DNA of 64,000 nt. It comes from Candidatus Fermentithermobacillaceae bacterium. GTDB lineage: Bacteria > Bacillota > Sulfobacillia > Fermentithermobacillales > DUSS01. Position numbers and translations under genes: made by a program. Below the pieces are notes generated by a model. It made no database searches. It saw only the letters and a list, made by a program, of their open reading frames with translations, and was not told where the DNA came from. The stretch is taken from contig DUSS01000004.1 of NCBI GenBank assembly GCA_012842495.1, positions 186,001-250,000 on the forward strand, written 5' to 3'. Shown here piece by piece: positions 1 through 64,000 of the stretch. Position 1 is the first letter of the stretch. The number at the start of each line of letters is the position of its first letter.

Positions 1-1090
1 AGTTCTTCGGTGTGATGGTGTTGTGGATCATCCGCTCGGGGTAGTACGGATCGGCAGTGAGCATCGCCGCCCTGCGATCGAGAGCATGGAATATAGCCTT
101 GCGGAAATTCACGTTGTTGACGGCGATCTTCCAGTTACCGGGCTCATATTCCTCCGGGAACTTTGGGTTGAAGTTAAACGCGTAGAAGTAGGTATAGAAG
201 CTGGTCTCAGCCGGACGGACCATTTTGCTCTTCTCAGGATCCTTCATCCACTCATCCAGCGCGTCCGTGGGGATTGCGGCGCCCGTGATCTCGCCGCGCA
301 AGAAGAGCTCAGGCGCCAGCGTTGTAGCTTCCTGGTTATACTTGAAGATGAGCTTGGGGATATGCACGTTCCCGGCATCCCAGTACTTTTCGTTTTTCAC
401 AAATACCTGCTGATTGTGAGGCTCCCACACGGAGAAGAGGTAGCAACCGTTGTAGAGGAGGTACTCGTTGTCCGTTCCGAACTTCTCGCCTACTTCCTGC
501 AGGAACTTGCCGTTGACGGGCATGAACGGACAGTAGGTAAGCATGCTGAGGAAGTACGGAACCGGTTTCTCGAGGGTGTACACCAACGTGTACTTGTCCG
601 GGGCCTTCACTCCGACCTCATTGAAATCGGTGATCTCGCCGTTGAAGTATTTCTCGGCGTTCTTGATGACCCGGTACACGATGTCGGCGGTCTGGGAAGC
701 GTTGGCCGGATTCAGGATGTACTTCGCAGCGTCAACCCAGTCCTGCGCGGTTACTTCCGCATACTCTTTACCATCGTAGGTGAGCCACTTCACGCCCTTC
801 CTGATGTGGAAGGTCCACGTCAGACCATCGGGTGAGACTTCCCACGACGTGGCGAGCCCGGGCCTCAGGATACCCAGGTTATCGTACTCCACGAGGCAGT
901 CAACACAGTTGGCAGCCACGGAGAATTCGGCCGTGGTAGCGGTGACGAGATAGTTGATGGTCGTGAGCTCGCCAGAGTAAATCCCGACCACATCGCCCGA
1001 CTTCCGCGGAGTTGGGCCGGCCCCTTTGCACCCGGCTAGCACCAGGGCTCCGAGCAGAAGAACCGGCACCACTCTTCTTGCCAGTCTCAT
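1..1090 (-). CDS. Extracellular solute-binding protein family 5 (OppA/DppA-like peptide-binding lipoprotein), 3' end cut by window edge
   Basis: Reverse-strand reading from ATG at 1088-1090 gives MRLARRVVPVLLLGALVLAGCKGAG (lipobox) followed by SBP_bac_5-like sequence (e.g. NVNFRKAIFHALDRRA, YKFNQEATTLAPELFLRGEI-type segments). Open to window start. Confidence 0.85.
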   Translation of the reverse strand, partial: MRLARRVVPVLLLGALVLAGCKGAGPTPRKSGDVVGIYSGELTTINYLVTATTAEFSVAANCVDCLVEYDNLGILRPGLATSWEVSPDGLTWTFHIRKGVKWLTYDGKEYAEVTAQDWVDAAKYILNPANASQTADIVYRVIKNAEKYFNGEITDFNEVGVKAPDKYTLVYTLEKPVPYFLSMLTYCPFMPVNGKFLQEVGEKFGTDNEYLLYNGCYLFSVWEPHNQQVFVKNEKYWDAGNVHIPKLIFKYNQEATTLAPELFLRGEITGAAIPTDALDEWMKDPEKSKMVRPAETSFYTYFYAFNFNPKFPEEYEPGNWKIAVNNVNFRKAIFHALDRRAAMLTADPYYPERMIHNTITPKN

Positions 1091-1431
1091 CAAAACACCC
1101 TCCCCTAACTTGATAATGATTCTGAAGTCTTCACTCATCAGTGATGAGTATGTGGATGTTATTCGCCTTTGCCGGATTGATTTCCTTCATGTCCTCGTAG
1201 GTTTCTTCAAATCTTTGTGCAACCGGGCGATCTGGGCTTCACCCGGTCTTACCAGGCCGAGTCTCCGGGGGTCGAGACTCCACAAGGCATATCAGTACTA
1301 TAGTATCAGGGAAACAAGAGAATCGGCTAGGCTCGTTTTGATACCATTCAATCCTCGGCGTTTATCCGCAGGCACGGCGAGTCATATTTGCCTGGCTCTG
1401 GCGCGGCCCATGCTTCCGGACAACACAAACA

Positions 1432-1470
1432 GCCGGAAGGGGCGTGTCCGTGCGTTCCGCCCCCTCCGGC
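1432..1470 (-). terminator. Terminator-like hairpin downstream of SIMPL gene
   Basis: Inverted repeat gccggaaggggc ... gccccctccggc (one mismatch) just 3' of the minus-strand gene ending at 1491; no clear T-run. Confidence 0.35.
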
Positions 1471-1490
1471 CTCCGCTTCAGAGGCAGCAC

Positions 1491-2219
1491 CTAGAAAGTA
1501 AAGTCAATTCTTACGGTAGCTCTTACGCTAAGGGTGCCTCCCTCTATGGGAGTAGTCATTCCCTCAATGCTTCTCAGAGGAGCACTACCGTAAGCTTCGT
1601 CCACGGTGGCCCATCCGTCCGATATCCTGTACACTCCCGTGATGACCACTCCGGCCGCTTTAGCCATCGTCTCCGCCTTGCTCCTGGCATTGGTCACGGC
1701 TTGCGCCAGTAGTTCGTTCTTAAGAGGCTCGGGATTCTGAAGCCCGAAAGATATACCGCCGATGTTAGTGGCGCCCGCTGCTACGGCCCTGTCGATAGCG
1801 TCTCCAATCCTCGCGATGTCCCTGATTTTCGCAACAACGGTGTTGTTGCACCGGTAGCCCACGAGCACCTGCTTCTCTTCGGGTTTTTCTCCCCGCCATT
1901 CGTACACCGGATAAAGGCTGAAGTTGGAAGTCTGGATATCCTCCCTGGCGATACCTATTCCCAGAAGCGCTTGAATAACCGCATCCATCGCCCGGGAGTT
2001 GGTTTGCTGGGCTTCAGCGGCGGTTGGTGCGTTGGTTTCGACTCCGAAACTGATCGTCGCCATATCTGGCTTGACCTGCATGGAAGCTTCACCTGTAACG
2101 GAGATGAGCCTCTGCTGGGACTCTTCGGCGTGAACTCTCGTCGAAGCTCCACTGCCGCTCAATGCCAGCGCTAAGGTGAGCCCAAGAACCAGGACGACAC
2201 CCAAGGTCCGCTTTGTCAT
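1491..2219 (-). CDS. SIMPL (DUF541) domain-containing secreted protein
   Basis: Internal start MTKRTLGVVLVLGLTLALALSGSGAS (signal peptide), then ISVTGEASMQVKPDMATISFGVETNAPTAAEAQQTNSRAMDAVIQAL, typical of SIMPL. Confidence 0.85.
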   Translation of the reverse strand: MTKRTLGVVLVLGLTLALALSGSGASTRVHAEESQQRLISVTGEASMQVKPDMATISFGVETNAPTAAEAQQTNSRAMDAVIQALLGIGIAREDIQTSNFSLYPVYEWRGEKPEEKQVLVGYRCNNTVVAKIRDIARIGDAIDRAVAAGATNIGGISFGLQNPEPLKNELLAQAVTNARSKAETMAKAAGVVITGVYRISDGWATVDEAYGSAPLRSIEGMTTPIEGGTLSVRATVRIDFTF

Positions 2220-2384
2220 AAGAATTACCCCTTTCGCAAGGTTTGAACGAGCGAGCCCGCCCCGCATATCTGGTGCACCCGACGGTTTGGACGTCAAAAG
2301 AAGGCAATTGTTCCACGGAAGAGGCGAAATTGCCGGGAAGAAAACTCATAACTGGATGCTGGAGGTTTCGAGGTCCAGCACACT

Positions 2385-3380
2385 TCAGCGAACCCGCTTC
2401 CTCACGAACTCGGGCTTTTTGTCCAGCCGGTGTCTGGCTTCGATGAACCGAATGGTACCGGTCGTACCGCGCATAACAACCGAATGCGTGGACGCCCACA
2501 CTCCCGAGTACCGAACGCCCCTGAGGATCTCCCCGTCGGTGACTCCAGTGGCCGCGAATATCACGTCATCTCCCTTGACGAGGTCATCCATGGTGAGCTT
2601 TCTTCGGATATCACCGATGCCCATGGTCTTGGCCCGCTCGACTTCCTCGGGTGAAACGGGCCACAGCCTCGCCTGCATTTCCCCGCCGACGCACCGCAGC
2701 GCCGCCGCGGACAGAACCCCTTCCGGCGCCCCTCCGATTCCCGCCAGCACGTCCACACCAGAATCCTCAAATCCCACGGCTACCGCCGGTGAAAGATCCC
2801 CGTCGGGAATCAGCTTCACCCTGGCACCGGCCCTGCGTACGTCCGCAATCAAGCCCTCGTTTCTCGGCCGGTCGAGTATCACGACGACGAGGTCGCCAAC
2901 GTTCTTTCCAAGCGCCGCCGCCACCCGCTCGAGGTTCTCCTCTATTGGCCGGTCCAGGTCGATCACTCCGCGAGCTTTGGGCCCCACCGCCAGCTTCTCC
3001 ATATACATATCCGGGGCGTGCAGAAGACACCCTTCCTCGGCCACGGCCAGTACGGACAGCGCCCTCGAGAGCCCTTTTGCCAGCACGTTGGTACCTTCCA
3101 AAGGGTCTACGGCCACGTCGACCTTGGGACCGTTCCCGGTGCCCACTTTCTCCCCTATGTACAGCATGGGCGCTTCGTCCATCTCGCCTTCGCCTATCAC
3201 TATCTTCCCGTCGATATCCACTGAGCTTAAGGCAAGCCTCATGGCCTTTACGGCGGCAGCATCGCAAGCTTCCTTGTCTCCTGTACCCATCAGTCTGCCA
3301 CAGGATAGCGCCGCCGCTTCCGTAACCCTCACAAACTCAAGAGAAAGCTCCCTCTCCATTTCGTGCGCCATATCCATCAC
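2385..3380 (-). CDS. glpX: Fructose-1,6-bisphosphatase class II
   Basis: 331 aa; IVIGEGEMDEAPMLYIGEKVGTG, DVAVDPLEGTNVLAKG, GGAPEGVLSAAALRCVGGEMQARL are GlpX hallmarks. Confidence 0.93.
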   Translation of the reverse strand: MMDMAHEMERELSLEFVRVTEAAALSCGRLMGTGDKEACDAAAVKAMRLALSSVDIDGKIVIGEGEMDEAPMLYIGEKVGTGNGPKVDVAVDPLEGTNVLAKGLSRALSVLAVAEEGCLLHAPDMYMEKLAVGPKARGVIDLDRPIEENLERVAAALGKNVGDLVVVILDRPRNEGLIADVRRAGARVKLIPDGDLSPAVAVGFEDSGVDVLAGIGGAPEGVLSAAALRCVGGEMQARLWPVSPEEVERAKTMGIGDIRRKLTMDDLVKGDDVIFAATGVTDGEILRGVRYSGVWASTHSVVMRGTTGTIRFIEARHRLDKKPEFVRKRVR

Positions 3381-3761
3381 CCCGTTCGCGGATGCCTATC
3401 CCATCTTCGGTTTCCAATAAAGCCGTGCTGCATCGTAGCAATCAAAACCCCTGACGCAGACATTACCCACTCTGCACGGAGCAGCCGGGCTGGCCGTTCT
3501 ATGAAACTCGAAGAGCGAGCTACCTCCGAATTCCTTGTAAGCCGGGGAAACCCTGCTCCTAACGAATGCCGAATGCAGCTGCCATTTCATACAGTAACGC
3601 AAGCACTACCAGGGGTAAAGACGAACACCTTAAGGAGAATTCGCGCTCAACAGAGACACTGAATCTGGGAAATGGGCCAGAGAAGTAATAGATCTAACCG
3701 GATGTGATATACTTACTACGCAGTTTTCATGCTTCCTACGTCAACTCCGTGATTGGAGGTG

Positions 3762-3836
3762 GTGCCGTATGCTGCTAACACGACGTATGAATTCAGCTTC
3801 TAAGCCACTTCAAAAAGCATCGGGAGCATACGGCAC
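3762..3836. repeat. 12-bp perfect inverted repeat (GTGCCGTATGCT/AGCATACGGCAC), 51-nt spacer
   Basis: gtgccgtatgct at 3762-3773 and agcatacggcac at 3825-3836. Confidence 0.8.
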
Positions 3837-3858
3837 GCCGCGACCCGAAGCTCGCTGA
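3769..3858 (+). CDS. Putative 29-aa leader peptide/small ORF
   Basis: ATG preceded by ttggaggtggtgccgt (strong SD); translation MLLTRRMNSASKPLQKASGAYGTPRPEAR*. Start codon lies in a 12-bp inverted repeat. No homology claimed. Confidence 0.3.
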   Translation: MLLTRRMNSASKPLQKASGAYGTPRPEAR

Positions 3859-3993
3859 AGCGGTCCCGACCGGGGGTAGCTTCCATAGTTGTTTAACGTG
3901 GGAACCGATTCCCCGCGTGTCCGGGTTTGCGTCCGACTTCGGCCGAAATGTTTGTTCCGCCGTCTTTAGTGCCTTCGCTCCCAAACGGGAGGA

Positions 3994-5061
3994 TTGACCA
4001 GGTTGTCCCATACCATAGGAAAGGTCGTACGAACTGGCCCGGGAACGTATCTTGTAGATTCCAACGGAGACTTGTGGTTTTGTCATCTCAGGGGGCGCTT
4101 AAAAGCGCTCGCTGAGAATTCCCGAGACCTACCTTGTGTGGGTGACATCGTTGTGCTTGAGAGCATCGCCCGTGAGCGCCGCGAAGTTGCGGGCGCTACG
4201 GTTTCGGGAACGGCCGTCATATCGGAGGTATTGCCGAGAAGAACGCAGATTTCCCGGCTCTCTCCGCCGGACACGCCGGGAAGGCAGCGGGTCGAGCAGG
4301 TGCTGGCAGCTAATGTGGATCAAGGTGTCATCGTGGTATCGCTCACTATCCCCCCTTTAAAAGCGGGCACGGTTGAACGTTATCTCGTCTTGTGCAGACA
4401 GGCTGGCGTGTCTGCGGTGGTGTGTCTCAACAAGATCGACGAGGTCGACCCCGTCACAGCAGGCATCCTGTCGCATCTAATCGCGGACAGTTGTACAGGT
4501 GAAACCGGAAATCCGGTACGTTCGGCAGAGGCCGGTGATGAACGCTGGCTGCGCCGAACGCGTGAAATCGTAAGCCGGCTTCGAAACCGGGGTGTTCCGG
4601 TGGTGCTCACCAGCGCGGTGACGGGAAAAGGACTCGACGAACTCCGCAGGCTGCTTTCGGGAAAGACTTCGGTATTTCTCGGACCTTCCGGCGCAGGTAA
4701 AACCTCGATTCTGAACCGCCTGGAGCCGGGGTTTGCCGGCAAAACTCTTCCGGTGAGCTCCGCCACCTCGCGGGGCCGGCACTCTACCACTTATTCGAGT
4801 CTTCTCCGCGTGGGCGACGGAGAGGTCGCCGATATCCCGGGGCTCAGGGCCATCGGGTTTTGGGACCTCGACGAAGAACCTGTCCGCTCCGAATATGAGG
4901 ATATCGAGGAACTGGCCCTTGCTTGCAAATTCCGAAACTGCTCCCATACGCATGAACCAGGATGTGCCGTAAAGGAAGCGGTGGAGCGAGGCGAATTGGA
5001 AGTGTCGAGGTACAAACGTTACGTAAGGCTCATGCGGGAGGCCAGACGCAGACCCAGGTAG
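3994..5061 (+). CDS. rsgA: Ribosome small subunit-dependent GTPase A
   Basis: Circularly permuted GTPase: CLNKIDEVD (G4) before LGPSGAGKTSILNRL (G1), VADIPGLRAIGFWD (G3), Zn-binding CKFRNCSHTHEPGCAV. TTG start after ggagga. Confidence 0.95.
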   Translation: MTRLSHTIGKVVRTGPGTYLVDSNGDLWFCHLRGRLKALAENSRDLPCVGDIVVLESIARERREVAGATVSGTAVISEVLPRRTQISRLSPPDTPGRQRVEQVLAANVDQGVIVVSLTIPPLKAGTVERYLVLCRQAGVSAVVCLNKIDEVDPVTAGILSHLIADSCTGETGNPVRSAEAGDERWLRRTREIVSRLRNRGVPVVLTSAVTGKGLDELRRLLSGKTSVFLGPSGAGKTSILNRLEPGFAGKTLPVSSATSRGRHSTTYSSLLRVGDGEVADIPGLRAIGFWDLDEEPVRSEYEDIEELALACKFRNCSHTHEPGCAVKEAVERGELEVSRYKRYVRLMREARRRPR

Positions 5062-5144
5062 AGGAGCCGGTACTCATTGAGCAGGAGGGGTTTAGAGAAC
5101 ACCTACCCCGCCAGGGGTGCCGGCGAAAAGGTGAGCACGCTTTT

Positions 5145-5180
5145 TGCTGCACCTCCCCGCGAACCCGGGGAGGTGCAGCA
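5145..5180. repeat. 15-bp perfect inverted repeat, hairpin between convergent genes (possible terminator)
   Basis: tgctgcacctccccg (5145-5159), loop cgaacc, cggggaggtgcagca (5166-5180), between rsgA (+) and the coiled-coil gene (-). Confidence 0.6.
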
Positions 5181-5235
5181 TTTGAATCCAAGAGGGTACT
5201 CCCGCGACTTGAAAGAACTCGCCCCGGTGACCTCT

Positions 5236-5838
5236 CTAAAGAGTCTTAACGTACTCAAGCAGGCCGCGGGTAAGCTGGATCGCCTCTTCGAGCAGGCTTA
5301 ACTTCTCTTGCGCCAGAGAAAGCCTCCGCTCGAGGATTAGGACGAATCTCTCGGCAAAGCCCCTCATCGTATTGTCCTGGACCCGGGAGACCCGCTCTTT
5401 GAGCTCAGCTATCCTTTCGGAAAGCCTTGCTATATGCTCTTCGAGCTTCGCGCGGCTTTCGGTCATCCTCGCCAGGCGCTCTTCCAGTTTGGGGACAAGC
5501 TTCTCTTTGTCAAACCGGTTGCGGGTGAAAGAATCCCCGACCTCGGCCCAGTCTACCCCATTTTCCTCCGCGATTTGCTGGAGCGACTTCCCTCCCTTGA
5601 ATTGCGCGATCAGGGTTTCCAAGGGTACCCCGCTGCGACCCGCGATATACGCCAGGGCCGCCAGCGAGCCCCGGGCTCTGGGCCGTTTCAGTTCGGTGGC
5701 CGCCGCCTCGGAGTTGGGGGTGCCGGGCACCTGAACCTCTTCCCCGGAAAGGGACGGCTCAGCGAATGCGGCGGAAGCTCCAAGACCGACACACACTGCC
5801 GCAATCAGGATTCCTGCAACCGCTCTTTTCCAGTACAT
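5236..5838 (-). CDS. Secreted coiled-coil protein of unknown function
   Basis: Signal peptide MYWKRAVAGILIAAVCVGLGASAAFA; long Glu/Arg/Leu-rich heptad C-terminus (EERLARMTESRAKLEEHIARLSERIAELKERV). Co-directional with upstream HK/RR. Confidence 0.75.
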   Translation of the reverse strand: MYWKRAVAGILIAAVCVGLGASAAFAEPSLSGEEVQVPGTPNSEAAATELKRPRARGSLAALAYIAGRSGVPLETLIAQFKGGKSLQQIAEENGVDWAEVGDSFTRNRFDKEKLVPKLEERLARMTESRAKLEEHIARLSERIAELKERVSRVQDNTMRGFAERFVLILERRLSLAQEKLSLLEEAIQLTRGLLEYVKTL

Positions 5839-5935
5839 CGTTCACACCTCCTTTTATTGGGCTGCTTTCACTTACTAATATCGGCCACAAATGTGAACGA
5901 AGATCGGAAGACACTTTTAAGAAAGTTTTAATTCC

Positions 5936-7384
5936 CTAGCTTTTCTCTAGGGGAAGGGTTATCGTGAAGGTCGAACCGTGGCCTACCCTGCTCTCGACGT
6001 CAAGCGTACCGCCATGCTTCTCCACAATGAACCTGGCAATAGAAAGTCCCAACCCGGCACCGGGTTTTCTGCCAGACCTCGACTTGTCGCCGCGGTAGAA
6101 CCGTTCAAATATGTGAGGCAAGTCTTCGGGAGGAATACCGGGACCTTGGTCGGAGACCGAGATGTGAGCATTACCATCGCTGACGCTCAGCGAGACCTGA
6201 ACTTCTCCGCCAGGAGGGGAATACTTCGCCGCGTTATCTATGAGATTACATAAGGCCTCGACCAACCTGTCTTCGCAAATCGTCGCTGCGACGGGGCTGG
6301 TCGGAGTATCGACCGATATGACGACCTGGCGCTCTCTAGCAACCGGTTCCATTCTCGCCACCGTATCCCGGACCACTTTGGCCAGGTCCGATCTGGACAT
6401 CGGGAAAGGTAGTTCTCCGGACTCCAGCCGCACGAGGAAGAACAGGTCTTCCACCAGCCTGGACAGTCTTTCCGCCTCGTCCCGAATGATCCCGATCGCA
6501 CGTCGTCGATCATCTTCGGTGTTAATAACGTCGGTTAGAGCTTCAGCAAACCCCTTTATGGAAGTGACCGGGGTCCGCAAGTCGTGGGAGATATCCGAAA
6601 GCATCTTCTGACGCTCCTCCATCACGCGACGGAGTTTGTTTTTCTCCTCGGTAAGCCCCTCCACGAGCCGGGATATCTCCTGCGACATGACGTTCATCGC
6701 AGATGCCAGCTCCCCCAGTTCATCGGCGGAATCGGCTTCAATATGCTGACTGAATTCGCCACGGGAGATAGCCCGGGCCACGCCTGCCATTTTCTTCAGA
6801 GGATTCGTAATGCTTCTCGAAAGCACCAGGCCTACCACCAGGGTTACACCGGAGGCCAAAATCCCCGCGCGGATGAGGGAAGCCACAACTTCCCTGTTGG
6901 CAGTACTGGAAATCTGCTTCAAGGACCTGACAATGATCATAACTCCCGTGACGCGCTCTCCCGTCCACCAGGGCACGGCTACACCCACCGCATCCGGGCC
7001 GATCATGGGAAAGTCGAAGCGATCCAGGCCCGTGCCCTGTATCGCTTTGGAAATGAGGCGAACCGGCACGTTTTGTCCGACCAGGCTATTGGCCCCCTCC
7101 GCGGTGTCGGCAATTACGGTACCCCGATCGTCGGTGAGGAGCACCCTCGATTCGGAAATGGACGCCAGCCCCGACAAAAACCGGCGTAAGGCCTTCGCGT
7201 CGGTGACGGGCACGTCCAGCGATTTCACCAGCGGTTCAACTCTTTCCGCAAGAAGGACCATCTGCCGGGATGCAATCCGCTTGAAAAGCTGGTCGAGCAG
7301 TTGTGCCTGATAAACGCCCATGATGAGCGCCACCAGTACTATCACCGCGACAAAGGAAATCGTGAGTTTTGCCCGAATGGACAT
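5936..7384 (-). CDS. HAMP-domain sensor histidine kinase
   Basis: Two TM segments, HAMP, H-box SDISHDLRTPVTSIKGFAEAL, N-box NLIDNAAKYSPPGG, G-boxes DQGPGIPPEDLPHIFERFYRGD and GAGLGLSIARFIVEKHGG. Confidence 0.95.
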   Translation of the reverse strand: MSIRAKLTISFVAVIVLVALIMGVYQAQLLDQLFKRIASRQMVLLAERVEPLVKSLDVPVTDAKALRRFLSGLASISESRVLLTDDRGTVIADTAEGANSLVGQNVPVRLISKAIQGTGLDRFDFPMIGPDAVGVAVPWWTGERVTGVMIIVRSLKQISSTANREVVASLIRAGILASGVTLVVGLVLSRSITNPLKKMAGVARAISRGEFSQHIEADSADELGELASAMNVMSQEISRLVEGLTEEKNKLRRVMEERQKMLSDISHDLRTPVTSIKGFAEALTDVINTEDDRRRAIGIIRDEAERLSRLVEDLFFLVRLESGELPFPMSRSDLAKVVRDTVARMEPVARERQVVISVDTPTSPVAATICEDRLVEALCNLIDNAAKYSPPGGEVQVSLSVSDGNAHISVSDQGPGIPPEDLPHIFERFYRGDKSRSGRKPGAGLGLSIARFIVEKHGGTLDVESRVGHGSTFTITLPLEKS

Positions 7385-7538
7385 AGCTCGGTCTCCTCGG
7401 ATGCTCGGTTTATGCGCCTCACTTCTAAAGCTCTGTTCGGCAAATCCAACATCTAGCGAAGCTTTTCGTCTTGTGCAGGTGCGTTCAACGAAGTTCGTGT
7501 TACATCCCGTTGGTACCCTTCAATCTCCCACCTCGTAA

Positions 7539-8459
7539 TCACGCTCTACTTTGTCCTGGTCCGGTCTCTCGCGGGTTCGGTGGATGGTACTCGAACTTGT
7601 ACCCCACGCCCCATACCGTCTTCAAGTATCTGGGATTTTCGGGGTCTTCCTCTATCTTCTGACGCAACCGGCGCACGTGTACATCCACGGTCCGGATATC
7701 CCCGATATAGCTGTACTCCCACACGGTTTCGAGCAGGAACTCCCTGGTGAACACCCGGTTCGGGTTCGACGCAAGCAGCCAGAGAAGGTCGAATTCTTTG
7801 GGCGGAAGGGTCACAATCCTCCCGCGGACGGTCACTTCGCGCGAAGCTTTGTCAATCGCTAAACCCGGGTACTTGAGGACTTCCCCTTGAAGATCCCTCT
7901 TATCGCCCAAACCGGTACCGGAGTGAGAACCACCAACTTGTGAGGCCGCTTGGCCCAGCGTACCAGATGTTTGACTATCCGCGCCGGCAACGTGGTAAAG
8001 GCCGGACGGTTCAGCACCCGCTCTCCTGAGAATCGCCTTGACCCTAGATACCAGCTCCCGGGGACTGAACGGCTTGACCACATAGTCGTCCGCACCCAGT
8101 TCCAGGCCCAGTACTCTATCGACTTCCTCGCCCCGGGCCGTGAGCATGATCACTGGCGTGTTCTTCTCGCGCCGGATTTGCTTTAAGACCTCCCAACCGT
8201 CGAGTTCAGGCAACATGATATCGAGGATCACCAGGTCGGGCGAGGATTCTTTCCAGAGGGCAAGAGCTTCGGGCCCCGTAGACGCCTCCAACACCCGGAA
8301 TCCCTCATTTTGCAGGTAGAGCTTAACAAGCTCTCTGATGTGGGCCTCGTCGTCAGCTACAAGGACGGTCCTTCCGCTCACAGCCGGAAAAGCCACCTCT
8401 TTAAAGAGTCTCAGCTTCAATTCGTCGCCTGCCAATGGCGGACCTTCTGGCATAAGCAA
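7539..8459 (-). CDS. OmpR/PhoB-family response regulator
   Basis: Receiver RTVLVADDEAHIRELVKLYLQNEGF...LVILDIMLPELDGWEVL, winged-helix LPPKEFDLLWLLASNPNRVFTREFLLETVW...VRRLRQKIEEDPENPRYLKTVWGVGYKFE. Exact start uncertain (N-terminal extension). Confidence 0.93.
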   Translation of the reverse strand: MLMPEGPPLAGDELKLRLFKEVAFPAVSGRTVLVADDEAHIRELVKLYLQNEGFRVLEASTGPEALALWKESSPDLVILDIMLPELDGWEVLKQIRREKNTPVIMLTARGEEVDRVLGLELGADDYVVKPFSPRELVSRVKAILRRAGAEPSGLYHVAGADSQTSGTLGQAASQVGGSHSGTGLGDKRDLQGEVLKYPGLAIDKASREVTVRGRIVTLPPKEFDLLWLLASNPNRVFTREFLLETVWEYSYIGDIRTVDVHVRRLRQKIEEDPENPRYLKTVWGVGYKFEYHPPNPRETGPGQSRA

Positions 8460-8618
8460 TGACCTGCATGAATGCTGTGCGGCCGAGGACTGCGGGGTTG
8501 AAGGGCTTCATTACCGCTACGGCTTCGAAGACAAAGCTCCACGGGGTAACCATGGTGCGGCGTTATGGCTCAAACCGGCAATCCGGTCCCTTCGCCAGGG
8601 GACCCGGTCCACCCGTGG

Positions 8619-9818
8619 TCACGAAGCTGAGTCTTCGATCCTTCTAGCTTTCTCGCCGAGAAGCTCCGTGTACTTCGCCCCTGCACCAGTGTTCAGAACG
8701 AGAACTGGATCGTCAGGACCAACGAGCTCCATTTCCCTGATGACCCTGGCAGCCCTCACGGCAGCCGCACCTTCCGGGCAGATGAGCATGCCCTCAAGCC
8801 TGGCCACCTGTTTCCATGTCTCCAGGATTTCCGCATCTGTAACCGAAAGAGCCAGGCCTCCTGACGACCGGATGGCATCGAGTACCAGGAAGTCTCCTAT
8901 GGCAGAAGGCACCCTGATGCCTGCTGCGACGGTGTGGGCTCCCTCGAAAAACTCAGCCTTATCTTTACCTTCTTCAAAAGCACGGACTATGGGGGCACAC
9001 CCAGCGGCCTGGACTGCCACCATCTTCGGAAGAGGGCCGGACAAAAACCCGGCTTCCTTGAGCTCATTGAACGCCTTCCACATCCCGATGAGGCCCACAC
9101 CACCTCCGGTAGGATAGATGATTGCGGCCGGCAGTCTCCCCTCAAACGCCTCCCAAATCTCGAACCCCATCGTCTTCTTACCCTCTATGCGATAGGGTTC
9201 CTTGAGAGTGGCCACCTCAAACCAACCTTCTTTGACAGCACGCTGGTGGACTACCTTTCCCGCATCTGATATCAGGCCCTTCACCAGCCAGGTATCCGCC
9301 CCGTAGGCAAGACATTCCGCCTGGGTCACACGGGGAGCATCCTCGGGCATAGCAACGGTCAGCCTCAGTCCCGCCCTGGCAGCATATGCTGCCCAGGCCG
9401 CACCCGCGTTGCCCGCGGTCGGCATTGCCACGACTTTGACCCCCAGTTCCCTGGCCTTGGACACGCCGACTGCCGCTCCGCGGCACTTGAAGGTGCCGGT
9501 AGGGTTAATCCCTTCGTCCTTGAGGAAGAGCTCCCTGAGGCCGTAGGCCTTTCCCATCCTCGGCATCCGCAAAACCGGTGTCCCGCCCTCACCAAGTGTT
9601 ACAACGCTGTCTCTGGATAGCAGGGGCAGGAGTTCCCAGTAACGCCATAAGTCATTAGGTCTCGAACTCCAGGTTGCCGGGTCGAACTCTCTCCGCAGGG
9701 CGCCAAGATCATACTTCGCGATGAGAGGTCCTCCGCATTCACACAGGTTGTTTACCTTCGCCGCGTCGTACTTTCTGTGACATTTGGGACATTCCAGTTC
9801 CTTAAGGTAGCTCTTCAT
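8619..9818 (-). CDS. thrC: Threonine synthase-like PLP-dependent enzyme
   Basis: N-terminal zinc-ribbon-like CPKCHRKYDAAKVNNLCECGG; PLP motif LKDEGINPTGTFKCRGAAVGVS; LNTGAGAKYTELL. Start taken at MKSYLKELECPKC (longer ORF to 9878). Confidence 0.85.
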   Translation of the reverse strand: MKSYLKELECPKCHRKYDAAKVNNLCECGGPLIAKYDLGALRREFDPATWSSRPNDLWRYWELLPLLSRDSVVTLGEGGTPVLRMPRMGKAYGLRELFLKDEGINPTGTFKCRGAAVGVSKARELGVKVVAMPTAGNAGAAWAAYAARAGLRLTVAMPEDAPRVTQAECLAYGADTWLVKGLISDAGKVVHQRAVKEGWFEVATLKEPYRIEGKKTMGFEIWEAFEGRLPAAIIYPTGGGVGLIGMWKAFNELKEAGFLSGPLPKMVAVQAAGCAPIVRAFEEGKDKAEFFEGAHTVAAGIRVPSAIGDFLVLDAIRSSGGLALSVTDAEILETWKQVARLEGMLICPEGAAAVRAARVIREMELVGPDDPVLVLNTGAGAKYTELLGEKARRIEDSAS

Positions 9819-10266
9819 CCTGCGTTCTGCACCGCCCGAGGCCGGTGCCTCTCCTCCTTTCATCACTTTCCTGTTCAATGCCTCGTCCGTTTTTTAAGTA
9901 TGAGGGAACCGGACTTTGCGCGCCAGACCTCGCCCGTACCAGTCGAGTAGAACTGAATTTCCTGCCCATCACTTTCTCTATCGTCTTCTGTCTTGCCTGC
10001 CGGCGCGTCAAAGACCTCGATTTCCCCGCCTCAAGGCCCCTGGGCGTGCCGACCTGCGTACTTTTCCCGAGAGGATCAGATTCCACAACAAGGTGAGCCG
10101 TCACAGAAGTACTCGAGATGAGCCTTTGGACGAGCTCCCTGATCGCGGGCCTGATATAATGTACTGGTGTGGGGATGGGTCCGCTAGCAGGTTGGCCGGA
10201 GCATGTATACAGAGGCGTCAGCCCGGGGCTGTCAAGGCCGACGGGAGAAAGCGGGGCAACTGCGTG

Positions 10267-10785
10267 ATGGCTATTTTGGGATACAAGCAACCGGAGATCA
10301 TCGAGATAGACGACAACTTGAGGCTTAGGGCCTATGACGGCAACTTCTGCCAGGCGCTCCCGTGGTACCAGGACCCAGTTGTGTACTACAACTCCGAAGG
10401 CATCACGGATCCCTCGGAGATCCCCGATGAGGACTACGTGCGGCGGATGTACGAGTACCTGTCCCAGAACGGCGAGTGCTACTTCATTGAGGTTCTCGAG
10501 GGAGGCGAGTTCGTCCCCATCGGAGACGTCACCCTGAAGGAGGAAAACCCGCCGATCGTGATAGGCGTTCCGAAATACAGGGGTATTGGCATCGGCAAGA
10601 AGGTGATGCGGGCAATCATCGCGCGGGCCAGGGAGCTGGGAATCAAGAGGTTCTACAACACAGCCATCTATGACTACAACACGGCATCGCGCAGGTTGTT
10701 CGAGTCCGTTGGGTTCAGATGTGTCGGCAAACGGGGCAACGTGATGATATACGAGATGGACCTCAACCCCGACGCGGGCACCTGA
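10267..10785 (+). CDS. GNAT-family N-acetyltransferase
   Basis: Start at MAILGYKQPEIIEIDDNLRLR; acetyl-CoA motif IGVPKYRGIGIGKKVMRAIIARARELGIKRFYNTAIYDYNTASRRLFESVGF. Confidence 0.88.
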   Translation: MAILGYKQPEIIEIDDNLRLRAYDGNFCQALPWYQDPVVYYNSEGITDPSEIPDEDYVRRMYEYLSQNGECYFIEVLEGGEFVPIGDVTLKEENPPIVIGVPKYRGIGIGKKVMRAIIARARELGIKRFYNTAIYDYNTASRRLFESVGFRCVGKRGNVMIYEMDLNPDAGT

Positions 10786-10946
10786 GACTGAGTGCGAGCG
10801 TCACGATGCTCCTACTCGACGGTGTCTTCTGCATGGAAAAAGCCTCAGCAATGGCGGAGCCGGAAGGAGTGCATTCCTTCCACAGTTCCCGTCGAATTTG
10901 ACCGCCCGCGGAAAAAACCAGGCCATCACCGTGATCAAGCTAATGT

Positions 10947-11445
10947 CTACTTACCGTCGCGCTGCTTGTACAGGTGCCACTGCCGCGCCCGCTCTTTGAT
11001 GCTTTGGAGCCTGCGAAGGAGGACCGTCAAGCTGGAAGTGGAAACGAAAGTCAGCGTCTCTACGGACTGTCCAGCAATGAGCGTTGCACACGGCAGAAGG
11101 ACGCATGCCATTACTGCGCTCCTGTCATGGTCACGGACCAGAAGGTACAGAAGTCCCCACAGCGCAAGCCCGCACAGAGCCATGCGCCAGTCTGTCACGG
11201 CCAGACATCCACCTATGAACGTGGCCAGGCCTCCTCCGCCACGGAACCTCAACCAAAGTGACCAGTTGTGTCCCGCAATCGCAAAGGCCGGCATCAGGAA
11301 CGGCATGATTCTGATGGAGGACATCTTCCCGAGCGCGGCGGCCAGGTACCCCTTAGCCATGTCACCTAAGAGCGTCAGCAAGCCAGGCAGCCACCCTATG
11401 TTAAGCGCGACATTGGTTGCTCCAACGCAATCCGCTACGCCAGCG
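10947..11445 (-). pseudogene. PlsY-like (acyl-phosphate:glycerol-3-phosphate acyltransferase) gene, N-terminally truncated; possible pseudogene
   Basis: Reading frame gives LRESAGVADCVGATNVALNIGWLPGLLTLLGDMAKGYLAAALG...GHNWSLWLRFRGGGGLATFIGG, matching PlsY REvGSGN-GATN and GHNFPvFlkFkGGKG-AT motifs. In-frame TGA lies just upstream; no canonical start or first TM helix. Confidence 0.6.
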
Positions 11446-11585
11446 CTCTCCCTCAGGGATGTTCAGGCGATGGAGGCAGGCTTCGGTACGGAAGTGTGGT
11501 ACTTTCAGGTCAGTACAAGAGGTGGGTGCTGACAAACTGAGTTCGTCCATCCTAACTTCCGTGGGGAGGGTTCTACCCCGGCCAG

Positions 11586-12857
11586 CTATAGCGAAAAGTC
11601 CATCGCTTCGCTTGCCGGGACCTCGCTTTTATCCGGCCCTTTCACTACCTGCCCATCTTTCATCACAAGCAAGACGTCTCTGAAGGCGGAGATGTCTTCC
11701 AAAGGGTTCTTCTTGACGGCTACGATGTCTGCGAGCTTCCCGCGCTCGATGGTCCCTACGAGCGAGTCAACCCCCAGACACTCGGCCGCGACCTTTGTGG
11801 CGCTCATTATAGCTTCCATGGGAGACATCCCGTGCTCGACAAGCAGTTCGAGCTCTACCGCGTTCGAGCCGTGCCTGTTACCCGGAGAACCGGCGTCGGT
11901 ACCACACACGATCTTGACACCCGCCTTCCGGGCCATTTCGAAGGATCTTGCGTGAGCTTCGGCTGCAACTTTCGCCTTGCGGGCTGCGTACGGAGGAATG
12001 CGCTCCGCGATTTCCCCCACGGTCATCCAGTAGCTAGCTGCAAAGGTAGGAACGTAATATACCCCCTTTTCGGCCATCATGTCCACCGCTTCCTGGTCCA
12101 AGAAATGCCCGTGCTCGATCGAATCCACGCCAGCCTTCACCGCTTCCTTGATGCCTCGTGTTCCCTGAGCATGAGCTGCTACCCTGCGACCAAGCCGGTG
12201 AGCTTCTTCTACTGCCGCGGATATCTCCTCGTAGCTCATGTGTTGGACTCCAGGGACGCTTGCCTCGGACATTACTCCTCCCGTAACCAGCAGCTTCACA
12301 AGATCCGCGCCGGCCTTCACCTGCTGGCGCACAGCTTTCCTGACCTCATCCGGGCCATCCACGATTACCCCACCGAGCCCTTGCGGGCATACGATATCCA
12401 TTGCCAAACTGACATCCGCATGACCGCCGGTTACTGTGATGTTCTGACCAGCAGCTACGACCCTAGGGCCCTGCACAATGCCGTTTCTGATAGCGTTGCG
12501 AAGGTCTATGTCGAGGTGGTCCTTCTCCCCCAGACACCGAATGGTCGTAAACCCGGCAGCCAGGTCGGCATTTACGTTCCTCAAGCTCACCAACGTCCTG
12601 TACGCCGTGTTTTGCTTCAGCACGATGTCCCAGTAGTCGGGCTCCCCGTTGAAACTCGTATGAAGGTGTGCATCGATGAGCCCCGGGCATACGTAGAACC
12701 CGCTCAGGTCGATCAGTTCGGCCTCCGCAGGAAGCTCGGCGGTCGCCAACTCGCGCACGTCCTCAATGGTATTGCCGCTCACCACGATGACTGCAGCCCG
12801 CACCGGAGGGCGCCCAGTTCCATCGATGAGGGTTCCGCACTTTATAATCTTGCGCAT
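11586..12857 (-). CDS. Metal-dependent amidohydrolase (imidazolonepropionase/prolidase-like)
   Basis: GFYVCPGLIDAHLHTSFNG metal motif, AAHAQGTRGIKEAVKAGVDSIEHGHFLD, VCGTDAGSPGNRHG. Confidence 0.92.
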   Translation of the reverse strand: MRKIIKCGTLIDGTGRPPVRAAVIVVSGNTIEDVRELATAELPAEAELIDLSGFYVCPGLIDAHLHTSFNGEPDYWDIVLKQNTAYRTLVSLRNVNADLAAGFTTIRCLGEKDHLDIDLRNAIRNGIVQGPRVVAAGQNITVTGGHADVSLAMDIVCPQGLGGVIVDGPDEVRKAVRQQVKAGADLVKLLVTGGVMSEASVPGVQHMSYEEISAAVEEAHRLGRRVAAHAQGTRGIKEAVKAGVDSIEHGHFLDQEAVDMMAEKGVYYVPTFAASYWMTVGEIAERIPPYAARKAKVAAEAHARSFEMARKAGVKIVCGTDAGSPGNRHGSNAVELELLVEHGMSPMEAIMSATKVAAECLGVDSLVGTIERGKLADIVAVKKNPLEDISAFRDVLLVMKDGQVVKGPDKSEVPASEAMDFSL

Positions 12858-12890
12858 TTTCCTACACCTCTCCTCCCTCTCGTCACGTCG

Positions 12891-14441
12891 TTACTGAAGC
12901 CACAGGCCGGCACCGGGGCCAAGCGGAAGCCCGAGAGCTGCCCACATCACGAAAAACACCGTCCAAGATATCGCAAACCAGATGCTGTACGGCAACATGA
13001 GGGAAAGCGCGGTACCCACCCCCGCATCCTTGTCGTACTTCCTCAACATCGTCAGGAGGAAGGGCAGGTACGGCGAGACAGGCGAGATGATATTGGTCAC
13101 CGAGTCCGCGATGCGATATGCCGCGAGTGTCCCCGCGGGTGAGATTCCCAGCATTGCGAACATGGGTACGAATACGGGGGCCAGGATGATCCACTTGGCG
13201 GACGAGCTGACCATGAACACGTTGATGAAACACACGATCGCCACAAAAACCACGAGAAGAGGAAGGCCGGTTAGGTGAATAGTCCGCAAAAATTCAGTAC
13301 CTTTCACAGCAAGAATCGTCGCCATGTTGCTTTTCTGGAAGAACGCGATGAACTGAGCTGCAAAGAAGGAAACCACGACGAACCCGGACAGCCCCGAGAT
13401 GCCGGCACCCATGAAGCGACCGATATCCTGAGTGGACTTTATGGTGCCTGAACCGTAGCCAAAGGCCAGCCCCATCGCAAGGAAAAAGAGAAACAGCAGC
13501 GGAACGAGGCTGGACATGAAAGGCGACGACGGTAGAATTTTGTGCGTACTAGGATCTCGCATTATTCCGTTCTTCGGGACCGTAAGAAGGCACACTAGAA
13601 GTATGAATGCCAGAGCTGCAACGCCTGCGAACCTGAGACCACGTCTTTCGCTTTCCGTAAGCTCGGTTTCTTGCAGCTTCTCCGCGTATGGTCCGGAAGT
13701 CGTTCGCCCCTCGCATCTCGGCAGGATGATCTTTTCCGTCACCCAAGTACCTACCGGTGTCAGAACGAACACCGCAGCGACAAGGAAGTACCAGTTAATT
13801 AGAGGATGAGTTGGGCTCGATGCAGCTGCAGGCAGAATGCTTGCTGCCTTTTCGGTTATCCCGGAGAGCAAAACATCGAGGCTTCCCACGAGCAGGCACG
13901 CGGATACACCCGCATTGACGCTGGCATATCCTGCTACCACCCCTGCCATCGGGTTCCGTCCCGCGGCGCTGAACATCACAGCTCCAAGCACCGGCGTAAT
14001 GATCGCTCCGGCGTCACCCGCGATGCTGGCGTTGACCCCGACGAACACTATCATCGCCGTGATCAAGATCGGGGGAACTCCCTGGACCGCCCGCTTCAAA
14101 GCAGCCCTGAAAAGTCCCGACTCGTCAGCTACACCCACGCCGAGCATCGTTACCAGAACCACGCCGAGAGGCGGAAAACTCAGAAAGTTCTTGACCATAT
14201 CGGTGAAAATCGACAAGAACCCCGCACGTGTAAGAAGGCTCACGCCTGACACCCGGGTAGGAGTGTCTCCCGGGAGCTCCACGGTGACGCCTTTAATGAA
14301 ATACGACACCACGAACACCAGTATCAAAAGGAACACGAACAGCATGAACGGATGAGGGAGCTTGTTCCCAATTCGTTCCACCGCGGCCAAAAACCCACCG
14401 AATGTTTCAGACCTGGACTTATTGTTCTTACGGGAAAGCAT
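12891..14441 (-). CDS. AbgT-family transporter (p-aminobenzoyl-glutamate transporter family)
   Basis: GNKLPHPFMLFVFLLILV, NFLSFPPLGVVLVTMLGVGVADESGLFRAALK, SSSAKWIILAPVFVPMFAMLGISPA, SPYLPFLLTMLRKYDKDAGVGT, characteristic AbgT. Start at MLSRKNN after gaggagg. Confidence 0.92.
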   Translation of the reverse strand: MLSRKNNKSRSETFGGFLAAVERIGNKLPHPFMLFVFLLILVFVVSYFIKGVTVELPGDTPTRVSGVSLLTRAGFLSIFTDMVKNFLSFPPLGVVLVTMLGVGVADESGLFRAALKRAVQGVPPILITAMIVFVGVNASIAGDAGAIITPVLGAVMFSAAGRNPMAGVVAGYASVNAGVSACLLVGSLDVLLSGITEKAASILPAAASSPTHPLINWYFLVAAVFVLTPVGTWVTEKIILPRCEGRTTSGPYAEKLQETELTESERRGLRFAGVAALAFILLVCLLTVPKNGIMRDPSTHKILPSSPFMSSLVPLLFLFFLAMGLAFGYGSGTIKSTQDIGRFMGAGISGLSGFVVVSFFAAQFIAFFQKSNMATILAVKGTEFLRTIHLTGLPLLVVFVAIVCFINVFMVSSSAKWIILAPVFVPMFAMLGISPAGTLAAYRIADSVTNIISPVSPYLPFLLTMLRKYDKDAGVGTALSLMLPYSIWFAISWTVFFVMWAALGLPLGPGAGLWLQ

Positions 14442-14495
14442 TTCACTGTGCTCCTCCTCTCGGTGCAACTCATGCTGCAGCTCACGATCAGGCCG

Positions 14496-15053
14496 CTACC
14501 ACGAAGGAGGCGTAATAACCCAAATCATCACCGCTTTACGCCCGGAATTGTTCGCAAACCTGTGGGGCACGGTAGAGGCAAAGTATATGCTGTCGCCGCC
14601 TTTCATCACGTACGTCTCGTCGCCCACCCAAACCGTGAGTTCGCCCTCCAGCAGGATCCCGAACTCCTCCCCCTCGTGGGTGTACGCCCTGTCACCCGAC
14701 GTCCCGCCGGGCTCAACCTCAGTCCACATGGGTTGCATTTTCCAAAGACCCGGTGGACTCAACAGTTGTTGCGTAACCCTCTCATCGTCCGTCTTAAGTC
14801 TGGGCCGGGCCTCCGGTACCACGATGCGCGAGTTAGCTGCCCTTTCAGCTCTGAAGAGGTCCGCAAGGGTTATATGCAGAGCTGCGGCAATCCTCCTGAG
14901 CGAGCTGATGCTGGGTGATACCTCCCCCCTTTCGATTTGGCCGATATACCCGAATGTGAGTCCCGACTCTTCCGCAAGTTGCTTGAGGCTCATTCTCCTC
15001 GCTGTTCTTAACCTTCGTATCTCTCGACCCAACCACTCGTCCCCCACCAGCAC
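14496..15053 (-). CDS. XRE-family transcriptional regulator with C-terminal cupin
   Basis: HTH REIRRLRTARRMSLKQLAEESGLTFGYIGQIERGEVSPSISSLRRIAAAL; cupin YTHEGEEFGILLEGELTVWVGDETYVMKGGDSIYFASTVPHRFAN. Confidence 0.93.
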   Translation of the reverse strand: MLVGDEWLGREIRRLRTARRMSLKQLAEESGLTFGYIGQIERGEVSPSISSLRRIAAALHITLADLFRAERAANSRIVVPEARPRLKTDDERVTQQLLSPPGLWKMQPMWTEVEPGGTSGDRAYTHEGEEFGILLEGELTVWVGDETYVMKGGDSIYFASTVPHRFANNSGRKAVMIWVITPPSW

Positions 15054-15195
15054 CTTTCCTCCCGTCGCAGCGCCTTGTCGAATATTCTATGGCATCGGTC
15101 ACAGGTTTGCAATGCCACGACAATATTTAGCTATTGTTTGTAGCCGGATCACATACGTGACAATCCTCTCTTTGAGGCAGTCAATGAGCAGTTCT

Positions 15196-15425
15196 CTAGT
15201 TACCGCCGCGATGATCGGGAGGCGTTGACGTCGCCGCCTGCACGCCTTCGTTGTAGATGAGAATTTCGCTTAACTCATCCGGGCTGAACCTGACCTCCAC
15301 CCACCCTTTTGCCGGTGAGCGTGGGAGGCACTTCGAAACGATGGTTCTGCACGGATATGGTGGAGTCGTGACGCACCTTGCGGATTTCTCTTCGGAGAAA
15401 AAGAGGACCAAGGACCGACTGGTCA
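15196..15425 (-). pseudogene. Frameshifted remnant of a transposase C-terminal (Mu-transposase-C-like) domain
   Basis: One frame reads FLRREIRKVRHDSTISVQNHRFEVPPTLTGKR, the next continues VEVRFSPDELSEILIYNEG; together they resemble the C-terminal beta-barrel of DDE/IS481-IS21-type transposases (RkV..D.tisl....yevP..l.GkrVelrydP.dls.i.vy). Confidence 0.6.
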
Positions 15426-15460
15426 TCCAGAAACTTACCGATAAAACTGCAATCTGACTC

Positions 15461-17740
15461 CTACGGCCATGTTAGGACGTACAGCCGAGTACCATCGGGC
15501 GGCCACCCCACCGGCATGCCGGGGAGTTCGGGCCAGTTCTGCCCTTCAGGCGCGCCACCGCTCACGAGCTTCTGCACGTCTATGAGCGTCGAACCCGCCA
15601 GAAGGAAACGCCCGCCGGGTGACGGCAGGAGATCCTGCCCGGTAAAGTCTTGTCCGCTGAGCCAATTCCACTTTGTCGGTCCCGCGAGCTCCCCGCTCTC
15701 AAGATCGACGACGCAGATACCACCTGACCGAGCAAAGGCCAGGTAAGCCGGACCGGTACCGAAGACGATCAGTGCATCCCGAGGGCTACGAGACGCGTAC
15801 CCGGTGCCGGGCACTACAGACACGGCCCCGCTTTTCACATCCACCGATAAGATACGGGTTGCGCCGTTCCTGGGCCTATCCACTAGGAAAACCGTCCCGC
15901 CTGGACCGCTTGCGACCGCTTCTGAACCGGCCTCCGGCGTTCCTTCACTTGGAGTTCCGGGCTTTGCCCAGTCAGTATATAAGACCGGGACGAACCACTG
16001 GTAGAAGTCGTCAAGATTTGTGCCGGTGATTTCGGGCCAGCGACGGATCATGTTTCCTTCGAGGTCGCAAAGGATCAGATCTGCCGCGTTATACTTCGTT
16101 GTATGCGTTGTGCCCTGTACGACCGCCAGAGTGTTGCCGTCCGGAGAAGGACACAACCCCAGCAACGAGGACCCAGACTCGCTCTTCCAATTCACCCTCT
16201 TCGTCTCACCGGACGGAATTTGTATTATCTCCCATCCGGTCCTGTCCCAGGTCACCATGCTGTCGGCGTCAAGCCAGCGGGCATTCTGCACGGGCCGGAT
16301 GCTGCTTCCGAAGTCCGTCCACTCGCCGGAAGAAAACGAATAGAGCCACATGTGGTATTCGGTCGGACGCTCTGCTCCGTAATTGGGCTCCCCGGGCTCG
16401 AAGCCAATCATGAACTCCCCGCCCGGAGATAGCATCGCCGCATTGATGCCCGGAGGAAGCTCGAGGACCGTCTGGATGGGCCCGCCAGGATCCTCCGCGC
16501 GGACTTCCGCCAGCGTTCGCGGAACGGCCAGGCGGATCACCATAGGTTCGAAGAAGTTGATGGGAAGCCCCTCCCGGTCGAGACTGCCGGCGGCGTTCAA
16601 CCAGTACGTCACCTCGGCCCAAGTCTCAGGCACTGAAGACGTTATCTCGCACTCAAGCTTCTGATCGCCCTTCCACGCAAATGAAACCAACACGGGTGGA
16701 GCCTCTTTCTGCGTCACCGACGACACGAGAGCACGTTCTACCGAGGCTTGGTCCATGGGCTTCGTGAACGTCAGGATGAACCGAAGGGGGCCCGGCTTTA
16801 CGCTGTAGATGGTCCTGAACCCATCGAAAGGCACCTTGATGCGGGCGTCGTCGACACCCCTCACCGAGCACTCCGCCGGAGTCGAGCGGGACACCAAAAT
16901 GCGAAAAACACCGTCGCTTCCCGAAACATCCTTGAAAACCGGCATCTTTTCCGCGTCTATAAAGACCCTCATCTTGAGAGCGAACCCGGGAGGGACTGAT
17001 GCAGACTTCACGACACCGGCGGGGTTTGCCGCTCCTGTTCCCGAATCTTCGACTCCCGGCCAGCTGACCGTGAGGGTACGCCAGCAGGCCGTTGTTCCTG
17101 ATTCGAGGAGCCCCGTCTTCCACTCACGGAAGGTGATCTCTACCCCCTCCGGCGGCTCGAACCTCACTGCATCCCGCAACGTCTGCTCGGAAACATCGGA
17201 GGGCACCGTGATCATGACGGAGACAGAGCCGTTACCCGCTACAACGACGTCTTCGTCCTTCACTCCCTCTGCGAGAACGTAGTACTTCGATCCAGAATCC
17301 CCGTCAGGACGTAACCAGGCTCTGGTCTCTGCGACGCTCACGAATGGTTCGCCGGCTTCCCGCGCGGGTCGCCCCACGTAAGCTTTCCCAAGCACCTTTC
17401 CTTCGAGGTCTTTCAGGGTCACCTCGTACGGCGGCTCACCAAGGTCCTCTAGTACGACGAGAACCACCTGTCCCGCGTACTTCAGCCGAAACGGCGCCTC
17501 CGGCTTGACCTCGGCCTGCAGAGATCCTTCGGCGGGAGCCTGCCGGAACCGGAAGAAGGCCGTCCTACCCCACCCGGGGCCATCGCGGGTCACGGTCTCC
17601 ACCTCCGCCCGGGACGGCCATGCCCACATGAGGGTCTCTCCATTACCTGGCCTGTGACATCCCGAAACCGCCAGGGATAACGCCGTGACAGCAGTAAAGA
17701 CTGCGCATGTCATGACGACGAAAGCACGGGACGCTCGCAT
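15461..17740 (-). CDS. Lipoprotein with Ig-like (Big_5-type) region and C-terminal TolB/WD-like beta-propeller region
   Basis: Lipobox LSLAVSGCHRPG; PLRFILTFTKPMDQASVERALVSS resembles Big_5 Ig-like domains; C-terminal repeats such as INAAMLSPGGEFMIGF, LLGLCPSPDGNTLAVV, DLLPSPGGRFLLAGS look like propeller blades. Confidence 0.7.
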   Translation of the reverse strand: MRASRAFVVMTCAVFTAVTALSLAVSGCHRPGNGETLMWAWPSRAEVETVTRDGPGWGRTAFFRFRQAPAEGSLQAEVKPEAPFRLKYAGQVVLVVLEDLGEPPYEVTLKDLEGKVLGKAYVGRPAREAGEPFVSVAETRAWLRPDGDSGSKYYVLAEGVKDEDVVVAGNGSVSVMITVPSDVSEQTLRDAVRFEPPEGVEITFREWKTGLLESGTTACWRTLTVSWPGVEDSGTGAANPAGVVKSASVPPGFALKMRVFIDAEKMPVFKDVSGSDGVFRILVSRSTPAECSVRGVDDARIKVPFDGFRTIYSVKPGPLRFILTFTKPMDQASVERALVSSVTQKEAPPVLVSFAWKGDQKLECEITSSVPETWAEVTYWLNAAGSLDREGLPINFFEPMVIRLAVPRTLAEVRAEDPGGPIQTVLELPPGINAAMLSPGGEFMIGFEPGEPNYGAERPTEYHMWLYSFSSGEWTDFGSSIRPVQNARWLDADSMVTWDRTGWEIIQIPSGETKRVNWKSESGSSLLGLCPSPDGNTLAVVQGTTHTTKYNAADLILCDLEGNMIRRWPEITGTNLDDFYQWFVPVLYTDWAKPGTPSEGTPEAGSEAVASGPGGTVFLVDRPRNGATRILSVDVKSGAVSVVPGTGYASRSPRDALIVFGTGPAYLAFARSGGICVVDLESGELAGPTKWNWLSGQDFTGQDLLPSPGGRFLLAGSTLIDVQKLVSGGAPEGQNWPELPGMPVGWPPDGTRLYVLTWP

Positions 17741-18078
17741 ATCGGGTCACCTCTTGGAGCACATCCACATCATCTGCAAATGGATTGACGAACCACTCGA
17801 CCCATATGTTCCAAATTCGGCCCCCGCATGCCGGCTGCATGGGCTCAAGGGGATTTGTGCATCTTGCCGGGTTAGTCCCCTTGACTTGCCGGGCTTCAAA
17901 TCGGGTGATCCAACTTGCCGTGCCCGGGGCCAAGCGGCGTGCATCATCCTCGCGTCTCACCATGACCACCAGTACTAGTACGGGCAGGCTGTAAAACCCT
18001 CGAGCCGTCAGAAGTGAAGGTGTATAGATAGATTCCTATCAAACGTGTTCGGGGACTTCTAGGATTTGTGGGTTACGC

Positions 18079-18156
18079 TGGTCGGGGCGAGTGGATTTGA
18101 ACCACCGACCTCATGGTCCCGAACCATGCGCGCTGGCCAAGCTGCGCTACGCCCCG
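18079..18156 (-). tRNA. tRNA-Pro (anticodon CGG), CCA encoded
   Basis: RC: CGGGGCG-TA-GCGC-AGCTTGGCCA-GCGC-G-CATGG-TTCGGGA-CCATG-...-GGTGG-TTCAAAT-CCACT-CGCCCCG-A-CCA; full cloverleaf folds by eye. Confidence 0.93.
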
Positions 18157-18313
18157 ACGGTGTCATTATAGCATCCTCGGGAACCCGCCTTCAACCTGAG
18201 CGAAGGCCCCGGTTCCCCTGGGCAAGCACCTATTCAAACTGTCCACAGCCGGAAGCTCGGAGATGAGAGTGAGATGCTGTTCTACTATCCCTTCGAACGC
18301 ATACATTCGTAGA

Positions 18314-18372
18314 GGAGCAGGCCCATCCCAGCTACCTGCAAGAGAGTACGGGCACGCGTCCGGGCCTGCTCC
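18314..18372. repeat. 11-bp perfect inverted repeat with 37-nt loop
   Basis: ggagcaggccc (18314-18324) and gggcctgctcc (18362-18372), in noncoding DNA between tRNA and CBS/ACT gene. Confidence 0.6.
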
Positions 18373-18539
18373 TTTCACGGTAACTGCTACCTAACCTCTA
18401 CTACATCCAGGTCACGCTACTGACGCGGAAGAGACGCTCGACTCATCTTCTCAGCCTTTTACGTAGCCAACTCGTTCCCCCCGCGGCACCTTCATGTTGA
18501 GCCGGTGCTGGACCAAGACGTTGAGCTTAAACGATTAAG

Positions 18540-19166
18540 TCACTCCCACACCTGCGATACGTGGACCACGTAAAAACCAGCCTGGACCAGCGCATCCACC
18601 AGCTGCTTCACGTGGACGCTTTTCACCCGCAGGATAACGTTACCCCTGCGCTTTTCGGGAGGCGTATAAGTAGCTAAGCTGGCGATGGATACGCCGCACT
18701 CCTTAACCACCTTGGTGATATCAGCGAGGACTCCGGGGCGATCCGGAACATCCAGCGTAATCCTGGTCCCTTTCGTTCTAAGCCCAAGCATAGTGACGAA
18801 CGTCCTGAACAGGTCGGATTCTGTGATAATGCCCTGGAGTTCGTTTTTATCGTCGGTTACCGGGAGAGCGTCGAGGTCGTGGAAATACATGTAGTAGGCC
18901 GCCATCTCCACGATCTCGTCGGGACTCACCGTTACAACTTTGGTACTCATAATGTCCCTAACCTTGCTGGTCTCGAGATAATCCTGCGACATCTTCGGCA
19001 GGTTTGACAGGATATCCCATGCTGTAACCATTCCCGCCACTTTGCCGTTGGACTTGACGGGGATAGCTTCGTAGACGTTTTCTGTCATGAGCGAGACAAG
19101 TTTTGCGATGGAATCGTCGGGCGAAACGGTGATTACTTTCGGGTTCATTACGTCCTTGACAAACAC
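18540..19166 (-). CDS. CBS-domain pair plus ACT domain protein (AcuB-like)
   Basis: MFVKDVMNPKVITVSPDDSIAKLVSLM (CBS1), VRDIMSTKVVTVSPDEIVEMAAYYM (CBS2), RITLDVPDRPGVLADITKVVKECGVSIASL (ACT). Confidence 0.9.
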   Translation of the reverse strand: MFVKDVMNPKVITVSPDDSIAKLVSLMTENVYEAIPVKSNGKVAGMVTAWDILSNLPKMSQDYLETSKVRDIMSTKVVTVSPDEIVEMAAYYMYFHDLDALPVTDDKNELQGIITESDLFRTFVTMLGLRTKGTRITLDVPDRPGVLADITKVVKECGVSIASLATYTPPEKRRGNVILRVKSVHVKQLVDALVQAGFYVVHVSQVWE

Positions 19167-19497
19167 AAACAGAGCCCTCCTTCGTGGAACCGTGTGGTCC
19201 TATGGATTTCGCCGGAAATTATCCCTTTCCCTTTAAAAGTAAACGGCCGGTGTTAAGGAACCAGTAAGAAACCGAGAATGAGCTGTAGCGGTTGCCCTCT
19301 TACCCACAAGTACCGGAACGCGTTGCCCGAACCGGTTTCTTCAGGCAAACCGTCAAACCTAGGTAAGCCGGGACCACCGGCCTAGCCTAAAGGGCCGCTC
19401 CTATGGAGGCAAGTTTCGCCTCGAAAACCCGTTCCACTTCACGCCGTTAAGCGGATATCTCCGTATCAAACTCGAATTCGAATTATAGTCCGAACCT

Positions 19498-20862
19498 CTA
19501 CTGCTTAGCCGCTTTCAGCGTGTCCGCTTTTACCCGGTGGAGGTCCGCCACCTTGGCCTTGATTTCCTGGAGCTTCTCCCCTTCAAGGGGATAGTGCCTG
19601 AGGATCAACAGGCCCAGGACGGTCGCGACTATCGGAATTGCGCTGCACAGAATCCGGAATCCCAACACCGCCGTGGTAGGTTGCGCCTCCACGGGGAGAT
19701 TGGCGTTGTATTTGCTCCACGCAAATACCAGCCCCATTATGAGGGAGTTCAACGATATCCCAAGCCTGATTACAAGGGCATTAGCACCGAAGTACATTCC
19801 CTCGCGGCGCCTACCGGTCTTCAGCTCGTCCTCATCGACCACGTCGGCAAGCAGGACATCGAAAAGAACCATGGCCCCGGCAAGGCCGACGGCGAGGATC
19901 ACCACTGCGACGATCCCCTGAATGAAGTTGGTTATGAAGGAGAACGGTATGAGAAACACGGCCCACCAGGTCATGGCCATCTGCATCGCCTTCTTCGGTC
20001 CGATCCTGGCGATGAACTTGCCCCAGACAGGGATTAGAGGAAGAGCTACTACGAAGATGGCACCGAGGAGATAGGTCGTCTGGTCTGGCGTAGCTTTCAA
20101 CACGTACTTCGCGTAGAAAGGCAGCGCCGCCGTGAGAGCCGTGAACGTGTACTGCAAAAGGAAGCACGGTCCGATGTAAGTAAGAAAGGACTTGTTAATG
20201 AGGGTCGCCTGTATGGCTTCGAAAACACCGAGCGAGGGCTCCTGTGAGAACTCCGGGTGCTCTTTGGAACCTAAGAGCGAAGCGTAAAGCGTAACACCTC
20301 CCAGGACCGCATAGATCCCTCCCACCACCGGCCACCCTATCCGTCCGGCTAACGCCGGAACCGCAGCTATCCCCAGCATCAAGCCGGGGATGCCCAGCAC
20401 CTGTCTTAGCGCCGAAACCCTGGACCTATCCTCGAGGGATGGGTACATCTCGGGGAACAGCGCTGTCCAGTTCAGAATCGCTATCGTCCAGAACCCGTCA
20501 AAAAGAAAGATCAGTACAAAATACCAGATAAACAGGTTGTACGGCTGCGTTGTGGGGAACGGGGGGGCCCAAAAACCCCAGAACGCCAGCGCCATCGGTA
20601 GGCCGAATATCGCGATATACGGGATGCGTCTTCCCCATTTGGTGCGGGTCCGATCCGAGAAGTAACCGAACAACGGGTCGTTTATGGAGTTCCATATGCC
20701 GTAGAAGAACATGGCCAGGCTGATGAGGTGCGGTGGAACTTTGAGCACGTCAACGTAGTAAAAGATGGCGTGCGTGCCCACGGCGTTCCCGGTAATAGCC
20801 GCGCTAAACGAACCGAGACTGTATACAAAGTCCTGAAACCGCGTGGTACCGCTTTTCTCCAT
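19498..20862 (-). CDS. MFS transporter of the GPH (glycoside-pentoside-hexuronide:cation symporter) family
   Basis: FFYGIWNSINDPLFGYFSDRTRTKWGRRIPYI, ALFPEMYPSLEDRSRVSALRQ, DVVDEDELKTGRRREGMYFGANALVIRLG are GPH hallmarks. Confidence 0.93.
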   Translation of the reverse strand: MEKSGTTRFQDFVYSLGSFSAAITGNAVGTHAIFYYVDVLKVPPHLISLAMFFYGIWNSINDPLFGYFSDRTRTKWGRRIPYIAIFGLPMALAFWGFWAPPFPTTQPYNLFIWYFVLIFLFDGFWTIAILNWTALFPEMYPSLEDRSRVSALRQVLGIPGLMLGIAAVPALAGRIGWPVVGGIYAVLGGVTLYASLLGSKEHPEFSQEPSLGVFEAIQATLINKSFLTYIGPCFLLQYTFTALTAALPFYAKYVLKATPDQTTYLLGAIFVVALPLIPVWGKFIARIGPKKAMQMAMTWWAVFLIPFSFITNFIQGIVAVVILAVGLAGAMVLFDVLLADVVDEDELKTGRRREGMYFGANALVIRLGISLNSLIMGLVFAWSKYNANLPVEAQPTTAVLGFRILCSAIPIVATVLGLLILRHYPLEGEKLQEIKAKVADLHRVKADTLKAAKQ

Positions 20863-21241
20863 GCTAGCCCTCCCCTTTGACTTCTCTCAAACCGATCCTC
20901 CAACGGTTAAACAGTTCTCTACCGGGCTTTTGGGTGCCCCCCAGGAAGACTCTATTTACCCCCTCTCTGAGTCGCCCTGACCGGACGCCGGTTACCCTTG
21001 CTTTTCATCCGGCCAGCCAGCGGATGACCTCGCTCTTCAGCAAAACCTGCGCCCAAAATCCTTTGAGACCCATTCGTTGATGGAGGAAACCGGACTGTCC
21101 CCTCGAATATGACGGGGTGGAAGTTCTTCCGTAGCGGGCGGAACTCCTGCACGCATAGCTTCAAACCGTTTCAGAAGGGCGATTTCGAAGCTTTGAGGCG
21201 GAGCGGCTAAGAATCGTAACAACTTAAAGGGGATGAACTAA

Positions 21242-21997
21242 GTGCACGCTAAAGACCTGATACCCATTCCGAGACTGCTTTCTGCCAAAAACGTCCTGGT
21301 CATATTCCCGCATCCCGACGACGCGGAACTGGCGGCGGGCGGTACCATCGCCCTTCTGACGAGGAACGGCGCGTCGGTAACGTATGTTTCGGCCACCGAC
21401 GGGTCGCTGGGAAGCCTCGACCCCGGTGTCACTCCGGAACAGATGGCAGAAGTGCGAAAGAAAGAATTGGAGGCCGCCGCCGAAATCCTTGGGGTGAAGG
21501 AAATCATCTGGCTGGGATATAAAGACGGGTATGCCCCGGAACCCCCGGAAATGAGGCCGAAAATGGTGAGCATCATCCGGAGGGTCCGGCCGGACTTCGT
21601 GATCACGCTCGACCCGTGGCTGGCTTACGAGGCCCATCCCGACCACCGGAAAGTATCCATGGCTGCGGTTGAAGCTTGCATGTACGCAAGCTTCAATCAC
21701 GCTTACCCGGAGGATCGAGAAAGAGGCCTCGAACCCTGGTCTGTGACAGGGGTGGCGCTGGGCCTTACTCCAGCTCCCAATACCTTCGTGGACGTGGGGT
21801 CCACCTGGGATACCAAGATCGAAGCTATCCTGTGCCACAAGTCGCAGTTCCCGGAGCCTATCTGGAATCAGGTCTCGCCTTACATGCACCTGAAAGCCCA
21901 GGAGTACGGCAAGGAAATCGGCAAGGAGCTGGCCGAGCCCTTCAAGGTGCTCAGCCTGATGCACCTTCACGTAAACATCGACACATGGAGAAGCTGA
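21242..21997 (+). CDS. PIG-L/LmbE-family deacetylase
   Basis: NVLVIFPHPDDAELAAGGTIALLTRNGASVTYVSATDGSLGS (PHPDDxE), DPWLAYEAHPDHRKVSMAAVEAC (HPDH). Confidence 0.95.
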   Translation: MHAKDLIPIPRLLSAKNVLVIFPHPDDAELAAGGTIALLTRNGASVTYVSATDGSLGSLDPGVTPEQMAEVRKKELEAAAEILGVKEIIWLGYKDGYAPEPPEMRPKMVSIIRRVRPDFVITLDPWLAYEAHPDHRKVSMAAVEACMYASFNHAYPEDRERGLEPWSVTGVALGLTPAPNTFVDVGSTWDTKIEAILCHKSQFPEPIWNQVSPYMHLKAQEYGKEIGKELAEPFKVLSLMHLHVNIDTWRS

Positions 21998-22078
21998 AAC
22001 CCAGACCACCCAGCCTTTAGCAGCTCCAGCGAAAAGCGGCCGGGTTAGTAGCTCACCCAGAACTGGAGGGCGACCGTC

Positions 22079-23395
22079 GTGAAAAACATCAAAGTCGTGG
22101 TAATAGGAGGGGGCTCCTCGTACACTCCCGAGCTTCTCGATGGAGTAATCCGACATTGGGAAGCCGGCGAATTCTTCGCCGGGGAAGTTGTCCTGGTGGA
22201 CATACCCGAGGGACGCGAGAGGGCCGAGGTCATCGCGGAATTCTCCCGCAGGATGATGAAAAAGCGCGGTATGCCGTCCACGGTCCGGGTATCCCTCAAC
22301 AGGAAAGAAGCGCTGGACGGAGCGGCGTTCGTGATAAGTCAGATCCGCGTAGGCGGAATGAAGGCACGAAGATCTGACGAACACCTGCCCATCAAGTACG
22401 GCGTCATCGGGCAGGAAACAACGGGTCCCGGCGGATTTGCCAATGCGCTGCGGACCATTCCCGTGGCCCTGGAAATCGCGGCAGATGTGAAAGAAAAATG
22501 CCCCGACGCATGGCTCCTCAACTTCTCCAACCCGTCGGGCCTTGTGACCGAGGCACTCATCAAACATGCCGATGTGAAGACCTTCGGCCTCTGCAATGTA
22601 CCAATAAGCATAAAAATGGCCATCGCCCAAGCTCTTCACGCGGACCCGGCCAAAATCAGGCTGGATGTGATGGGTCTCAACCACCTATCCTTCGTCACTC
22701 ACATCTACCGCGACGGAGAAGACATACGCGACCTCTTGTTTTCCCGGGCCTTCGTCGGGCATATCACCAAGGCAGCTAAGCTTAGACCGGAAATGGGCCG
22801 CTTCCTCACGAGGTTGAAAGCGATCCCTTCCCCTTACCTTCAGTATTACTGGCTGAGGCGACGGACGGTGTCCGAGGAAGAAAAGGCGGTGGACAACGAG
22901 GGTACAAGAGCTGACCAAGTTATGCAGATAGAGGAAGAGCTATTTGCTCAATACAAGAAGCCCGGTGTGGATGAGCTGCCCGAAGCTTTGAAAAAGAGGG
23001 GCGGCGCCTGGTACTCGACGGTCGCTCTTGATTGCATATCTGCGATACTCAGGAACGCGCCGCATTTCGAGGCTCTGAATGTGCGAAATAACGGCGCCAT
23101 TCACGAGCTTCCTTCTGACTGTGTGGTGGAGATTACCTCGGTCGTAGACGGAAAGGGTCCCACTCCGCTTCAGCTCGGTTCCCTTCCCTTGGAGATCAGG
23201 GGTCTCGTTCAACAGGTCAAAGCATATGAGGAGCTCACGGTGGAAGCTGCCGTTCGCGGAGATGTGGAGGCCGCCTTCTTCGCCCTCCTCAATCACCCGC
23301 TGGTCGGCGACGCAGAGGTGGCCTTCGACCTTCTCAAGGACATCCTCGAATCCAACCGGGAGTTCCTACCGCAATTCGAAGGCAAAAAACTTTGA
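22079..23395 (+). CDS. Glycoside hydrolase family 4 (6-phospho-beta-glucosidase-type, NAD/Mn-dependent)
   Basis: KVVVIGGGSSYTPELLDGVIRH, VISQIRVGGMKARRSDEHLPIKYGVIGQETTGPGGFANALRTIP, FGLCNVPISI (Cys) and VMGLNHLSF (His) metal ligands. Confidence 0.95.
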   Translation: MKNIKVVVIGGGSSYTPELLDGVIRHWEAGEFFAGEVVLVDIPEGRERAEVIAEFSRRMMKKRGMPSTVRVSLNRKEALDGAAFVISQIRVGGMKARRSDEHLPIKYGVIGQETTGPGGFANALRTIPVALEIAADVKEKCPDAWLLNFSNPSGLVTEALIKHADVKTFGLCNVPISIKMAIAQALHADPAKIRLDVMGLNHLSFVTHIYRDGEDIRDLLFSRAFVGHITKAAKLRPEMGRFLTRLKAIPSPYLQYYWLRRRTVSEEEKAVDNEGTRADQVMQIEEELFAQYKKPGVDELPEALKKRGGAWYSTVALDCISAILRNAPHFEALNVRNNGAIHELPSDCVVEITSVVDGKGPTPLQLGSLPLEIRGLVQQVKAYEELTVEAAVRGDVEAAFFALLNHPLVGDAEVAFDLLKDILESNREFLPQFEGKKL

Positions 23396-23560
23396 ACTAG
23401 CTAAGGTTCAATCTAGCGGGGTTGTTGTTCGAAGGTTGAAGACTTGCGGGAGGGTTGTGTTTCGGCAGGAAGGTTTCGGCGTCAGGGTCATGTCTCAACA
23501 GAAACGCCGGTTCCGGTACACCAGGGGCACTTCGCACCAGGTTTGTTTTGAACGGATTTT

Positions 23561-24595
23561 ATGAGAATGGAGGGGAAGGTCGTGAAGTTCGCGTTGGGAG
23601 TAGACGGAGGGGCCACCAAGACTATGGCCTGCGTCGGTGACGAAACCGGAAGGGTGATGGGAGTCGGTCTGGCAGGTCCGTCCAACTACCAGCTCACCGG
23701 CATCGAGTACGCCATGAGTTCGATATCTAGCGCCGTCAACCAGGCTCTGGAAATGGGGGGACTTCCGCCCGAGAAGCTCCACCACGCGGTGTTCGCTCTC
23801 GCCGGGGCCGATTTCCCGGTGGATTTCGAGACGTTTACAAGGGCCATCAAAAAAGCCTATCCCGGCCTGGATTTCAGGATCGTGAACGATGTGTGGGCTG
23901 CTTTCAGAGCGGGAACCCCTGAATCTATGGGCGGAGTCGTGATCTGCGGCACGGGTTCCAACTTCGGAGCGGTGGGTCCCGACGGCCGGCAGGTGACCGG
24001 AAGAGGCATGGGATACGAGTGGGGAACTCGGGGAGGTGCAGGTGACATCATTCGCGATGCCATTCACTACGCCTTCAGGTCTCATGACGGGACGGGTCCC
24101 AAGACCGCCCTGGAGGCGACGGTCCTGAACCTCCTGGGATTCCCTTCATACGATGCGCTGTCCCTGTTCATGTACGAACATAAGGCCGAGTTGGGCGCCA
24201 TATACGTAAAAGCTGCCGCGATAGTCCCCGCCGTGTTTCAGCTGGCCTCGGAGGGGGACGCGATATCTCAGAAGATACTCATGGACTCGGGAACGGTGAT
24301 GGGCGAAATCATCGGCGGAATGATGGAGAGGCTCGGAATGCGCTCTGTGAGCGTGGACGTAGTGACGGCAGGCAGCATATTCGTGAAAGCACAAAACCCC
24401 CTCATGAGCGACTACTTTAAAGCCGCCGTACACCGGTTCATACCCTTCGCAGCTTTCAGGCTTCCCGACATCGAGCCCGCCGGAGGCGCGTTCTTGATGG
24501 CCCTGGAGGACATGGGCGTTCGCGCTGACGGAGACGTCAGGGACAAAGCTATTGAAACCTTCCCTTCCATCGAGGCGCCGGAGATGTCTCTGTGA
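23561..24595 (+). CDS. BadF/BadG/BcrA/BcrD-type kinase (N-acetylglucosamine kinase-like)
   Basis: FALGVDGGATKTMACVGDETGRVMGVGLAGPSNY, VICGTGSNFGAVGPDGRQVTGRGMGYEWGTRGGAGDI. Confidence 0.92.
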   Translation: MRMEGKVVKFALGVDGGATKTMACVGDETGRVMGVGLAGPSNYQLTGIEYAMSSISSAVNQALEMGGLPPEKLHHAVFALAGADFPVDFETFTRAIKKAYPGLDFRIVNDVWAAFRAGTPESMGGVVICGTGSNFGAVGPDGRQVTGRGMGYEWGTRGGAGDIIRDAIHYAFRSHDGTGPKTALEATVLNLLGFPSYDALSLFMYEHKAELGAIYVKAAAIVPAVFQLASEGDAISQKILMDSGTVMGEIIGGMMERLGMRSVSVDVVTAGSIFVKAQNPLMSDYFKAAVHRFIPFAAFRLPDIEPAGGAFLMALEDMGVRADGDVRDKAIETFPSIEAPEMSL

Positions 24596-24605
24596 GAAGC
24601 AGCTA

Positions 24606-24660
24606 GGGTCGCTCTGAACCACCTCCACAGGTGGAACCGGAGCGACCCGGCTCTTTTATA
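24606..24660 (+). terminator. Rho-independent terminator after kinase gene
   Basis: gggtcgctc (tgaaccacctccacaggtggaacc) gagcgaccc with nested ccacct/aggtgg stem, followed by cggctctttta. Confidence 0.6.
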
Positions 24661-24719
24661 ACTTGCCCAGACCGGCAGTTAGTACGCCGGGGTATTAGCC
24701 ACCTCCAGGCGCAACAGCA

Positions 24720-25535
24720 TCATTTAGCTACTTTTACTCTGGCGGGTCGCAGGAGATCTCCCCCGTAAGTGTAACCTTTCAGGATGACCTCCACCACGGT
24801 CCCTGGCTCGCCCTCGCCCTCGACCACCCCGACAGCTTCTGCCAACGAGGGATCGAAGGGCTTTCCCAAGCAATCCACGGGCACAACTCCCTCCGCGCGA
24901 AGCAAGGCCTCCATTTGCCTCTTTATCATCTCCACTCCAGCAAGGAGAGCCGGGGCATTCCCGGAGGAGCAGGCCGACCCGTCGACGAGACCTTTTCCCG
25001 CCTGAAGAACTCTCTCCAGGTTGTCCAGCACTTCCAGGAAACCGAGGATGAGTTCTCTCTTGCCCAGCCGGATCCTCAAGGCGAGGTCCCTTTCCACCCT
25101 CTTCCTGTAATTATCCAGGTCCGCGCGGGCCCTCAGGAACTGGTCCCAGTTGAACTCAGCTTTCTCCTTCCAAGCAGCTGCTTCCGCCCGGAGAGACTCA
25201 AGCTCCTCCTGGAGACCACGGTGCCCGGCGGGGCCTGTCTCCCCGGTCTCGCCAACCACCTGGTTTCCCTCTTGCGGTTTACTCTGGCCTTGACTCCGAT
25301 TCTGGCTTTGACTTCGATCCTGGTTGGAGGCTTGAGGCTGGTTCTGGTTCTGGCTCTCGCTGCGGTCCTGACCCGGGTCGCGGGCCGGTTCCGCCCCGGC
25401 ACCAACCGGGGTTTCGGCACCTGCCCGCGCTTCCGATTTAGCATCCACCTGAGTCCGAGTTGGGTTGTCGTCAGGCTTCACCGCGCTCGTCCCCGGCTCA
25501 AACCCGCTCTGTTTATCCACGTCTATCATGGTCAC
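24720..25535 (-). CDS. grpE: Nucleotide exchange factor GrpE with long low-complexity N-terminus
   Basis: C-terminal [44 protein letters not shown]...[21 protein letters not shown]...[29 protein letters not shown] overlap with dnaK stop. Confidence 0.93.
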
Positions 25536-27460
25536 CTTTCGTCCTTCTCCTCTTTTTCCTTGAACCGCGTATCGTACACGTTCCCCTTACCGGGACCGCC
25601 CGAATCAGAACCGTCGTTGCCACCGCCGGAACCAGCTGCGCTGTCCGTTCTCGATGACGCCTGCCTGTAAAGCTCCTCCGCAAGCTTCCCCTGAGCTTCC
25701 CGAAGCTCTTCTACGGCTTTCTTTACCTTCTGGATGTCGTCGGACTTCAGCGCCTCTTTGACTGCGGATATCTTTTCTTCTACCTCGGCTTTTTCCGAAG
25801 CCGGAGCCTTGTCGCCGATGTCTTTCAGCACCTTTTCCGCCTGGTAGACCAGCTGGTCCGCCATATTCCTGGTTTCAACCTCGTCTCTCTTCCTCTTATC
25901 CTCTTCTGCGTGCCTCTGAGCTTCTTCGACCAGGTGGTCCACTTCCTCCCTGGGAAGCTGCGTGGACGCCGTGATGGTTATCTTTTGCTCCTTTTGCGTA
26001 CCCAAGTCTTTGGCGGAGACGTTGAGGATGCCGTTGGCATCGATATCAAAGGAAACTTCGATTTGCGGCACACCCCGCGGCGCCGGAGGGATCCCCGTCA
26101 GCATGAAACGGCCAAGACTACGGTTGTCCTTGGCCATGGGTCTTTCGCCCTGGAGCACATGGATTTCCACCTGCGACTGGAAGTCGGCGGTGGTGGTGAA
26201 TATCTGGCTCTTCCGCACGGGGATAGTGGTGTTCCTCGGGATGATCGGAGTCATGATTCCCCCGAGTGTTTCCACCCCCAGCGTAAGCGGAGTCACATCC
26301 AAAAGGATGATATCCTTCACCTCTCCGGCGAGCACCCCGCCCTGAATCGCGGCTCCTACCGCGACCACTTCGTCCGGGTTTACGCTCCGGTTGGGTTCCT
26401 TCCCCGTCAGCCTCCTCACCAGTTCCTGAACGGCAGGCATCCTGGTGGCACCGCCCACCAGAATCACCTCGTCGAGGTCGGCCGGCCTGAGCTTGGCGTC
26501 GGATAGAGCTTGCTCAAACGGATGAATGCATCTCTTGGTGAGGTCCTCCGTGAGCTCCTCGAACTTCGCTCTGGTTAACCTCATTTCCAGGTGCAGCGGC
26601 TGGCCGTCTTTGGCGGTGATGAAGGGCAAGCTTATCGTCGTCTCATAGACCTGCGAAAGTTCAACCTTGGCCTTTTCAGCTGCTTCTATGAGACGCTGAA
26701 GGGCTTGCTTATCTTTCCGCAGATCTACACCGGTCTCCTTCAGATATTCTTCGGCGACGTACTTGACGATTCGCTGGTCGTAGTCGTCTCCGCCTAGGTG
26801 AGTGTCACCCGAAGTAGCCAGAACCTCTACGACTCCGTCCCCAACTTCCAGGACAGATACGTCGAACGTTCCGCCACCGAGGTCCCAGACCAGGATCTTC
26901 TGGTTCTTCTTTTTGTCCACACCATAAGCCAGCGACGCTGCGGTGGGCTCGTTGATGATGCGCAGGACTTCGAGTCCCGCTATCCGCCCCGCGTCTTTGG
27001 TAGCTTGCCTTTGAGCATCGTTGAAATACGCCGGCACCGTAATAACCGCCTTGGTCACGGGTTCGCCAAGGTACTTCTCGGCGTCTTCCTTGAGTTTTCT
27101 CAACACATGAGCGGACACTTCTTCCGGCGTGATCTCGTTGTCGATAGCGGGCACGTACACCCTGACCTCGTCGTGCTTGCCCCGGCGGACCTGGTACGGT
27201 ACGCGCTTTCTCTCTTCCTCTACCTCGTCATATCGCCTTCCGATGAACCTTTTGATGGAGAAAATCGTGTTTTCCGGGTTGAGGACAGCTTGCCGTTTTG
27301 CAAGTTGTCCCACGAGCTTCTCCCCCTTCTTGGTGAAGCCCACCACCGAGGGGGTAAGCCTTGAACCCTCTGCATTGGTGATTACCGTGGGTTCCCCCGC
27401 TTCCATTACGGCTATGACGGAGTTAGTGGTCCCCAGATCGATACCAACAACTTTGGCCAT
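25532..27460 (-). CDS. dnaK: Molecular chaperone DnaK
   Basis: [79 protein letters not shown]. Confidence 0.98.
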
Positions 27461-27550
27461 AGATGCACCTCCGAGATGAAGACGTCTTCAGTGAAAGTGA
27501 CCAACTGGACTGAACCCGGAAAGCGTTCGCTGTTTCTTGAACGCCAGGTA

Positions 27551-28051
27551 TCAAATGCCACCCTCATCCCGCCAGCTCTTCGGCGGCTTTCTGGATTTCG
27601 ATCCGCCCGCGTGCTGGGTCAAGACCATCGCGCCTTCCGGGCCGGTGTCTCCCCCCGCGTCAGCCTCGGATTCCCGTCCCCCACCTTCGACATCGCTTGC
27701 ACCGCTGGAGTGGGGACGGGCGTCTTCCGCCTGCAGCCGGGGGAGCCCAGCTCGGGGCATATGCCGCGACGGCGGACCGGTTCCTCCTTCGGCCCCGGCC
27801 TCCTCCTCGGCGGCCAATATGAACCGTACTCCTGCAGCATTGATGCCTTTATCCCTAAGGAGATGGATGATCCTCTGGAGCCGCTTCAAATCGTTTTCCG
27901 AATACAGGCGGATGTTGGACACGGTGCGCCTCGGCTCAATGAGACCTTCGTGCTCGATCTGCCTCAAAACCTGCGGCGTCACGCCTAAAAGTCTCGCAGC
28001 TACGCTTATCGTGTAAACGGGTTCATCCGGTCCATGGAACAACCGGTACAC
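27551..28051 (-). CDS. hspR: MerR-family heat-shock regulator HspR-like
   Basis: GPDEPVYTISVAARLLGVTPQVLRQIEHEGLIEPRRTVSNIRLYSENDLKRLQRIIHLLRDKGINAAGVRFIL; located immediately upstream of dnaK. Confidence 0.85.
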   Translation of the reverse strand: MYRLFHGPDEPVYTISVAARLLGVTPQVLRQIEHEGLIEPRRTVSNIRLYSENDLKRLQRIIHLLRDKGINAAGVRFILAAEEEAGAEGGTGPPSRHMPRAGLPRLQAEDARPHSSGASDVEGGGRESEADAGGDTGPEGAMVLTQHAGGSKSRKPPKSWRDEGGI

Positions 28052-28161
28052 CCCCTTTCCCGCTCAGCGATTTGGGCCAGTCTGCGCATAGATCTAACCC
28101 TTCTCGGTAATAGCATGCAACACACAAGACGCTCACTAATCAAAAAGATATTGCCTTCTGA

Positions 28162-28172
28162 TAGGATTCCTA
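28162..28172. promoter_or_regulatory. Candidate operator palindrome TAGGA-N-TCCTA downstream of the -10 box
   Basis: taggattccta; second partial copy ataggatt at ~28184-28190 overlapping the -10. Confidence 0.35.
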
Positions 28173-28179
28173 CCACTGG

Positions 28180-28208
28180 ATAATAGGATTTATGCGGAGA
28201 TGTGTCAA
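28180..28208 (-). promoter_or_regulatory. Sigma-A promoter for hspR-dnaK-grpE
   Basis: Minus strand TTGACA-N17-TATTAT (tgtcaa at 28203-28208, ataata at 28180-28185). Confidence 0.75.
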
Positions 28209-28221
28209 TGGCGTTGACAGA

Positions 28222-28249
28222 AAGGGAGCTGGCTTTCGCCAGCTCCCTT
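28222..28249. terminator. 12-bp perfect hairpin downstream of the S8/SLH gene
   Basis: aagggagctggc-tttc-gccagctccctt just 3' of the minus-strand ORF ending at 28282. Confidence 0.6.
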
Positions 28250-28281
28250 CGATAGGCAGCGATTGGTAAGGCAGCCCGGCA

Positions 28282-31200
28282 CTACCTCATGAGGATCTCC
28301 CAGACGATCTTCGCGCTTTCGGCCCTGGTCCCGGTTCCGAATGGTTCGAAGACGTTACCCGGCTTGCCCGAGATTATGCCCATGTTCCTGAGAACGCCGA
28401 CATATCCCCTGGCCCAGGCCGGGATCAAAGCGTCATCCTGGAAACCGGTGTGCGCGTCGAACGGGTTGACCTTCATCGCACGACCGAGCACGACTACCAT
28501 CTCCGCCCGGGTGATCGCCTCGTCGGGTCTGAAGAGCCCTCCGGTCTCCATCAGCAGGCCCGCCTGCCGGCAGGCTTCGATGTAACCGGCGGCCCAATGA
28601 CCCGCGATATCCGTTAAAGGCGTGCCCGACGCATCTACTGGCGTAAGGCCCATGGCCGAGCCAACCAGCGTCACGAATTCCGCCCTGGTCACCACATCGT
28701 TGGGCTTAAAGGTGCCATCGGGACGTCCGCTTATGATGCTCAGCGACTGAAGAGCCACTATGAACTCCTCGGCCCAGTGTCCGGGCACATCGCCGAGAGT
28801 CCTCATCGCGGGCATCGCAACGAGCGCGAAGGTGGTTAGGTGAGTCGTCTTGCCCGTTGCCGCTCCGGCTTCCATATCGACGGTCGTCGGAACCGCCACC
28901 CACTTGCCGAGCTTATCGGAGTACGCAGCCACGAAGAGCTGGCTAGCTCCCACCCCTGCGGGCACGTCCGACGGCTTGAAGTGGATGACGATGGTCACGG
29001 GCTTTACGAAGCGGGTGACGGGCTGACCGTGGCTCGCGGCGCGAGCTTCGAACACGGTGCCGGGTACTACGGGCGCACCCGCCGGTTCGGTCTTCCGCTC
29101 CACCCTGACTTCGGTGTTGCCCCTGACCGAGCTCGGCTCTGCGGACAGGACGAATCCGAGCTTCTCGTCCCCAACCTTCCCTCCACTCTCGACGCTGATC
29201 AGGCCCTGCGCCGACGATACGGGGGCAGGGGGCGCCGCTATGGGAACCTCGCTAGGAGGCGTGCCACCACCAGGCGCGCCACCCGACGACTTCTGAGCGA
29301 TGGTTATACTGAACCCCTTCGTCGCCTCAGTACCGAGGCTGTCCGCTACGGTGATGGTGAAGGTGGACGTACCGGCCGTTGCTGGCGTGCCGGAAATGGT
29401 GCCCGTTCCCGCATCAAGGGTGAGGCCAGCAGGCAACGAGCCCTGAACCACCGCCCAGGTGTACGGAGCGCGACCTCCCTTCGCGGCTAAGGTCTGGTTG
29501 TAGGCGTCTCCTACTCGGCCCTGTGAGAGCGAACCGGTGGTTATGACTAACGGTTCGAGTTGTAGGACCGTTATCCTTCCCGGAGCCAGAGCTTCGGCAT
29601 CGTTGCCGGCGGCGTCGACCGCCCTGAACTGGACAGCTGCTTCGTCCACCACGAGACCTGCCGGAACGGCCCAGACTCCGGTGTAAAGGCCCGGGTTTTC
29701 GGGGTCCTCGGTCATGGCGGTAAACGACTGGACCTCTTGAGCTCCGGCGGGGAGCACGATCTGGAACCCGGCAAACGCCAGGCCAGTCTCGCTCCTGAAG
29801 CTGACCGCAAGCTCATCGCCCGGCAGAACCTCAATGTCCTCGGCCGGTACCAGCCCGGTTATCTCCGGCGCAACCGTGTCCTTCGTCACGCCCCGCACCA
29901 CTTCCGTGGAGTTCCCCGCCTTATCCGAGGCGACCAGGGTTATAGTGTACGGCCCGTCTTCTTCACCAAGGAGAACGCGGGTCCGGAAGGCTCCGTCCAC
30001 CACTTCGACAACTTCGCCGTTTACCGTGAGGACGTCCAAGTATTTGTCGGATACGGACCCTTCGACCACGACCGCGTCACGGTTCGTGACGAAGTCATCC
30101 TCCGGCGACGTCACGGTGATAACCGGAGCCACCTGGTCGAGGTACACGGTCACGGGAGCGGAGGGATCCGTCCACCGATCCCCGGCGAAGGCTATGGCCG
30201 TGAACACGCTCGTTTCCTTGCTGAGCGTCACGGGAATCTCGAAAATTCCGCCGGCGTCAGCTGTGGTCCGGCCAACTTCGGCGTCGCCCTCATACAGCCG
30301 TACCTCGACATTGGGGGATGTGAGACCCTTGACCACGATCTCAGTCTGGTTCGTCACGGCGCCGTCCGCCGGAGAGGTGATGACGGGTGCGGCCACCGCG
30401 TACATAACCGACGCCCGGATCATCGTGTTACCTTCGTCTTCTGGCCTGGGCTCCCAGGATCCGCCCACGAAGCTCCACGACCTGCCGTACCACGGACCGC
30501 TTTCGTCCGTAGCCAGACCAGGGCAGTTGGGATAGGGAACGGCCTGGAGGTACGCCACGTAGAAGTCGCCGTTCACAACGATGCCCAGGTCGCGGCAGTC
30601 AATAACCGTCCACGATCCATCTCTCTTGGCCTGGGCGTCGAACGGACCCGCAACTACATTGCCAGGTGAACCGTCCGGTCCCGACGAGTCGAAGATGGCC
30701 CACTTGAACGCGGTTCCGCCCGGGCTCGGCCAGGTAGTATCCCAGAACCGGAAGGACACGCTAGTGAGCATCGCCGAGCCGCCCTCGGGGGTCATCCTTA
30801 CGGCCCACCCGTTGCCCGGATCGTAGTACGCCCAGGCGTTCTCAGCCGTGCCGTCGTCGTAGATAAGCTCGCCCGGATATCCCACGAAAGGCTTGAGCTG
30901 CACCGCCACGACAGTGGGCTCACCGGCCACGACCGTAACGGGCACGTCCGCCGGGTAGTACGTCGGCGCGGAGACATGCAGCGTGTACTCGCCGATGAAG
31001 CACTCCAGGACGAACTGGCCGTTCTCGCCGGTTAACACCGGAGGAACCATAGGATCTTCGACGAGGCATACTTCCGCACCGGAGATGGGCTCGCCGGTGT
31101 TCCTATCCACAACCGTACCCGCGATGGCGCTCCTGGGTACGGGTTCCAGGACGAAGTTGACCTCCGTAACCCCGTCATCTCGGATGGTAACTGGTTCCGT

Positions 31201-34200
31201 CACCGGGTAGTAGCCGTAGCTCCACGCCCGGAGTGTCCAATCCCCTGCTATGTGCCGCAGAGTGTACGCGCCCGTCGCCGGGTCCGTCCTGGTGGACCTA
31301 CCGGTCTCCTCGATGCTGACGACCGCATCAAGCGGGAGCGACTCCGCCCTCACCGGCTCATCCCGGAGGACCTTCCGGTAATCGTCCGGCGTGCCGGTCC
31401 GCACATCGTCCCAGGAGAACAGCGGCCCTCGCTTGTCGGGTTTGGGCTTACCGGGCGCGGACGCAGACACCTCATCCTGCCCCGAAGCCACGATGCCGGC
31501 ACCTACGGATGCCCCGGAAGGCATAGCTTGAATGCGGAAATCGTCGACGTACCAACCGAGCTTCGCCACGCTGGAATCGCTCTTGAGTCTGAACCTCACC
31601 TGGATTACCTGACCACCATAAGCCGAGAGATCGACAACGGCCTGTGCCCAGATCTTCCCTGCCGAGGAATGACTGAACTGGGCAACTGTCGTCCACGTGG
31701 TGCCACCATCACTGCTGATCTCCACAAACCCTTTATCGTAGTTGGTTTCGATCTCGTACCAGTGCCAGAAGGTCAGGATCGGGTTCGCGTAAACGGTGAG
31801 ATCCACCGTAGGCGAAGCAAGCCAGGCGTCCATATTATTGGGGTAGTTCCCGGCGAGGTTCGTCGCCCAGACGTTCCAACCCGAGTGAGCGCTTCCCGGC
31901 CCGGAAGTGGGCGTACCCAGCTGCCAGCAGTCGTTCGTCCCGCCATGCGTCCAACCCTGCTCTCCCGACTCGAAATCCGTTGAGTAAACGATGGTCGGCG
32001 CAGGAGGAATCGCCACGACCTCCCCCGAAGGCTCGCTTTCATTGCCCCAGAGGTCGACGGCAGTTACCCGGTAGGCATTTTCCACGCCGCGCGCGGGCGA
32101 GGAATCGGTGAACATCGCGCTGGGGGTATACCCGATGACGCTGAAGACTTCCTCACCGTACACCTTCCGGTAGACGGTGTAACCCGCGAGATCGTCTTCA
32201 GTTCCGGGCAGCCAGGTCAACCGCACGTCGCCGAGACCGGTTATCTCAGCGCCCAGACCCGTAGGTGCTGCCGGCGGCTCGTCGTCAGGCCCGATCAATC
32301 TTACGTCGTCGATGTACCATCCGGCCTTTTGGACACTACCGTCTGTCCACAAATTGAAGAGGAGGTACACCACGTTGCCGGCGTAAGCCGAAAGGTCTAT
32401 CATTTCCTTCTTCCACCCGCCGGACGTACCGGTGAACTCGGCCACGTGGTCCCAGTCCTCGCCATCGGTGAACACGTAAACGTCGCCATAGTCATAACCA
32501 GTTTCCAGGTCGTACCAGTGCCAGAACCGGAGGTACGCCTGGGTAACTCCGGTAAGATCCAGCGGCGGCATCAGAAGGTAGCAGTTGGCTCTGTTCGGGT
32601 AAGGACCGGAGAGGTTTGTGGCAAAGAGCTTTTCCCCTGAATGGGCGGCTCCCGGTCCCGAAGTGGGAATTCCCCACTGCCAGCAGTCGTTCGTACCGCT
32701 ATGGTTCCAGCCTACCGGTGCAACGGAACCTTCGAAGTCCTCTTCGTACCCGGGCTCTTCCCCGGTTCTGACGGGGACATGGAACAGCCCCCCGTCAGCG
32801 GGCAGCTCCGCCACGTTTCCGCCGTAGTCCCTCACCCGGACGAAGTACTCGGCATTGACACCGGCGACGAACAGGAACCACGGCATGACCCCTCCGTAAA
32901 CGCCGTCCCTATGGTCACCCGCCACCCTTTGGAGCGGGATGTAAGTGAAGTACTCCTCGCCGCACCGTCTGGCGAAGACCTCCACCGACACGACGCTCAC
33001 GTTGTCGGATACATGCACCGTCACGGGAACATCGAACCCTTCGTAGGCATAGGGAACGGGTTCGTGCTCGGCCACGGGAGCTTCGAGGTCATCCCCGGCT
33101 GTGAGGACGCGTCCCTGGACGGTTCCCGCACCCAGGACCTCGCTCACCGCGCTCATGGCGTTCACCAAGCCCCAGCCGAAACCGTTGTTGGGCCTGCCGG
33201 GGTACTCCGGCGTTTCCATGGGAGTGGCCGTCTGGGTGATGATTTCCTCGAGTTCGTCGACGCTGAGCGAGGGATCGGCGCTGAGGAGCAGGGCAACCAC
33301 GCCCACCACGTGCGGGCAGGCCATGGAGGTTCCGGACCACCCGCCCTCGTAACCGCCGCCCGGAACGGAAGACCTCACCCCGACGCCCGGCGCCACGACC
33401 TCCGGCTTGATTTCACCGTAAGCCGACGGCCCGCGGCTGGAAAACCCGGCCAGATTTCCGTTCCTGTCCACGGCGCCCACCGCAAACGACTCGGGATAGT
33501 TGGCCGGACAACCTATGGTTCCGGAGCCCGGACCCCTGTTCCCTGCGGAGAAGCTGGGGAAAATGCCCGCGGCCCTCCAGACCCTCACGATATCTCTGAA
33601 CCAGTCGTCAGCTACGGGAGGACCGCCCCAGGAATTGTTCACGGCGTCTGGGGCGTACTCGGGATGGGGAACTCCCTGGGCATCCGTCGGCGCCACCAGC
33701 CACTGTCCGGCAGCGATGATGTCATCAGACCAGCCCGAACCATCAGCACCTAGTACCTTCGCAGCTATCCACTTTGCTCCCGGTGCGACGCCGATCTGGT
33801 TCATCCCTTCCTCGTCTGACCCACAGATGGTGCCCATGGTGTGGGTGCCGTGTCCGTGGTCATCGTAGGGCAGCGGCTCTCCATTGACCGCGTCGAACCA
33901 GCTGAAGATGGCCAATTCCCCGGGATGGCCTGTCTCCGGGTCATACCCCCTCCACTTGCGCATGAGAGCGGGATGCTCCCAGTCCACGCCCGTATCGAGG
34001 TTGGCCACCACGACGCCGGTTCCGTCGTAACCCAGCCCCCAGACCGCCGGAGCCTCGACCATCTGGACATTCCATTCAATGGTCTCTGCCCCGACCTCGG
34101 GCGCATCTGACGTAGAGCCGCCAGAAGCCGCCCCCGCTGCCGGAGCCTCCGATACGTTGTCTATGAGGTCTACCTTCTCGTTGAGGAAGAGCTCCTTCAC

Positions 34201-34683
34201 TTCGGGCAGCCGGGCGATTTCGTCCATCACCTTCCTGGTGCTGGTGACGCAGACCGCGTTAATCACCCAGAAAGGCTTGAACTCGTCTACCTCCCCGTCC
34301 TTGCTCCACTTTTCGAGCATCCCGAGGAGGCGAGCCTGCGACCGCGCAGCAGTTTCCCGGAGGGCCCTCACCACAGCCGCTCTCCCCGCGACCTGCAACG
34401 GCCTGCCCCGCAAACCGTTGGCCGCAGCTTTCCCGATGGCCGCATCGCGCGCCCCATAGAGGTCAGCTTCCTCCCAGAGCCGCACGATGTACGTGGCCTT
34501 TTCGCTGGTGGAAAAGGCCTCTAACAGTGATTCACCGACTGTCGCCGTCTTTGTGGCGTGAACTCCCGGCGGGGTCCGTGAGACGGCCGGTCCTTTTTGC
34601 GGCGAAGTCGCGGCCAGGGCGGGCGAACCGAAGACCCCGAGGAGCATAGCGAGGACTAATGCTAGACTGAGAAAACGCCTCAT
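28282..34683 (-). CDS. Very large cell-surface S8 (subtilisin/bacillopeptidase F-like) serine protease with jelly-roll, FN3/Ig-like, CarboxypepD_reg-like and C-terminal SLH domains
   Basis: Signal MRRFLSLALVLAMLLGVFGSPALA; triad VVANLDTGVDWEHP / DDHGHGTHTMGTICG / WSGTSMACPHVVGVVALL; duplicated DCWQ-G-PTSGPG-AHSG-ATNL modules; C-term GHWAEEFIVALQSLSIISGRPDGTFKPNDVVTRAEFV and following SLH repeats. Confidence 0.95.
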   Translation of the reverse strand: MRRFLSLALVLAMLLGVFGSPALAATSPQKGPAVSRTPPGVHATKTATVGESLLEAFSTSEKATYIVRLWEEADLYGARDAAIGKAAANGLRGRPLQVAGRAAVVRALRETAARSQARLLGMLEKWSKDGEVDEFKPFWVINAVCVTSTRKVMDEIARLPEVKELFLNEKVDLIDNVSEAPAAGAASGGSTSDAPEVGAETIEWNVQMVEAPAVWGLGYDGTGVVVANLDTGVDWEHPALMRKWRGYDPETGHPGELAIFSWFDAVNGEPLPYDDHGHGTHTMGTICGSDEEGMNQIGVAPGAKWIAAKVLGADGSGWSDDIIAAGQWLVAPTDAQGVPHPEYAPDAVNNSWGGPPVADDWFRDIVRVWRAAGIFPSFSAGNRGPGSGTIGCPANYPESFAVGAVDRNGNLAGFSSRGPSAYGEIKPEVVAPGVGVRSSVPGGGYEGGWSGTSMACPHVVGVVALLLSADPSLSVDELEEIITQTATPMETPEYPGRPNNGFGWGLVNAMSAVSEVLGAGTVQGRVLTAGDDLEAPVAEHEPVPYAYEGFDVPVTVHVSDNVSVVSVEVFARRCGEEYFTYIPLQRVAGDHRDGVYGGVMPWFLFVAGVNAEYFVRVRDYGGNVAELPADGGLFHVPVRTGEEPGYEEDFEGSVAPVGWNHSGTNDCWQWGIPTSGPGAAHSGEKLFATNLSGPYPNRANCYLLMPPLDLTGVTQAYLRFWHWYDLETGYDYGDVYVFTDGEDWDHVAEFTGTSGGWKKEMIDLSAYAGNVVYLLFNLWTDGSVQKAGWYIDDVRLIGPDDEPPAAPTGLGAEITGLGDVRLTWLPGTEDDLAGYTVYRKVYGEEVFSVIGYTPSAMFTDSSPARGVENAYRVTAVDLWGNESEPSGEVVAIPPAPTIVYSTDFESGEQGWTHGGTNDCWQLGTPTSGPGSAHSGWNVWATNLAGNYPNNMDAWLASPTVDLTVYANPILTFWHWYEIETNYDKGFVEISSDGGTTWTTVAQFSHSSAGKIWAQAVVDLSAYGGQVIQVRFRLKSDSSVAKLGWYVDDFRIQAMPSGASVGAGIVASGQDEVSASAPGKPKPDKRGPLFSWDDVRTGTPDDYRKVLRDEPVRAESLPLDAVVSIEETGRSTRTDPATGAYTLRHIAGDWTLRAWSYGYYPVTEPVTIRDDGVTEVNFVLEPVPRSAIAGTVVDRNTGEPISGAEVCLVEDPMVPPVLTGENGQFVLECFIGEYTLHVSAPTYYPADVPVTVVAGEPTVVAVQLKPFVGYPGELIYDDGTAENAWAYYDPGNGWAVRMTPEGGSAMLTSVSFRFWDTTWPSPGGTAFKWAIFDSSGPDGSPGNVVAGPFDAQAKRDGSWTVIDCRDLGIVVNGDFYVAYLQAVPYPNCPGLATDESGPWYGRSWSFVGGSWEPRPEDEGNTMIRASVMYAVAAPVITSPADGAVTNQTEIVVKGLTSPNVEVRLYEGDAEVGRTTADAGGIFEIPVTLSKETSVFTAIAFAGDRWTDPSAPVTVYLDQVAPVITVTSPEDDFVTNRDAVVVEGSVSDKYLDVLTVNGEVVEVVDGAFRTRVLLGEEDGPYTITLVASDKAGNSTEVVRGVTKDTVAPEITGLVPAEDIEVLPGDELAVSFRSETGLAFAGFQIVLPAGAQEVQSFTAMTEDPENPGLYTGVWAVPAGLVVDEAAVQFRAVDAAGNDAEALAPGRITVLQLEPLVITTGSLSQGRVGDAYNQTLAAKGGRAPYTWAVVQGSLPAGLTLDAGTGTISGTPATAGTSTFTITVADSLGTEATKGFSITIAQKSSGGAPGGGTPPSEVPIAAPPAPVSSAQGLISVESGGKVGDEKLGFVLSAEPSSVRGNTEVRVERKTEPAGAPVVPGTVFEARAASHGQPVTRFVKPVTIVIHFKPSDVPAGVGASQLFVAAYSDKLGKWVAVPTTVDMEAGAATGKTTHLTTFALVAMPAMRTLGDVPGHWAEEFIVALQSLSIISGRPDGTFKPNDVVTRAEFVTLVGSAMGLTPVDASGTPLTDIAGHWAAGYIEACRQAGLLMETGGLFRPDEAITRAEMVVVLGRAMKVNPFDAHTGFQDDALIPAWARGYVGVLRNMGIISGKPGNVFEPFGTGTRAESAKIVWEILMR

Positions 34684-34764
34684 CTTTTCTCTCCTTTCCA
34701 CCAGACTTCGCTGACTTCGCTGACGCCCTTGCCGGATCCGCAAGAGGCGCCTATCTGACTGAGC

Positions 34765-34821
34765 TGCAAGAGTGCTTGCCGAAACACCCCTCCTTCCCGG
34801 TAGGTCTAGAGCCGGAAGGAG
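34765..34821 (-). other. Two consecutive hairpins in the 5' leader of the S8/SLH gene
   Basis: gcaag-agtg-cttgc (34766-34779) and ctccttcccgg ... ccggaaggag (34790-34821), upstream of start at 34683. Confidence 0.4.
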
Positions 34822-35068
34822 CCTCGCAAAACAGCGCGGGTCCGGCCCTCCCCAGGCGTTTCACGAGGCGGGCCCGGGGCATCCAGACGCTGCCTTCCCC
34901 CGGTTGGCTCCCCGTGCGCTTGCTGCTGACCCAACTTCACACCCCGCATTCAAGGGGCAGGATGGGCCAGCGGCGCCGGCTCTAGCCATCGCTACCACTA
35001 TATACCATTCATGAGGCAAGTCCTTGTAGAATCCTGCAAATCGTTCGACAATAATTGCAATTTGAAGG

Positions 35069-35094
35069 CAAAAAAGCACGCTTTGAGTCGTGCT
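35069..35094 (-). terminator. Rho-independent terminator
   Basis: Minus strand AGCACG-actcaaag-CGTGCT followed by TTTTTT; downstream of MntA/HepT. Confidence 0.75.
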
Positions 35095-35299
35095 AGGGGC
35101 ATAGATTGAGGGAAGGCAGTTGAGTCGCCTGAGGACAGACCCCGGGCACAAGTTTCAAAGGTCCCGCTTGTTCGACACGGCTGGAACTTAACTGCAGCGG
35201 GTGAACATTTTTTGGGAGCAAATCAGATACTATGACGAGAACCGTCGAAGGACATATAATTCGCGGTAGGGGCCACGGCTTAGAACCGTCAGAGCCCCT

Positions 35300-35722
35300 T
35301 CATTCTTTGAGGTAGTCCAGTACCGCATCGATATATCTGCCGTACATCTCCAATGTCTGACCGATGCTCTGGAACACTATTACATCGTCAATTACTTCAT
35401 ACTCATGGACAATAATGTTCCGTTCGCCAGCCGATGGAGCAATCTCGCAGGCAAGTTCCTGAGTTAGAACGCCCAATTTCGCGACTTCGATGAAGGAAGT
35501 GTATGCATCACTGGGCGCAGGTTTGCCTGCACCTACCACAATATGGGTATTGATGTCCACGGCGACGTCTACGATCAACTGAATTAGTCTTTCGACGACC
35601 CTCTTGTTCCGGAAGTCACCAAGATATTCCTCGAGGCTGATCCCCCGCATAGCTTCGAGTTCGTCCAAATACTCGGATAGCTTCTGTAACTTGCGCTTAA
35701 TCACAAGAGTGTCGACCATCAC
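35300..35722 (-). CDS. hepT: HepT-like (DUF86) ribonuclease toxin
   Basis: RNIIVHEY matches the R-X4-H-X-Y HepT motif; overlaps upstream nucleotidyltransferase gene. Confidence 0.88.
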   Translation of the reverse strand: MMVDTLVIKRKLQKLSEYLDELEAMRGISLEEYLGDFRNKRVVERLIQLIVDVAVDINTHIVVGAGKPAPSDAYTSFIEVAKLGVLTQELACEIAPSAGERNIIVHEYEVIDDVIVFQSIGQTLEMYGRYIDAVLDYLKE

Positions 35723-36161
35723 GCCTTCTCCTTTCGGCAGCCTGCCTTAAGTACCGGTCCGTAGCGCGGTAGAAGACCATCGAGTCCTCATGCTGTCTTA
35801 CTGCGAGGGAACAAAAGCTGGAAAACAACCCTGGAGTCTCTTGGTAAACCGGCTTGCCGGTCCTGGCCACCTGGAACTTTAGCAACGGGTTTGCATGATT
35901 GAGGATGATCAGGTCAACATCGGTCGACTTAATGTAGCTAATTAGCTCTCTCATGAACTCCCTTCGCTCGCGGGCGAGAGACAACAAGTCATCCGGGCGG
36001 CTCTTATCTCTCATGAGCACAGCCAGGTCTACGTCGCTTGCCTCCGTTGCCCGTCCGGTAGCTTGCGATCCAAACAGCACAGCCAGGGAAACTCCATGCT
36101 GCTTGCATAAGTCAGCAAAGACAGGGCTCTTGAGAAGGTTCAACACGTCTTTAGCGTTCAT
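35697..36161 (-). CDS. mntA: MntA-like minimal nucleotidyltransferase antitoxin
   Basis: LFGSQATGRATEASDVDLAVL fits GS-X10-DXD; adjacent to HepT. Confidence 0.88.
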   Translation of the reverse strand: MNAKDVLNLLKSPVFADLCKQHGVSLAVLFGSQATGRATEASDVDLAVLMRDKSRPDDLLSLARERREFMRELISYIKSTDVDLIILNHANPLLKFQVARTGKPVYQETPGLFSSFCSLAVRQHEDSMVFYRATDRYLRQAAERRRRDGRHSCD

Positions 36162-36288
36162 TGTGTCCTACCTTTCTTGTAACCTTATCCTAGATTTTAC
36201 CTGCGGACGTCTCAACGGGCAATGATACTCGTTTTATTAGATCACGCCAGATCAGTGCTCGTTTCAGGTCAACCGCGCCCGGTTCGGT

Positions 36289-37281
36289 TCAAGTCCCAAG
36301 CGGCGTATCCCGCAGGAAACTATCTATCTCTTCCCTCAAGGGCATGGATGTCTGAGCACCGGGCTTGGTCACCGAAAGAGCTGCCGTTGCACTGGCAAAC
36401 CGCATGGCCTCGTCCCAGGCCTTGCCCTCGCACAGAGCCACCGCCAGACCCCCGGCGAACGCGTCCCCGGCAGCGGTGGTGTCCACAACGGGAACGGAAA
36501 AGGCGGGAAACCGCCGGAAGATCACATCACCCGAGGAGTTTCTGTACGCCGACACAGCTCCCCGCGAACCCATCTTCACGACGACCCATCGCGGACCTTT
36601 GTTCAGCAAAGCGGCCGCCGCTGTCTCGGCCTCGGGGAAATCTGAGATCTCACGGCCGGTCAGAAAAGCTGCCTCATGCTCGTTAGGGGTGATCACGTCC
36701 ACAGATGCCCAAAGGCTTTCCGGTATCTCCATCGCGGGCGCTGGATCTAGGATCACTTTAACCCCCATGGCCGACGCGGTCCTGGCGGCAATCTCTACGG
36801 TTTCCATGGGAATTTCCAGCTGAAGCATCAAGACCTTCGCCGTTCCCAGAAGCGGCCGCATGCGCTCGACATCTTCTGCGGAGCACCGCCCGTTGGCGCC
36901 AGGGATTATAATGATGGAGTTTTGACCGGCATCGTCCACCGTGATAAAAGCGGAACCGGTCTCGATCCCGGGAGTGACTTCAACCAGGCGCGCATCGACT
37001 CCAGCGTCTTTAAGGCTCCTCAACAGGATGTCTTTAAAGGCGTCATCTCCCACCCTACCGGCCATGACGACCCGCCCGCCGGCCCGGGCGGCGGCTACCG
37101 CCTGGTTTGCCCCCTTCCCTCCCGGAAAGAGCTGAAATCCCAAGCCTTTAACGGTCTCGCCCACCCTGGGGCGGACCGATGTCCTCACGACGAAGTCCAC
37201 GTTCAAACTGCCGAAGACTACTATGTCACCGCCCGCGGGCGAGCGCTCTACACCCGGCGACGCCGTATCTCGCAATGCCAT
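36289..37281 (-). CDS. rbsK: Ribokinase / PfkB-family carbohydrate kinase
   Basis: IVVFGSLNVDFVVRTSVRPRVGETVKGLGFQLFPGGKGANQAVAAARAG, VVDTTAAGDAFAGGLAVAL. Start uncertain; ORF extends to 37416 overlapping the M20 gene. Confidence 0.9.
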   Translation of the reverse strand: MALRDTASPGVERSPAGGDIVVFGSLNVDFVVRTSVRPRVGETVKGLGFQLFPGGKGANQAVAAARAGGRVVMAGRVGDDAFKDILLRSLKDAGVDARLVEVTPGIETGSAFITVDDAGQNSIIIIPGANGRCSAEDVERMRPLLGTAKVLMLQLEIPMETVEIAARTASAMGVKVILDPAPAMEIPESLWASVDVITPNEHEAAFLTGREISDFPEAETAAAALLNKGPRWVVVKMGSRGAVSAYRNSSGDVIFRRFPAFSVPVVDTTAAGDAFAGGLAVALCEGKAWDEAMRFASATAALSVTKPGAQTSMPLREEIDSFLRDTPLGT

Positions 37282-37382
37282 ACCGGGCCGCACTACCTCC
37301 GCCTCTGCCTCCTGAGTCCGGGCTCCACCTAGCGATGCCACCCTCGCGCCCGCTCCATCCGGCTCCGCTCCATCTCGCCGAG

Positions 37383-38726
37383 CTACGTACGGTGGGAAGC
37401 GGCGAGTTCGCTCCATAGTTCCGGGAGCCCTCTCCTCAACTTATCCAGCTCGTCCAGCCTGTAAAACTCGTTGGGGCTGTGGACGTTCTCGTCCGGGCTG
37501 GATGTAGCGAAAAACACCAGGTAGGAACCGAGTAGATCCAGGAAGGTGCGGGCTATCGGAAGCGTCCCGCCCAGGCGCACCTCCACCGGCTGCCTGCCGT
37601 ATAGTTTCGTAAGCACCCTCGACAGCACGGGGAGAGCCGGGTGGTCACCGGGAACTACGTAGGGCCGGGAATTGCCCGGAAACACCGTGGTTTCCACCGT
37701 CACCCCACGGGGGGCACACCGCCGGACGTGAGCCTCCAGGATACGGGCTATCTCATCGGGCTCCTGGTCCGGCACGAGCCGGCATGTGATCTTGCAGGAC
37801 GCTTTTGACGGGATGATGGTTTTCACGCCTTCGCCCTGGAAGCCGCCCCAGATGCCGCTGCAATCTAGAGTCGGCCTTGACCAAAGCCTTTCCAAGACCG
37901 TATATCCGGGTTCTCCAAAAAGTGCCGGCACTCCGACGGAAGCCCGGTACTCCTCCTCGTCGAAGGGCACCTGGGCGAAGGATTTCCGCTCGGACTCGGA
38001 AATATCCCGGACGTTATCGTAAAAGCCGTCCACCGTAATCCGCCCGTCTTCATCTTTCATGCTGGCCACGATCTGGCACAAGGCATTTACCGGATTGTTT
38101 ATCGCGCCCCCGTGACCGCCCGAATGGACGTCAGTTCGAGGGCCCTTCACGTCGATTTGAATGGCTACGAGGCCTCGCGAACCGGTGGTGAGGGAGGGTA
38201 TCTCCCTCGTGAACATGCCTCCGTCCACCGAAACCACCAGGTCGCAGGCAAACAGGTCTTTTTCTTTTACCAGAAGATCCTTGAGATTCGGGCTACCTAT
38301 TTCCTCTTCTCCTTCGAAGAGGAACTTGAGATTCACGGGAGGCCCGCCCGCTTTGACAACGTCTTCGGTAGCCAGGATCGCCCCGTAAACGCCCCCTTTG
38401 TCGTCGGCAGCACCTCTTGCGTAAACCCGGTCTTCCTTGACCACGGGTTCGAAGGGCGGCGAGTTCCATTCCTCCAGCGGGTCCGGTGGCTGCGTGTCGT
38501 AATGACCGTAAATGAGCACAGCCGGAGCATGTGGTGAACGGGAGAGCACTTGCCCGAAGACAACGGGATGACCCGCGGTCTTAAGGATGCGGACTTCGCG
38601 GACACCTGCCCGTTCCATCCGGCGGGCAAGCCACGATGCCGCTCTTTCGACGTCGGCTTTGTGCTTGGATAAAGCGCTCACACTCGGAATCGACAGGAAC
38701 TCGAGGAAATCGGAGATGTAGTCCAA
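37383..38726 (-). CDS. M20-family dipeptidase/peptidase
   Basis: VLIYGHYDTQPPDPLEEWNSPPFEPVVKEDRVYARGAADDKGG, FLFEGEEEIGSPNL. Confidence 0.93.
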   Translation of the reverse strand: MDYISDFLEFLSIPSVSALSKHKADVERAASWLARRMERAGVREVRILKTAGHPVVFGQVLSRSPHAPAVLIYGHYDTQPPDPLEEWNSPPFEPVVKEDRVYARGAADDKGGVYGAILATEDVVKAGGPPVNLKFLFEGEEEIGSPNLKDLLVKEKDLFACDLVVSVDGGMFTREIPSLTTGSRGLVAIQIDVKGPRTDVHSGGHGGAINNPVNALCQIVASMKDEDGRITVDGFYDNVRDISESERKSFAQVPFDEEEYRASVGVPALFGEPGYTVLERLWSRPTLDCSGIWGGFQGEGVKTIIPSKASCKITCRLVPDQEPDEIARILEAHVRRCAPRGVTVETTVFPGNSRPYVVPGDHPALPVLSRVLTKLYGRQPVEVRLGGTLPIARTFLDLLGSYLVFFATSSPDENVHSPNEFYRLDELDKLRRGLPELWSELAASHRT

Positions 38727-38858
38727 CTCGCTGCACCTGGTTCACATACCTGGCCGCTCGCTTTACCGCCGGGGCCAGGTATCTTCGGGAACCAAGGGCA
38801 CACCTCCTTTCTTATTTCGTGATTTCTTCGTAATCCAAGTAACCGGTATTCCTTTTAA

Positions 38859-40451
38859 CTAGCTGTTAGACGGCTTGCCTTGGGATTCCTCCGTCGCACG
38901 CACCCGTCTCACCCGCAATCTCCTCAGAGCGGCGCTGGTCAGCGTTTTCATCTCCTCTATCTTCAAAACGTACGCCGCGAGGAAATACACAAGAGCTCCG
39001 CCGCCCACAACGATTGCGGTGTTCCTGAGATCCGTCATGAGGGGCACACCACCGTAGTAGTACCCGGTAACCTTGGCCGTCAAGTAACAGTAAACTCCCA
39101 TCGCCCCGGAAGCTCCGAGGATCTTTGCGATCCCCAGAGCTAAAGGCCTCATCCTGAATCCGCCTATCCGTCGCCACACCATGTAAAGGCCGGCCGCCAT
39201 GAGAGCCCACTGGGCGACGCTGTTCCCCACACCCAGGCCGATGTATCCTAGGGGCTTAACGAGCAGCGTATCGATGAAAATGTTGAGAACTGAGCTTCCG
39301 ATCCCCAGGAGGACCGGCACCAAAGTTTGCTGTGTCGAATAAAACGCGACGTTGATGACCTGAACACCCGACATGCCTACTACGGCGGGCGCAAACGCCA
39401 TCAACACCGACGCGGTGAGAGCGGTATGAGCGGGAGTAAACTTCCCCCTCTCGTAAATCACCCGGATTATCGGGTTGGCCAGGAGAAGAAATCCCACCAC
39501 CGACGGAACTATGATGAATTGTACATACCGGAATCCCGATATGAACGTGGACGAGAACTCCGCCTTGTCTTCTTTGGCCCACAAGGACGAGAGGGTGGGG
39601 TAGATGACCGTGACAACAGCCGCGGTAAACAGCCCGACGGGCAGCTGCCTCACCGTATCGGTAAACCGGATGGCCGCAACCACACCTTCCGGCAGGTAAG
39701 AAGCAAGACCGCGTTCGACCAGGAGGTACAGCTGAGAGGCCAGCGTAGCAAGGGCCAACGGGCCGGCCAGCCGGAAAACCTTCCGGGTCCCCTCGTCGAG
39801 CTCAAAAGACACTCTCAACTGCGGCCGTTCCTTGATGAGCCGGATGAGCTGTATGACGACAACACCTGCATACCCGCCGACCGTTCCTACAGCCAGAGAC
39901 CACAATCCAAACGTGGGTGCAAGGAGGGCGACGGAAGCGGCGATCGCCAGGTTCTGAACGAGAAGGGAAGCGGCAGGTACCGCAAACTCCTGATAGGAAT
40001 TGAGAACAGCCTTCAGTAAAGCCCCCAGGTAGACAAGGGCGGCTGCAGGCAGAAAAATCCTTGTAAGGAACACGGTGTCATCAAACCGCTCTCCGGCGTA
40101 TCCGGGAGCTACCAGGCGCACGATGGCCGGCGCAGGACCAATCGACAACACCCCTATCGCCAGCACCGCCAGGACCGATATGGTGAACACCGAAGATGCC
40201 ATTCGCCAAGCTTTTTCCCTCTGTTCCGAGGCTAAATAGCCGGCGAAAACCGGAAGGAAAGCTACCTGCACGGTCTGGACGATCCCCGTAAGGTAGTTCG
40301 GGATAAGCATTGCCATTGCGTAGGCGTCAGTTCTCCCCGTCGCGCCGAAAAACATCGCCACCAATTGTTCGCGGAAGAAACCGACCACCTTGGCCACGAC
40401 CGTGATGACCATGACGACGAAGGCCGCTTCCGCCATCCCCTTCCTGGACAT
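38859..40451 (-). CDS. murJ: Lipid II flippase MurJ (MviN family)
   Basis: VMVITVVAKVVGFFREQLVAMFFGATGRTDAYAMAMLIPNYL, LVERGLASYLPEGVVAAIRFTDTVRQLPVGLFTAAVVTVIYPTLS. Confidence 0.93.
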   Translation of the reverse strand: MSRKGMAEAAFVVMVITVVAKVVGFFREQLVAMFFGATGRTDAYAMAMLIPNYLTGIVQTVQVAFLPVFAGYLASEQREKAWRMASSVFTISVLAVLAIGVLSIGPAPAIVRLVAPGYAGERFDDTVFLTRIFLPAAALVYLGALLKAVLNSYQEFAVPAASLLVQNLAIAASVALLAPTFGLWSLAVGTVGGYAGVVVIQLIRLIKERPQLRVSFELDEGTRKVFRLAGPLALATLASQLYLLVERGLASYLPEGVVAAIRFTDTVRQLPVGLFTAAVVTVIYPTLSSLWAKEDKAEFSSTFISGFRYVQFIIVPSVVGFLLLANPIIRVIYERGKFTPAHTALTASVLMAFAPAVVGMSGVQVINVAFYSTQQTLVPVLLGIGSSVLNIFIDTLLVKPLGYIGLGVGNSVAQWALMAAGLYMVWRRIGGFRMRPLALGIAKILGASGAMGVYCYLTAKVTGYYYGGVPLMTDLRNTAIVVGGGALVYFLAAYVLKIEEMKTLTSAALRRLRVRRVRATEESQGKPSNS

Positions 40452-40636
40452 CGGTTCGACCTGGTTGCAAAGCCCGACTGTTTACGCCCGGCAAACATGG
40501 GCCCGGACCAGGTCTTCGCCTCCTTTCAGACATCTGATTTGCCCCGGCAGGCACCGCCGCGGGGCTTTGTTATCCGGTTCCCATCGCACTAGCCCCGGTC
40601 TGTATCCATACCCCGCCGGTACCTCTCTGGCCCCAC

Positions 40637-42040
40637 CTAAAACTGGAAGTAGATAAAGGCGTTCTCCTTCGGCCTTGTAAACAGGAGGATGCCGAGGATT
40701 ACGGCTGCATACACCAGCCCTTTCACCGGTGAAGGGATCCGTTCCTGCCACCACCGGAGAAGCTGCCCCCGATTCTCCAAAGCCAGGTGTTCAACCCAGT
40801 GTAAAGCGTAAAGCACCAGTATAACTGCAACGTACTCCGCGAAATGAGGCCCTACAGAGAGATCGCTGAAGCTCAGCATCTTCCCGAGTATGGGCCCGAG
40901 GGCTTTTACGTCGGTCACCCTGAAAAACACCCAGCCGACCATGGTCAGTTGAAGGTAGCCGAACACGTTAAGCGCGCGGACGAGCCCGCTGGGGCGGATC
41001 TTCCCCGCGGTCACCGTTTTCCATACCCTGTGTGCGGCACTTAAAATGCCGTGGTACAACCCCCACAGGAGAAACGTCCACGAAGCTCCGTGCCAGAGGC
41101 CGGAGATGCACATAGCAGCGATGACCGCAACGAGCCCCCGCACGTAACCCTTTCTTGAGCCTCCCATGGGGATGTACAGATAGTCTCTTACCCATGTGGA
41201 GAGCGTGATGTGCCATCTCCGCCAGAACTCCTGAGGATTCTGACTTACGTAAGGGGTGTTGAAGTTTCTGGTAAGTTCGAAGCCGAAAAGCTTTCCTACC
41301 CCCAGAGCCATATCACAGTAAGCGGAAAAATCGTAGTAAATCTGAAATCCAAAAAGATACGCGGCGACCCACACATCTACCGAGCTCATCCCAGCTCCCC
41401 TGGAAAAGAAAGCGTCCACGAAAGGTGCCAGAGTATCTGCGATGACAACCTTTTTGGCCAAACCCACAAGGAGCAGTAGGAGACCTTTTTTCGTCCTGTC
41501 CAGATCGAATTGATAGCTCTCCGTACGCTTGACCTGCGGCAGGAATACGTCCGCCCGCATGATGGGCCCGGCGATAACCTGGCCGAAGAATGAGATATAC
41601 ACCCAGAACTCGAGGAATGATCGAGCGGGCTCGATCCGGTCCTTGTACACGTCGACGATATACGAAACCAGTTGAAAGGTATAGAACGATATTCCTATGG
41701 GCAGGACGACCCGAAGGGTCCAGAATCGCTCGGGAACCGCCGCTACTTTCGATATGTTTCCGAGGACAAAGTAGTAGTACTTGAAGAAGGCCAGATTGAG
41801 GAGGTTCAACCCTACCCCTAGCACGCACCAGACTTTCCGCCACCGGGTGGCCATACCTAAGCCGGCAAGGTAGCTCACGACAGAGGCCGCGGCGAGCAAC
41901 GAGAAATCCAATACTCCCGCATACAGGTAAAAGAGGGCGTCAAATACAGCAAGCACCCACAGGCGCTTACTCCTGGTTAAGGAAAACGCCGCGAAACTCA
42001 AGACGAGGAGGATGAAAAACTCGGGCGTGTGAAAGCCCAC
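40637..42040 (-). CDS. MBOAT-family O-acyltransferase (AlgI-like)
   Basis: YFSFY-type YDFSAYCDMALGVGKLFGFELTRNFNTPYVSQNPQEFWRRWHITLSTWVRDYLYIPMGGSRKGYVR...SGLWHGASWTFLLWGLYHG. Confidence 0.95.
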   Translation of the reverse strand: MGFHTPEFFILLVLSFAAFSLTRSKRLWVLAVFDALFYLYAGVLDFSLLAAASVVSYLAGLGMATRWRKVWCVLGVGLNLLNLAFFKYYYFVLGNISKVAAVPERFWTLRVVLPIGISFYTFQLVSYIVDVYKDRIEPARSFLEFWVYISFFGQVIAGPIMRADVFLPQVKRTESYQFDLDRTKKGLLLLLVGLAKKVVIADTLAPFVDAFFSRGAGMSSVDVWVAAYLFGFQIYYDFSAYCDMALGVGKLFGFELTRNFNTPYVSQNPQEFWRRWHITLSTWVRDYLYIPMGGSRKGYVRGLVAVIAAMCISGLWHGASWTFLLWGLYHGILSAAHRVWKTVTAGKIRPSGLVRALNVFGYLQLTMVGWVFFRVTDVKALGPILGKMLSFSDLSVGPHFAEYVAVILVLYALHWVEHLALENRGQLLRWWQERIPSPVKGLVYAAVILGILLFTRPKENAFIYFQF

Positions 42041-42041
42041 G

Positions 42042-43223
42042 TCATTCCCGCCTTTCCTCTTGCCCCTGGTTTGCCGTTTCCACCCAGTCCCACAGGATCT
42101 CGGCCAATCTTTGATATCCTCCGCTGACGAGATGCAAATGGTCCGAGAAAAGTTCCTGTGGAATGGCGTCGCTCAGGTCCCTGTAATGAAACGAATAGTC
42201 CCGGGCCAATTGGCCCATGAACGCGTTAATCTCATTCAGATTCTGCTTATACCCGGGCCGGGAAACCTCTTCCTTCATCAGTTCGGAGTTAACCGGGCTC
42301 ATGAAGACGAACAGGTTTTTTCCCCGCTGGCGTTCGGCTATCTTCTTGAGAAAAAACACGTTCGGGTTTGTACCGTCGAGGACCACCGGCTCGGGGCTGA
42401 ACAGACGCTGGTATTCAGCCTGCTTCAAAAGACCGGGCAGGTAAGGTTTTTCGTACCATGGTCGTGCATCTCCCGTGGTCCTGGGAACACCTGCCTTCCG
42501 GAAGATGGCGTCTCTGATGAAGTCCCGGTATTTCAGCACCGGCACAACGGGAAAGACCCGGTACTGAAGAAACTCCTGGATTTTCTCGTTTATTTTCCGC
42601 GGCTTCTCCCCCGTCTCGGCAGCTCTTGCCTGCTCCAGGTGAAGACGGACGGCCTCGTAAGTCTCCGGATCGAGCCTCTCGAGGTCGCGGTAAAACCAGT
42701 AAACGACAGGGGGCCTCGGGTCCCGTTTTACAAAGCCTCCGTAAATCAGGTTTATAATGACGTTATCCGTGGAAATCCCCTTTTCCTCGAGCTTGAGGAG
42801 GAGGGTGTAGAAATCCCCGGCCTGAGCGGCGGGGACAGCCAGGTTGAATACGGGGGGAAGCCCCCTCTCCCGCGCGATGTCGTTCATGTACCGGGACACG
42901 GACTGCTCGGGCCCGCCCGGACCAGAGTAAGCAACAGAATCTCCCAGTATAATGAAGTATTCGGAGATACCCGCGCGATCGACAGTCTTTTTGATTAGGT
43001 CGAGCACGCAATCGATGTCGGCTGGATTATCCTTCAAGATCTCGAATTCCACCCGGTCATGATAGACGAGGTTGAGGGGCATCAGGTATTCCATGAGAAT
43101 CTGCGAAAGGAAAAAGAAAAGTAAGCAGTAGCACACCGACATAACCCGGCCCGCACGGCCCGACACCGCACGTACCGGCCCTGCACGCACCCCTGCGCCG
43201 GATAGCAACCTCTTCGTTGACAT
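42042..43223 (-). CDS. SGNH/AlgJ-X-like membrane-anchored acetylation partner
   Basis: N-terminal TM; FIILGDSVAYSG (block I GDS) and SDHLHLVSGGYQRLAEIL (DxxH); abuts MBOAT gene by 1 nt. Confidence 0.75.
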   Translation of the reverse strand: MSTKRLLSGAGVRAGPVRAVSGRAGRVMSVCYCLLFFFLSQILMEYLMPLNLVYHDRVEFEILKDNPADIDCVLDLIKKTVDRAGISEYFIILGDSVAYSGPGGPEQSVSRYMNDIARERGLPPVFNLAVPAAQAGDFYTLLLKLEEKGISTDNVIINLIYGGFVKRDPRPPVVYWFYRDLERLDPETYEAVRLHLEQARAAETGEKPRKINEKIQEFLQYRVFPVVPVLKYRDFIRDAIFRKAGVPRTTGDARPWYEKPYLPGLLKQAEYQRLFSPEPVVLDGTNPNVFFLKKIAERQRGKNLFVFMSPVNSELMKEEVSRPGYKQNLNEINAFMGQLARDYSFHYRDLSDAIPQELFSDHLHLVSGGYQRLAEILWDWVETANQGQEERRE

Positions 43224-43247
43224 GCCTTAATTCTAGCATTTCGTCAC

Positions 43248-43340
43248 CTAGAGCGGCCACACCGGGCGACCCGCCCCGGCTGCGCTAGGATGACACTCAT
43301 CGGAGGCGTCAAGAACTGCGAGAAATGAAGAAGTGTCCAC
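43248..43340 (-). pseudogene. Truncated PIN-domain (VapC-like) toxin, 5' stub only
   Basis: GTG start 1 nt after antitoxin stop; VDTSSFLAVLDASDECHPSAAGAGRPVWPL*, N-terminus matches the PIN-domain VDTSxxLALLDxxDExH pattern, then stops. Confidence 0.65.
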
Positions 43341-43341
43341 A

Positions 43342-43593
43342 CTAGCCACGCACCGTTTCCACAAAGTACTTGTCGTGTTCGGAGGACAGGTCACCCAGTC
43401 CCGACCTGAACTTTCCCGCAACAGCAATTGCCCTGGAAATGTAGTCGTCCATTTCAGGACGCCGGTACTGGGAAATCACCCTGTCAACTGCGCGCCGGAC
43501 CATCTCAGCTAGAAATACACCCGAAGCCGCACTCATGGCTTTAAGAGCTTTAAACTGCTCTTCCGTCAGTTGAACCTGAGTCCTGATCGATAT
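43342..43593 (-). CDS. Ribbon-helix-helix (VapB/CopG-like) antitoxin; start codon non-canonical or lost
   Basis: Conserved reading ISIRTQVQLTEEQFKALKAMSAASGVFLAEMVRRAVDRVI extends upstream of the first ATG (43536) to an ATA at 43591-43593 preceded by GAGGGAGGAGG. Confidence 0.6.
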   Translation of the reverse strand: MSIRTQVQLTEEQFKALKAMSAASGVFLAEMVRRAVDRVISQYRRPEMDDYISRAIAVAGKFRSGLGDLSSEHDKYFVETVRG

Positions 43594-43679
43594 AACGCCT
43601 CCTCCCTCGTGTTTGGTGTAATGCCACCAGCGTTATAGTATCATGTTACCATAAAGATAACACCTTCAATCGAAAGAAC

Positions 43680-45013
43680 GGCTCTAGGTCAATAACTGTG
43701 GGATGACGCTTCGGGGGCAGCATCCAATGAAGGCCCTCTTTAGGAAACTCTGGCGGTTTCTGAAACCGAAGCCGAGCCGCTTGATCATCTTGGCCACGGT
43801 GATTTTGCCCTCTATGTACCCGTTGGTATATCGCCTGCCCTGGGCTGTGAAGTAGATGAGATTCAGAATCTCTTCGCGCCAGGACCTTATCGTATTTGCC
43901 CAAACCCGGCCCTCCGCGTTTGCGGCTGTATCGGCCGCAACCAGCCACCAGTATATCTTTTCCCTGGCTCTCTCGACGTCTCTTTCCCGCAAAATGTCTC
44001 GTAACTCTTCTTTGAGTTGATACAGTTCGTACAGAGCCGGGAATTTCCTCCGGACCACTTCCAGTTGCTGAACTTGTTTGGGGGTGAGTTTTTCCCTGGG
44101 CTTCAACAGCGGATATCGGGGAATATCCGTCTTGTAGGCCTCCTGTTCGATCTTCCGGCATTCATCCAACCTGCGGTTGGCATCCTGGACCACATGAAAC
44201 GGGTCCACGACCACTTTGGCCTGGGGAAAAACTCGCTTGACCGCCTTGCGCCACGAGTCTTTCATGTCTATCACGAACGCCTCAACTACCACTCCCGAAT
44301 CCTTCAGATACCTCAAATAACCCTCGATCGTCCGCATTAAGTCGTTATCCAGTAACGAGAGCACTCTTCTGGTAGGAGCCAGTTCCCCTGCCATGCTCAT
44401 ATAGTCGTGCCGGCTGAAAGAGAGCTCGTCCAGCGTCAGCACAACTGGTTGCCCTTGTTCGGGAAGTATATTCGGCTCAACGTACTTGAGAATCACTCGT
44501 CTCACCCGGTGTCTGTCCAGCTGCAGTAGCTCCGCCGTGGAAGTGTAGCTCATGCGCCGCGAATACTCCACCATTGTCCGGATAGCCCTATCTGTGAGCC
44601 TGGACCACGGCCGTACCCCTGCCGGGCGACACAAGAACGTCTTCCTGCACCGCGTACACCGCAAGCGCAAGGGGATCCAACTGAGATAGATCCAGTGTCC
44701 ATCCAAAAACGCGTCCAAGACCCGCCTTTTCGACACAGTCCCGTGCCTATGCAGGACCCCGTTCCCACACCGTGGGCATTCTCGGGGCGGAATCACCTTC
44801 ACCTGCAATTCGATTTCTTTCCTACCGGTACCAGCAGACTCAGATGCCGGTTGATTAAGGAGAGAACCAATGATACCTTTTTCCATGGGGGCACTCCTTT
44901 CGTGTTTTGCTTAGTCACAAACCACAATTGGACGTGCCCCCATCATTTCCTACCTCTCCTCAGTTCGACCTAGGGCTCTCACTGGGATGTCCCACAGTTT
45001 CTAATCTAGAACC
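43680..45013 (-). mobile_element. ISL3-family insertion sequence (~1.33 kb), complete ends
   Basis: Terminal inverted repeats GGCTCTAGGTCAATAACTGTGGGA (43680-43703) vs RC of 44990-45013 GGTTCTAGATTAGAAACTGTGGGA; flanked by direct repeat CGAAAGAAC (43671-43679 and 45014-45022). Confidence 0.9.
43684..44886 (-). CDS. ISL3-family transposase
   Basis: N-terminal zinc motif CPRCGNGVLHRHGTVSKRRVLDAFLDGHWIYLSWIPLRLRCTRCRKTF; DDE region VLTLDELSFSRHDYMS, KVVVDPFHVVQDANRRLDECR, ...YTNGYIEGKITVAKMIKRLGFGFRN. Confidence 0.95.
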   Translation of the reverse strand: MEKGIIGSLLNQPASESAGTGRKEIELQVKVIPPRECPRCGNGVLHRHGTVSKRRVLDAFLDGHWIYLSWIPLRLRCTRCRKTFLCRPAGVRPWSRLTDRAIRTMVEYSRRMSYTSTAELLQLDRHRVRRVILKYVEPNILPEQGQPVVLTLDELSFSRHDYMSMAGELAPTRRVLSLLDNDLMRTIEGYLRYLKDSGVVVEAFVIDMKDSWRKAVKRVFPQAKVVVDPFHVVQDANRRLDECRKIEQEAYKTDIPRYPLLKPREKLTPKQVQQLEVVRRKFPALYELYQLKEELRDILRERDVERAREKIYWWLVAADTAANAEGRVWANTIRSWREEILNLIYFTAQGRRYTNGYIEGKITVAKMIKRLGFGFRNRQSFLKRAFIGCCPRSVIPQLLT

Positions 45014-45255
45014 CGAAAGAACTTGCGCCAAACGAAGGGTTATGATAATTTACGTGTGGCCTCGCATCGCTCGGACCTCAAGGTCGAAACCCGAAGGCCG
45101 AGCTGACACCCGGCGAGGATCCTCTCGTGAAAGGAGACTTCCTTGGGATGGTCCGTTCCAGAGACGTCCTTCAACTGGGCCTGTAAGAACCCGGTGCGGA
45201 TCTTTTCGTCTCTAGGTCGAACGGATGTTTTCTTTTGCCAAGGAGGTCTCATACC

Positions 45256-47244
45256 GTGTCCCTGCTTAACGTCTCAAACCTCGCCAAGTATTTCGGCAAC
45301 CGTTGCCTCTTTTCCGGGCTCGACTTCGACCTGGCAAAAGGTCAACGCCTGGCGGTTGTAGGCCGAAACGGAGAGGGCAAGACCACTCTCCTCCGGATTC
45401 TGGCGGGGGAACTTCCTCCCGACGAAGGGTCCGTCCATCTGGCCCGGGGCGCATCCTTGGGTTACTTGTCGCAGGATCTGGTGGAATCCAAAAACGCGGT
45501 TCTCGACGAAGTCATCCTTTCCAGGAAAGAACTATGGGAGCTCAGGGATAAGCTCCGTGAGCTGGAAAAGCGGATGTCTTCACCGGACGTCGAGGACGGT
45601 ATCCTTGACCAGTATGGACGCGCGATGGCGCGATTTGAGAGCCTGGGTGGCTACGAGATCGAACACAAAGCTGCGGCGATTCTCACCGGTCTTGGACTTC
45701 CACGACAAGCCTGGGATATACCCGTGTCGGCATTGAGCGGCGGCCAGAAGGTCCGGGTGAGCCTCGCTAAGCTTCTCTTGAGGGAACCGGATGTGCTGAT
45801 CCTCGACGAGCCCACCAACCACCTGGATATCGCCGGAGTCGAGTGGCTTGAAGAGTATCTCCAGAGATATCCCGGGGGTGTCATCCTGGTATCTCACGAC
45901 CGGTACTTCATGGACCAGCTGGCTCACAAGGTCATCGAGATCGCTGACGGAAAGGCTTCCCTTTACCGGGGCAACTACAGCTCGTACCTCGAGCAAAAAC
46001 AGGCCGCCCTTCGCAAGCAAGAACAAGATTACGAGAGGCAGCAGGAGTTCGTGGAGAAAACCAGGGCTTTCATACAAAAGTGGAAGGCGAACGCCAGGAG
46101 GACCGGGCAGGCCAAGAGCAGGGAAAAGGTGCTCGAGCGCCTGGAAATGGTCGAGAAGCCGCGCAAGGAGAAGCGTACTTTCAAAGCAGGATTCGACGGC
46201 GTGTCCCGCTCGGGCAAGGAGGTCCTCGTTCTGACCGGTTTAACAAAGAGTTTTCCCCAAAAGGACCTCTTCCGCGACTTTTTCTGCTTGATCTTGAGGG
46301 GGGAGAGAGTAGCTCTGGTCGGGGAGAACGGATGCGGAAAGACGACATTCCTCGAGTGCATCCAGGGGCTCCGGGATCACGCTGGAGAGGTCCGGTGGGG
46401 GCCCAACGTGAAGGTGGCCTATTTTTCACAGGACCTTGATTCTCTGTCCGACGAAAACACCGTCCTGGAAGAAATAAGAGGGCTCGCAGGGACGCCCGAG
46501 GAAGCCAGAGATGCCCTGGGCCGCTTCCTGTTCTCCGGCGACGACATGGAAAAGAAGGTCCGAAACTTGTCGGGTGGCGAGAGAAACCGTCTGTCTCTCC
46601 TGAAGCTCGTACTCTCCAAGCCCAATGTACTGCTCCTCGACGAGCCCACAAACCACCTGGACCTTCCATCCAAAGAAGCGCTGGAGAAAGCTTTGTTGGA
46701 TTTCCCCGGCACCGTGATCTTCGCCTCCCACGACAGGTACTTCATCGACCAGATCGCCACGAGGCTGTTCGTGTTCCAAAACAGCGAAATCCGAGACTTC
46801 CGAGGGAACTATTCGGCCTGGAAACAAACGATCGCCAGAATCGGTACCGAGGCGAGTACGGGTGGAGATGCACGGGAAGGGCTTGAAACACGGACGGGCC
46901 CGGTCACTGGAACGCACCCGGCTGGGGTCGGCCGGATTGCAGGAGAAACCCCGTCGGGACAGGCGGGCTGCCATCGCGGACAACGTGCTCGCGCAGGATC
47001 TGCCGCCGAGAAAAAGCGGCGGGAGCAGGACGAGGCGGATACGGAACTCGAAAGAAATCTTGCCGGTCTCGCCGAACTCGAAGATGAAATTAAGACGCTG
47101 GAGGAAAGGGAAAAGCAACTTGCCGCTGTGCTCTCAAACCCGGAGAGCTACCGCGAAGCCCGGGCCCTTCCCTGGAAGGAGTGGGGAGAAACCCGGGCGA
47201 GATTGAAGGAGCTATACGGTTACTGGGAAGAACTGCAAAGTTGA
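45256..47244 (+). CDS. ABC-F family ATPase (Uup/EttA-like) with C-terminal coiled coil
   Basis: GTG start after aggagg; two Walker A (GRNGEGKTTLL, GENGCGKTTFL), two signature motifs (LSGGQKVRVSLAK, LSGGERNRLSLLK), no TM segments. Confidence 0.93.
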   Translation: MSLLNVSNLAKYFGNRCLFSGLDFDLAKGQRLAVVGRNGEGKTTLLRILAGELPPDEGSVHLARGASLGYLSQDLVESKNAVLDEVILSRKELWELRDKLRELEKRMSSPDVEDGILDQYGRAMARFESLGGYEIEHKAAAILTGLGLPRQAWDIPVSALSGGQKVRVSLAKLLLREPDVLILDEPTNHLDIAGVEWLEEYLQRYPGGVILVSHDRYFMDQLAHKVIEIADGKASLYRGNYSSYLEQKQAALRKQEQDYERQQEFVEKTRAFIQKWKANARRTGQAKSREKVLERLEMVEKPRKEKRTFKAGFDGVSRSGKEVLVLTGLTKSFPQKDLFRDFFCLILRGERVALVGENGCGKTTFLECIQGLRDHAGEVRWGPNVKVAYFSQDLDSLSDENTVLEEIRGLAGTPEEARDALGRFLFSGDDMEKKVRNLSGGERNRLSLLKLVLSKPNVLLLDEPTNHLDLPSKEALEKALLDFPGTVIFASHDRYFIDQIATRLFVFQNSEIRDFRGNYSAWKQTIARIGTEASTGGDAREGLETRTGPVTGTHPAGVGRIAGETPSGQAGCHRGQRARAGSAAEKKRREQDEADTELERNLAGLAELEDEIKTLEEREKQLAAVLSNPESYREARALPWKEWGETRARLKELYGYWEELQS

Positions 47245-47262
47245 GAGAGCGAGGTCCCGGAT

Positions 47263-49065
47263 ATGAAGCAGCTGGCGCGAATGATGTCATACCTGAAACC
47301 GCACTGGGCCACAGTCCTGGCGACCTTTTTGGCGATGGTCATCCAGACGGTGATGGAGCCGCTTTCTACTATGATATTGAGAGCTATGGTTGATGAGGGT
47401 CTGCCCTCAAAGGACATGTCCCTCATCGTCAATCTCTGCCTCTGGTATATCGGAATTTACGCCATCAAGGGGGTTGTCAACTGGATTCAGTGGTACGGTT
47501 CGGAACTCACGGGACAGAAGGTCACATATGACCTCAGGCAGTCCGTTCACGATCACCTCCAGAAGCTTCCGCCGTCGTACTTCAATACCATGGGCTCAGG
47601 TCAGGTGATGTCCCGCCTCACCAGCGACATCGAGTCGATGCAAAACTTCGTGGGGTGGGGTGCTCTCCTTCTCACCAACATGATAATGCTTTTCATAGTT
47701 TCATCGGCGTTCCTGGCCTATCTCAACTGGAAATTAACTCTGGCCATGGCGGTAACTTTCCCGTTCCTCGCCAGAACCGTTTTCTGGTTCGACAAGCACG
47801 TGAGGAAAGCCTGGCAAAACGTGCGAGAAAAGATGGGTCATCTCACCACAGCTCTTCAGGAGAACATAAGCGGCATCAACGTAGTGAAAGCCTTCGCCCG
47901 GGAGGAACTCGAGATGGAAAAGTTCCGGGCGAAGAACCTCGCCCACTACGAAGCTAACATGGAAAGGGCGTCTATCGAAGCCAAGGGTCAGCCGCTTCTC
48001 GATTTGATTTCGGGATTCGTTACGGTGATAGTCATCGGGTACGGAGGATACCTGGTGGCCACGGGCCAGATGACCATGGGGACCATCTTCGCCTTTTACT
48101 CCATGAGCTGGACTCTCATCTGGCCGGTGAGGATGATGGGATGGCTAGTCAACATGGCCGAGCAAGCTATCGCCGCCGCCCCGCGGGTGTTCGAACTACT
48201 GGATCAGGAACCGGAGATCAAAGATGAACCGGGTGCCGTAGACGTAGAAGAGATCAAGGGCCATATCGTTTTCGAAGACGTGTCCTTTTCCTTCCCTGAC
48301 GACTCCCGGGAGACGCTGAAAGACATTAACCTGGACATCCTGCCAGGCGAGACCGTGGCCATCGTAGGAGGAACGGGTTCTGGCAAGTCCACGCTGGTCA
48401 ACATGATCCCCCGGTTTGTCCAGCCCACGAAGGGCCGCATTCTTCTAGACGGACGGGACATCCGGGAGATAACCTTGAAGTCCCTGAGGAAACACATAGG
48501 CCTTGTTCTCCAGGACAACTTCCTCTTTTCGGCCACGGTAAAGGAGAACATCGCCCTGGGCAAAAGAGATGCCACCGACGAAGAGATAGAAAGGGCGGCG
48601 CGACTCGCACAAGCGGAGGAGTTCATAGAGGAACTCCCCAGAAAGTACGACACTCCCGTAGGGGAACGGGGAATCGGTCTGTCCGGCGGTCAGAAGCAGA
48701 GAATCGCGCTGGCCAGAGCACTTCTGGTGAACCCGAAAATCCTTATCCTGGACGAAGCTACTTCGAGCGTGGATACGGAAACCGAATATCTCATCCAGGA
48801 AGGGCTTCAGGAAGTCATGAAAGGACGGACTTCCATAGTGATAGCTAAGCGTCTGTCGACCATACGGGGCGCCGACAAGATAGTGATCCTGGACAAAGGC
48901 AGGATTCTGCAGGTCGGGACGCACGAAGAGCTATTGAAGCAGGGCGGGTTTTACCGGAAGCTCTTCGAAAGTCAGTTCGCGGAAGAAGACGTGGAAAAGG
49001 CGATCAGGCTCGAGCTGGCGGAGTCCGCAAACGGAGAGACGGGCTATGGCAACGAGAAGCTCTGA
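47263..49065 (+). CDS. ABC transporter permease/ATP-binding protein (exporter half-transporter 1)
   Basis: TMD followed by GGTGSGKSTLVNMIPRF, LSGGQKQRIALARALLVNPKILILDEATSSVD. Confidence 0.95.
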   Translation: MKQLARMMSYLKPHWATVLATFLAMVIQTVMEPLSTMILRAMVDEGLPSKDMSLIVNLCLWYIGIYAIKGVVNWIQWYGSELTGQKVTYDLRQSVHDHLQKLPPSYFNTMGSGQVMSRLTSDIESMQNFVGWGALLLTNMIMLFIVSSAFLAYLNWKLTLAMAVTFPFLARTVFWFDKHVRKAWQNVREKMGHLTTALQENISGINVVKAFAREELEMEKFRAKNLAHYEANMERASIEAKGQPLLDLISGFVTVIVIGYGGYLVATGQMTMGTIFAFYSMSWTLIWPVRMMGWLVNMAEQAIAAAPRVFELLDQEPEIKDEPGAVDVEEIKGHIVFEDVSFSFPDDSRETLKDINLDILPGETVAIVGGTGSGKSTLVNMIPRFVQPTKGRILLDGRDIREITLKSLRKHIGLVLQDNFLFSATVKENIALGKRDATDEEIERAARLAQAEEFIEELPRKYDTPVGERGIGLSGGQKQRIALARALLVNPKILILDEATSSVDTETEYLIQEGLQEVMKGRTSIVIAKRLSTIRGADKIVILDKGRILQVGTHEELLKQGGFYRKLFESQFAEEDVEKAIRLELAESANGETGYGNEKL

Positions 49066-49110
49066 CCAACGAGACCACCGGACCCAGGCAGCGAAAAGAG
49101 GTGAAGACTG

Positions 49111-50985
49111 GTGTCGTTGTACGATTTAGACTTGCAAGAAGACGCAGAAGAACGCCCGTTTAACGTGCGCTACTTCATGAGGATGCTCGGTTATACCCGC
49201 CGCTACTCTAAAACCGCGGCGGCGGGAGTCGGTTTAACCTTGGTCGGCATCCTCATCGGGCTTGCCGAGCCCATGCTACTCAAAACCGCTATAGACCAGG
49301 GAATAGTAGCGAAAAACATCGAGGTCGTCACGCGGGTGCTGGGTATCCTGATCGCATTCCGCCTGATCCAGTGGGTTTCCTCGGCCAGGCAAATCCGGAT
49401 CATGAATTTCCTGGGCCAGAAGATCCTGTATGACCTTCGGGAAGAGCTTTTCGAGCACATACAAAGGCTTCCCGTAAGTTTCTTTCACCGGTACCCCGTA
49501 GGAAAGATCGTCTCGAGACTGACAAACGATGTAAACCACATGAGCCAGCTGGCGTCCTCGAACACGGTGAACCTTCTGAGCCAGCTGGTGTCGCTGGTGG
49601 GGATAGTGGCAATAATGGTGTGGGCCCACTGGAAGATGGCGCTTCTGTCTTTCACCACGTTGCCTCTGCTCGTGCTCGTCATGACCAAGGTGCGGTGGTC
49701 GATGGAGCACGCTTGGGGTGAGACCAGGAAGGCCATCGGCGAAATCAACGCCCACCTGAACGAAACCGTCCAGGGGCTCCAAGTGATCCAGGCCTTCGGG
49801 CAGGAGGAGGAGAACAGCCGGAAGTTCTCCAAAGCCGGCAAGAAGTTCTTCGGTTCGTACATGAAGGCCATCAAGATAGAAGTAGCCTTCTGGCCTCTCA
49901 CGGATCTCGTCGGGGCTCTGGGCACCGTCATCGTGGTGTTGTACGGATCTATGGAGCTCTTCCGGGGCACCGTGAGTCTGGGACTCATGCTCGCCTTCGT
50001 CAACTACCTGGGCAAGTTCTGGGCGCCGATAAGCACGTTTTCCCGGGCGTGGAGCCAGATCCTTTCGGCTATGGCGTCGGCAGAAAGGGTGTTTGGCATT
50101 CTCGATGTGCCCCTTGAAACTGAAGGGGATGAAACCAAGGTCGAAATGCCCAGGGTCCAGGGCGAAGTCTTCTTCGAGAACGTGTCCTTCCATTACCGCG
50201 CAGGTGAGCCGGTCCTCCGGAATATCAGCTTTCGAGTAAAGCCCGGAGAGACCATAGCTCTGGTCGGACCGACGGGCGCCGGAAAAACCACCATAATAAA
50301 TCTGGTGGCGGCTTTCCACCGGCCCACATCCGGACGGGTCCTCGTGGACGGGTACGACCTGGCCGGGGTGAAGCTCAGCTCATACCGCAAGCAGCTGGGG
50401 ATCGTCCTTCAGGACACTTTCATATTCTCCGGGACCATTTTAGACAACATCAAATTCGGCAAGCCCGGCGCCTCCATGGACGAAGTGGAAAGGGCGGCGA
50501 AAGCTTCCCGAGCTATCGAGTTCATCTCCAGGATGCCTAAGGGATTCGAGTCCGAGGTCCACGAGCGCGGGCAGAACCTTTCCACGGGAGAAAGACAGCT
50601 TCTGGCCTTCACCAGGGCGCTCCTGGCCGATCCAAGGATTTTAATCCTGGACGAGGCAACTTCCAGCATCGACCCGGAGACGGAAAGGTTGATCCAGGAA
50701 GCGATGAAGACGTTGCTCAAGGGGCGCACGTCGTTCATCATCGCGCACAGACTGTCCACCGTCCGGGCCGCGGACAGGATCTTCGTCGTGCAAGACGGGA
50801 GGATCGTAGAGGAAGGGTCCCACCAGGAGCTCGTGAACAAGGGAGGGCTCTACGCCCATCTTTACGAGGCGCAATTCAAGATGAACCACAACAAGGTCAG
50901 GCTGAAGGGAGACCATGCCAACAGACGAGAACCAGACGGCACCGGCGGCACGAACATGGCCGACCTGGCGAGCTCCCCGAATTAG
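49111..50985 (+). CDS. ABC transporter permease/ATP-binding protein (exporter half-transporter 2)
   Basis: TMD plus GPTGAGKTTIINLVAAFHRPTSG, LSTGERQLLAFTRALLADPRILILDEATSSIDPETE; adjacent to half-transporter 1. Confidence 0.95.
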   Translation: MSLYDLDLQEDAEERPFNVRYFMRMLGYTRRYSKTAAAGVGLTLVGILIGLAEPMLLKTAIDQGIVAKNIEVVTRVLGILIAFRLIQWVSSARQIRIMNFLGQKILYDLREELFEHIQRLPVSFFHRYPVGKIVSRLTNDVNHMSQLASSNTVNLLSQLVSLVGIVAIMVWAHWKMALLSFTTLPLLVLVMTKVRWSMEHAWGETRKAIGEINAHLNETVQGLQVIQAFGQEEENSRKFSKAGKKFFGSYMKAIKIEVAFWPLTDLVGALGTVIVVLYGSMELFRGTVSLGLMLAFVNYLGKFWAPISTFSRAWSQILSAMASAERVFGILDVPLETEGDETKVEMPRVQGEVFFENVSFHYRAGEPVLRNISFRVKPGETIALVGPTGAGKTTIINLVAAFHRPTSGRVLVDGYDLAGVKLSSYRKQLGIVLQDTFIFSGTILDNIKFGKPGASMDEVERAAKASRAIEFISRMPKGFESEVHERGQNLSTGERQLLAFTRALLADPRILILDEATSSIDPETERLIQEAMKTLLKGRTSFIIAHRLSTVRAADRIFVVQDGRIVEEGSHQELVNKGGLYAHLYEAQFKMNHNKVRLKGDHANRREPDGTGGTNMADLASSPN

Positions 50986-51014
50986 GCGCGCGACGGAGGG
51001 ACCCTGAGGTCATA

Positions 51015-51536
51015 TCACAGGAGTTCGAGGTACTCTTCGTATAAGGGATTTATCACGAAGCGGCCGGCTGAGAGGACTTCATAATCCCAAGGGAACATGA
51101 TCCAGCCGGCCGTTTCCATCCCCCACCAGTCTGGCTTCCACCCATCGAGAGTGACCCAGAGCGAAGCGGTTCTTATTTTGCGCGCGCCTTTTTTCTTCGT
51201 TTCCTGCGAGGCCATGAGAAGGGTTTCTCCAGACACGACCATTTCGTCGACGATGAGGACTCGCTTTCCTTCCACCCTTTCCGGCACCGGTATGAGGAAG
51301 ACCGGTCTGTCTCTGACGACATGGCCGCGGAATTTCCTCGTAAGCACCACGGGATAGAACTCAACCTGCAGGATGGACGCGATAATGGTGGCGGGGATGA
51401 GACCGCCCCTGGCGACTCCTATAACCACGTCGGGGTCGAAGTCGGCCTTTGCTTCCAGAGATATCGCTTTACAGATGTCCATTACTTCTTCCCAGGTTAG
51501 TCTGTAAGCGGGGCTTTCTACGTATTTCGGCTCCAT
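51015..51536 (-). CDS. Purine-type phosphoribosyltransferase
   Basis: DVVIGVARGGLIPATIIASIL and PRPP motif RVLIVDEMVVSGETLLMA. Confidence 0.9.
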   Translation of the reverse strand: MEPKYVESPAYRLTWEEVMDICKAISLEAKADFDPDVVIGVARGGLIPATIIASILQVEFYPVVLTRKFRGHVVRDRPVFLIPVPERVEGKRVLIVDEMVVSGETLLMASQETKKKGARKIRTASLWVTLDGWKPDWWGMETAGWIMFPWDYEVLSAGRFVINPLYEEYLELL

Positions 51537-51663
51537 AGGCTTCGCCCTCTTCTTAGTTCCATCTTCCGTTCGGCTTTACATCGAGCTCCTACGTATACTT
51601 CCCTGATGACCTGGGAAACGCGACGTCCTGCGGCACCGAGTCCTAAACCTCGCCTTTACCAGG

Positions 51664-53085
51664 CTAGCCCGGCACCCGCTCAAACCTGGCGGTGAAGTGC
51701 CTCAGCACGGGCGCTTCCTCCACGAGCCGGAGACCCTTTATATCCTTAGCCCTGTCCCTCACCCTGGCTACGGACTGGGCGACGAGCTTCATGTGTCTGT
51801 CCGAATACACCCTGCGCGGAATCGCCAACCTTACGAGTTCGAGCTCGGGCCATACGTCCTTCCCCGTCTCCGGGTCTTTATGACCGAAAGCGCATCCTCC
51901 CAGTTCCACTCCACGAATGCCGCCTTCGATGTAGAGCTCTACTACCAGGGATTGAGCCGGGAAGTTCTCCCTGGGGATGTGCGGTAACAGCGGGAGGGCG
52001 TTGATGTAGATTCCATGACCACCCGGCGGTTTCACTACCGGAATGCCTTCCTTTTCCATGAGCTCTCCGAGGTAGGCGACCTGGCCGATGCGGTCTTCGA
52101 GGTAGCTTTCATCTAGCACCTCGCGGAGGCCGCGGGCCATAGCTTCCATATCCCTGCCAGCGAGCCCGCCGTAGGTTATGAACCCCTCAAACGGGATTTG
52201 CCACTGGACCGCCTGCTTATAGTGCTTCTCATGTCTGAACGCGAGAAGACCGCCTATGTTAACCAGGGCATCCTTCTTGGCACTCATCGTAAATCCGTCC
52301 CCGTACGAAAACATCTCCCTGGCGATCTCTCCAACGGATTTGTGGGCATAGCCGGGCTCGCGGTCCTTTATGAAGTAGCAGTTTTCGGCAAACCTGGCTG
52401 CATCGAAGAACACGGGTATTCCGTATTTGTCTGCGATCTCCCTGGTCTTTCTGATATTCTCCATGGAAACAGGCTGCCCGCCGTTGTTGTTGCACGTCAC
52501 GGTAATCAAGATAAACGGCACTTTGGAAGGGTCTTTCGTAATCTCCTCTTCGAGTCTGACCAGATCGATGTCCCCTTTGAACGGTGCCTCTTTTTCCGGA
52601 ATCAACCCTTCAGCTCGAAGACAGTTTACGGGCTCGGCGCCTCTGAGCAAGATGTGCCCTTCCGTCGTGTCGAAGTGCATATTTCCGAGTACCCTGTCGC
52701 CAGGTCTCACCATTGAGGCCATGAGAACGTGCTCGGCACCCCGTCCCTGATGAACCGGAAGGACGTACTCGTACCCGGTGATTTCCCGTACCACGTCTTT
52801 CAGGTTGTAGTAGTTCCGGCTTCCGGCGTAAGCTTCGTCTCCCAGCATCATTCCGGCCCACTGGTTGTCCGACATGGCCGACGTACCGCTGTCGGTGAGG
52901 AGATCTATGTACACGGCCCAGGACGGAAGGGAAAAGACGTTATAGTGTGCTTCTGCGATGAGCTTCTCCCGTTCTTCCCGCGTCGTCTGCTTTACCCGTT
53001 CTACGACTTTGACCCTGTAAGGTTCCGCGTATTCGTCTCTTCTTCGCATAAGCACCAATCCCCCCTCCCGGGGGTGGTCCCCCAC
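51664..53085 (-). CDS. Beta-eliminating lyase (tryptophanase/tyrosine phenol-lyase family)
   Basis: YIDLLTDSGTSAMSDNQWAGMMLGDEAYAGSRNYYNL, HQGRGAEHVL, VTCNNNGGQPVSMENIRKTREIADKYGIPVFFDAARFAENCYFIK, TMSAKKDALVNIGG. Confidence 0.92.
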   Translation of the reverse strand: MGDHPREGGLVLMRRRDEYAEPYRVKVVERVKQTTREEREKLIAEAHYNVFSLPSWAVYIDLLTDSGTSAMSDNQWAGMMLGDEAYAGSRNYYNLKDVVREITGYEYVLPVHQGRGAEHVLMASMVRPGDRVLGNMHFDTTEGHILLRGAEPVNCLRAEGLIPEKEAPFKGDIDLVRLEEEITKDPSKVPFILITVTCNNNGGQPVSMENIRKTREIADKYGIPVFFDAARFAENCYFIKDREPGYAHKSVGEIAREMFSYGDGFTMSAKKDALVNIGGLLAFRHEKHYKQAVQWQIPFEGFITYGGLAGRDMEAMARGLREVLDESYLEDRIGQVAYLGELMEKEGIPVVKPPGGHGIYINALPLLPHIPRENFPAQSLVVELYIEGGIRGVELGGCAFGHKDPETGKDVWPELELVRLAIPRRVYSDRHMKLVAQSVARVRDRAKDIKGLRLVEEAPVLRHFTARFERVPG

Positions 53086-53136
53086 CCCCGTCCGGAATTC
53101 CGGCTACGACTTTGCGCCGACTTTGCCCTTCGAGCC

Positions 53137-54321
53137 CTAGCTTCCTATTACGCCAAGCTTCCGACCTACCTCCGCGAATCTTTCCAGCGCGAAATCCAGG
53201 TCCTGCCTGGAGTGGGCCGCCGAGAGCATGCATCTGATCCGCGCCTTGCCCTTGGGAACAGTGGGATAGGCGATAGCTTGTGCAAAGACATCCCTCTCCA
53301 GGAGCATCCTTGAGAAGTCCTGCGCAACTTTAGCTTCTCCCAGCATCACCGGGGTGATCGGCGTTACGCTGTTGCCTATGTCGAAACCCGCGTCCTTCAG
53401 TCCCTTCTTGAAGTAAGCGGCATTATCCCATAGTTTTTTCACAAGTTCGTCGCTCTTCATGAGAACTTCCACGGCTGCGATGGCCGCTCCCGCATCGGCG
53501 GGAGTGAGCCCGGTGGAGAACAGGAAAGGTCTGGCCCGCTGCTTGAGGTAGTCGATGAGCACGGCAGGTCCGGTAACGTAACCGCCCATCACGCCGAAAG
53601 CTTTAGAGAGGGTGCCGACTTCTATCTCCACCTGTCCTTCGAGACCGAAGTGATTGACTATTCCGCGCCCGCTCCTGCCCAGTACACCTTCGCCGTGGGC
53701 GTCATCCACCATGACGATGGCGTCAAACTCCCGGGCGACCTTGACGATCTCCGGTAAGGGAGCGATATCCCCGTCCATGCTGAACACGCCGTCGGTAACG
53801 ATCAGTTTCCGGCGGGCGTCTTTGCCCTCCGTTTGGACTTTGGCACGAAGGTCGCTTACGTCGTTATGGGCATACCGCACCACCCTGGCTTTGGAAAGCC
53901 TGCACGCGTCGATAATGCTGGCGTGGTTGAGCTCGTCGGAGAAGATCACATCGCCCTCCCCGGTTATGGTGGGGATGACCGCGACGTTGGCGGTGAAACC
54001 GGCCTGAAGCAAAATGCAGGCAGGCGCCTCCTTGAATTCGGCGAGCTTTCTCTCTAGCTCCAGGTGGATGGTCTGGGTGCCCGCAATGGTCCGAACGGCA
54101 CCCGGACCCACGCCGTACCTGTCTATAGCTTGCTTGGCGCGGTCCTTGAGCTCGGGCATATTTGCAAAACCCAGGTAGTTATTGGAACACAAGTTCAGAA
54201 CCTTTTTGCCATCCACGATCATCCAGGCACCCTGAGGTCCCTCTATCGTACGGATGGTGTTAAACAGACCTTGCTCCTTTAAGGATTGAATTTCCCCTGC
54301 AAGGAAATCGAGTTTAGCCAC
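53137..54321 (-). CDS. kbl: Glycine C-acetyltransferase (2-amino-3-ketobutyrate CoA ligase)
   Basis: [77 protein letters not shown]; next to tdh. Confidence 0.94.
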
Positions 54322-54363
54322 GAAACTTAAACCCCCTCTTGAAACTCAAACTTCAGGCTTAAA

Positions 54364-55425
54364 CTACTTGACCCCTTTCGGGTAGAGGACTACCTTTCCG
54401 CAGTTCCCCGAAGTCATGAGATCCATCCCCTTGGCATACTCGGCCAGGTCAAGGTGATGGGTCACGACTGGACTCAAATCCAGCTTCCCCGACTGGAGAA
54501 GCTCTCTGGTCATGACCCAGGTATCCCACATCCGCCTGCCGGTGATACCCTGGACTTGAATGCCTCTCATGACGATCTCATTGGAAACGTCGAGGTCGAC
54601 CGCCTTATCCGGCAGCCCGAGCAGGGATACCCTCCCGCCAGGACGCACCACCCTGAATATCTGCGAGAAAACCGGGCGTGCTCCGGACATCTCCAGCACC
54701 ACGTCCACGCCTTCGCCGCGGGTCTCGTCCATTATGGCCGCGACCGGATCGGTTTCCTTCGCGTTTATCACCAGGTCAGCTTTCATTTTCCTCGCAATGT
54801 CCAGGCGGTAGTCGTTGATGTCCACGGCCGCCACGAACGTAGCGCCCACTGCCCTGGCCACTCCGATGGCCATAAGCCCTATAGGTCCGCAACCGAATAC
54901 GGCGACGCTCCGCCCCCTGGTTTCCCCTGCCATCACGGTATGAACGGCATTCCCCAGCGGCTCCTGGATGGACAGAAACGCCGCGGGCACCGACGGATCG
55001 TTCCGCCACAGGTTTTCCTCGGGTACCGTCACGTACTCGGCAAAGCAGCCGTCCCTGTCAACCCCAAGGATTTTGGTGTTTTGACAGACGTGCTTCTCTC
55101 CAAGCAGACACTGCTTGCATTGACCGCACACGATGTGGGTTTCGGCGGAAACGAGATCTCCAACCTTCACCGATTTCACCCCGGGACCGAGTTCCACCAC
55201 TTCGCCGGCGAGCTCATGTCCCATAACCTGCGGGGGCTTGATCCTGTTCTGGGCCCACTCGTTCCAAATGTAGATGTGGTGATCCGTTCCGCAGATAGAC
55301 GTGGCCTTAACCTCGATAAGCACCTCGCCCGGACCCGGACGGGGACGAGGAACATCCGCCAGAATAGCTCCGTATCCCGGCTTCTCTTTGATCACCGCTC
55401 TCACAGTTTGATACCTCCCGCCCAA
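54364..55425 (-). CDS. tdh: L-threonine 3-dehydrogenase
   Basis: Zn-MDR; SICGTDHHIYIWNEWAQNRIKPPQVMGHELAGEVVELG, CGQCKQCLLGEKHVCQNTKILGVDRDGCFAEYV. Confidence 0.95.
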   Translation of the reverse strand: MGGRYQTVRAVIKEKPGYGAILADVPRPRPGPGEVLIEVKATSICGTDHHIYIWNEWAQNRIKPPQVMGHELAGEVVELGPGVKSVKVGDLVSAETHIVCGQCKQCLLGEKHVCQNTKILGVDRDGCFAEYVTVPEENLWRNDPSVPAAFLSIQEPLGNAVHTVMAGETRGRSVAVFGCGPIGLMAIGVARAVGATFVAAVDINDYRLDIARKMKADLVINAKETDPVAAIMDETRGEGVDVVLEMSGARPVFSQIFRVVRPGGRVSLLGLPDKAVDLDVSNEIVMRGIQVQGITGRRMWDTWVMTRELLQSGKLDLSPVVTHHLDLAEYAKGMDLMTSGNCGKVVLYPKGVK

Positions 55426-55543
55426 GCCAAAATAAAGAGCGCCTGGCGCGCCACCTTAAAACCTGGTTCCTCCCTCTAAGCCCTACGGTTGTTCCGGACA
55501 ATCCCCGGTTTTCTTCTTCACCGGCTGTCCGTTTACCTGCCCG

Positions 55544-56737
55544 CTACCGGCTCCTGCCGCGACCTGCGATCGACCAGCACACCTCCACTTTCCCTTTGCG
55601 AAATCCGTAAATGAAATCGTGGAGGTTCACCGTGGTGCAACAATGGCTCGGAACGAGAAGCACTTTGCTCCCGAGAGCGAGGTCGGCCCCTCCCCCTTCA
55701 CCGGAGCTGACGAGTGTGACGTGTTCCTCGGACATGCCCCTCACCTGTAGACCGTAACCCGGGAGGGTAGCTACCAGGCCGAACTCGGAGCTCATCGACT
55801 TGGTCCCGGCGTCGCAGATGTATACGCCGGGCTCGGGGCAGCTCATGACGGTGCTCAGAACGAACAGAGACTGCTCGAAGGGCAGCCCTTCTACGCAGCG
55901 ATAGCGCTGGTCCATGAAAATGTAGGAGCCCGCCTGAATATCGGTGATGCCGGGGGTACGCCCGGCGAACATAAAAGTCCCGGTGCCTGCGGTGCTCACA
56001 ATCTCCGGGGGAAGACCCCTGGACGCCAGGCGGGAGACCAGGTCGAGCAGGATCCGGTAAGCTTTTTCCGCCTCTTTGCGCCTATCCTCAAGACCACGGA
56101 TGAACACCGCGTGACCCTCATAACCCATCACCCCGCGGTAACGAAGACCGGCACACCATGACAAGACCTCGGCCAGTGCCACCGCTTCCTCGACGCTTCT
56201 CGCTCCCGCCCGGTGGTTGCCCACGTCTATCTCGACGATAGCGCCTATGGTGACACCGGCCTTCACGGCAGACCTGTCCAGCTCCTCGATGTTGGCCCGG
56301 CAATCCACAGCGACGGTGACGCTGGCACGCCGGGCGAGCTCCGAAAGGCGCCTTACCTTTTCCCTGCCAACCACCTCATTAGCTATGAGGATGTCCTTGA
56401 TACCATGGTCGACCAAAGCTTCGGCCTCGCCGAGTTTTGCGCAGGTTATCCCCACAGCGCCGGCTTCCATTTGCAGCCTCGCGATGGCCGGCGTCTTGTG
56501 GGTTTTTGCGTGAGGCCTGATCCCGGCAGTCCCTCCCGAGAGGAACTCCCTCATTTTCTCGATGTTTCTTTCGAGAACGTCGAGGTCTACCACAAGCGCG
56601 GGGGTATCGAGCTCCTCGAGGTCGATTCCACCCATCTTCCACTCATCGCAAGATGCCCCCGGTTTGCAGGTGAGATCCGGTGTTTCGTTGCGAAGCGTTT
56701 GTCCTGCACCGGACCGGATTTCCCATCCTTCGCTCAT
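55544..56737 (-). CDS. D-threonine aldolase/D-serine dehydratase-like (alanine racemase N-terminal fold III)
   Basis: LDTPALVVDLDVLERNIEKMREF...GIRPHAKTHKTPAIARLQMEAGAVGITCAKLGEAEAL. Confidence 0.9.
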   Translation of the reverse strand: MSEGWEIRSGAGQTLRNETPDLTCKPGASCDEWKMGGIDLEELDTPALVVDLDVLERNIEKMREFLSGGTAGIRPHAKTHKTPAIARLQMEAGAVGITCAKLGEAEALVDHGIKDILIANEVVGREKVRRLSELARRASVTVAVDCRANIEELDRSAVKAGVTIGAIVEIDVGNHRAGARSVEEAVALAEVLSWCAGLRYRGVMGYEGHAVFIRGLEDRRKEAEKAYRILLDLVSRLASRGLPPEIVSTAGTGTFMFAGRTPGITDIQAGSYIFMDQRYRCVEGLPFEQSLFVLSTVMSCPEPGVYICDAGTKSMSSEFGLVATLPGYGLQVRGMSEEHVTLVSSGEGGGADLALGSKVLLVPSHCCTTVNLHDFIYGFRKGKVEVCWSIAGRGRSR

Positions 56738-56894
56738 TTTCCATCACCCTTCGTCGCCCGGGGTCCCCCACCGCCCCGAGACTCAGCGGGAAACCGCTGC
56801 CTGGCAAGGCCTTCGGGGCTGCTCATTGCTCCGGGTAATTGCAAGGTTGACAATCACAAGTTCCGCTTCGAACGAGGGAAAAGCCCCCGGCTGG

Positions 56895-57869
56895 TTACGT
56901 ATAAAAGACCACCACATCCCCGTCCTGAAGCACGTGATCTCTGGGCACCATCTGCCCCCGGAACATCCCGGACCCCCATACCCGTGCGTAAGCCAGATTC
57001 GCCGCAATTTCCTTGTGTATCTCTTCTGCCGCCTCGAGGACGGTCGTACCGGCATCGAGAATGAACGGATTCGAAAAGTCCGGCTTCTTGCCAGGCGGGT
57101 GCGTGTAGACCCGGATTTTCCCGAGGAGATCGAAAAACATGGCTTTCGCCAGAGTTTCCAATCCCTCGCCGGTCAAAGCCGAGATCGGAATGACGTCGAG
57201 CTTCCCTGCGAGGAACTCCTCTAACAGTTCGAGCCTGTCCTGAGCTCCTTCCGCATCAACCTTGTTCGCCGCCACCAGTGAGCGCTTCTCCCTGAAGGTG
57301 GTCTCACCGGATTTCACGGGCACAACTCCATTGTCCCGGGCAAATTCCAGTACATCCTGGGTTGTAGACAGGATGTCGTCGTCGCTGAGATCCACCACAA
57401 GCAAAAGCGCATCCGCCGACCGCATCACCGCCCACATCCATGGCTGAGCGGTATCCCTGGTCAGCGGAGGCATGTCCACCAACTGAATCTGTACGTTTTC
57501 CCACCGGACCATGCCCGGAAGAGGGAGTCTAGTGGTGAACGGATAAGGCGCGACCTCAGGCTGAGCCCTGGTCATCGCCGCCAAGAGTTGCGACTTGCCC
57601 GAGTTCGGGGGTCCCACCATGACCACCTGGCCTGCCCCTTCTTTCTCGATGCGAAAGATGTCCCGCCGCCTGGGGCCCCGACCCTTTTGCATTTCGCGCC
57701 TGAGCTGGGCGATGCGCCGTTTGATGTCCGCCTGCATTTTTTCGGTGCCCTTGTGCTTCGGGATGGTGGCAAGCATCTCTTCGAGCGCTAAAAGCTTCTC
57801 CTCGTCGGTAGTGGCCTGGCGATATCGCTCTTCCGCCTTCAAATACTCCGGGCCGAGATTGGCAGGCAT
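56895..57869 (-). CDS. TGS-domain GTPase (Obg/DRG family)
   Basis: MVGPPNSGKSQLLAAMTRAQPEVAPYPFTTRLPLPGM (G1), QLVDMPPLT (G3), AANKVDAEGA (G4); C-terminal TGS (VYTHPPGKKPDF...). Confidence 0.92.
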   Translation of the reverse strand: MPANLGPEYLKAEERYRQATTDEEKLLALEEMLATIPKHKGTEKMQADIKRRIAQLRREMQKGRGPRRRDIFRIEKEGAGQVVMVGPPNSGKSQLLAAMTRAQPEVAPYPFTTRLPLPGMVRWENVQIQLVDMPPLTRDTAQPWMWAVMRSADALLLVVDLSDDDILSTTQDVLEFARDNGVVPVKSGETTFREKRSLVAANKVDAEGAQDRLELLEEFLAGKLDVIPISALTGEGLETLAKAMFFDLLGKIRVYTHPPGKKPDFSNPFILDAGTTVLEAAEEIHKEIAANLAYARVWGSGMFRGQMVPRDHVLQDGDVVVFYT

Positions 57870-58067
57870 CCGTGCGCACCCCCCTATTCTATTTTAGGCG
57901 ATGTCCCCCGAGCATCCTCCCAAAGCGGCGTTAACTTGGTATCTGTTGAAAGTGGCCCTGCCGGGTCGAATTGCACCGCAGCCATCCTCCGCGCGCGGCA
58001 TTAATTGGTCCTTGGATCGCTAGACTAATTCCAGGGCTGCCCGTCCCAACCGGGCGGGGTCGGAAAG

Positions 58068-58655
58068 GTGAAGAGTAAAGTGTACTTCCGTCCTCTCACC
58101 GGAACGGCATGGTGGGGTTGGTTTTTGACCGGAGCCGGCTTTTTCCTCGTCGCTGCTGGCGTGCCCGTATCGTCCCTGGCTCTATTCGCCTTCGCCGTAA
58201 GGCTGTCGCAGGACGCAGGCCTTACGTGGCAAGAAGCCGCGGCTTTCACCGGGAGCGCGACGGTAGCGGGACACGTCGTCTCGTATTACGTGTTCCGGTG
58301 GATAGGCCAACGCGCCAGTAACTTTCTGGAAAAGCTTTGGCCGGATCTTCCCCTTCTCATCTGGAAAGCCCAGCGCTATCTCCAGCGCGGGTGGCCTCTG
58401 GCCCTGGTCCTGAGATGGGTGGGCACCGGCTACACTCAAGTATTCTGGCTCATGGGCATGAGTCGCAGACCCTGGTACCCGGTTATATGCGTTTTCTTTG
58501 CCAACGATTATGCGTGGGCCGCTTTCTGGTGCGCAGCCGTAGCTTACGCCGTAGCCAGGGTGCCCGTCCTCCAGAATTACCTTCTGCTGGGCGGTCTCTT
58601 GCTATTGATGGTAAGCACAGGCGCGATACTCCTCACCCGCGCAAGGCGCGCATAA
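58068..58655 (+). CDS. DedA/VTT-like membrane protein
   Basis: Four-plus TM segments; GVPVSSLALFAFAVRLSQDAGLTWQEAAAFTGSATVAGHVVSYYVFRWIG and LRWVGTGYTQVFWLMGMSR layout resembles the DedA (SNARE-associated) family. Confidence 0.55.
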   Translation: MKSKVYFRPLTGTAWWGWFLTGAGFFLVAAGVPVSSLALFAFAVRLSQDAGLTWQEAAAFTGSATVAGHVVSYYVFRWIGQRASNFLEKLWPDLPLLIWKAQRYLQRGWPLALVLRWVGTGYTQVFWLMGMSRRPWYPVICVFFANDYAWAAFWCAAVAYAVARVPVLQNYLLLGGLLLLMVSTGAILLTRARRA

Positions 58656-58702
58656 GAGACGGGTCGCCGGCAGACGATAGTCTCCTGAATGGGGGGCTTA
58701 AC

Positions 58703-59035
58703 GTGGGTCAAAGATACGATGCCGTAGCGTCCTATCTCACAGGAGGGCCGGCAAAGGTCACCATACCTCTGGGGCGCGGTGTCCAGGCCGGCTTCGTCGT
58801 GGGCACCATAACCCCGCCCAGTCCAACTCCATCGTATGCCCCCTTTTCCTCGTTCCGTCTGGAGGGCCCCAATGGTAGTTTGATCACCCTGTCGGAGGAG
58901 GAAATCACTCACATCCAGCCGGGAGGACCGCCGGACGGTCAGGAGCTCTACATAACGCTGGACTCGGGCATCACCCTAATCATGTCGAGGCTCCCGGCCG
59001 CTCCAGGGGGAGAGCTTGCTTGGAGAATCTTTTAG
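58703..59035 (+). CDS. Hypothetical ~110-aa protein
   Basis: GTG start; GQRYDAVASYLTGGPAKVTIPLGRGVQAGFVVGTITPPSPTPSY...; 3' end overlaps addA 3' end by 56 bp on the opposite strand. Confidence 0.5.
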   Translation: MGQRYDAVASYLTGGPAKVTIPLGRGVQAGFVVGTITPPSPTPSYAPFSSFRLEGPNGSLITLSEEEITHIQPGGPPDGQELYITLDSGITLIMSRLPAAPGGELAWRIF

Positions 59036-62000
59036 ATCGATCGCGCTCTGCCGGTTCGGAGACCGAGTCCGCTGATTTCGTACCCGCAGCGGCCGGCTCG
59101 GGTATCACGGCTGCCGCTTCGAGAGTAGCGGGTAACGGGTCAGAAGGTTTCCCGGAATCTGGTGCAGTCCCCGGCTCAGGTCTTGCACCCTCCGGTCGCG
59201 AGCTCTTAAACACTTCTTCTAAGAATTCTCTAAAGGGTACATCTCTCTCTTCCCGAGCTTGGAGGAACACAACTCTGGCCCTGCTCACCGGCCTCTGGAG
59301 GATGGTTTCGGCAGCGAAGGCGTACCAGCTCACCTGGGAGGTGTAACGTTCCACGAGGGCGCCGGTGTCTTCCCGGGAAACCCTGTCCGTCTTGTAGTCG
59401 ATTATCTCGATCCCCTCGTCGCCCATCACCAGGGCGTCTATGGTTCCCTGCACCACCACGTAATCGGAACCGTCGAACCCCCCCACAGAATTCGCCGGGC
59501 TTTTCGAAAACAGGTCCGCGGGAAGCCTCAGGGTAAAGGGAACTTCCCTCTTCACTTTATCCCGGTGCTCCCTGAGAAAGCGACCGACCGGCGAACGGAG
59601 AAAGTCGAGCACCATCACCCTGTCAATGAGGGAAGCTTCATCCGCCGTGAGAACCCCGTTCTCTACAAGCCGCTCGATTTCCGCAGACAGAGTAGATTCG
59701 TCCTGGTCTAACCCAAGGTCTATGTGAGCTAACAGCCGGTGCACGGCGATGCCGCGAATAACTGCAGGGGACTCGTCGTCGGAATCCCCAAGCCCGGCTG
59801 GCAAGCGGAACGGTGTAGCGAGAGATCGCATCCACGCATCCTCGTCCTCGGAGTCCAGGCGCGCCTGGAGTTCTCCTACGGTTATCTTCCCCGGGATTTC
59901 CGTGAGGTGTACCAGCGGGTATCTCCACTCCATGCGGCGCACGATCTCGCCTAGGATCTCCGTATCCGGTGGTGATTGGGGCAGCTCCAACCGCTTAAGT
60001 GTCTCCAAGGTGATTTCCGGGGGCGTTTTGCCCTGTCCCTCAACGAAAGGTTGGTCGGTCAGGAAGTAGCTGCCGGGTCCCCAGAACTGTACCTTCCAGA
60101 TAGGAGGTTTCGAACTGTCAAGGACATTACCATCAGACGACGCGCCCGGTTCTACCCCGGCCCAGAATTCCCGTTTACCTTCGGCCACGTGCCGGGGGTT
60201 GAGATCCGTACATCCCAGCATGCACGGAGCCAGCCAGTCCAAGTACGTTCCCGCCGACGCCACGCTCGAAGCGGAAATTCCCTGTTCCGTCCAGCGTTCA
60301 AGGTTCCCCGCCAGGTCCCTCGTGGAGCCCACCAGGAACAGTTTCTCCTTCGCCCTGGTCATGGCCACGTAGAGGATGCGCATTTCCTCGGCCATTGACT
60401 CCCGAACGATGGCACCAGAGAGCGCCGCATGGGCCAGGGTGGGATACTTTATACCCCCCTCCGTGTCTACGATCACCGGACCCAGCCCAAGTTTTCGGTG
60501 GTAGAGCACGTCCTGTCTTGTATCCTTGAAATCAAACCGCCTCCCCAAGTCCATTACAAAGACCACGGGAAACTCCAGGCCCTTAGCTTTATGCACCGAC
60601 AAGACTCTGACCACGTTCTCCTGCTCTCCCAAAACTCGTGCCTGCCCGAGGTCCCCTTGAGATTCCTCGAGACGCCGGATAAACCTGAGAAAGCGAAACA
60701 GCCCCCGCCTGCGGAAGGAGTCAAATTCTCGTGCACGATCACACAGAGCAAGAAGGTTCGCCCTCCTCTGCGCGCCTCCGGGCATTCCGCCTACGTAATC
60801 CAGATACCCGGTTTCCGACAACAATTTCCAGATCAGATCGCCGAGGGGCATCCGTCTCGCCATAGTGCGCCATCTATCAAGGTTTTCGAGAAAAGCTTGG
60901 AGTTTACAGGATAAGTCACCGAGCTCAGGCGTGAAGGCAGCCTTCTGGACAGCGTAAAAGAAACGCCCGGCCGGCGCAGTCAAACGGATTCTGGCCAGGT
61001 CTTCTCCGTCCAGCCCGACTATGGGCGAGCGAAGAACAGAGGCGAGAGGGATATCTTGGAGAGGGTTGTCTATTATGCTCAGGAGCGAAAGGACTATTTC
61101 CACCTCGCGGGCGGCGAAATACCCGGTTTCCACGTCGGCGTAAACCGGAATCCCTGCCCGGCGCAGAATTCCCAGGACCGCCTCGCAACGGTTCCTCGTC
61201 GCCCTCATCAGGATGACGATATCCCGGAAACGGCAGGGACGATAATCCCCCAAACTTTCATCCCATATGGGGAGTCCTGCCGGTGATGTAACCTCCCGGA
61301 TTTTGGCCGCCACGACCAGCGCTTCTTTCTCCAGGGCCTCCAAATCCCCGGAGTCGAAATCACCGGAAATTTCCCCGCCGGTCCAATCCGGCTCTTCCCC
61401 GGCGTTTTCCGCTGCTTCCCCTTCTAAACTTGAGCGCTCCACGGGATCCCGCTCAACCAGGTGAAGCTCTACCGGGGGGTCACCTCGATGGTTCTGGTCA
61501 ACGGGGGGAGTTTGGAGAGTCCGGCCAGGGCGCAGCTCCTCGTCGGCGCCGTAACCCATCCCGGCGACCTCTTCCAGCATTATCCGGCTAAATACAAAGT
61601 TCACAGCGTCCAGGATCTCCTGACGGCTCCTGAAATTCGCGGTCAACGTGGTCAGGAGTTCATCTCTGCCGGGAAGGAGCGCCCTGGGAAAGCTCCTGTA
61701 CTTCGAAAGAAATATTCCCGGTTCCGCCAGGCGAAAAGCGTAGATGCTCTGACGGTAGTCGCCTACCATGAAGAGTTTCCGCTCCGGCGGCCCGGACGAG
61801 ACTAACTGGATGATGGCATCCTGGATCGGGTTGATGTCCTGGTACTCGTCGACGAAGATTTCCCTGTATCTCGACCGAACCGCTTCACCTTCGGGCCCGG
61901 AGCGGAGAAGTTCGAGACAGTATCGTTCGAGATCCGAAAAATCCAGGCCCTGCCTTCCGGATTTTGCCTCCCGGTATCTCCGGTCGAACTCCACCACCAG

Positions 62001-63098
62001 ACCGGCGAGAACTCTCATGAGCGGAGCGACGAGTTCAAGCTCTCCCTTCAGGTCGCAGGACGGTCTCGAAAGAACAGAGTTCTTTACGGACCTGATGAGG
62101 GCCTTAGCTCTATCCCTGTAACGTTTGACCCGTGCGGCCGCATCAGCGGCGGCACCATCCCCTCTCGGCCGGCGGGGAAGACTGGAAAACTCGAAGGCAT
62201 TCAGGGCGGCAACCACGTCGTCCCAGGAGCGGGTCTCGAGCGTCTCCAGGAGGTTTTTAAGGTTTCCCAAGTCATCTCTCAAGACATCGACGTACAGCGC
62301 AGGTCCATCTGGTTTTTCTGCCTCCGAAACGGCCCGGGAGACCCACTCGGTGGAGGCCTTGACCTGAAAGATCGCCTGCTCGATAAGGGCTTTTCCCCAC
62401 CCGGTATTCCGGAGCTCTTCTCCCCTTCCGGCCTCGAACATCTGCAACGCTTTGTCCAGCCAGTCTTCGGGATCGGGTAAAGACGTGATGAAACTATGCA
62501 GGCGCAGGATAAGGGACGAAAGGGATTCGTCTCCCCCTTTGCCTCCGTACCATTCCACCAACTTCAGAAAGTCTTCGGTACTCCCGCCGTTCCTCGTTTC
62601 ATGCTCAAGCGGAGCTTCTCCGGTCTCCCCAACCGGAAGCCTGTACGGGATAGCGGCATACCGGTCTTCCAGAAGCTCTTCGATGACGTCAGCTTTGATG
62701 AGCTCCGCTTCGTGTTCATCCAGGACAACGAAGGCCGGGTCAAGCCCGAGTTTGTGAAAGTACTGGCGGATAGTCTTCAGGCAGAAGGAATGAAGGGTAC
62801 AGATGTCGGCCCGGTCGAGGAGCAAGAGCTGCCGGCGAAGCCTCTCGTCGCCAGGGTACCGGGAAACATGCTCTTCGAGCGCTTGTCGAATCCGGGATTT
62901 CATCTCGTCCGCCGCAGCTTCGGTGAAGGTTACCACGAGGATTTCGTCGACGTCCAGAGGGTCTTCCCGGTCCACGAGTCTTCTCAAAACCCTCTCCACC
63001 AGCACAGCGGTTTTGCCGCTGCCGGCAGCGGCGGAGACCAGAAGTTTTTTGGGCCGCATCGTTATCGCTCGTTCCTGCTCCTCGGTAAAACGCATCAC
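58980..63098 (-). CDS. addA: Helicase-exonuclease AddAB, AddA subunit
   Basis: FTEEQERAITMRPKKLLVSAAAGSGKTAVLVERVLRRL (Walker A), IFVDEYQDINPIQDAII, VLSVHKAKGLEFPVVFV, nuclease IEIIDYKTDRVS. Confidence 0.97.
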   Translation of the reverse strand: MMRFTEEQERAITMRPKKLLVSAAAGSGKTAVLVERVLRRLVDREDPLDVDEILVVTFTEAAADEMKSRIRQALEEHVSRYPGDERLRRQLLLLDRADICTLHSFCLKTIRQYFHKLGLDPAFVVLDEHEAELIKADVIEELLEDRYAAIPYRLPVGETGEAPLEHETRNGGSTEDFLKLVEWYGGKGGDESLSSLILRLHSFITSLPDPEDWLDKALQMFEAGRGEELRNTGWGKALIEQAIFQVKASTEWVSRAVSEAEKPDGPALYVDVLRDDLGNLKNLLETLETRSWDDVVAALNAFEFSSLPRRPRGDGAAADAAARVKRYRDRAKALIRSVKNSVLSRPSCDLKGELELVAPLMRVLAGLVVEFDRRYREAKSGRQGLDFSDLERYCLELLRSGPEGEAVRSRYREIFVDEYQDINPIQDAIIQLVSSGPPERKLFMVGDYRQSIYAFRLAEPGIFLSKYRSFPRALLPGRDELLTTLTANFRSRQEILDAVNFVFSRIMLEEVAGMGYGADEELRPGRTLQTPPVDQNHRGDPPVELHLVERDPVERSSLEGEAAENAGEEPDWTGGEISGDFDSGDLEALEKEALVVAAKIREVTSPAGLPIWDESLGDYRPCRFRDIVILMRATRNRCEAVLGILRRAGIPVYADVETGYFAAREVEIVLSLLSIIDNPLQDIPLASVLRSPIVGLDGEDLARIRLTAPAGRFFYAVQKAAFTPELGDLSCKLQAFLENLDRWRTMARRMPLGDLIWKLLSETGYLDYVGGMPGGAQRRANLLALCDRAREFDSFRRRGLFRFLRFIRRLEESQGDLGQARVLGEQENVVRVLSVHKAKGLEFPVVFVMDLGRRFDFKDTRQDVLYHRKLGLGPVIVDTEGGIKYPTLAHAALSGAIVRESMAEEMRILYVAMTRAKEKLFLVGSTRDLAGNLERWTEQGISASSVASAGTYLDWLAPCMLGCTDLNPRHVAEGKREFWAGVEPGASSDGNVLDSSKPPIWKVQFWGPGSYFLTDQPFVEGQGKTPPEITLETLKRLELPQSPPDTEILGEIVRRMEWRYPLVHLTEIPGKITVGELQARLDSEDEDAWMRSLATPFRLPAGLGDSDDESPAVIRGIAVHRLLAHIDLGLDQDESTLSAEIERLVENGVLTADEASLIDRVMVLDFLRSPVGRFLREHRDKVKREVPFTLRLPADLFSKSPANSVGGFDGSDYVVVQGTIDALVMGDEGIEIIDYKTDRVSREDTGALVERYTSQVSWYAFAAETILQRPVSRARVVFLQAREERDVPFREFLEEVFKSSRPEGARPEPGTAPDSGKPSDPLPATLEAAAVIPEPAAAGTKSADSVSEPAERDRSKRFSKQALPLERPGAST

Positions 63099-63100
63099 CC

Positions 63101-64000
63101 CTACCTCCTTTCTCCGACCGCCCGCCGGATAAGTTCAAGGGCTTCCTCGCCGGGGAGTCCCCCGACCTTGCGATAGGTATTCCCCGGAAGCAGTATGTCG
63201 AAGGTGCAAACGGCCCCATAAGGGCAGTACTGGCACGCCCGCTCCGTCTTCCGCCGGTAGGGTGCGATGGAAATATCGCCTTCGATGATCCCGCACCCTA
63301 ACTCCCTGATCTTTTCCTCGACGAACTCGAGGAGGACGTCCATATCCTCCCGAGCCACCACCGAGCCGGACACTCCTCCTGACTTCAAGTAACGAAGGGG
63401 GAGAATCGAAGACGGTCCGCTGTTTCTCTCCCTCTCCATGAGGTTGACGACCTCGGGGGCACTCACGAGAAGCCCCTTCATCTTGCGATTCTTAACGACC
63501 AGCGACGAAGAGGGATCCACAACCGGGGGGACCTTCTCCCGTTTCGGCGGATCCATCACCGGGAAATAAAACGCCCCGGCCGGAATGGCCCGGGCCCCCG
63601 GCACCGGCTCGCCCGCATCTAGACCCGCCGAACCCCACCGCGTAGCCACCAGGAGGTAAACCAGGAGCTGCAGGGAAAGACCGTGCAGCACGTCTTCAAC
63701 CTTCAGGTCCATGCTGCCCGACTTATAGTCCACTACCCGGACGTACCGGCCAGTCTCATCCTCGGCCATGTCAATTCTGTCGATTATCCCCCTGAGCTTC
63801 AGCGTCTCACCATCTCGCAGTGGAATCTCGAGCCCCTCCACTCCGCCTTCGAACCCGAAACACAGTTCCGCAGCGGCCGGCCTGAACGCGCCCCGGCCTA
63901 TGTGTTCGACCAGGGTCTCGGCGGCTTTCACCGCAGCTCGCTCGAGCACGGTTGAAACGTAACGGTATCTCGAAGAGCTCCTGAAGATCTCGCTTTCCGG
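63101..64000 (-). CDS. addB: Helicase-exonuclease AddAB, AddB subunit (C-terminal part; 5' end outside window)
   Basis: Frame open to 64000 (SSSRYRYVSTVLERAAVKAAE...); nuclease YVRVVDYKSGSMDL; Fe-S cysteines CQYCPYGAVC; directly upstream of addA. Confidence 0.9.
   Translation of the reverse strand, partial: PESEIFRSSSRYRYVSTVLERAAVKAAETLVEHIGRGAFRPAAAELCFGFEGGVEGLEIPLRDGETLKLRGIIDRIDMAEDETGRYVRVVDYKSGSMDLKVEDVLHGLSLQLLVYLLVATRWGSAGLDAGEPVPGARAIPAGAFYFPVMDPPKREKVPPVVDPSSSLVVKNRKMKGLLVSAPEVVNLMERERNSGPSSILPLRYLKSGGVSGSVVAREDMDVLLEFVEEKIRELGCGIIEGDISIAPYRRKTERACQYCPYGAVCTFDILLPGNTYRKVGGLPGEEALELIRRAVGERR

Follow-up and report, generated by a model that had tools for sequence, protein, structure and literature searches.

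A candidate PTS-independent gene module for catabolism of a beta-linked N-acetylglucosaminyl disaccharide in a Candidatus Fermentithermobacillaceae bacterium

Genes at the locus and their predicted products

The locus lies within a window of 64 000 nucleotides (the whole stretch of DNA that was analysed) from a Candidatus Fermentithermobacillaceae bacterium, a heat-loving host. Inspection of open reading frames and Pfam searches agreed with the coordinates and families given in the original prediction for four genes, encoding a GPH symporter, a PIG-L deacetylase, a glycoside hydrolase of family 4 (GH4) and a BadF-family kinase, all with Pfam scores far over the cut-offs. The GPH/MFS_2-type symporter gene (19498–20862, minus strand) matched Pfam MFS_2 at 3e-71 (240.7 vs a cut-off of 27) and the NCBIfam gph model TIGR00792 at 5e-50 (170.4 vs a cut-off of 231); its product is the presumed importer of an unphosphorylated disaccharide. 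This gene is divergent from the other three across an intergenic region of 379 bp (20863–21241), matching the earlier figure of about 380 bp, in which only short imperfect repeats were seen. A promoter scan of this region between the divergent genes stayed at chance level with no clear promoter, and a search of it for operator motifs found none above chance.

The genes encoding the deacetylase (21242–21997, GTG start), the GH4 enzyme (22079–23395, GTG start) and the kinase (23561–24595) are consecutive and co-directional on the plus strand, as predicted. Sequence inspection indicated GTG at 23582, preceded by GAGGGGAAGG, as the probable start of the kinase. The operon ends at a Rho-independent terminator (24601–24652, plus strand), for which RNA folding gave a strong hairpin (z = -7.0 at -35.2 kcal/mol) with a T-rich tail behind it (UUUUAU in the RNA).

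The deacetylase had been proposed to have a fold other than that of YdjC/ChbG, and Pfam confirmed it as PIG-L (2e-34). The PDB matches were more specific; the top ones were Pyrococcus Dac (5e-59 to 1e-53) and the next were at 6e-24 or weaker, placing the protein nearer to Dac than to BshB, MshB or LnmX. A role as the bacillithiol enzyme BshB was ruled out by these matches, with the BshB1 model also under its cut-off. Dac-like residues include the zinc triad H24, D27 and H135, together with D26, H132 and a C-terminal histidine, H243, all of which were kept across 14 relatives. In the Dac of P. chitonophagus, the C-terminal His259* is contributed by the neighbouring subunit, and the enzyme deacetylates GlcNAc2 at the non-reducing end only, with GlcNAc used at a reduced level (PMC9779004). 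The window protein is predicted to be of this diacetylchitobiose deacetylase (Dac, CE14) type.

The GH4 protein contains an N-terminal PF02056 domain (Glyco_hydro_4, 1e-51) and a C-terminal PF11975 domain (4C, 1.7e-52). Its top PDB match was 1s6y (1e-125), and it shares 45% identity with a Geobacillus 6-phospho-beta-glucosidase, 38% with BglT and 36% with E. coli ChbF. ChbF requires GlcN6P-GlcNAc and does not accept GlcNAc6P-GlcNAc, and its -1 subsite is formed by C172, N150, H203, Y258, T113, E112, R96, R282 and N173 (PMC13197890). All nine positions, including the Cys/His metal ligands, have equivalents in the window enzyme (C172, N151, H202, Y253, T114, E113, R97, R277 and N173, with Y253 corresponding to Y258). 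The phospho-type residues R90, R97, Q112, E113, N173 and P175 are absent from MelA and LplD, the non-phospho GH4 enzymes used for comparison, and R90, R97, Q112 and E113 were invariant across 30 GH4 proteins linked to a kinase gene. In a phylogenetic analysis (this and the kinase tree below were quick trees), the window enzyme grouped with ChbF, BglT and the Geobacillus enzyme, apart from MelA, LplD and GlvA, with 96% support for the fork including BglT and with long outgroup branches. The clustering with alpha-galactosidases or galacturonidases that would have spoken against the original prediction was thus not seen, and both activities were excluded by the active-site residues and the tree. 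The best NCBIfam match was an alpha-galactosidase model, PRK15076, under its cut-off. The predicted activity is that of a 6-phospho-beta-glycosidase of the ChbF/BglT clade.

The kinase matched Pfam BcrAD_BadFG (8.9e-29), and its AlphaFold model (pLDDT 91) has the hexokinase/MurK/NAGK fold, with the catalytic aspartate, D110, present. The sugar-pocket motif of NAGK and MurK, GGWG...GDEGSxY, a segment that touches the sugar in NAGK, is not found; the window kinase has RGMGYEWGTRGGAG in its place. As a group, the kinases that partner GH4 enzymes have lost its Trp, Glu, Ser and Tyr/Phe: Trp at position M150 occurs in 15/16 monosaccharide-type kinases vs 0/34 of the GH4-partner type, Ser at position G159 in 16/16 vs 3/34, and Tyr/Phe at position G161 likewise in 16/16 vs 3/34. 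Such exchanges of large residues for small would leave room for a larger substrate. In the kinase tree a branch with 99% support had the GH4-partner kinases on one side and MurK, NAGK, hexokinase and peptidoglycan-recycling kinases on the other. A second BadF kinase, which is MurK-like, is encoded elsewhere in the same genome, in a peptidoglycan-recycling cluster of NamZ, kinase, MurQ-like and GH3 genes.

Conservation of the gene set and exchange of PTS and kinase genes

The nearest named relative to carry the four genes was Candidatus Fermentithermobacillaceae MAG Bu31 of the same genus, with 90–94% protein identity. Beyond the genus, Bacillota of other families and classes also have the gene set, indicating that the arrangement is not due to chance and bearing out the conservation that the original prediction had made its first check. 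The divergent GPH gene is kept in genomes G001, G236 and G282 and lies about 6 kb away in G391. No match to chbG was found in the loci of these four genomes or in L093–L094. In the g60 genomes, the related kinase gene sits in a nagB-nagA-kinase-MurQ-like cluster and not beside GH4, so a monosaccharide role is possible there. The L096 locus is an operon with the gene order GntR-type regulator, NagB, GH4, kinase, which points to GlcN6P as a product. The open reading frames of kinase and GH4 overlap by four bases in several of the Paenibacillaceae loci. A deacetylase gene is absent nearby in many kinase-linked loci (Paenibacillaceae, L096, L099, L102, L104 and L123), whose substrate may thus be another beta-disaccharide; it is probable that the module acts on two or more such sugars. 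Matches to GH18 domains were present in 7/7 genomes, mostly partial and in proteins of ~500–600 amino acids, as in spore and cell-wall hydrolases, and are therefore uninformative on a chitinase context.

Approximately 85 000 species genomes were scanned with a GH4 alignment and the best 80 loci were taken, a set biased by its selection for likeness to Dac-linked GH4 enzymes; neighbours were bounded at 7 kb or contig ends and gene content was judged from tblastn and HMM matches. Among these 80 loci, 24 had an adjacent BadF kinase gene, 40 had chb-type PTS genes, often together with ChbG, and none had both (Fisher p = 8e-10, a value that ignores relatedness among the loci). The kinase-linked enzymes occupied two areas of the GH4 tree, the clade of the window enzyme and a second clade, from Paenibacillaceae, that is nested within PTS-linked ones. 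A single clade of kinase-linked GH4 proteins was rejected by the AU test (p-AU 0.003), for a group defined by gene neighbours and with the tree already viewed before testing. The 99% branch of the kinase tree nevertheless leaves the kinases from the two areas together on its GH4-partner side, so that one type of kinase is found with two lineages of GH4. We consider it probable that a distinct BadF subfamily that would phosphorylate GlcN-GlcNAc at O6 has taken over from the PTS as the partner of ChbF-like GH4 enzymes on at least two occasions, one in anaerobic Bacillota/Chloroflexota and another in Paenibacillaceae.

Proposed pathway and alternative explanations

We propose, with a probability of roughly two in three, that these genes form a PTS-independent module for the breakdown of a beta-linked N-acetylglucosaminyl disaccharide, of which N,N'-diacetylchitobiose is the likeliest. 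The GPH symporter would import the unphosphorylated disaccharide and Dac would deacetylate GlcNAc2 to GlcN-GlcNAc. The BadF kinase would then phosphorylate the 6-OH of the GlcN residue at the expense of ATP, yielding GlcN6P-GlcNAc, which in E. coli is supplied by a PTS together with ChbG, and the NAD+- and metal-dependent GH4 enzyme would cleave the beta-1,4-linked product to GlcN6P and GlcNAc. Gene content and its conservation, the kept active-site residues, the mutual exclusion of kinase and PTS genes and the tree topologies are observations; transport, the order of the steps, the kinase substrate and the identity of the reducing-end sugar are those we infer; the substrate class of the GH4 enzyme is suggested by its complete phospho-type -1 subsite. 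For the kinase the original prediction had left a choice between a disaccharide and the released amino sugar, and the evidence (kinase phylogeny, PTS/kinase exchange and conservation of the GH4 active site) favours the disaccharide.

The statement that there is no PTS gene held for the locus but not for the genome, which encodes Enzyme I and two PTS permeases. One is a Gat-type EIIC adjoining NagA, PfkB and aldolase genes; the other belongs to a Lac/Cel-family PTS on contig C66, with the gene order IIA-SIS-IIC-IIB-DUF7916 and a sigma-54 activator. Enzyme I and EIICs are also encoded in G001. The C66 system could in principle feed the GH4 enzyme, leaving released amino sugars to the kinase, as its IIA resembles chitobiose/lactose IIA and its GlcN6P-deaminase-like SIS protein resembles NagB-II/GlmS. 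We regard this as very improbable. The C66 cluster contains no GH4 or deacetylase gene of its own, and a proposed sigma-54 link between the locus and its regulator was dropped because a scan of the locus for sigma-54 sites gave no signal above chance. Furthermore, neither Enzyme I nor EIIC was found over the cut-off in any of 12 genomes tested outside the genus, which include G236, G391, G282 and G372 (with Dac, GH4 and kinase genes), and six g60 genomes, all of one other genus (Dac and GH4 genes). These ten are 93–99% complete, so that the genes are unlikely to have been missed by chance in every one; in the sample of the phylum, Enzyme I was present in 158/399 genomes. Conversely, G002 has an EIIC but lacks the Dac-type GH4. 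As the gene set is present in genomes without Enzyme I or EIIC, the module does not depend on a PTS.

It is also conceivable, although unlikely, that the GH4 enzyme needs no 6-phosphate and cuts GlcN-GlcNAc itself, with the kinase acting on the released GlcN or GlcNAc as after archaeal GlmA. Archaeal Dac pathways do cut unphosphorylated GlcN-GlcNAc (PMC6566704). Known BadF kinases use monosaccharides, the nearest folds being hexokinase, MurK and NAGK. However, the phospho-type -1 subsite is fully kept, with its four invariant residues in kinase-linked enzymes, and the sugar pocket of the kinase is unlike those of the sampled monosaccharide kinases. A PTS-fed route frees GlcNAc too, so that a mere salvage kinase would be expected beside PTS-linked GH4 genes, yet 0/40 such loci have one, and the genome already holds the separate MurK-like kinase. 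A different GlcNAc-beta-glycoside as natural substrate of the same chemistry, for example a disaccharide from peptidoglycan or a fragment of an N-glycan core, is allowed by the fact that Dac and GH4 constrain the -1 sugar and not the one at the reducing end; an amidase/glucosaminidase gene upstream in L104 and the MurQ-like neighbour of the g60 kinases point the same way. We judge such a substrate quite unlikely here, as the closest characterised deacetylases are chitobiose enzymes and peptidoglycan recycling has its own cluster in this genome. The original prediction of a chb-like pathway that works without a PTS is thus supported by the conserved neighbourhood, the GH4 clade, the Dac-like deacetylase and the PTS-less relatives, with chitobiose as the inferred substrate.

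Relation to known systems and implications

The proposed chitobiose module shares with the E. coli chb operon a ChbF-type GH4 enzyme whose -1 subsite is identical, removal of the acetyl group from the non-reducing GlcNAc ahead of cleavage, and the predicted intermediate GlcN6P-GlcNAc. It differs in having a symporter and kinase instead of the ChbBCA PTS, Dac instead of ChbG (YdjC), and a predicted order in which deacetylation precedes phosphorylation. Since neither a linked ChbBCA PTS nor a YdjC-type ChbG was found at the locus, it falls outside the chb operon family. The chitin pathway of Thermococcus and Pyrococcus (Dac and GlmA) likewise employs a Dac-type enzyme on chitobiose that is not phosphorylated at import, but uses the GH35 enzyme GlmA, whereas the window locus encodes a phospho-type GH4 with a kinase predicted to act before cleavage. 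The kinase shares its fold, ATP-binding motifs and catalytic Asp with GlcNAc/MurNAc kinases (MurK 8zo3, human NAGK 2ch5 and NagK SO3507), which retain the pocket Trp, Glu, Ser and Tyr/Phe that are replaced in GH4-partner kinases.

BglK of Klebsiella is a kinase of the ROK family. According to the account in PMC10628242 (citing Thompson 2002), BglK carries out ATP-dependent phosphorylation of glycosides, which are then cleaved by a GH4 6-phospho-beta-glucosidase; the window kinase would have the same role for a phospho-glycosidase but belongs to BadF and would act on an amino sugar. No earlier description of a Dac-GH4-kinase module or of a chitobiose kinase was found in the open literature searched.

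On the best reading, what is new is a combination: the logic of E. coli chb, the Dac of archaea, and a BadF kinase replacing the PTS. If true, this would explain how 6-phospho-glycosidases function in bacteria without a PTS, and would link the archaeal Dac and enterobacterial ChbF chitin pathways, previously thought separate. BadF kinases would gain a disaccharide as a substrate of a new kind, and a pocket signature by which to recognise them, providing a rule for re-annotation of 'N-acetylglucosamine kinase' genes that adjoin GH4 genes in Bacillota and Chloroflexota.

PTS genes and peptidoglycan recycling

Elsewhere in the window's genome (G000), a Lac/Cel-family PTS cluster was located (L010; contig C66, 26000-39041) that also encodes a double-SIS GlmS/NagB-II-like protein, a DUF7916 protein and a sigma-54 activator. 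Locus L172 (contig C11, 82000-97000) carries a Gat-type PTS EIIC and IIB accompanied by SIS, NagA, PfkB and class II aldolase genes, a set that looks like a GalNAc/galactosamine pathway. In G002, a MAG estimated at 90% completeness, an EIIC above the cut-off was present and Enzyme I was not detectable. The peptidoglycan-recycling cluster, encoding NamZ, a BadF kinase, a SIS/MurQ-like protein and a GH3 enzyme, was kept across the group (L178, L179 and L180); in G000, the SIS/MurQ-like ORF (740 aa) includes a fused beta-lactamase-fold domain.

Variants of the module and a second GH4

The GH4 gene of G391 (L046, 7257-8579) contained a local frame shift and one stop with intact parts on either side, reflecting either sequencing error or decay. 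An additional GH4 in G236 (L045, 9110-10444; 38% identity) lies just past the GPH symporter gene, so that the module is flanked by two GH4s there. Besides the GH4 of the module, the window's genome encodes another (contig C2, 4965-6263; L013, L002), which has a CDEP motif in place of CNVP and sits on a long branch away from ChbF. It adjoins a 1070-aa ORF that by eye looks alpha-mannosidase-like, and was kept in G001 and G002 (in the latter on contig C41, L014).

Kinases, deacetylases and symporters outside the module

In genus g60, distinct from that of the window, nagB, nagA, a MurK-like kinase and a kinase of the GH4-partner type are grouped together (L088, G051 contig C5; L089, G183 contig C2), with a MurQ-like gene seen in G183; the Dac-GH4 genes are located apart from this grouping. 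Pairs of Dac-like and GPH genes also occur without GH4 or a linked kinase (L049 and L057). The L049 pair adjoins genes for a GntR/FCD regulator, a 2-hydroxyacid dehydrogenase and a TIM-barrel protein, neighbours which suggest that the Dac-like and GPH families serve another pathway there.
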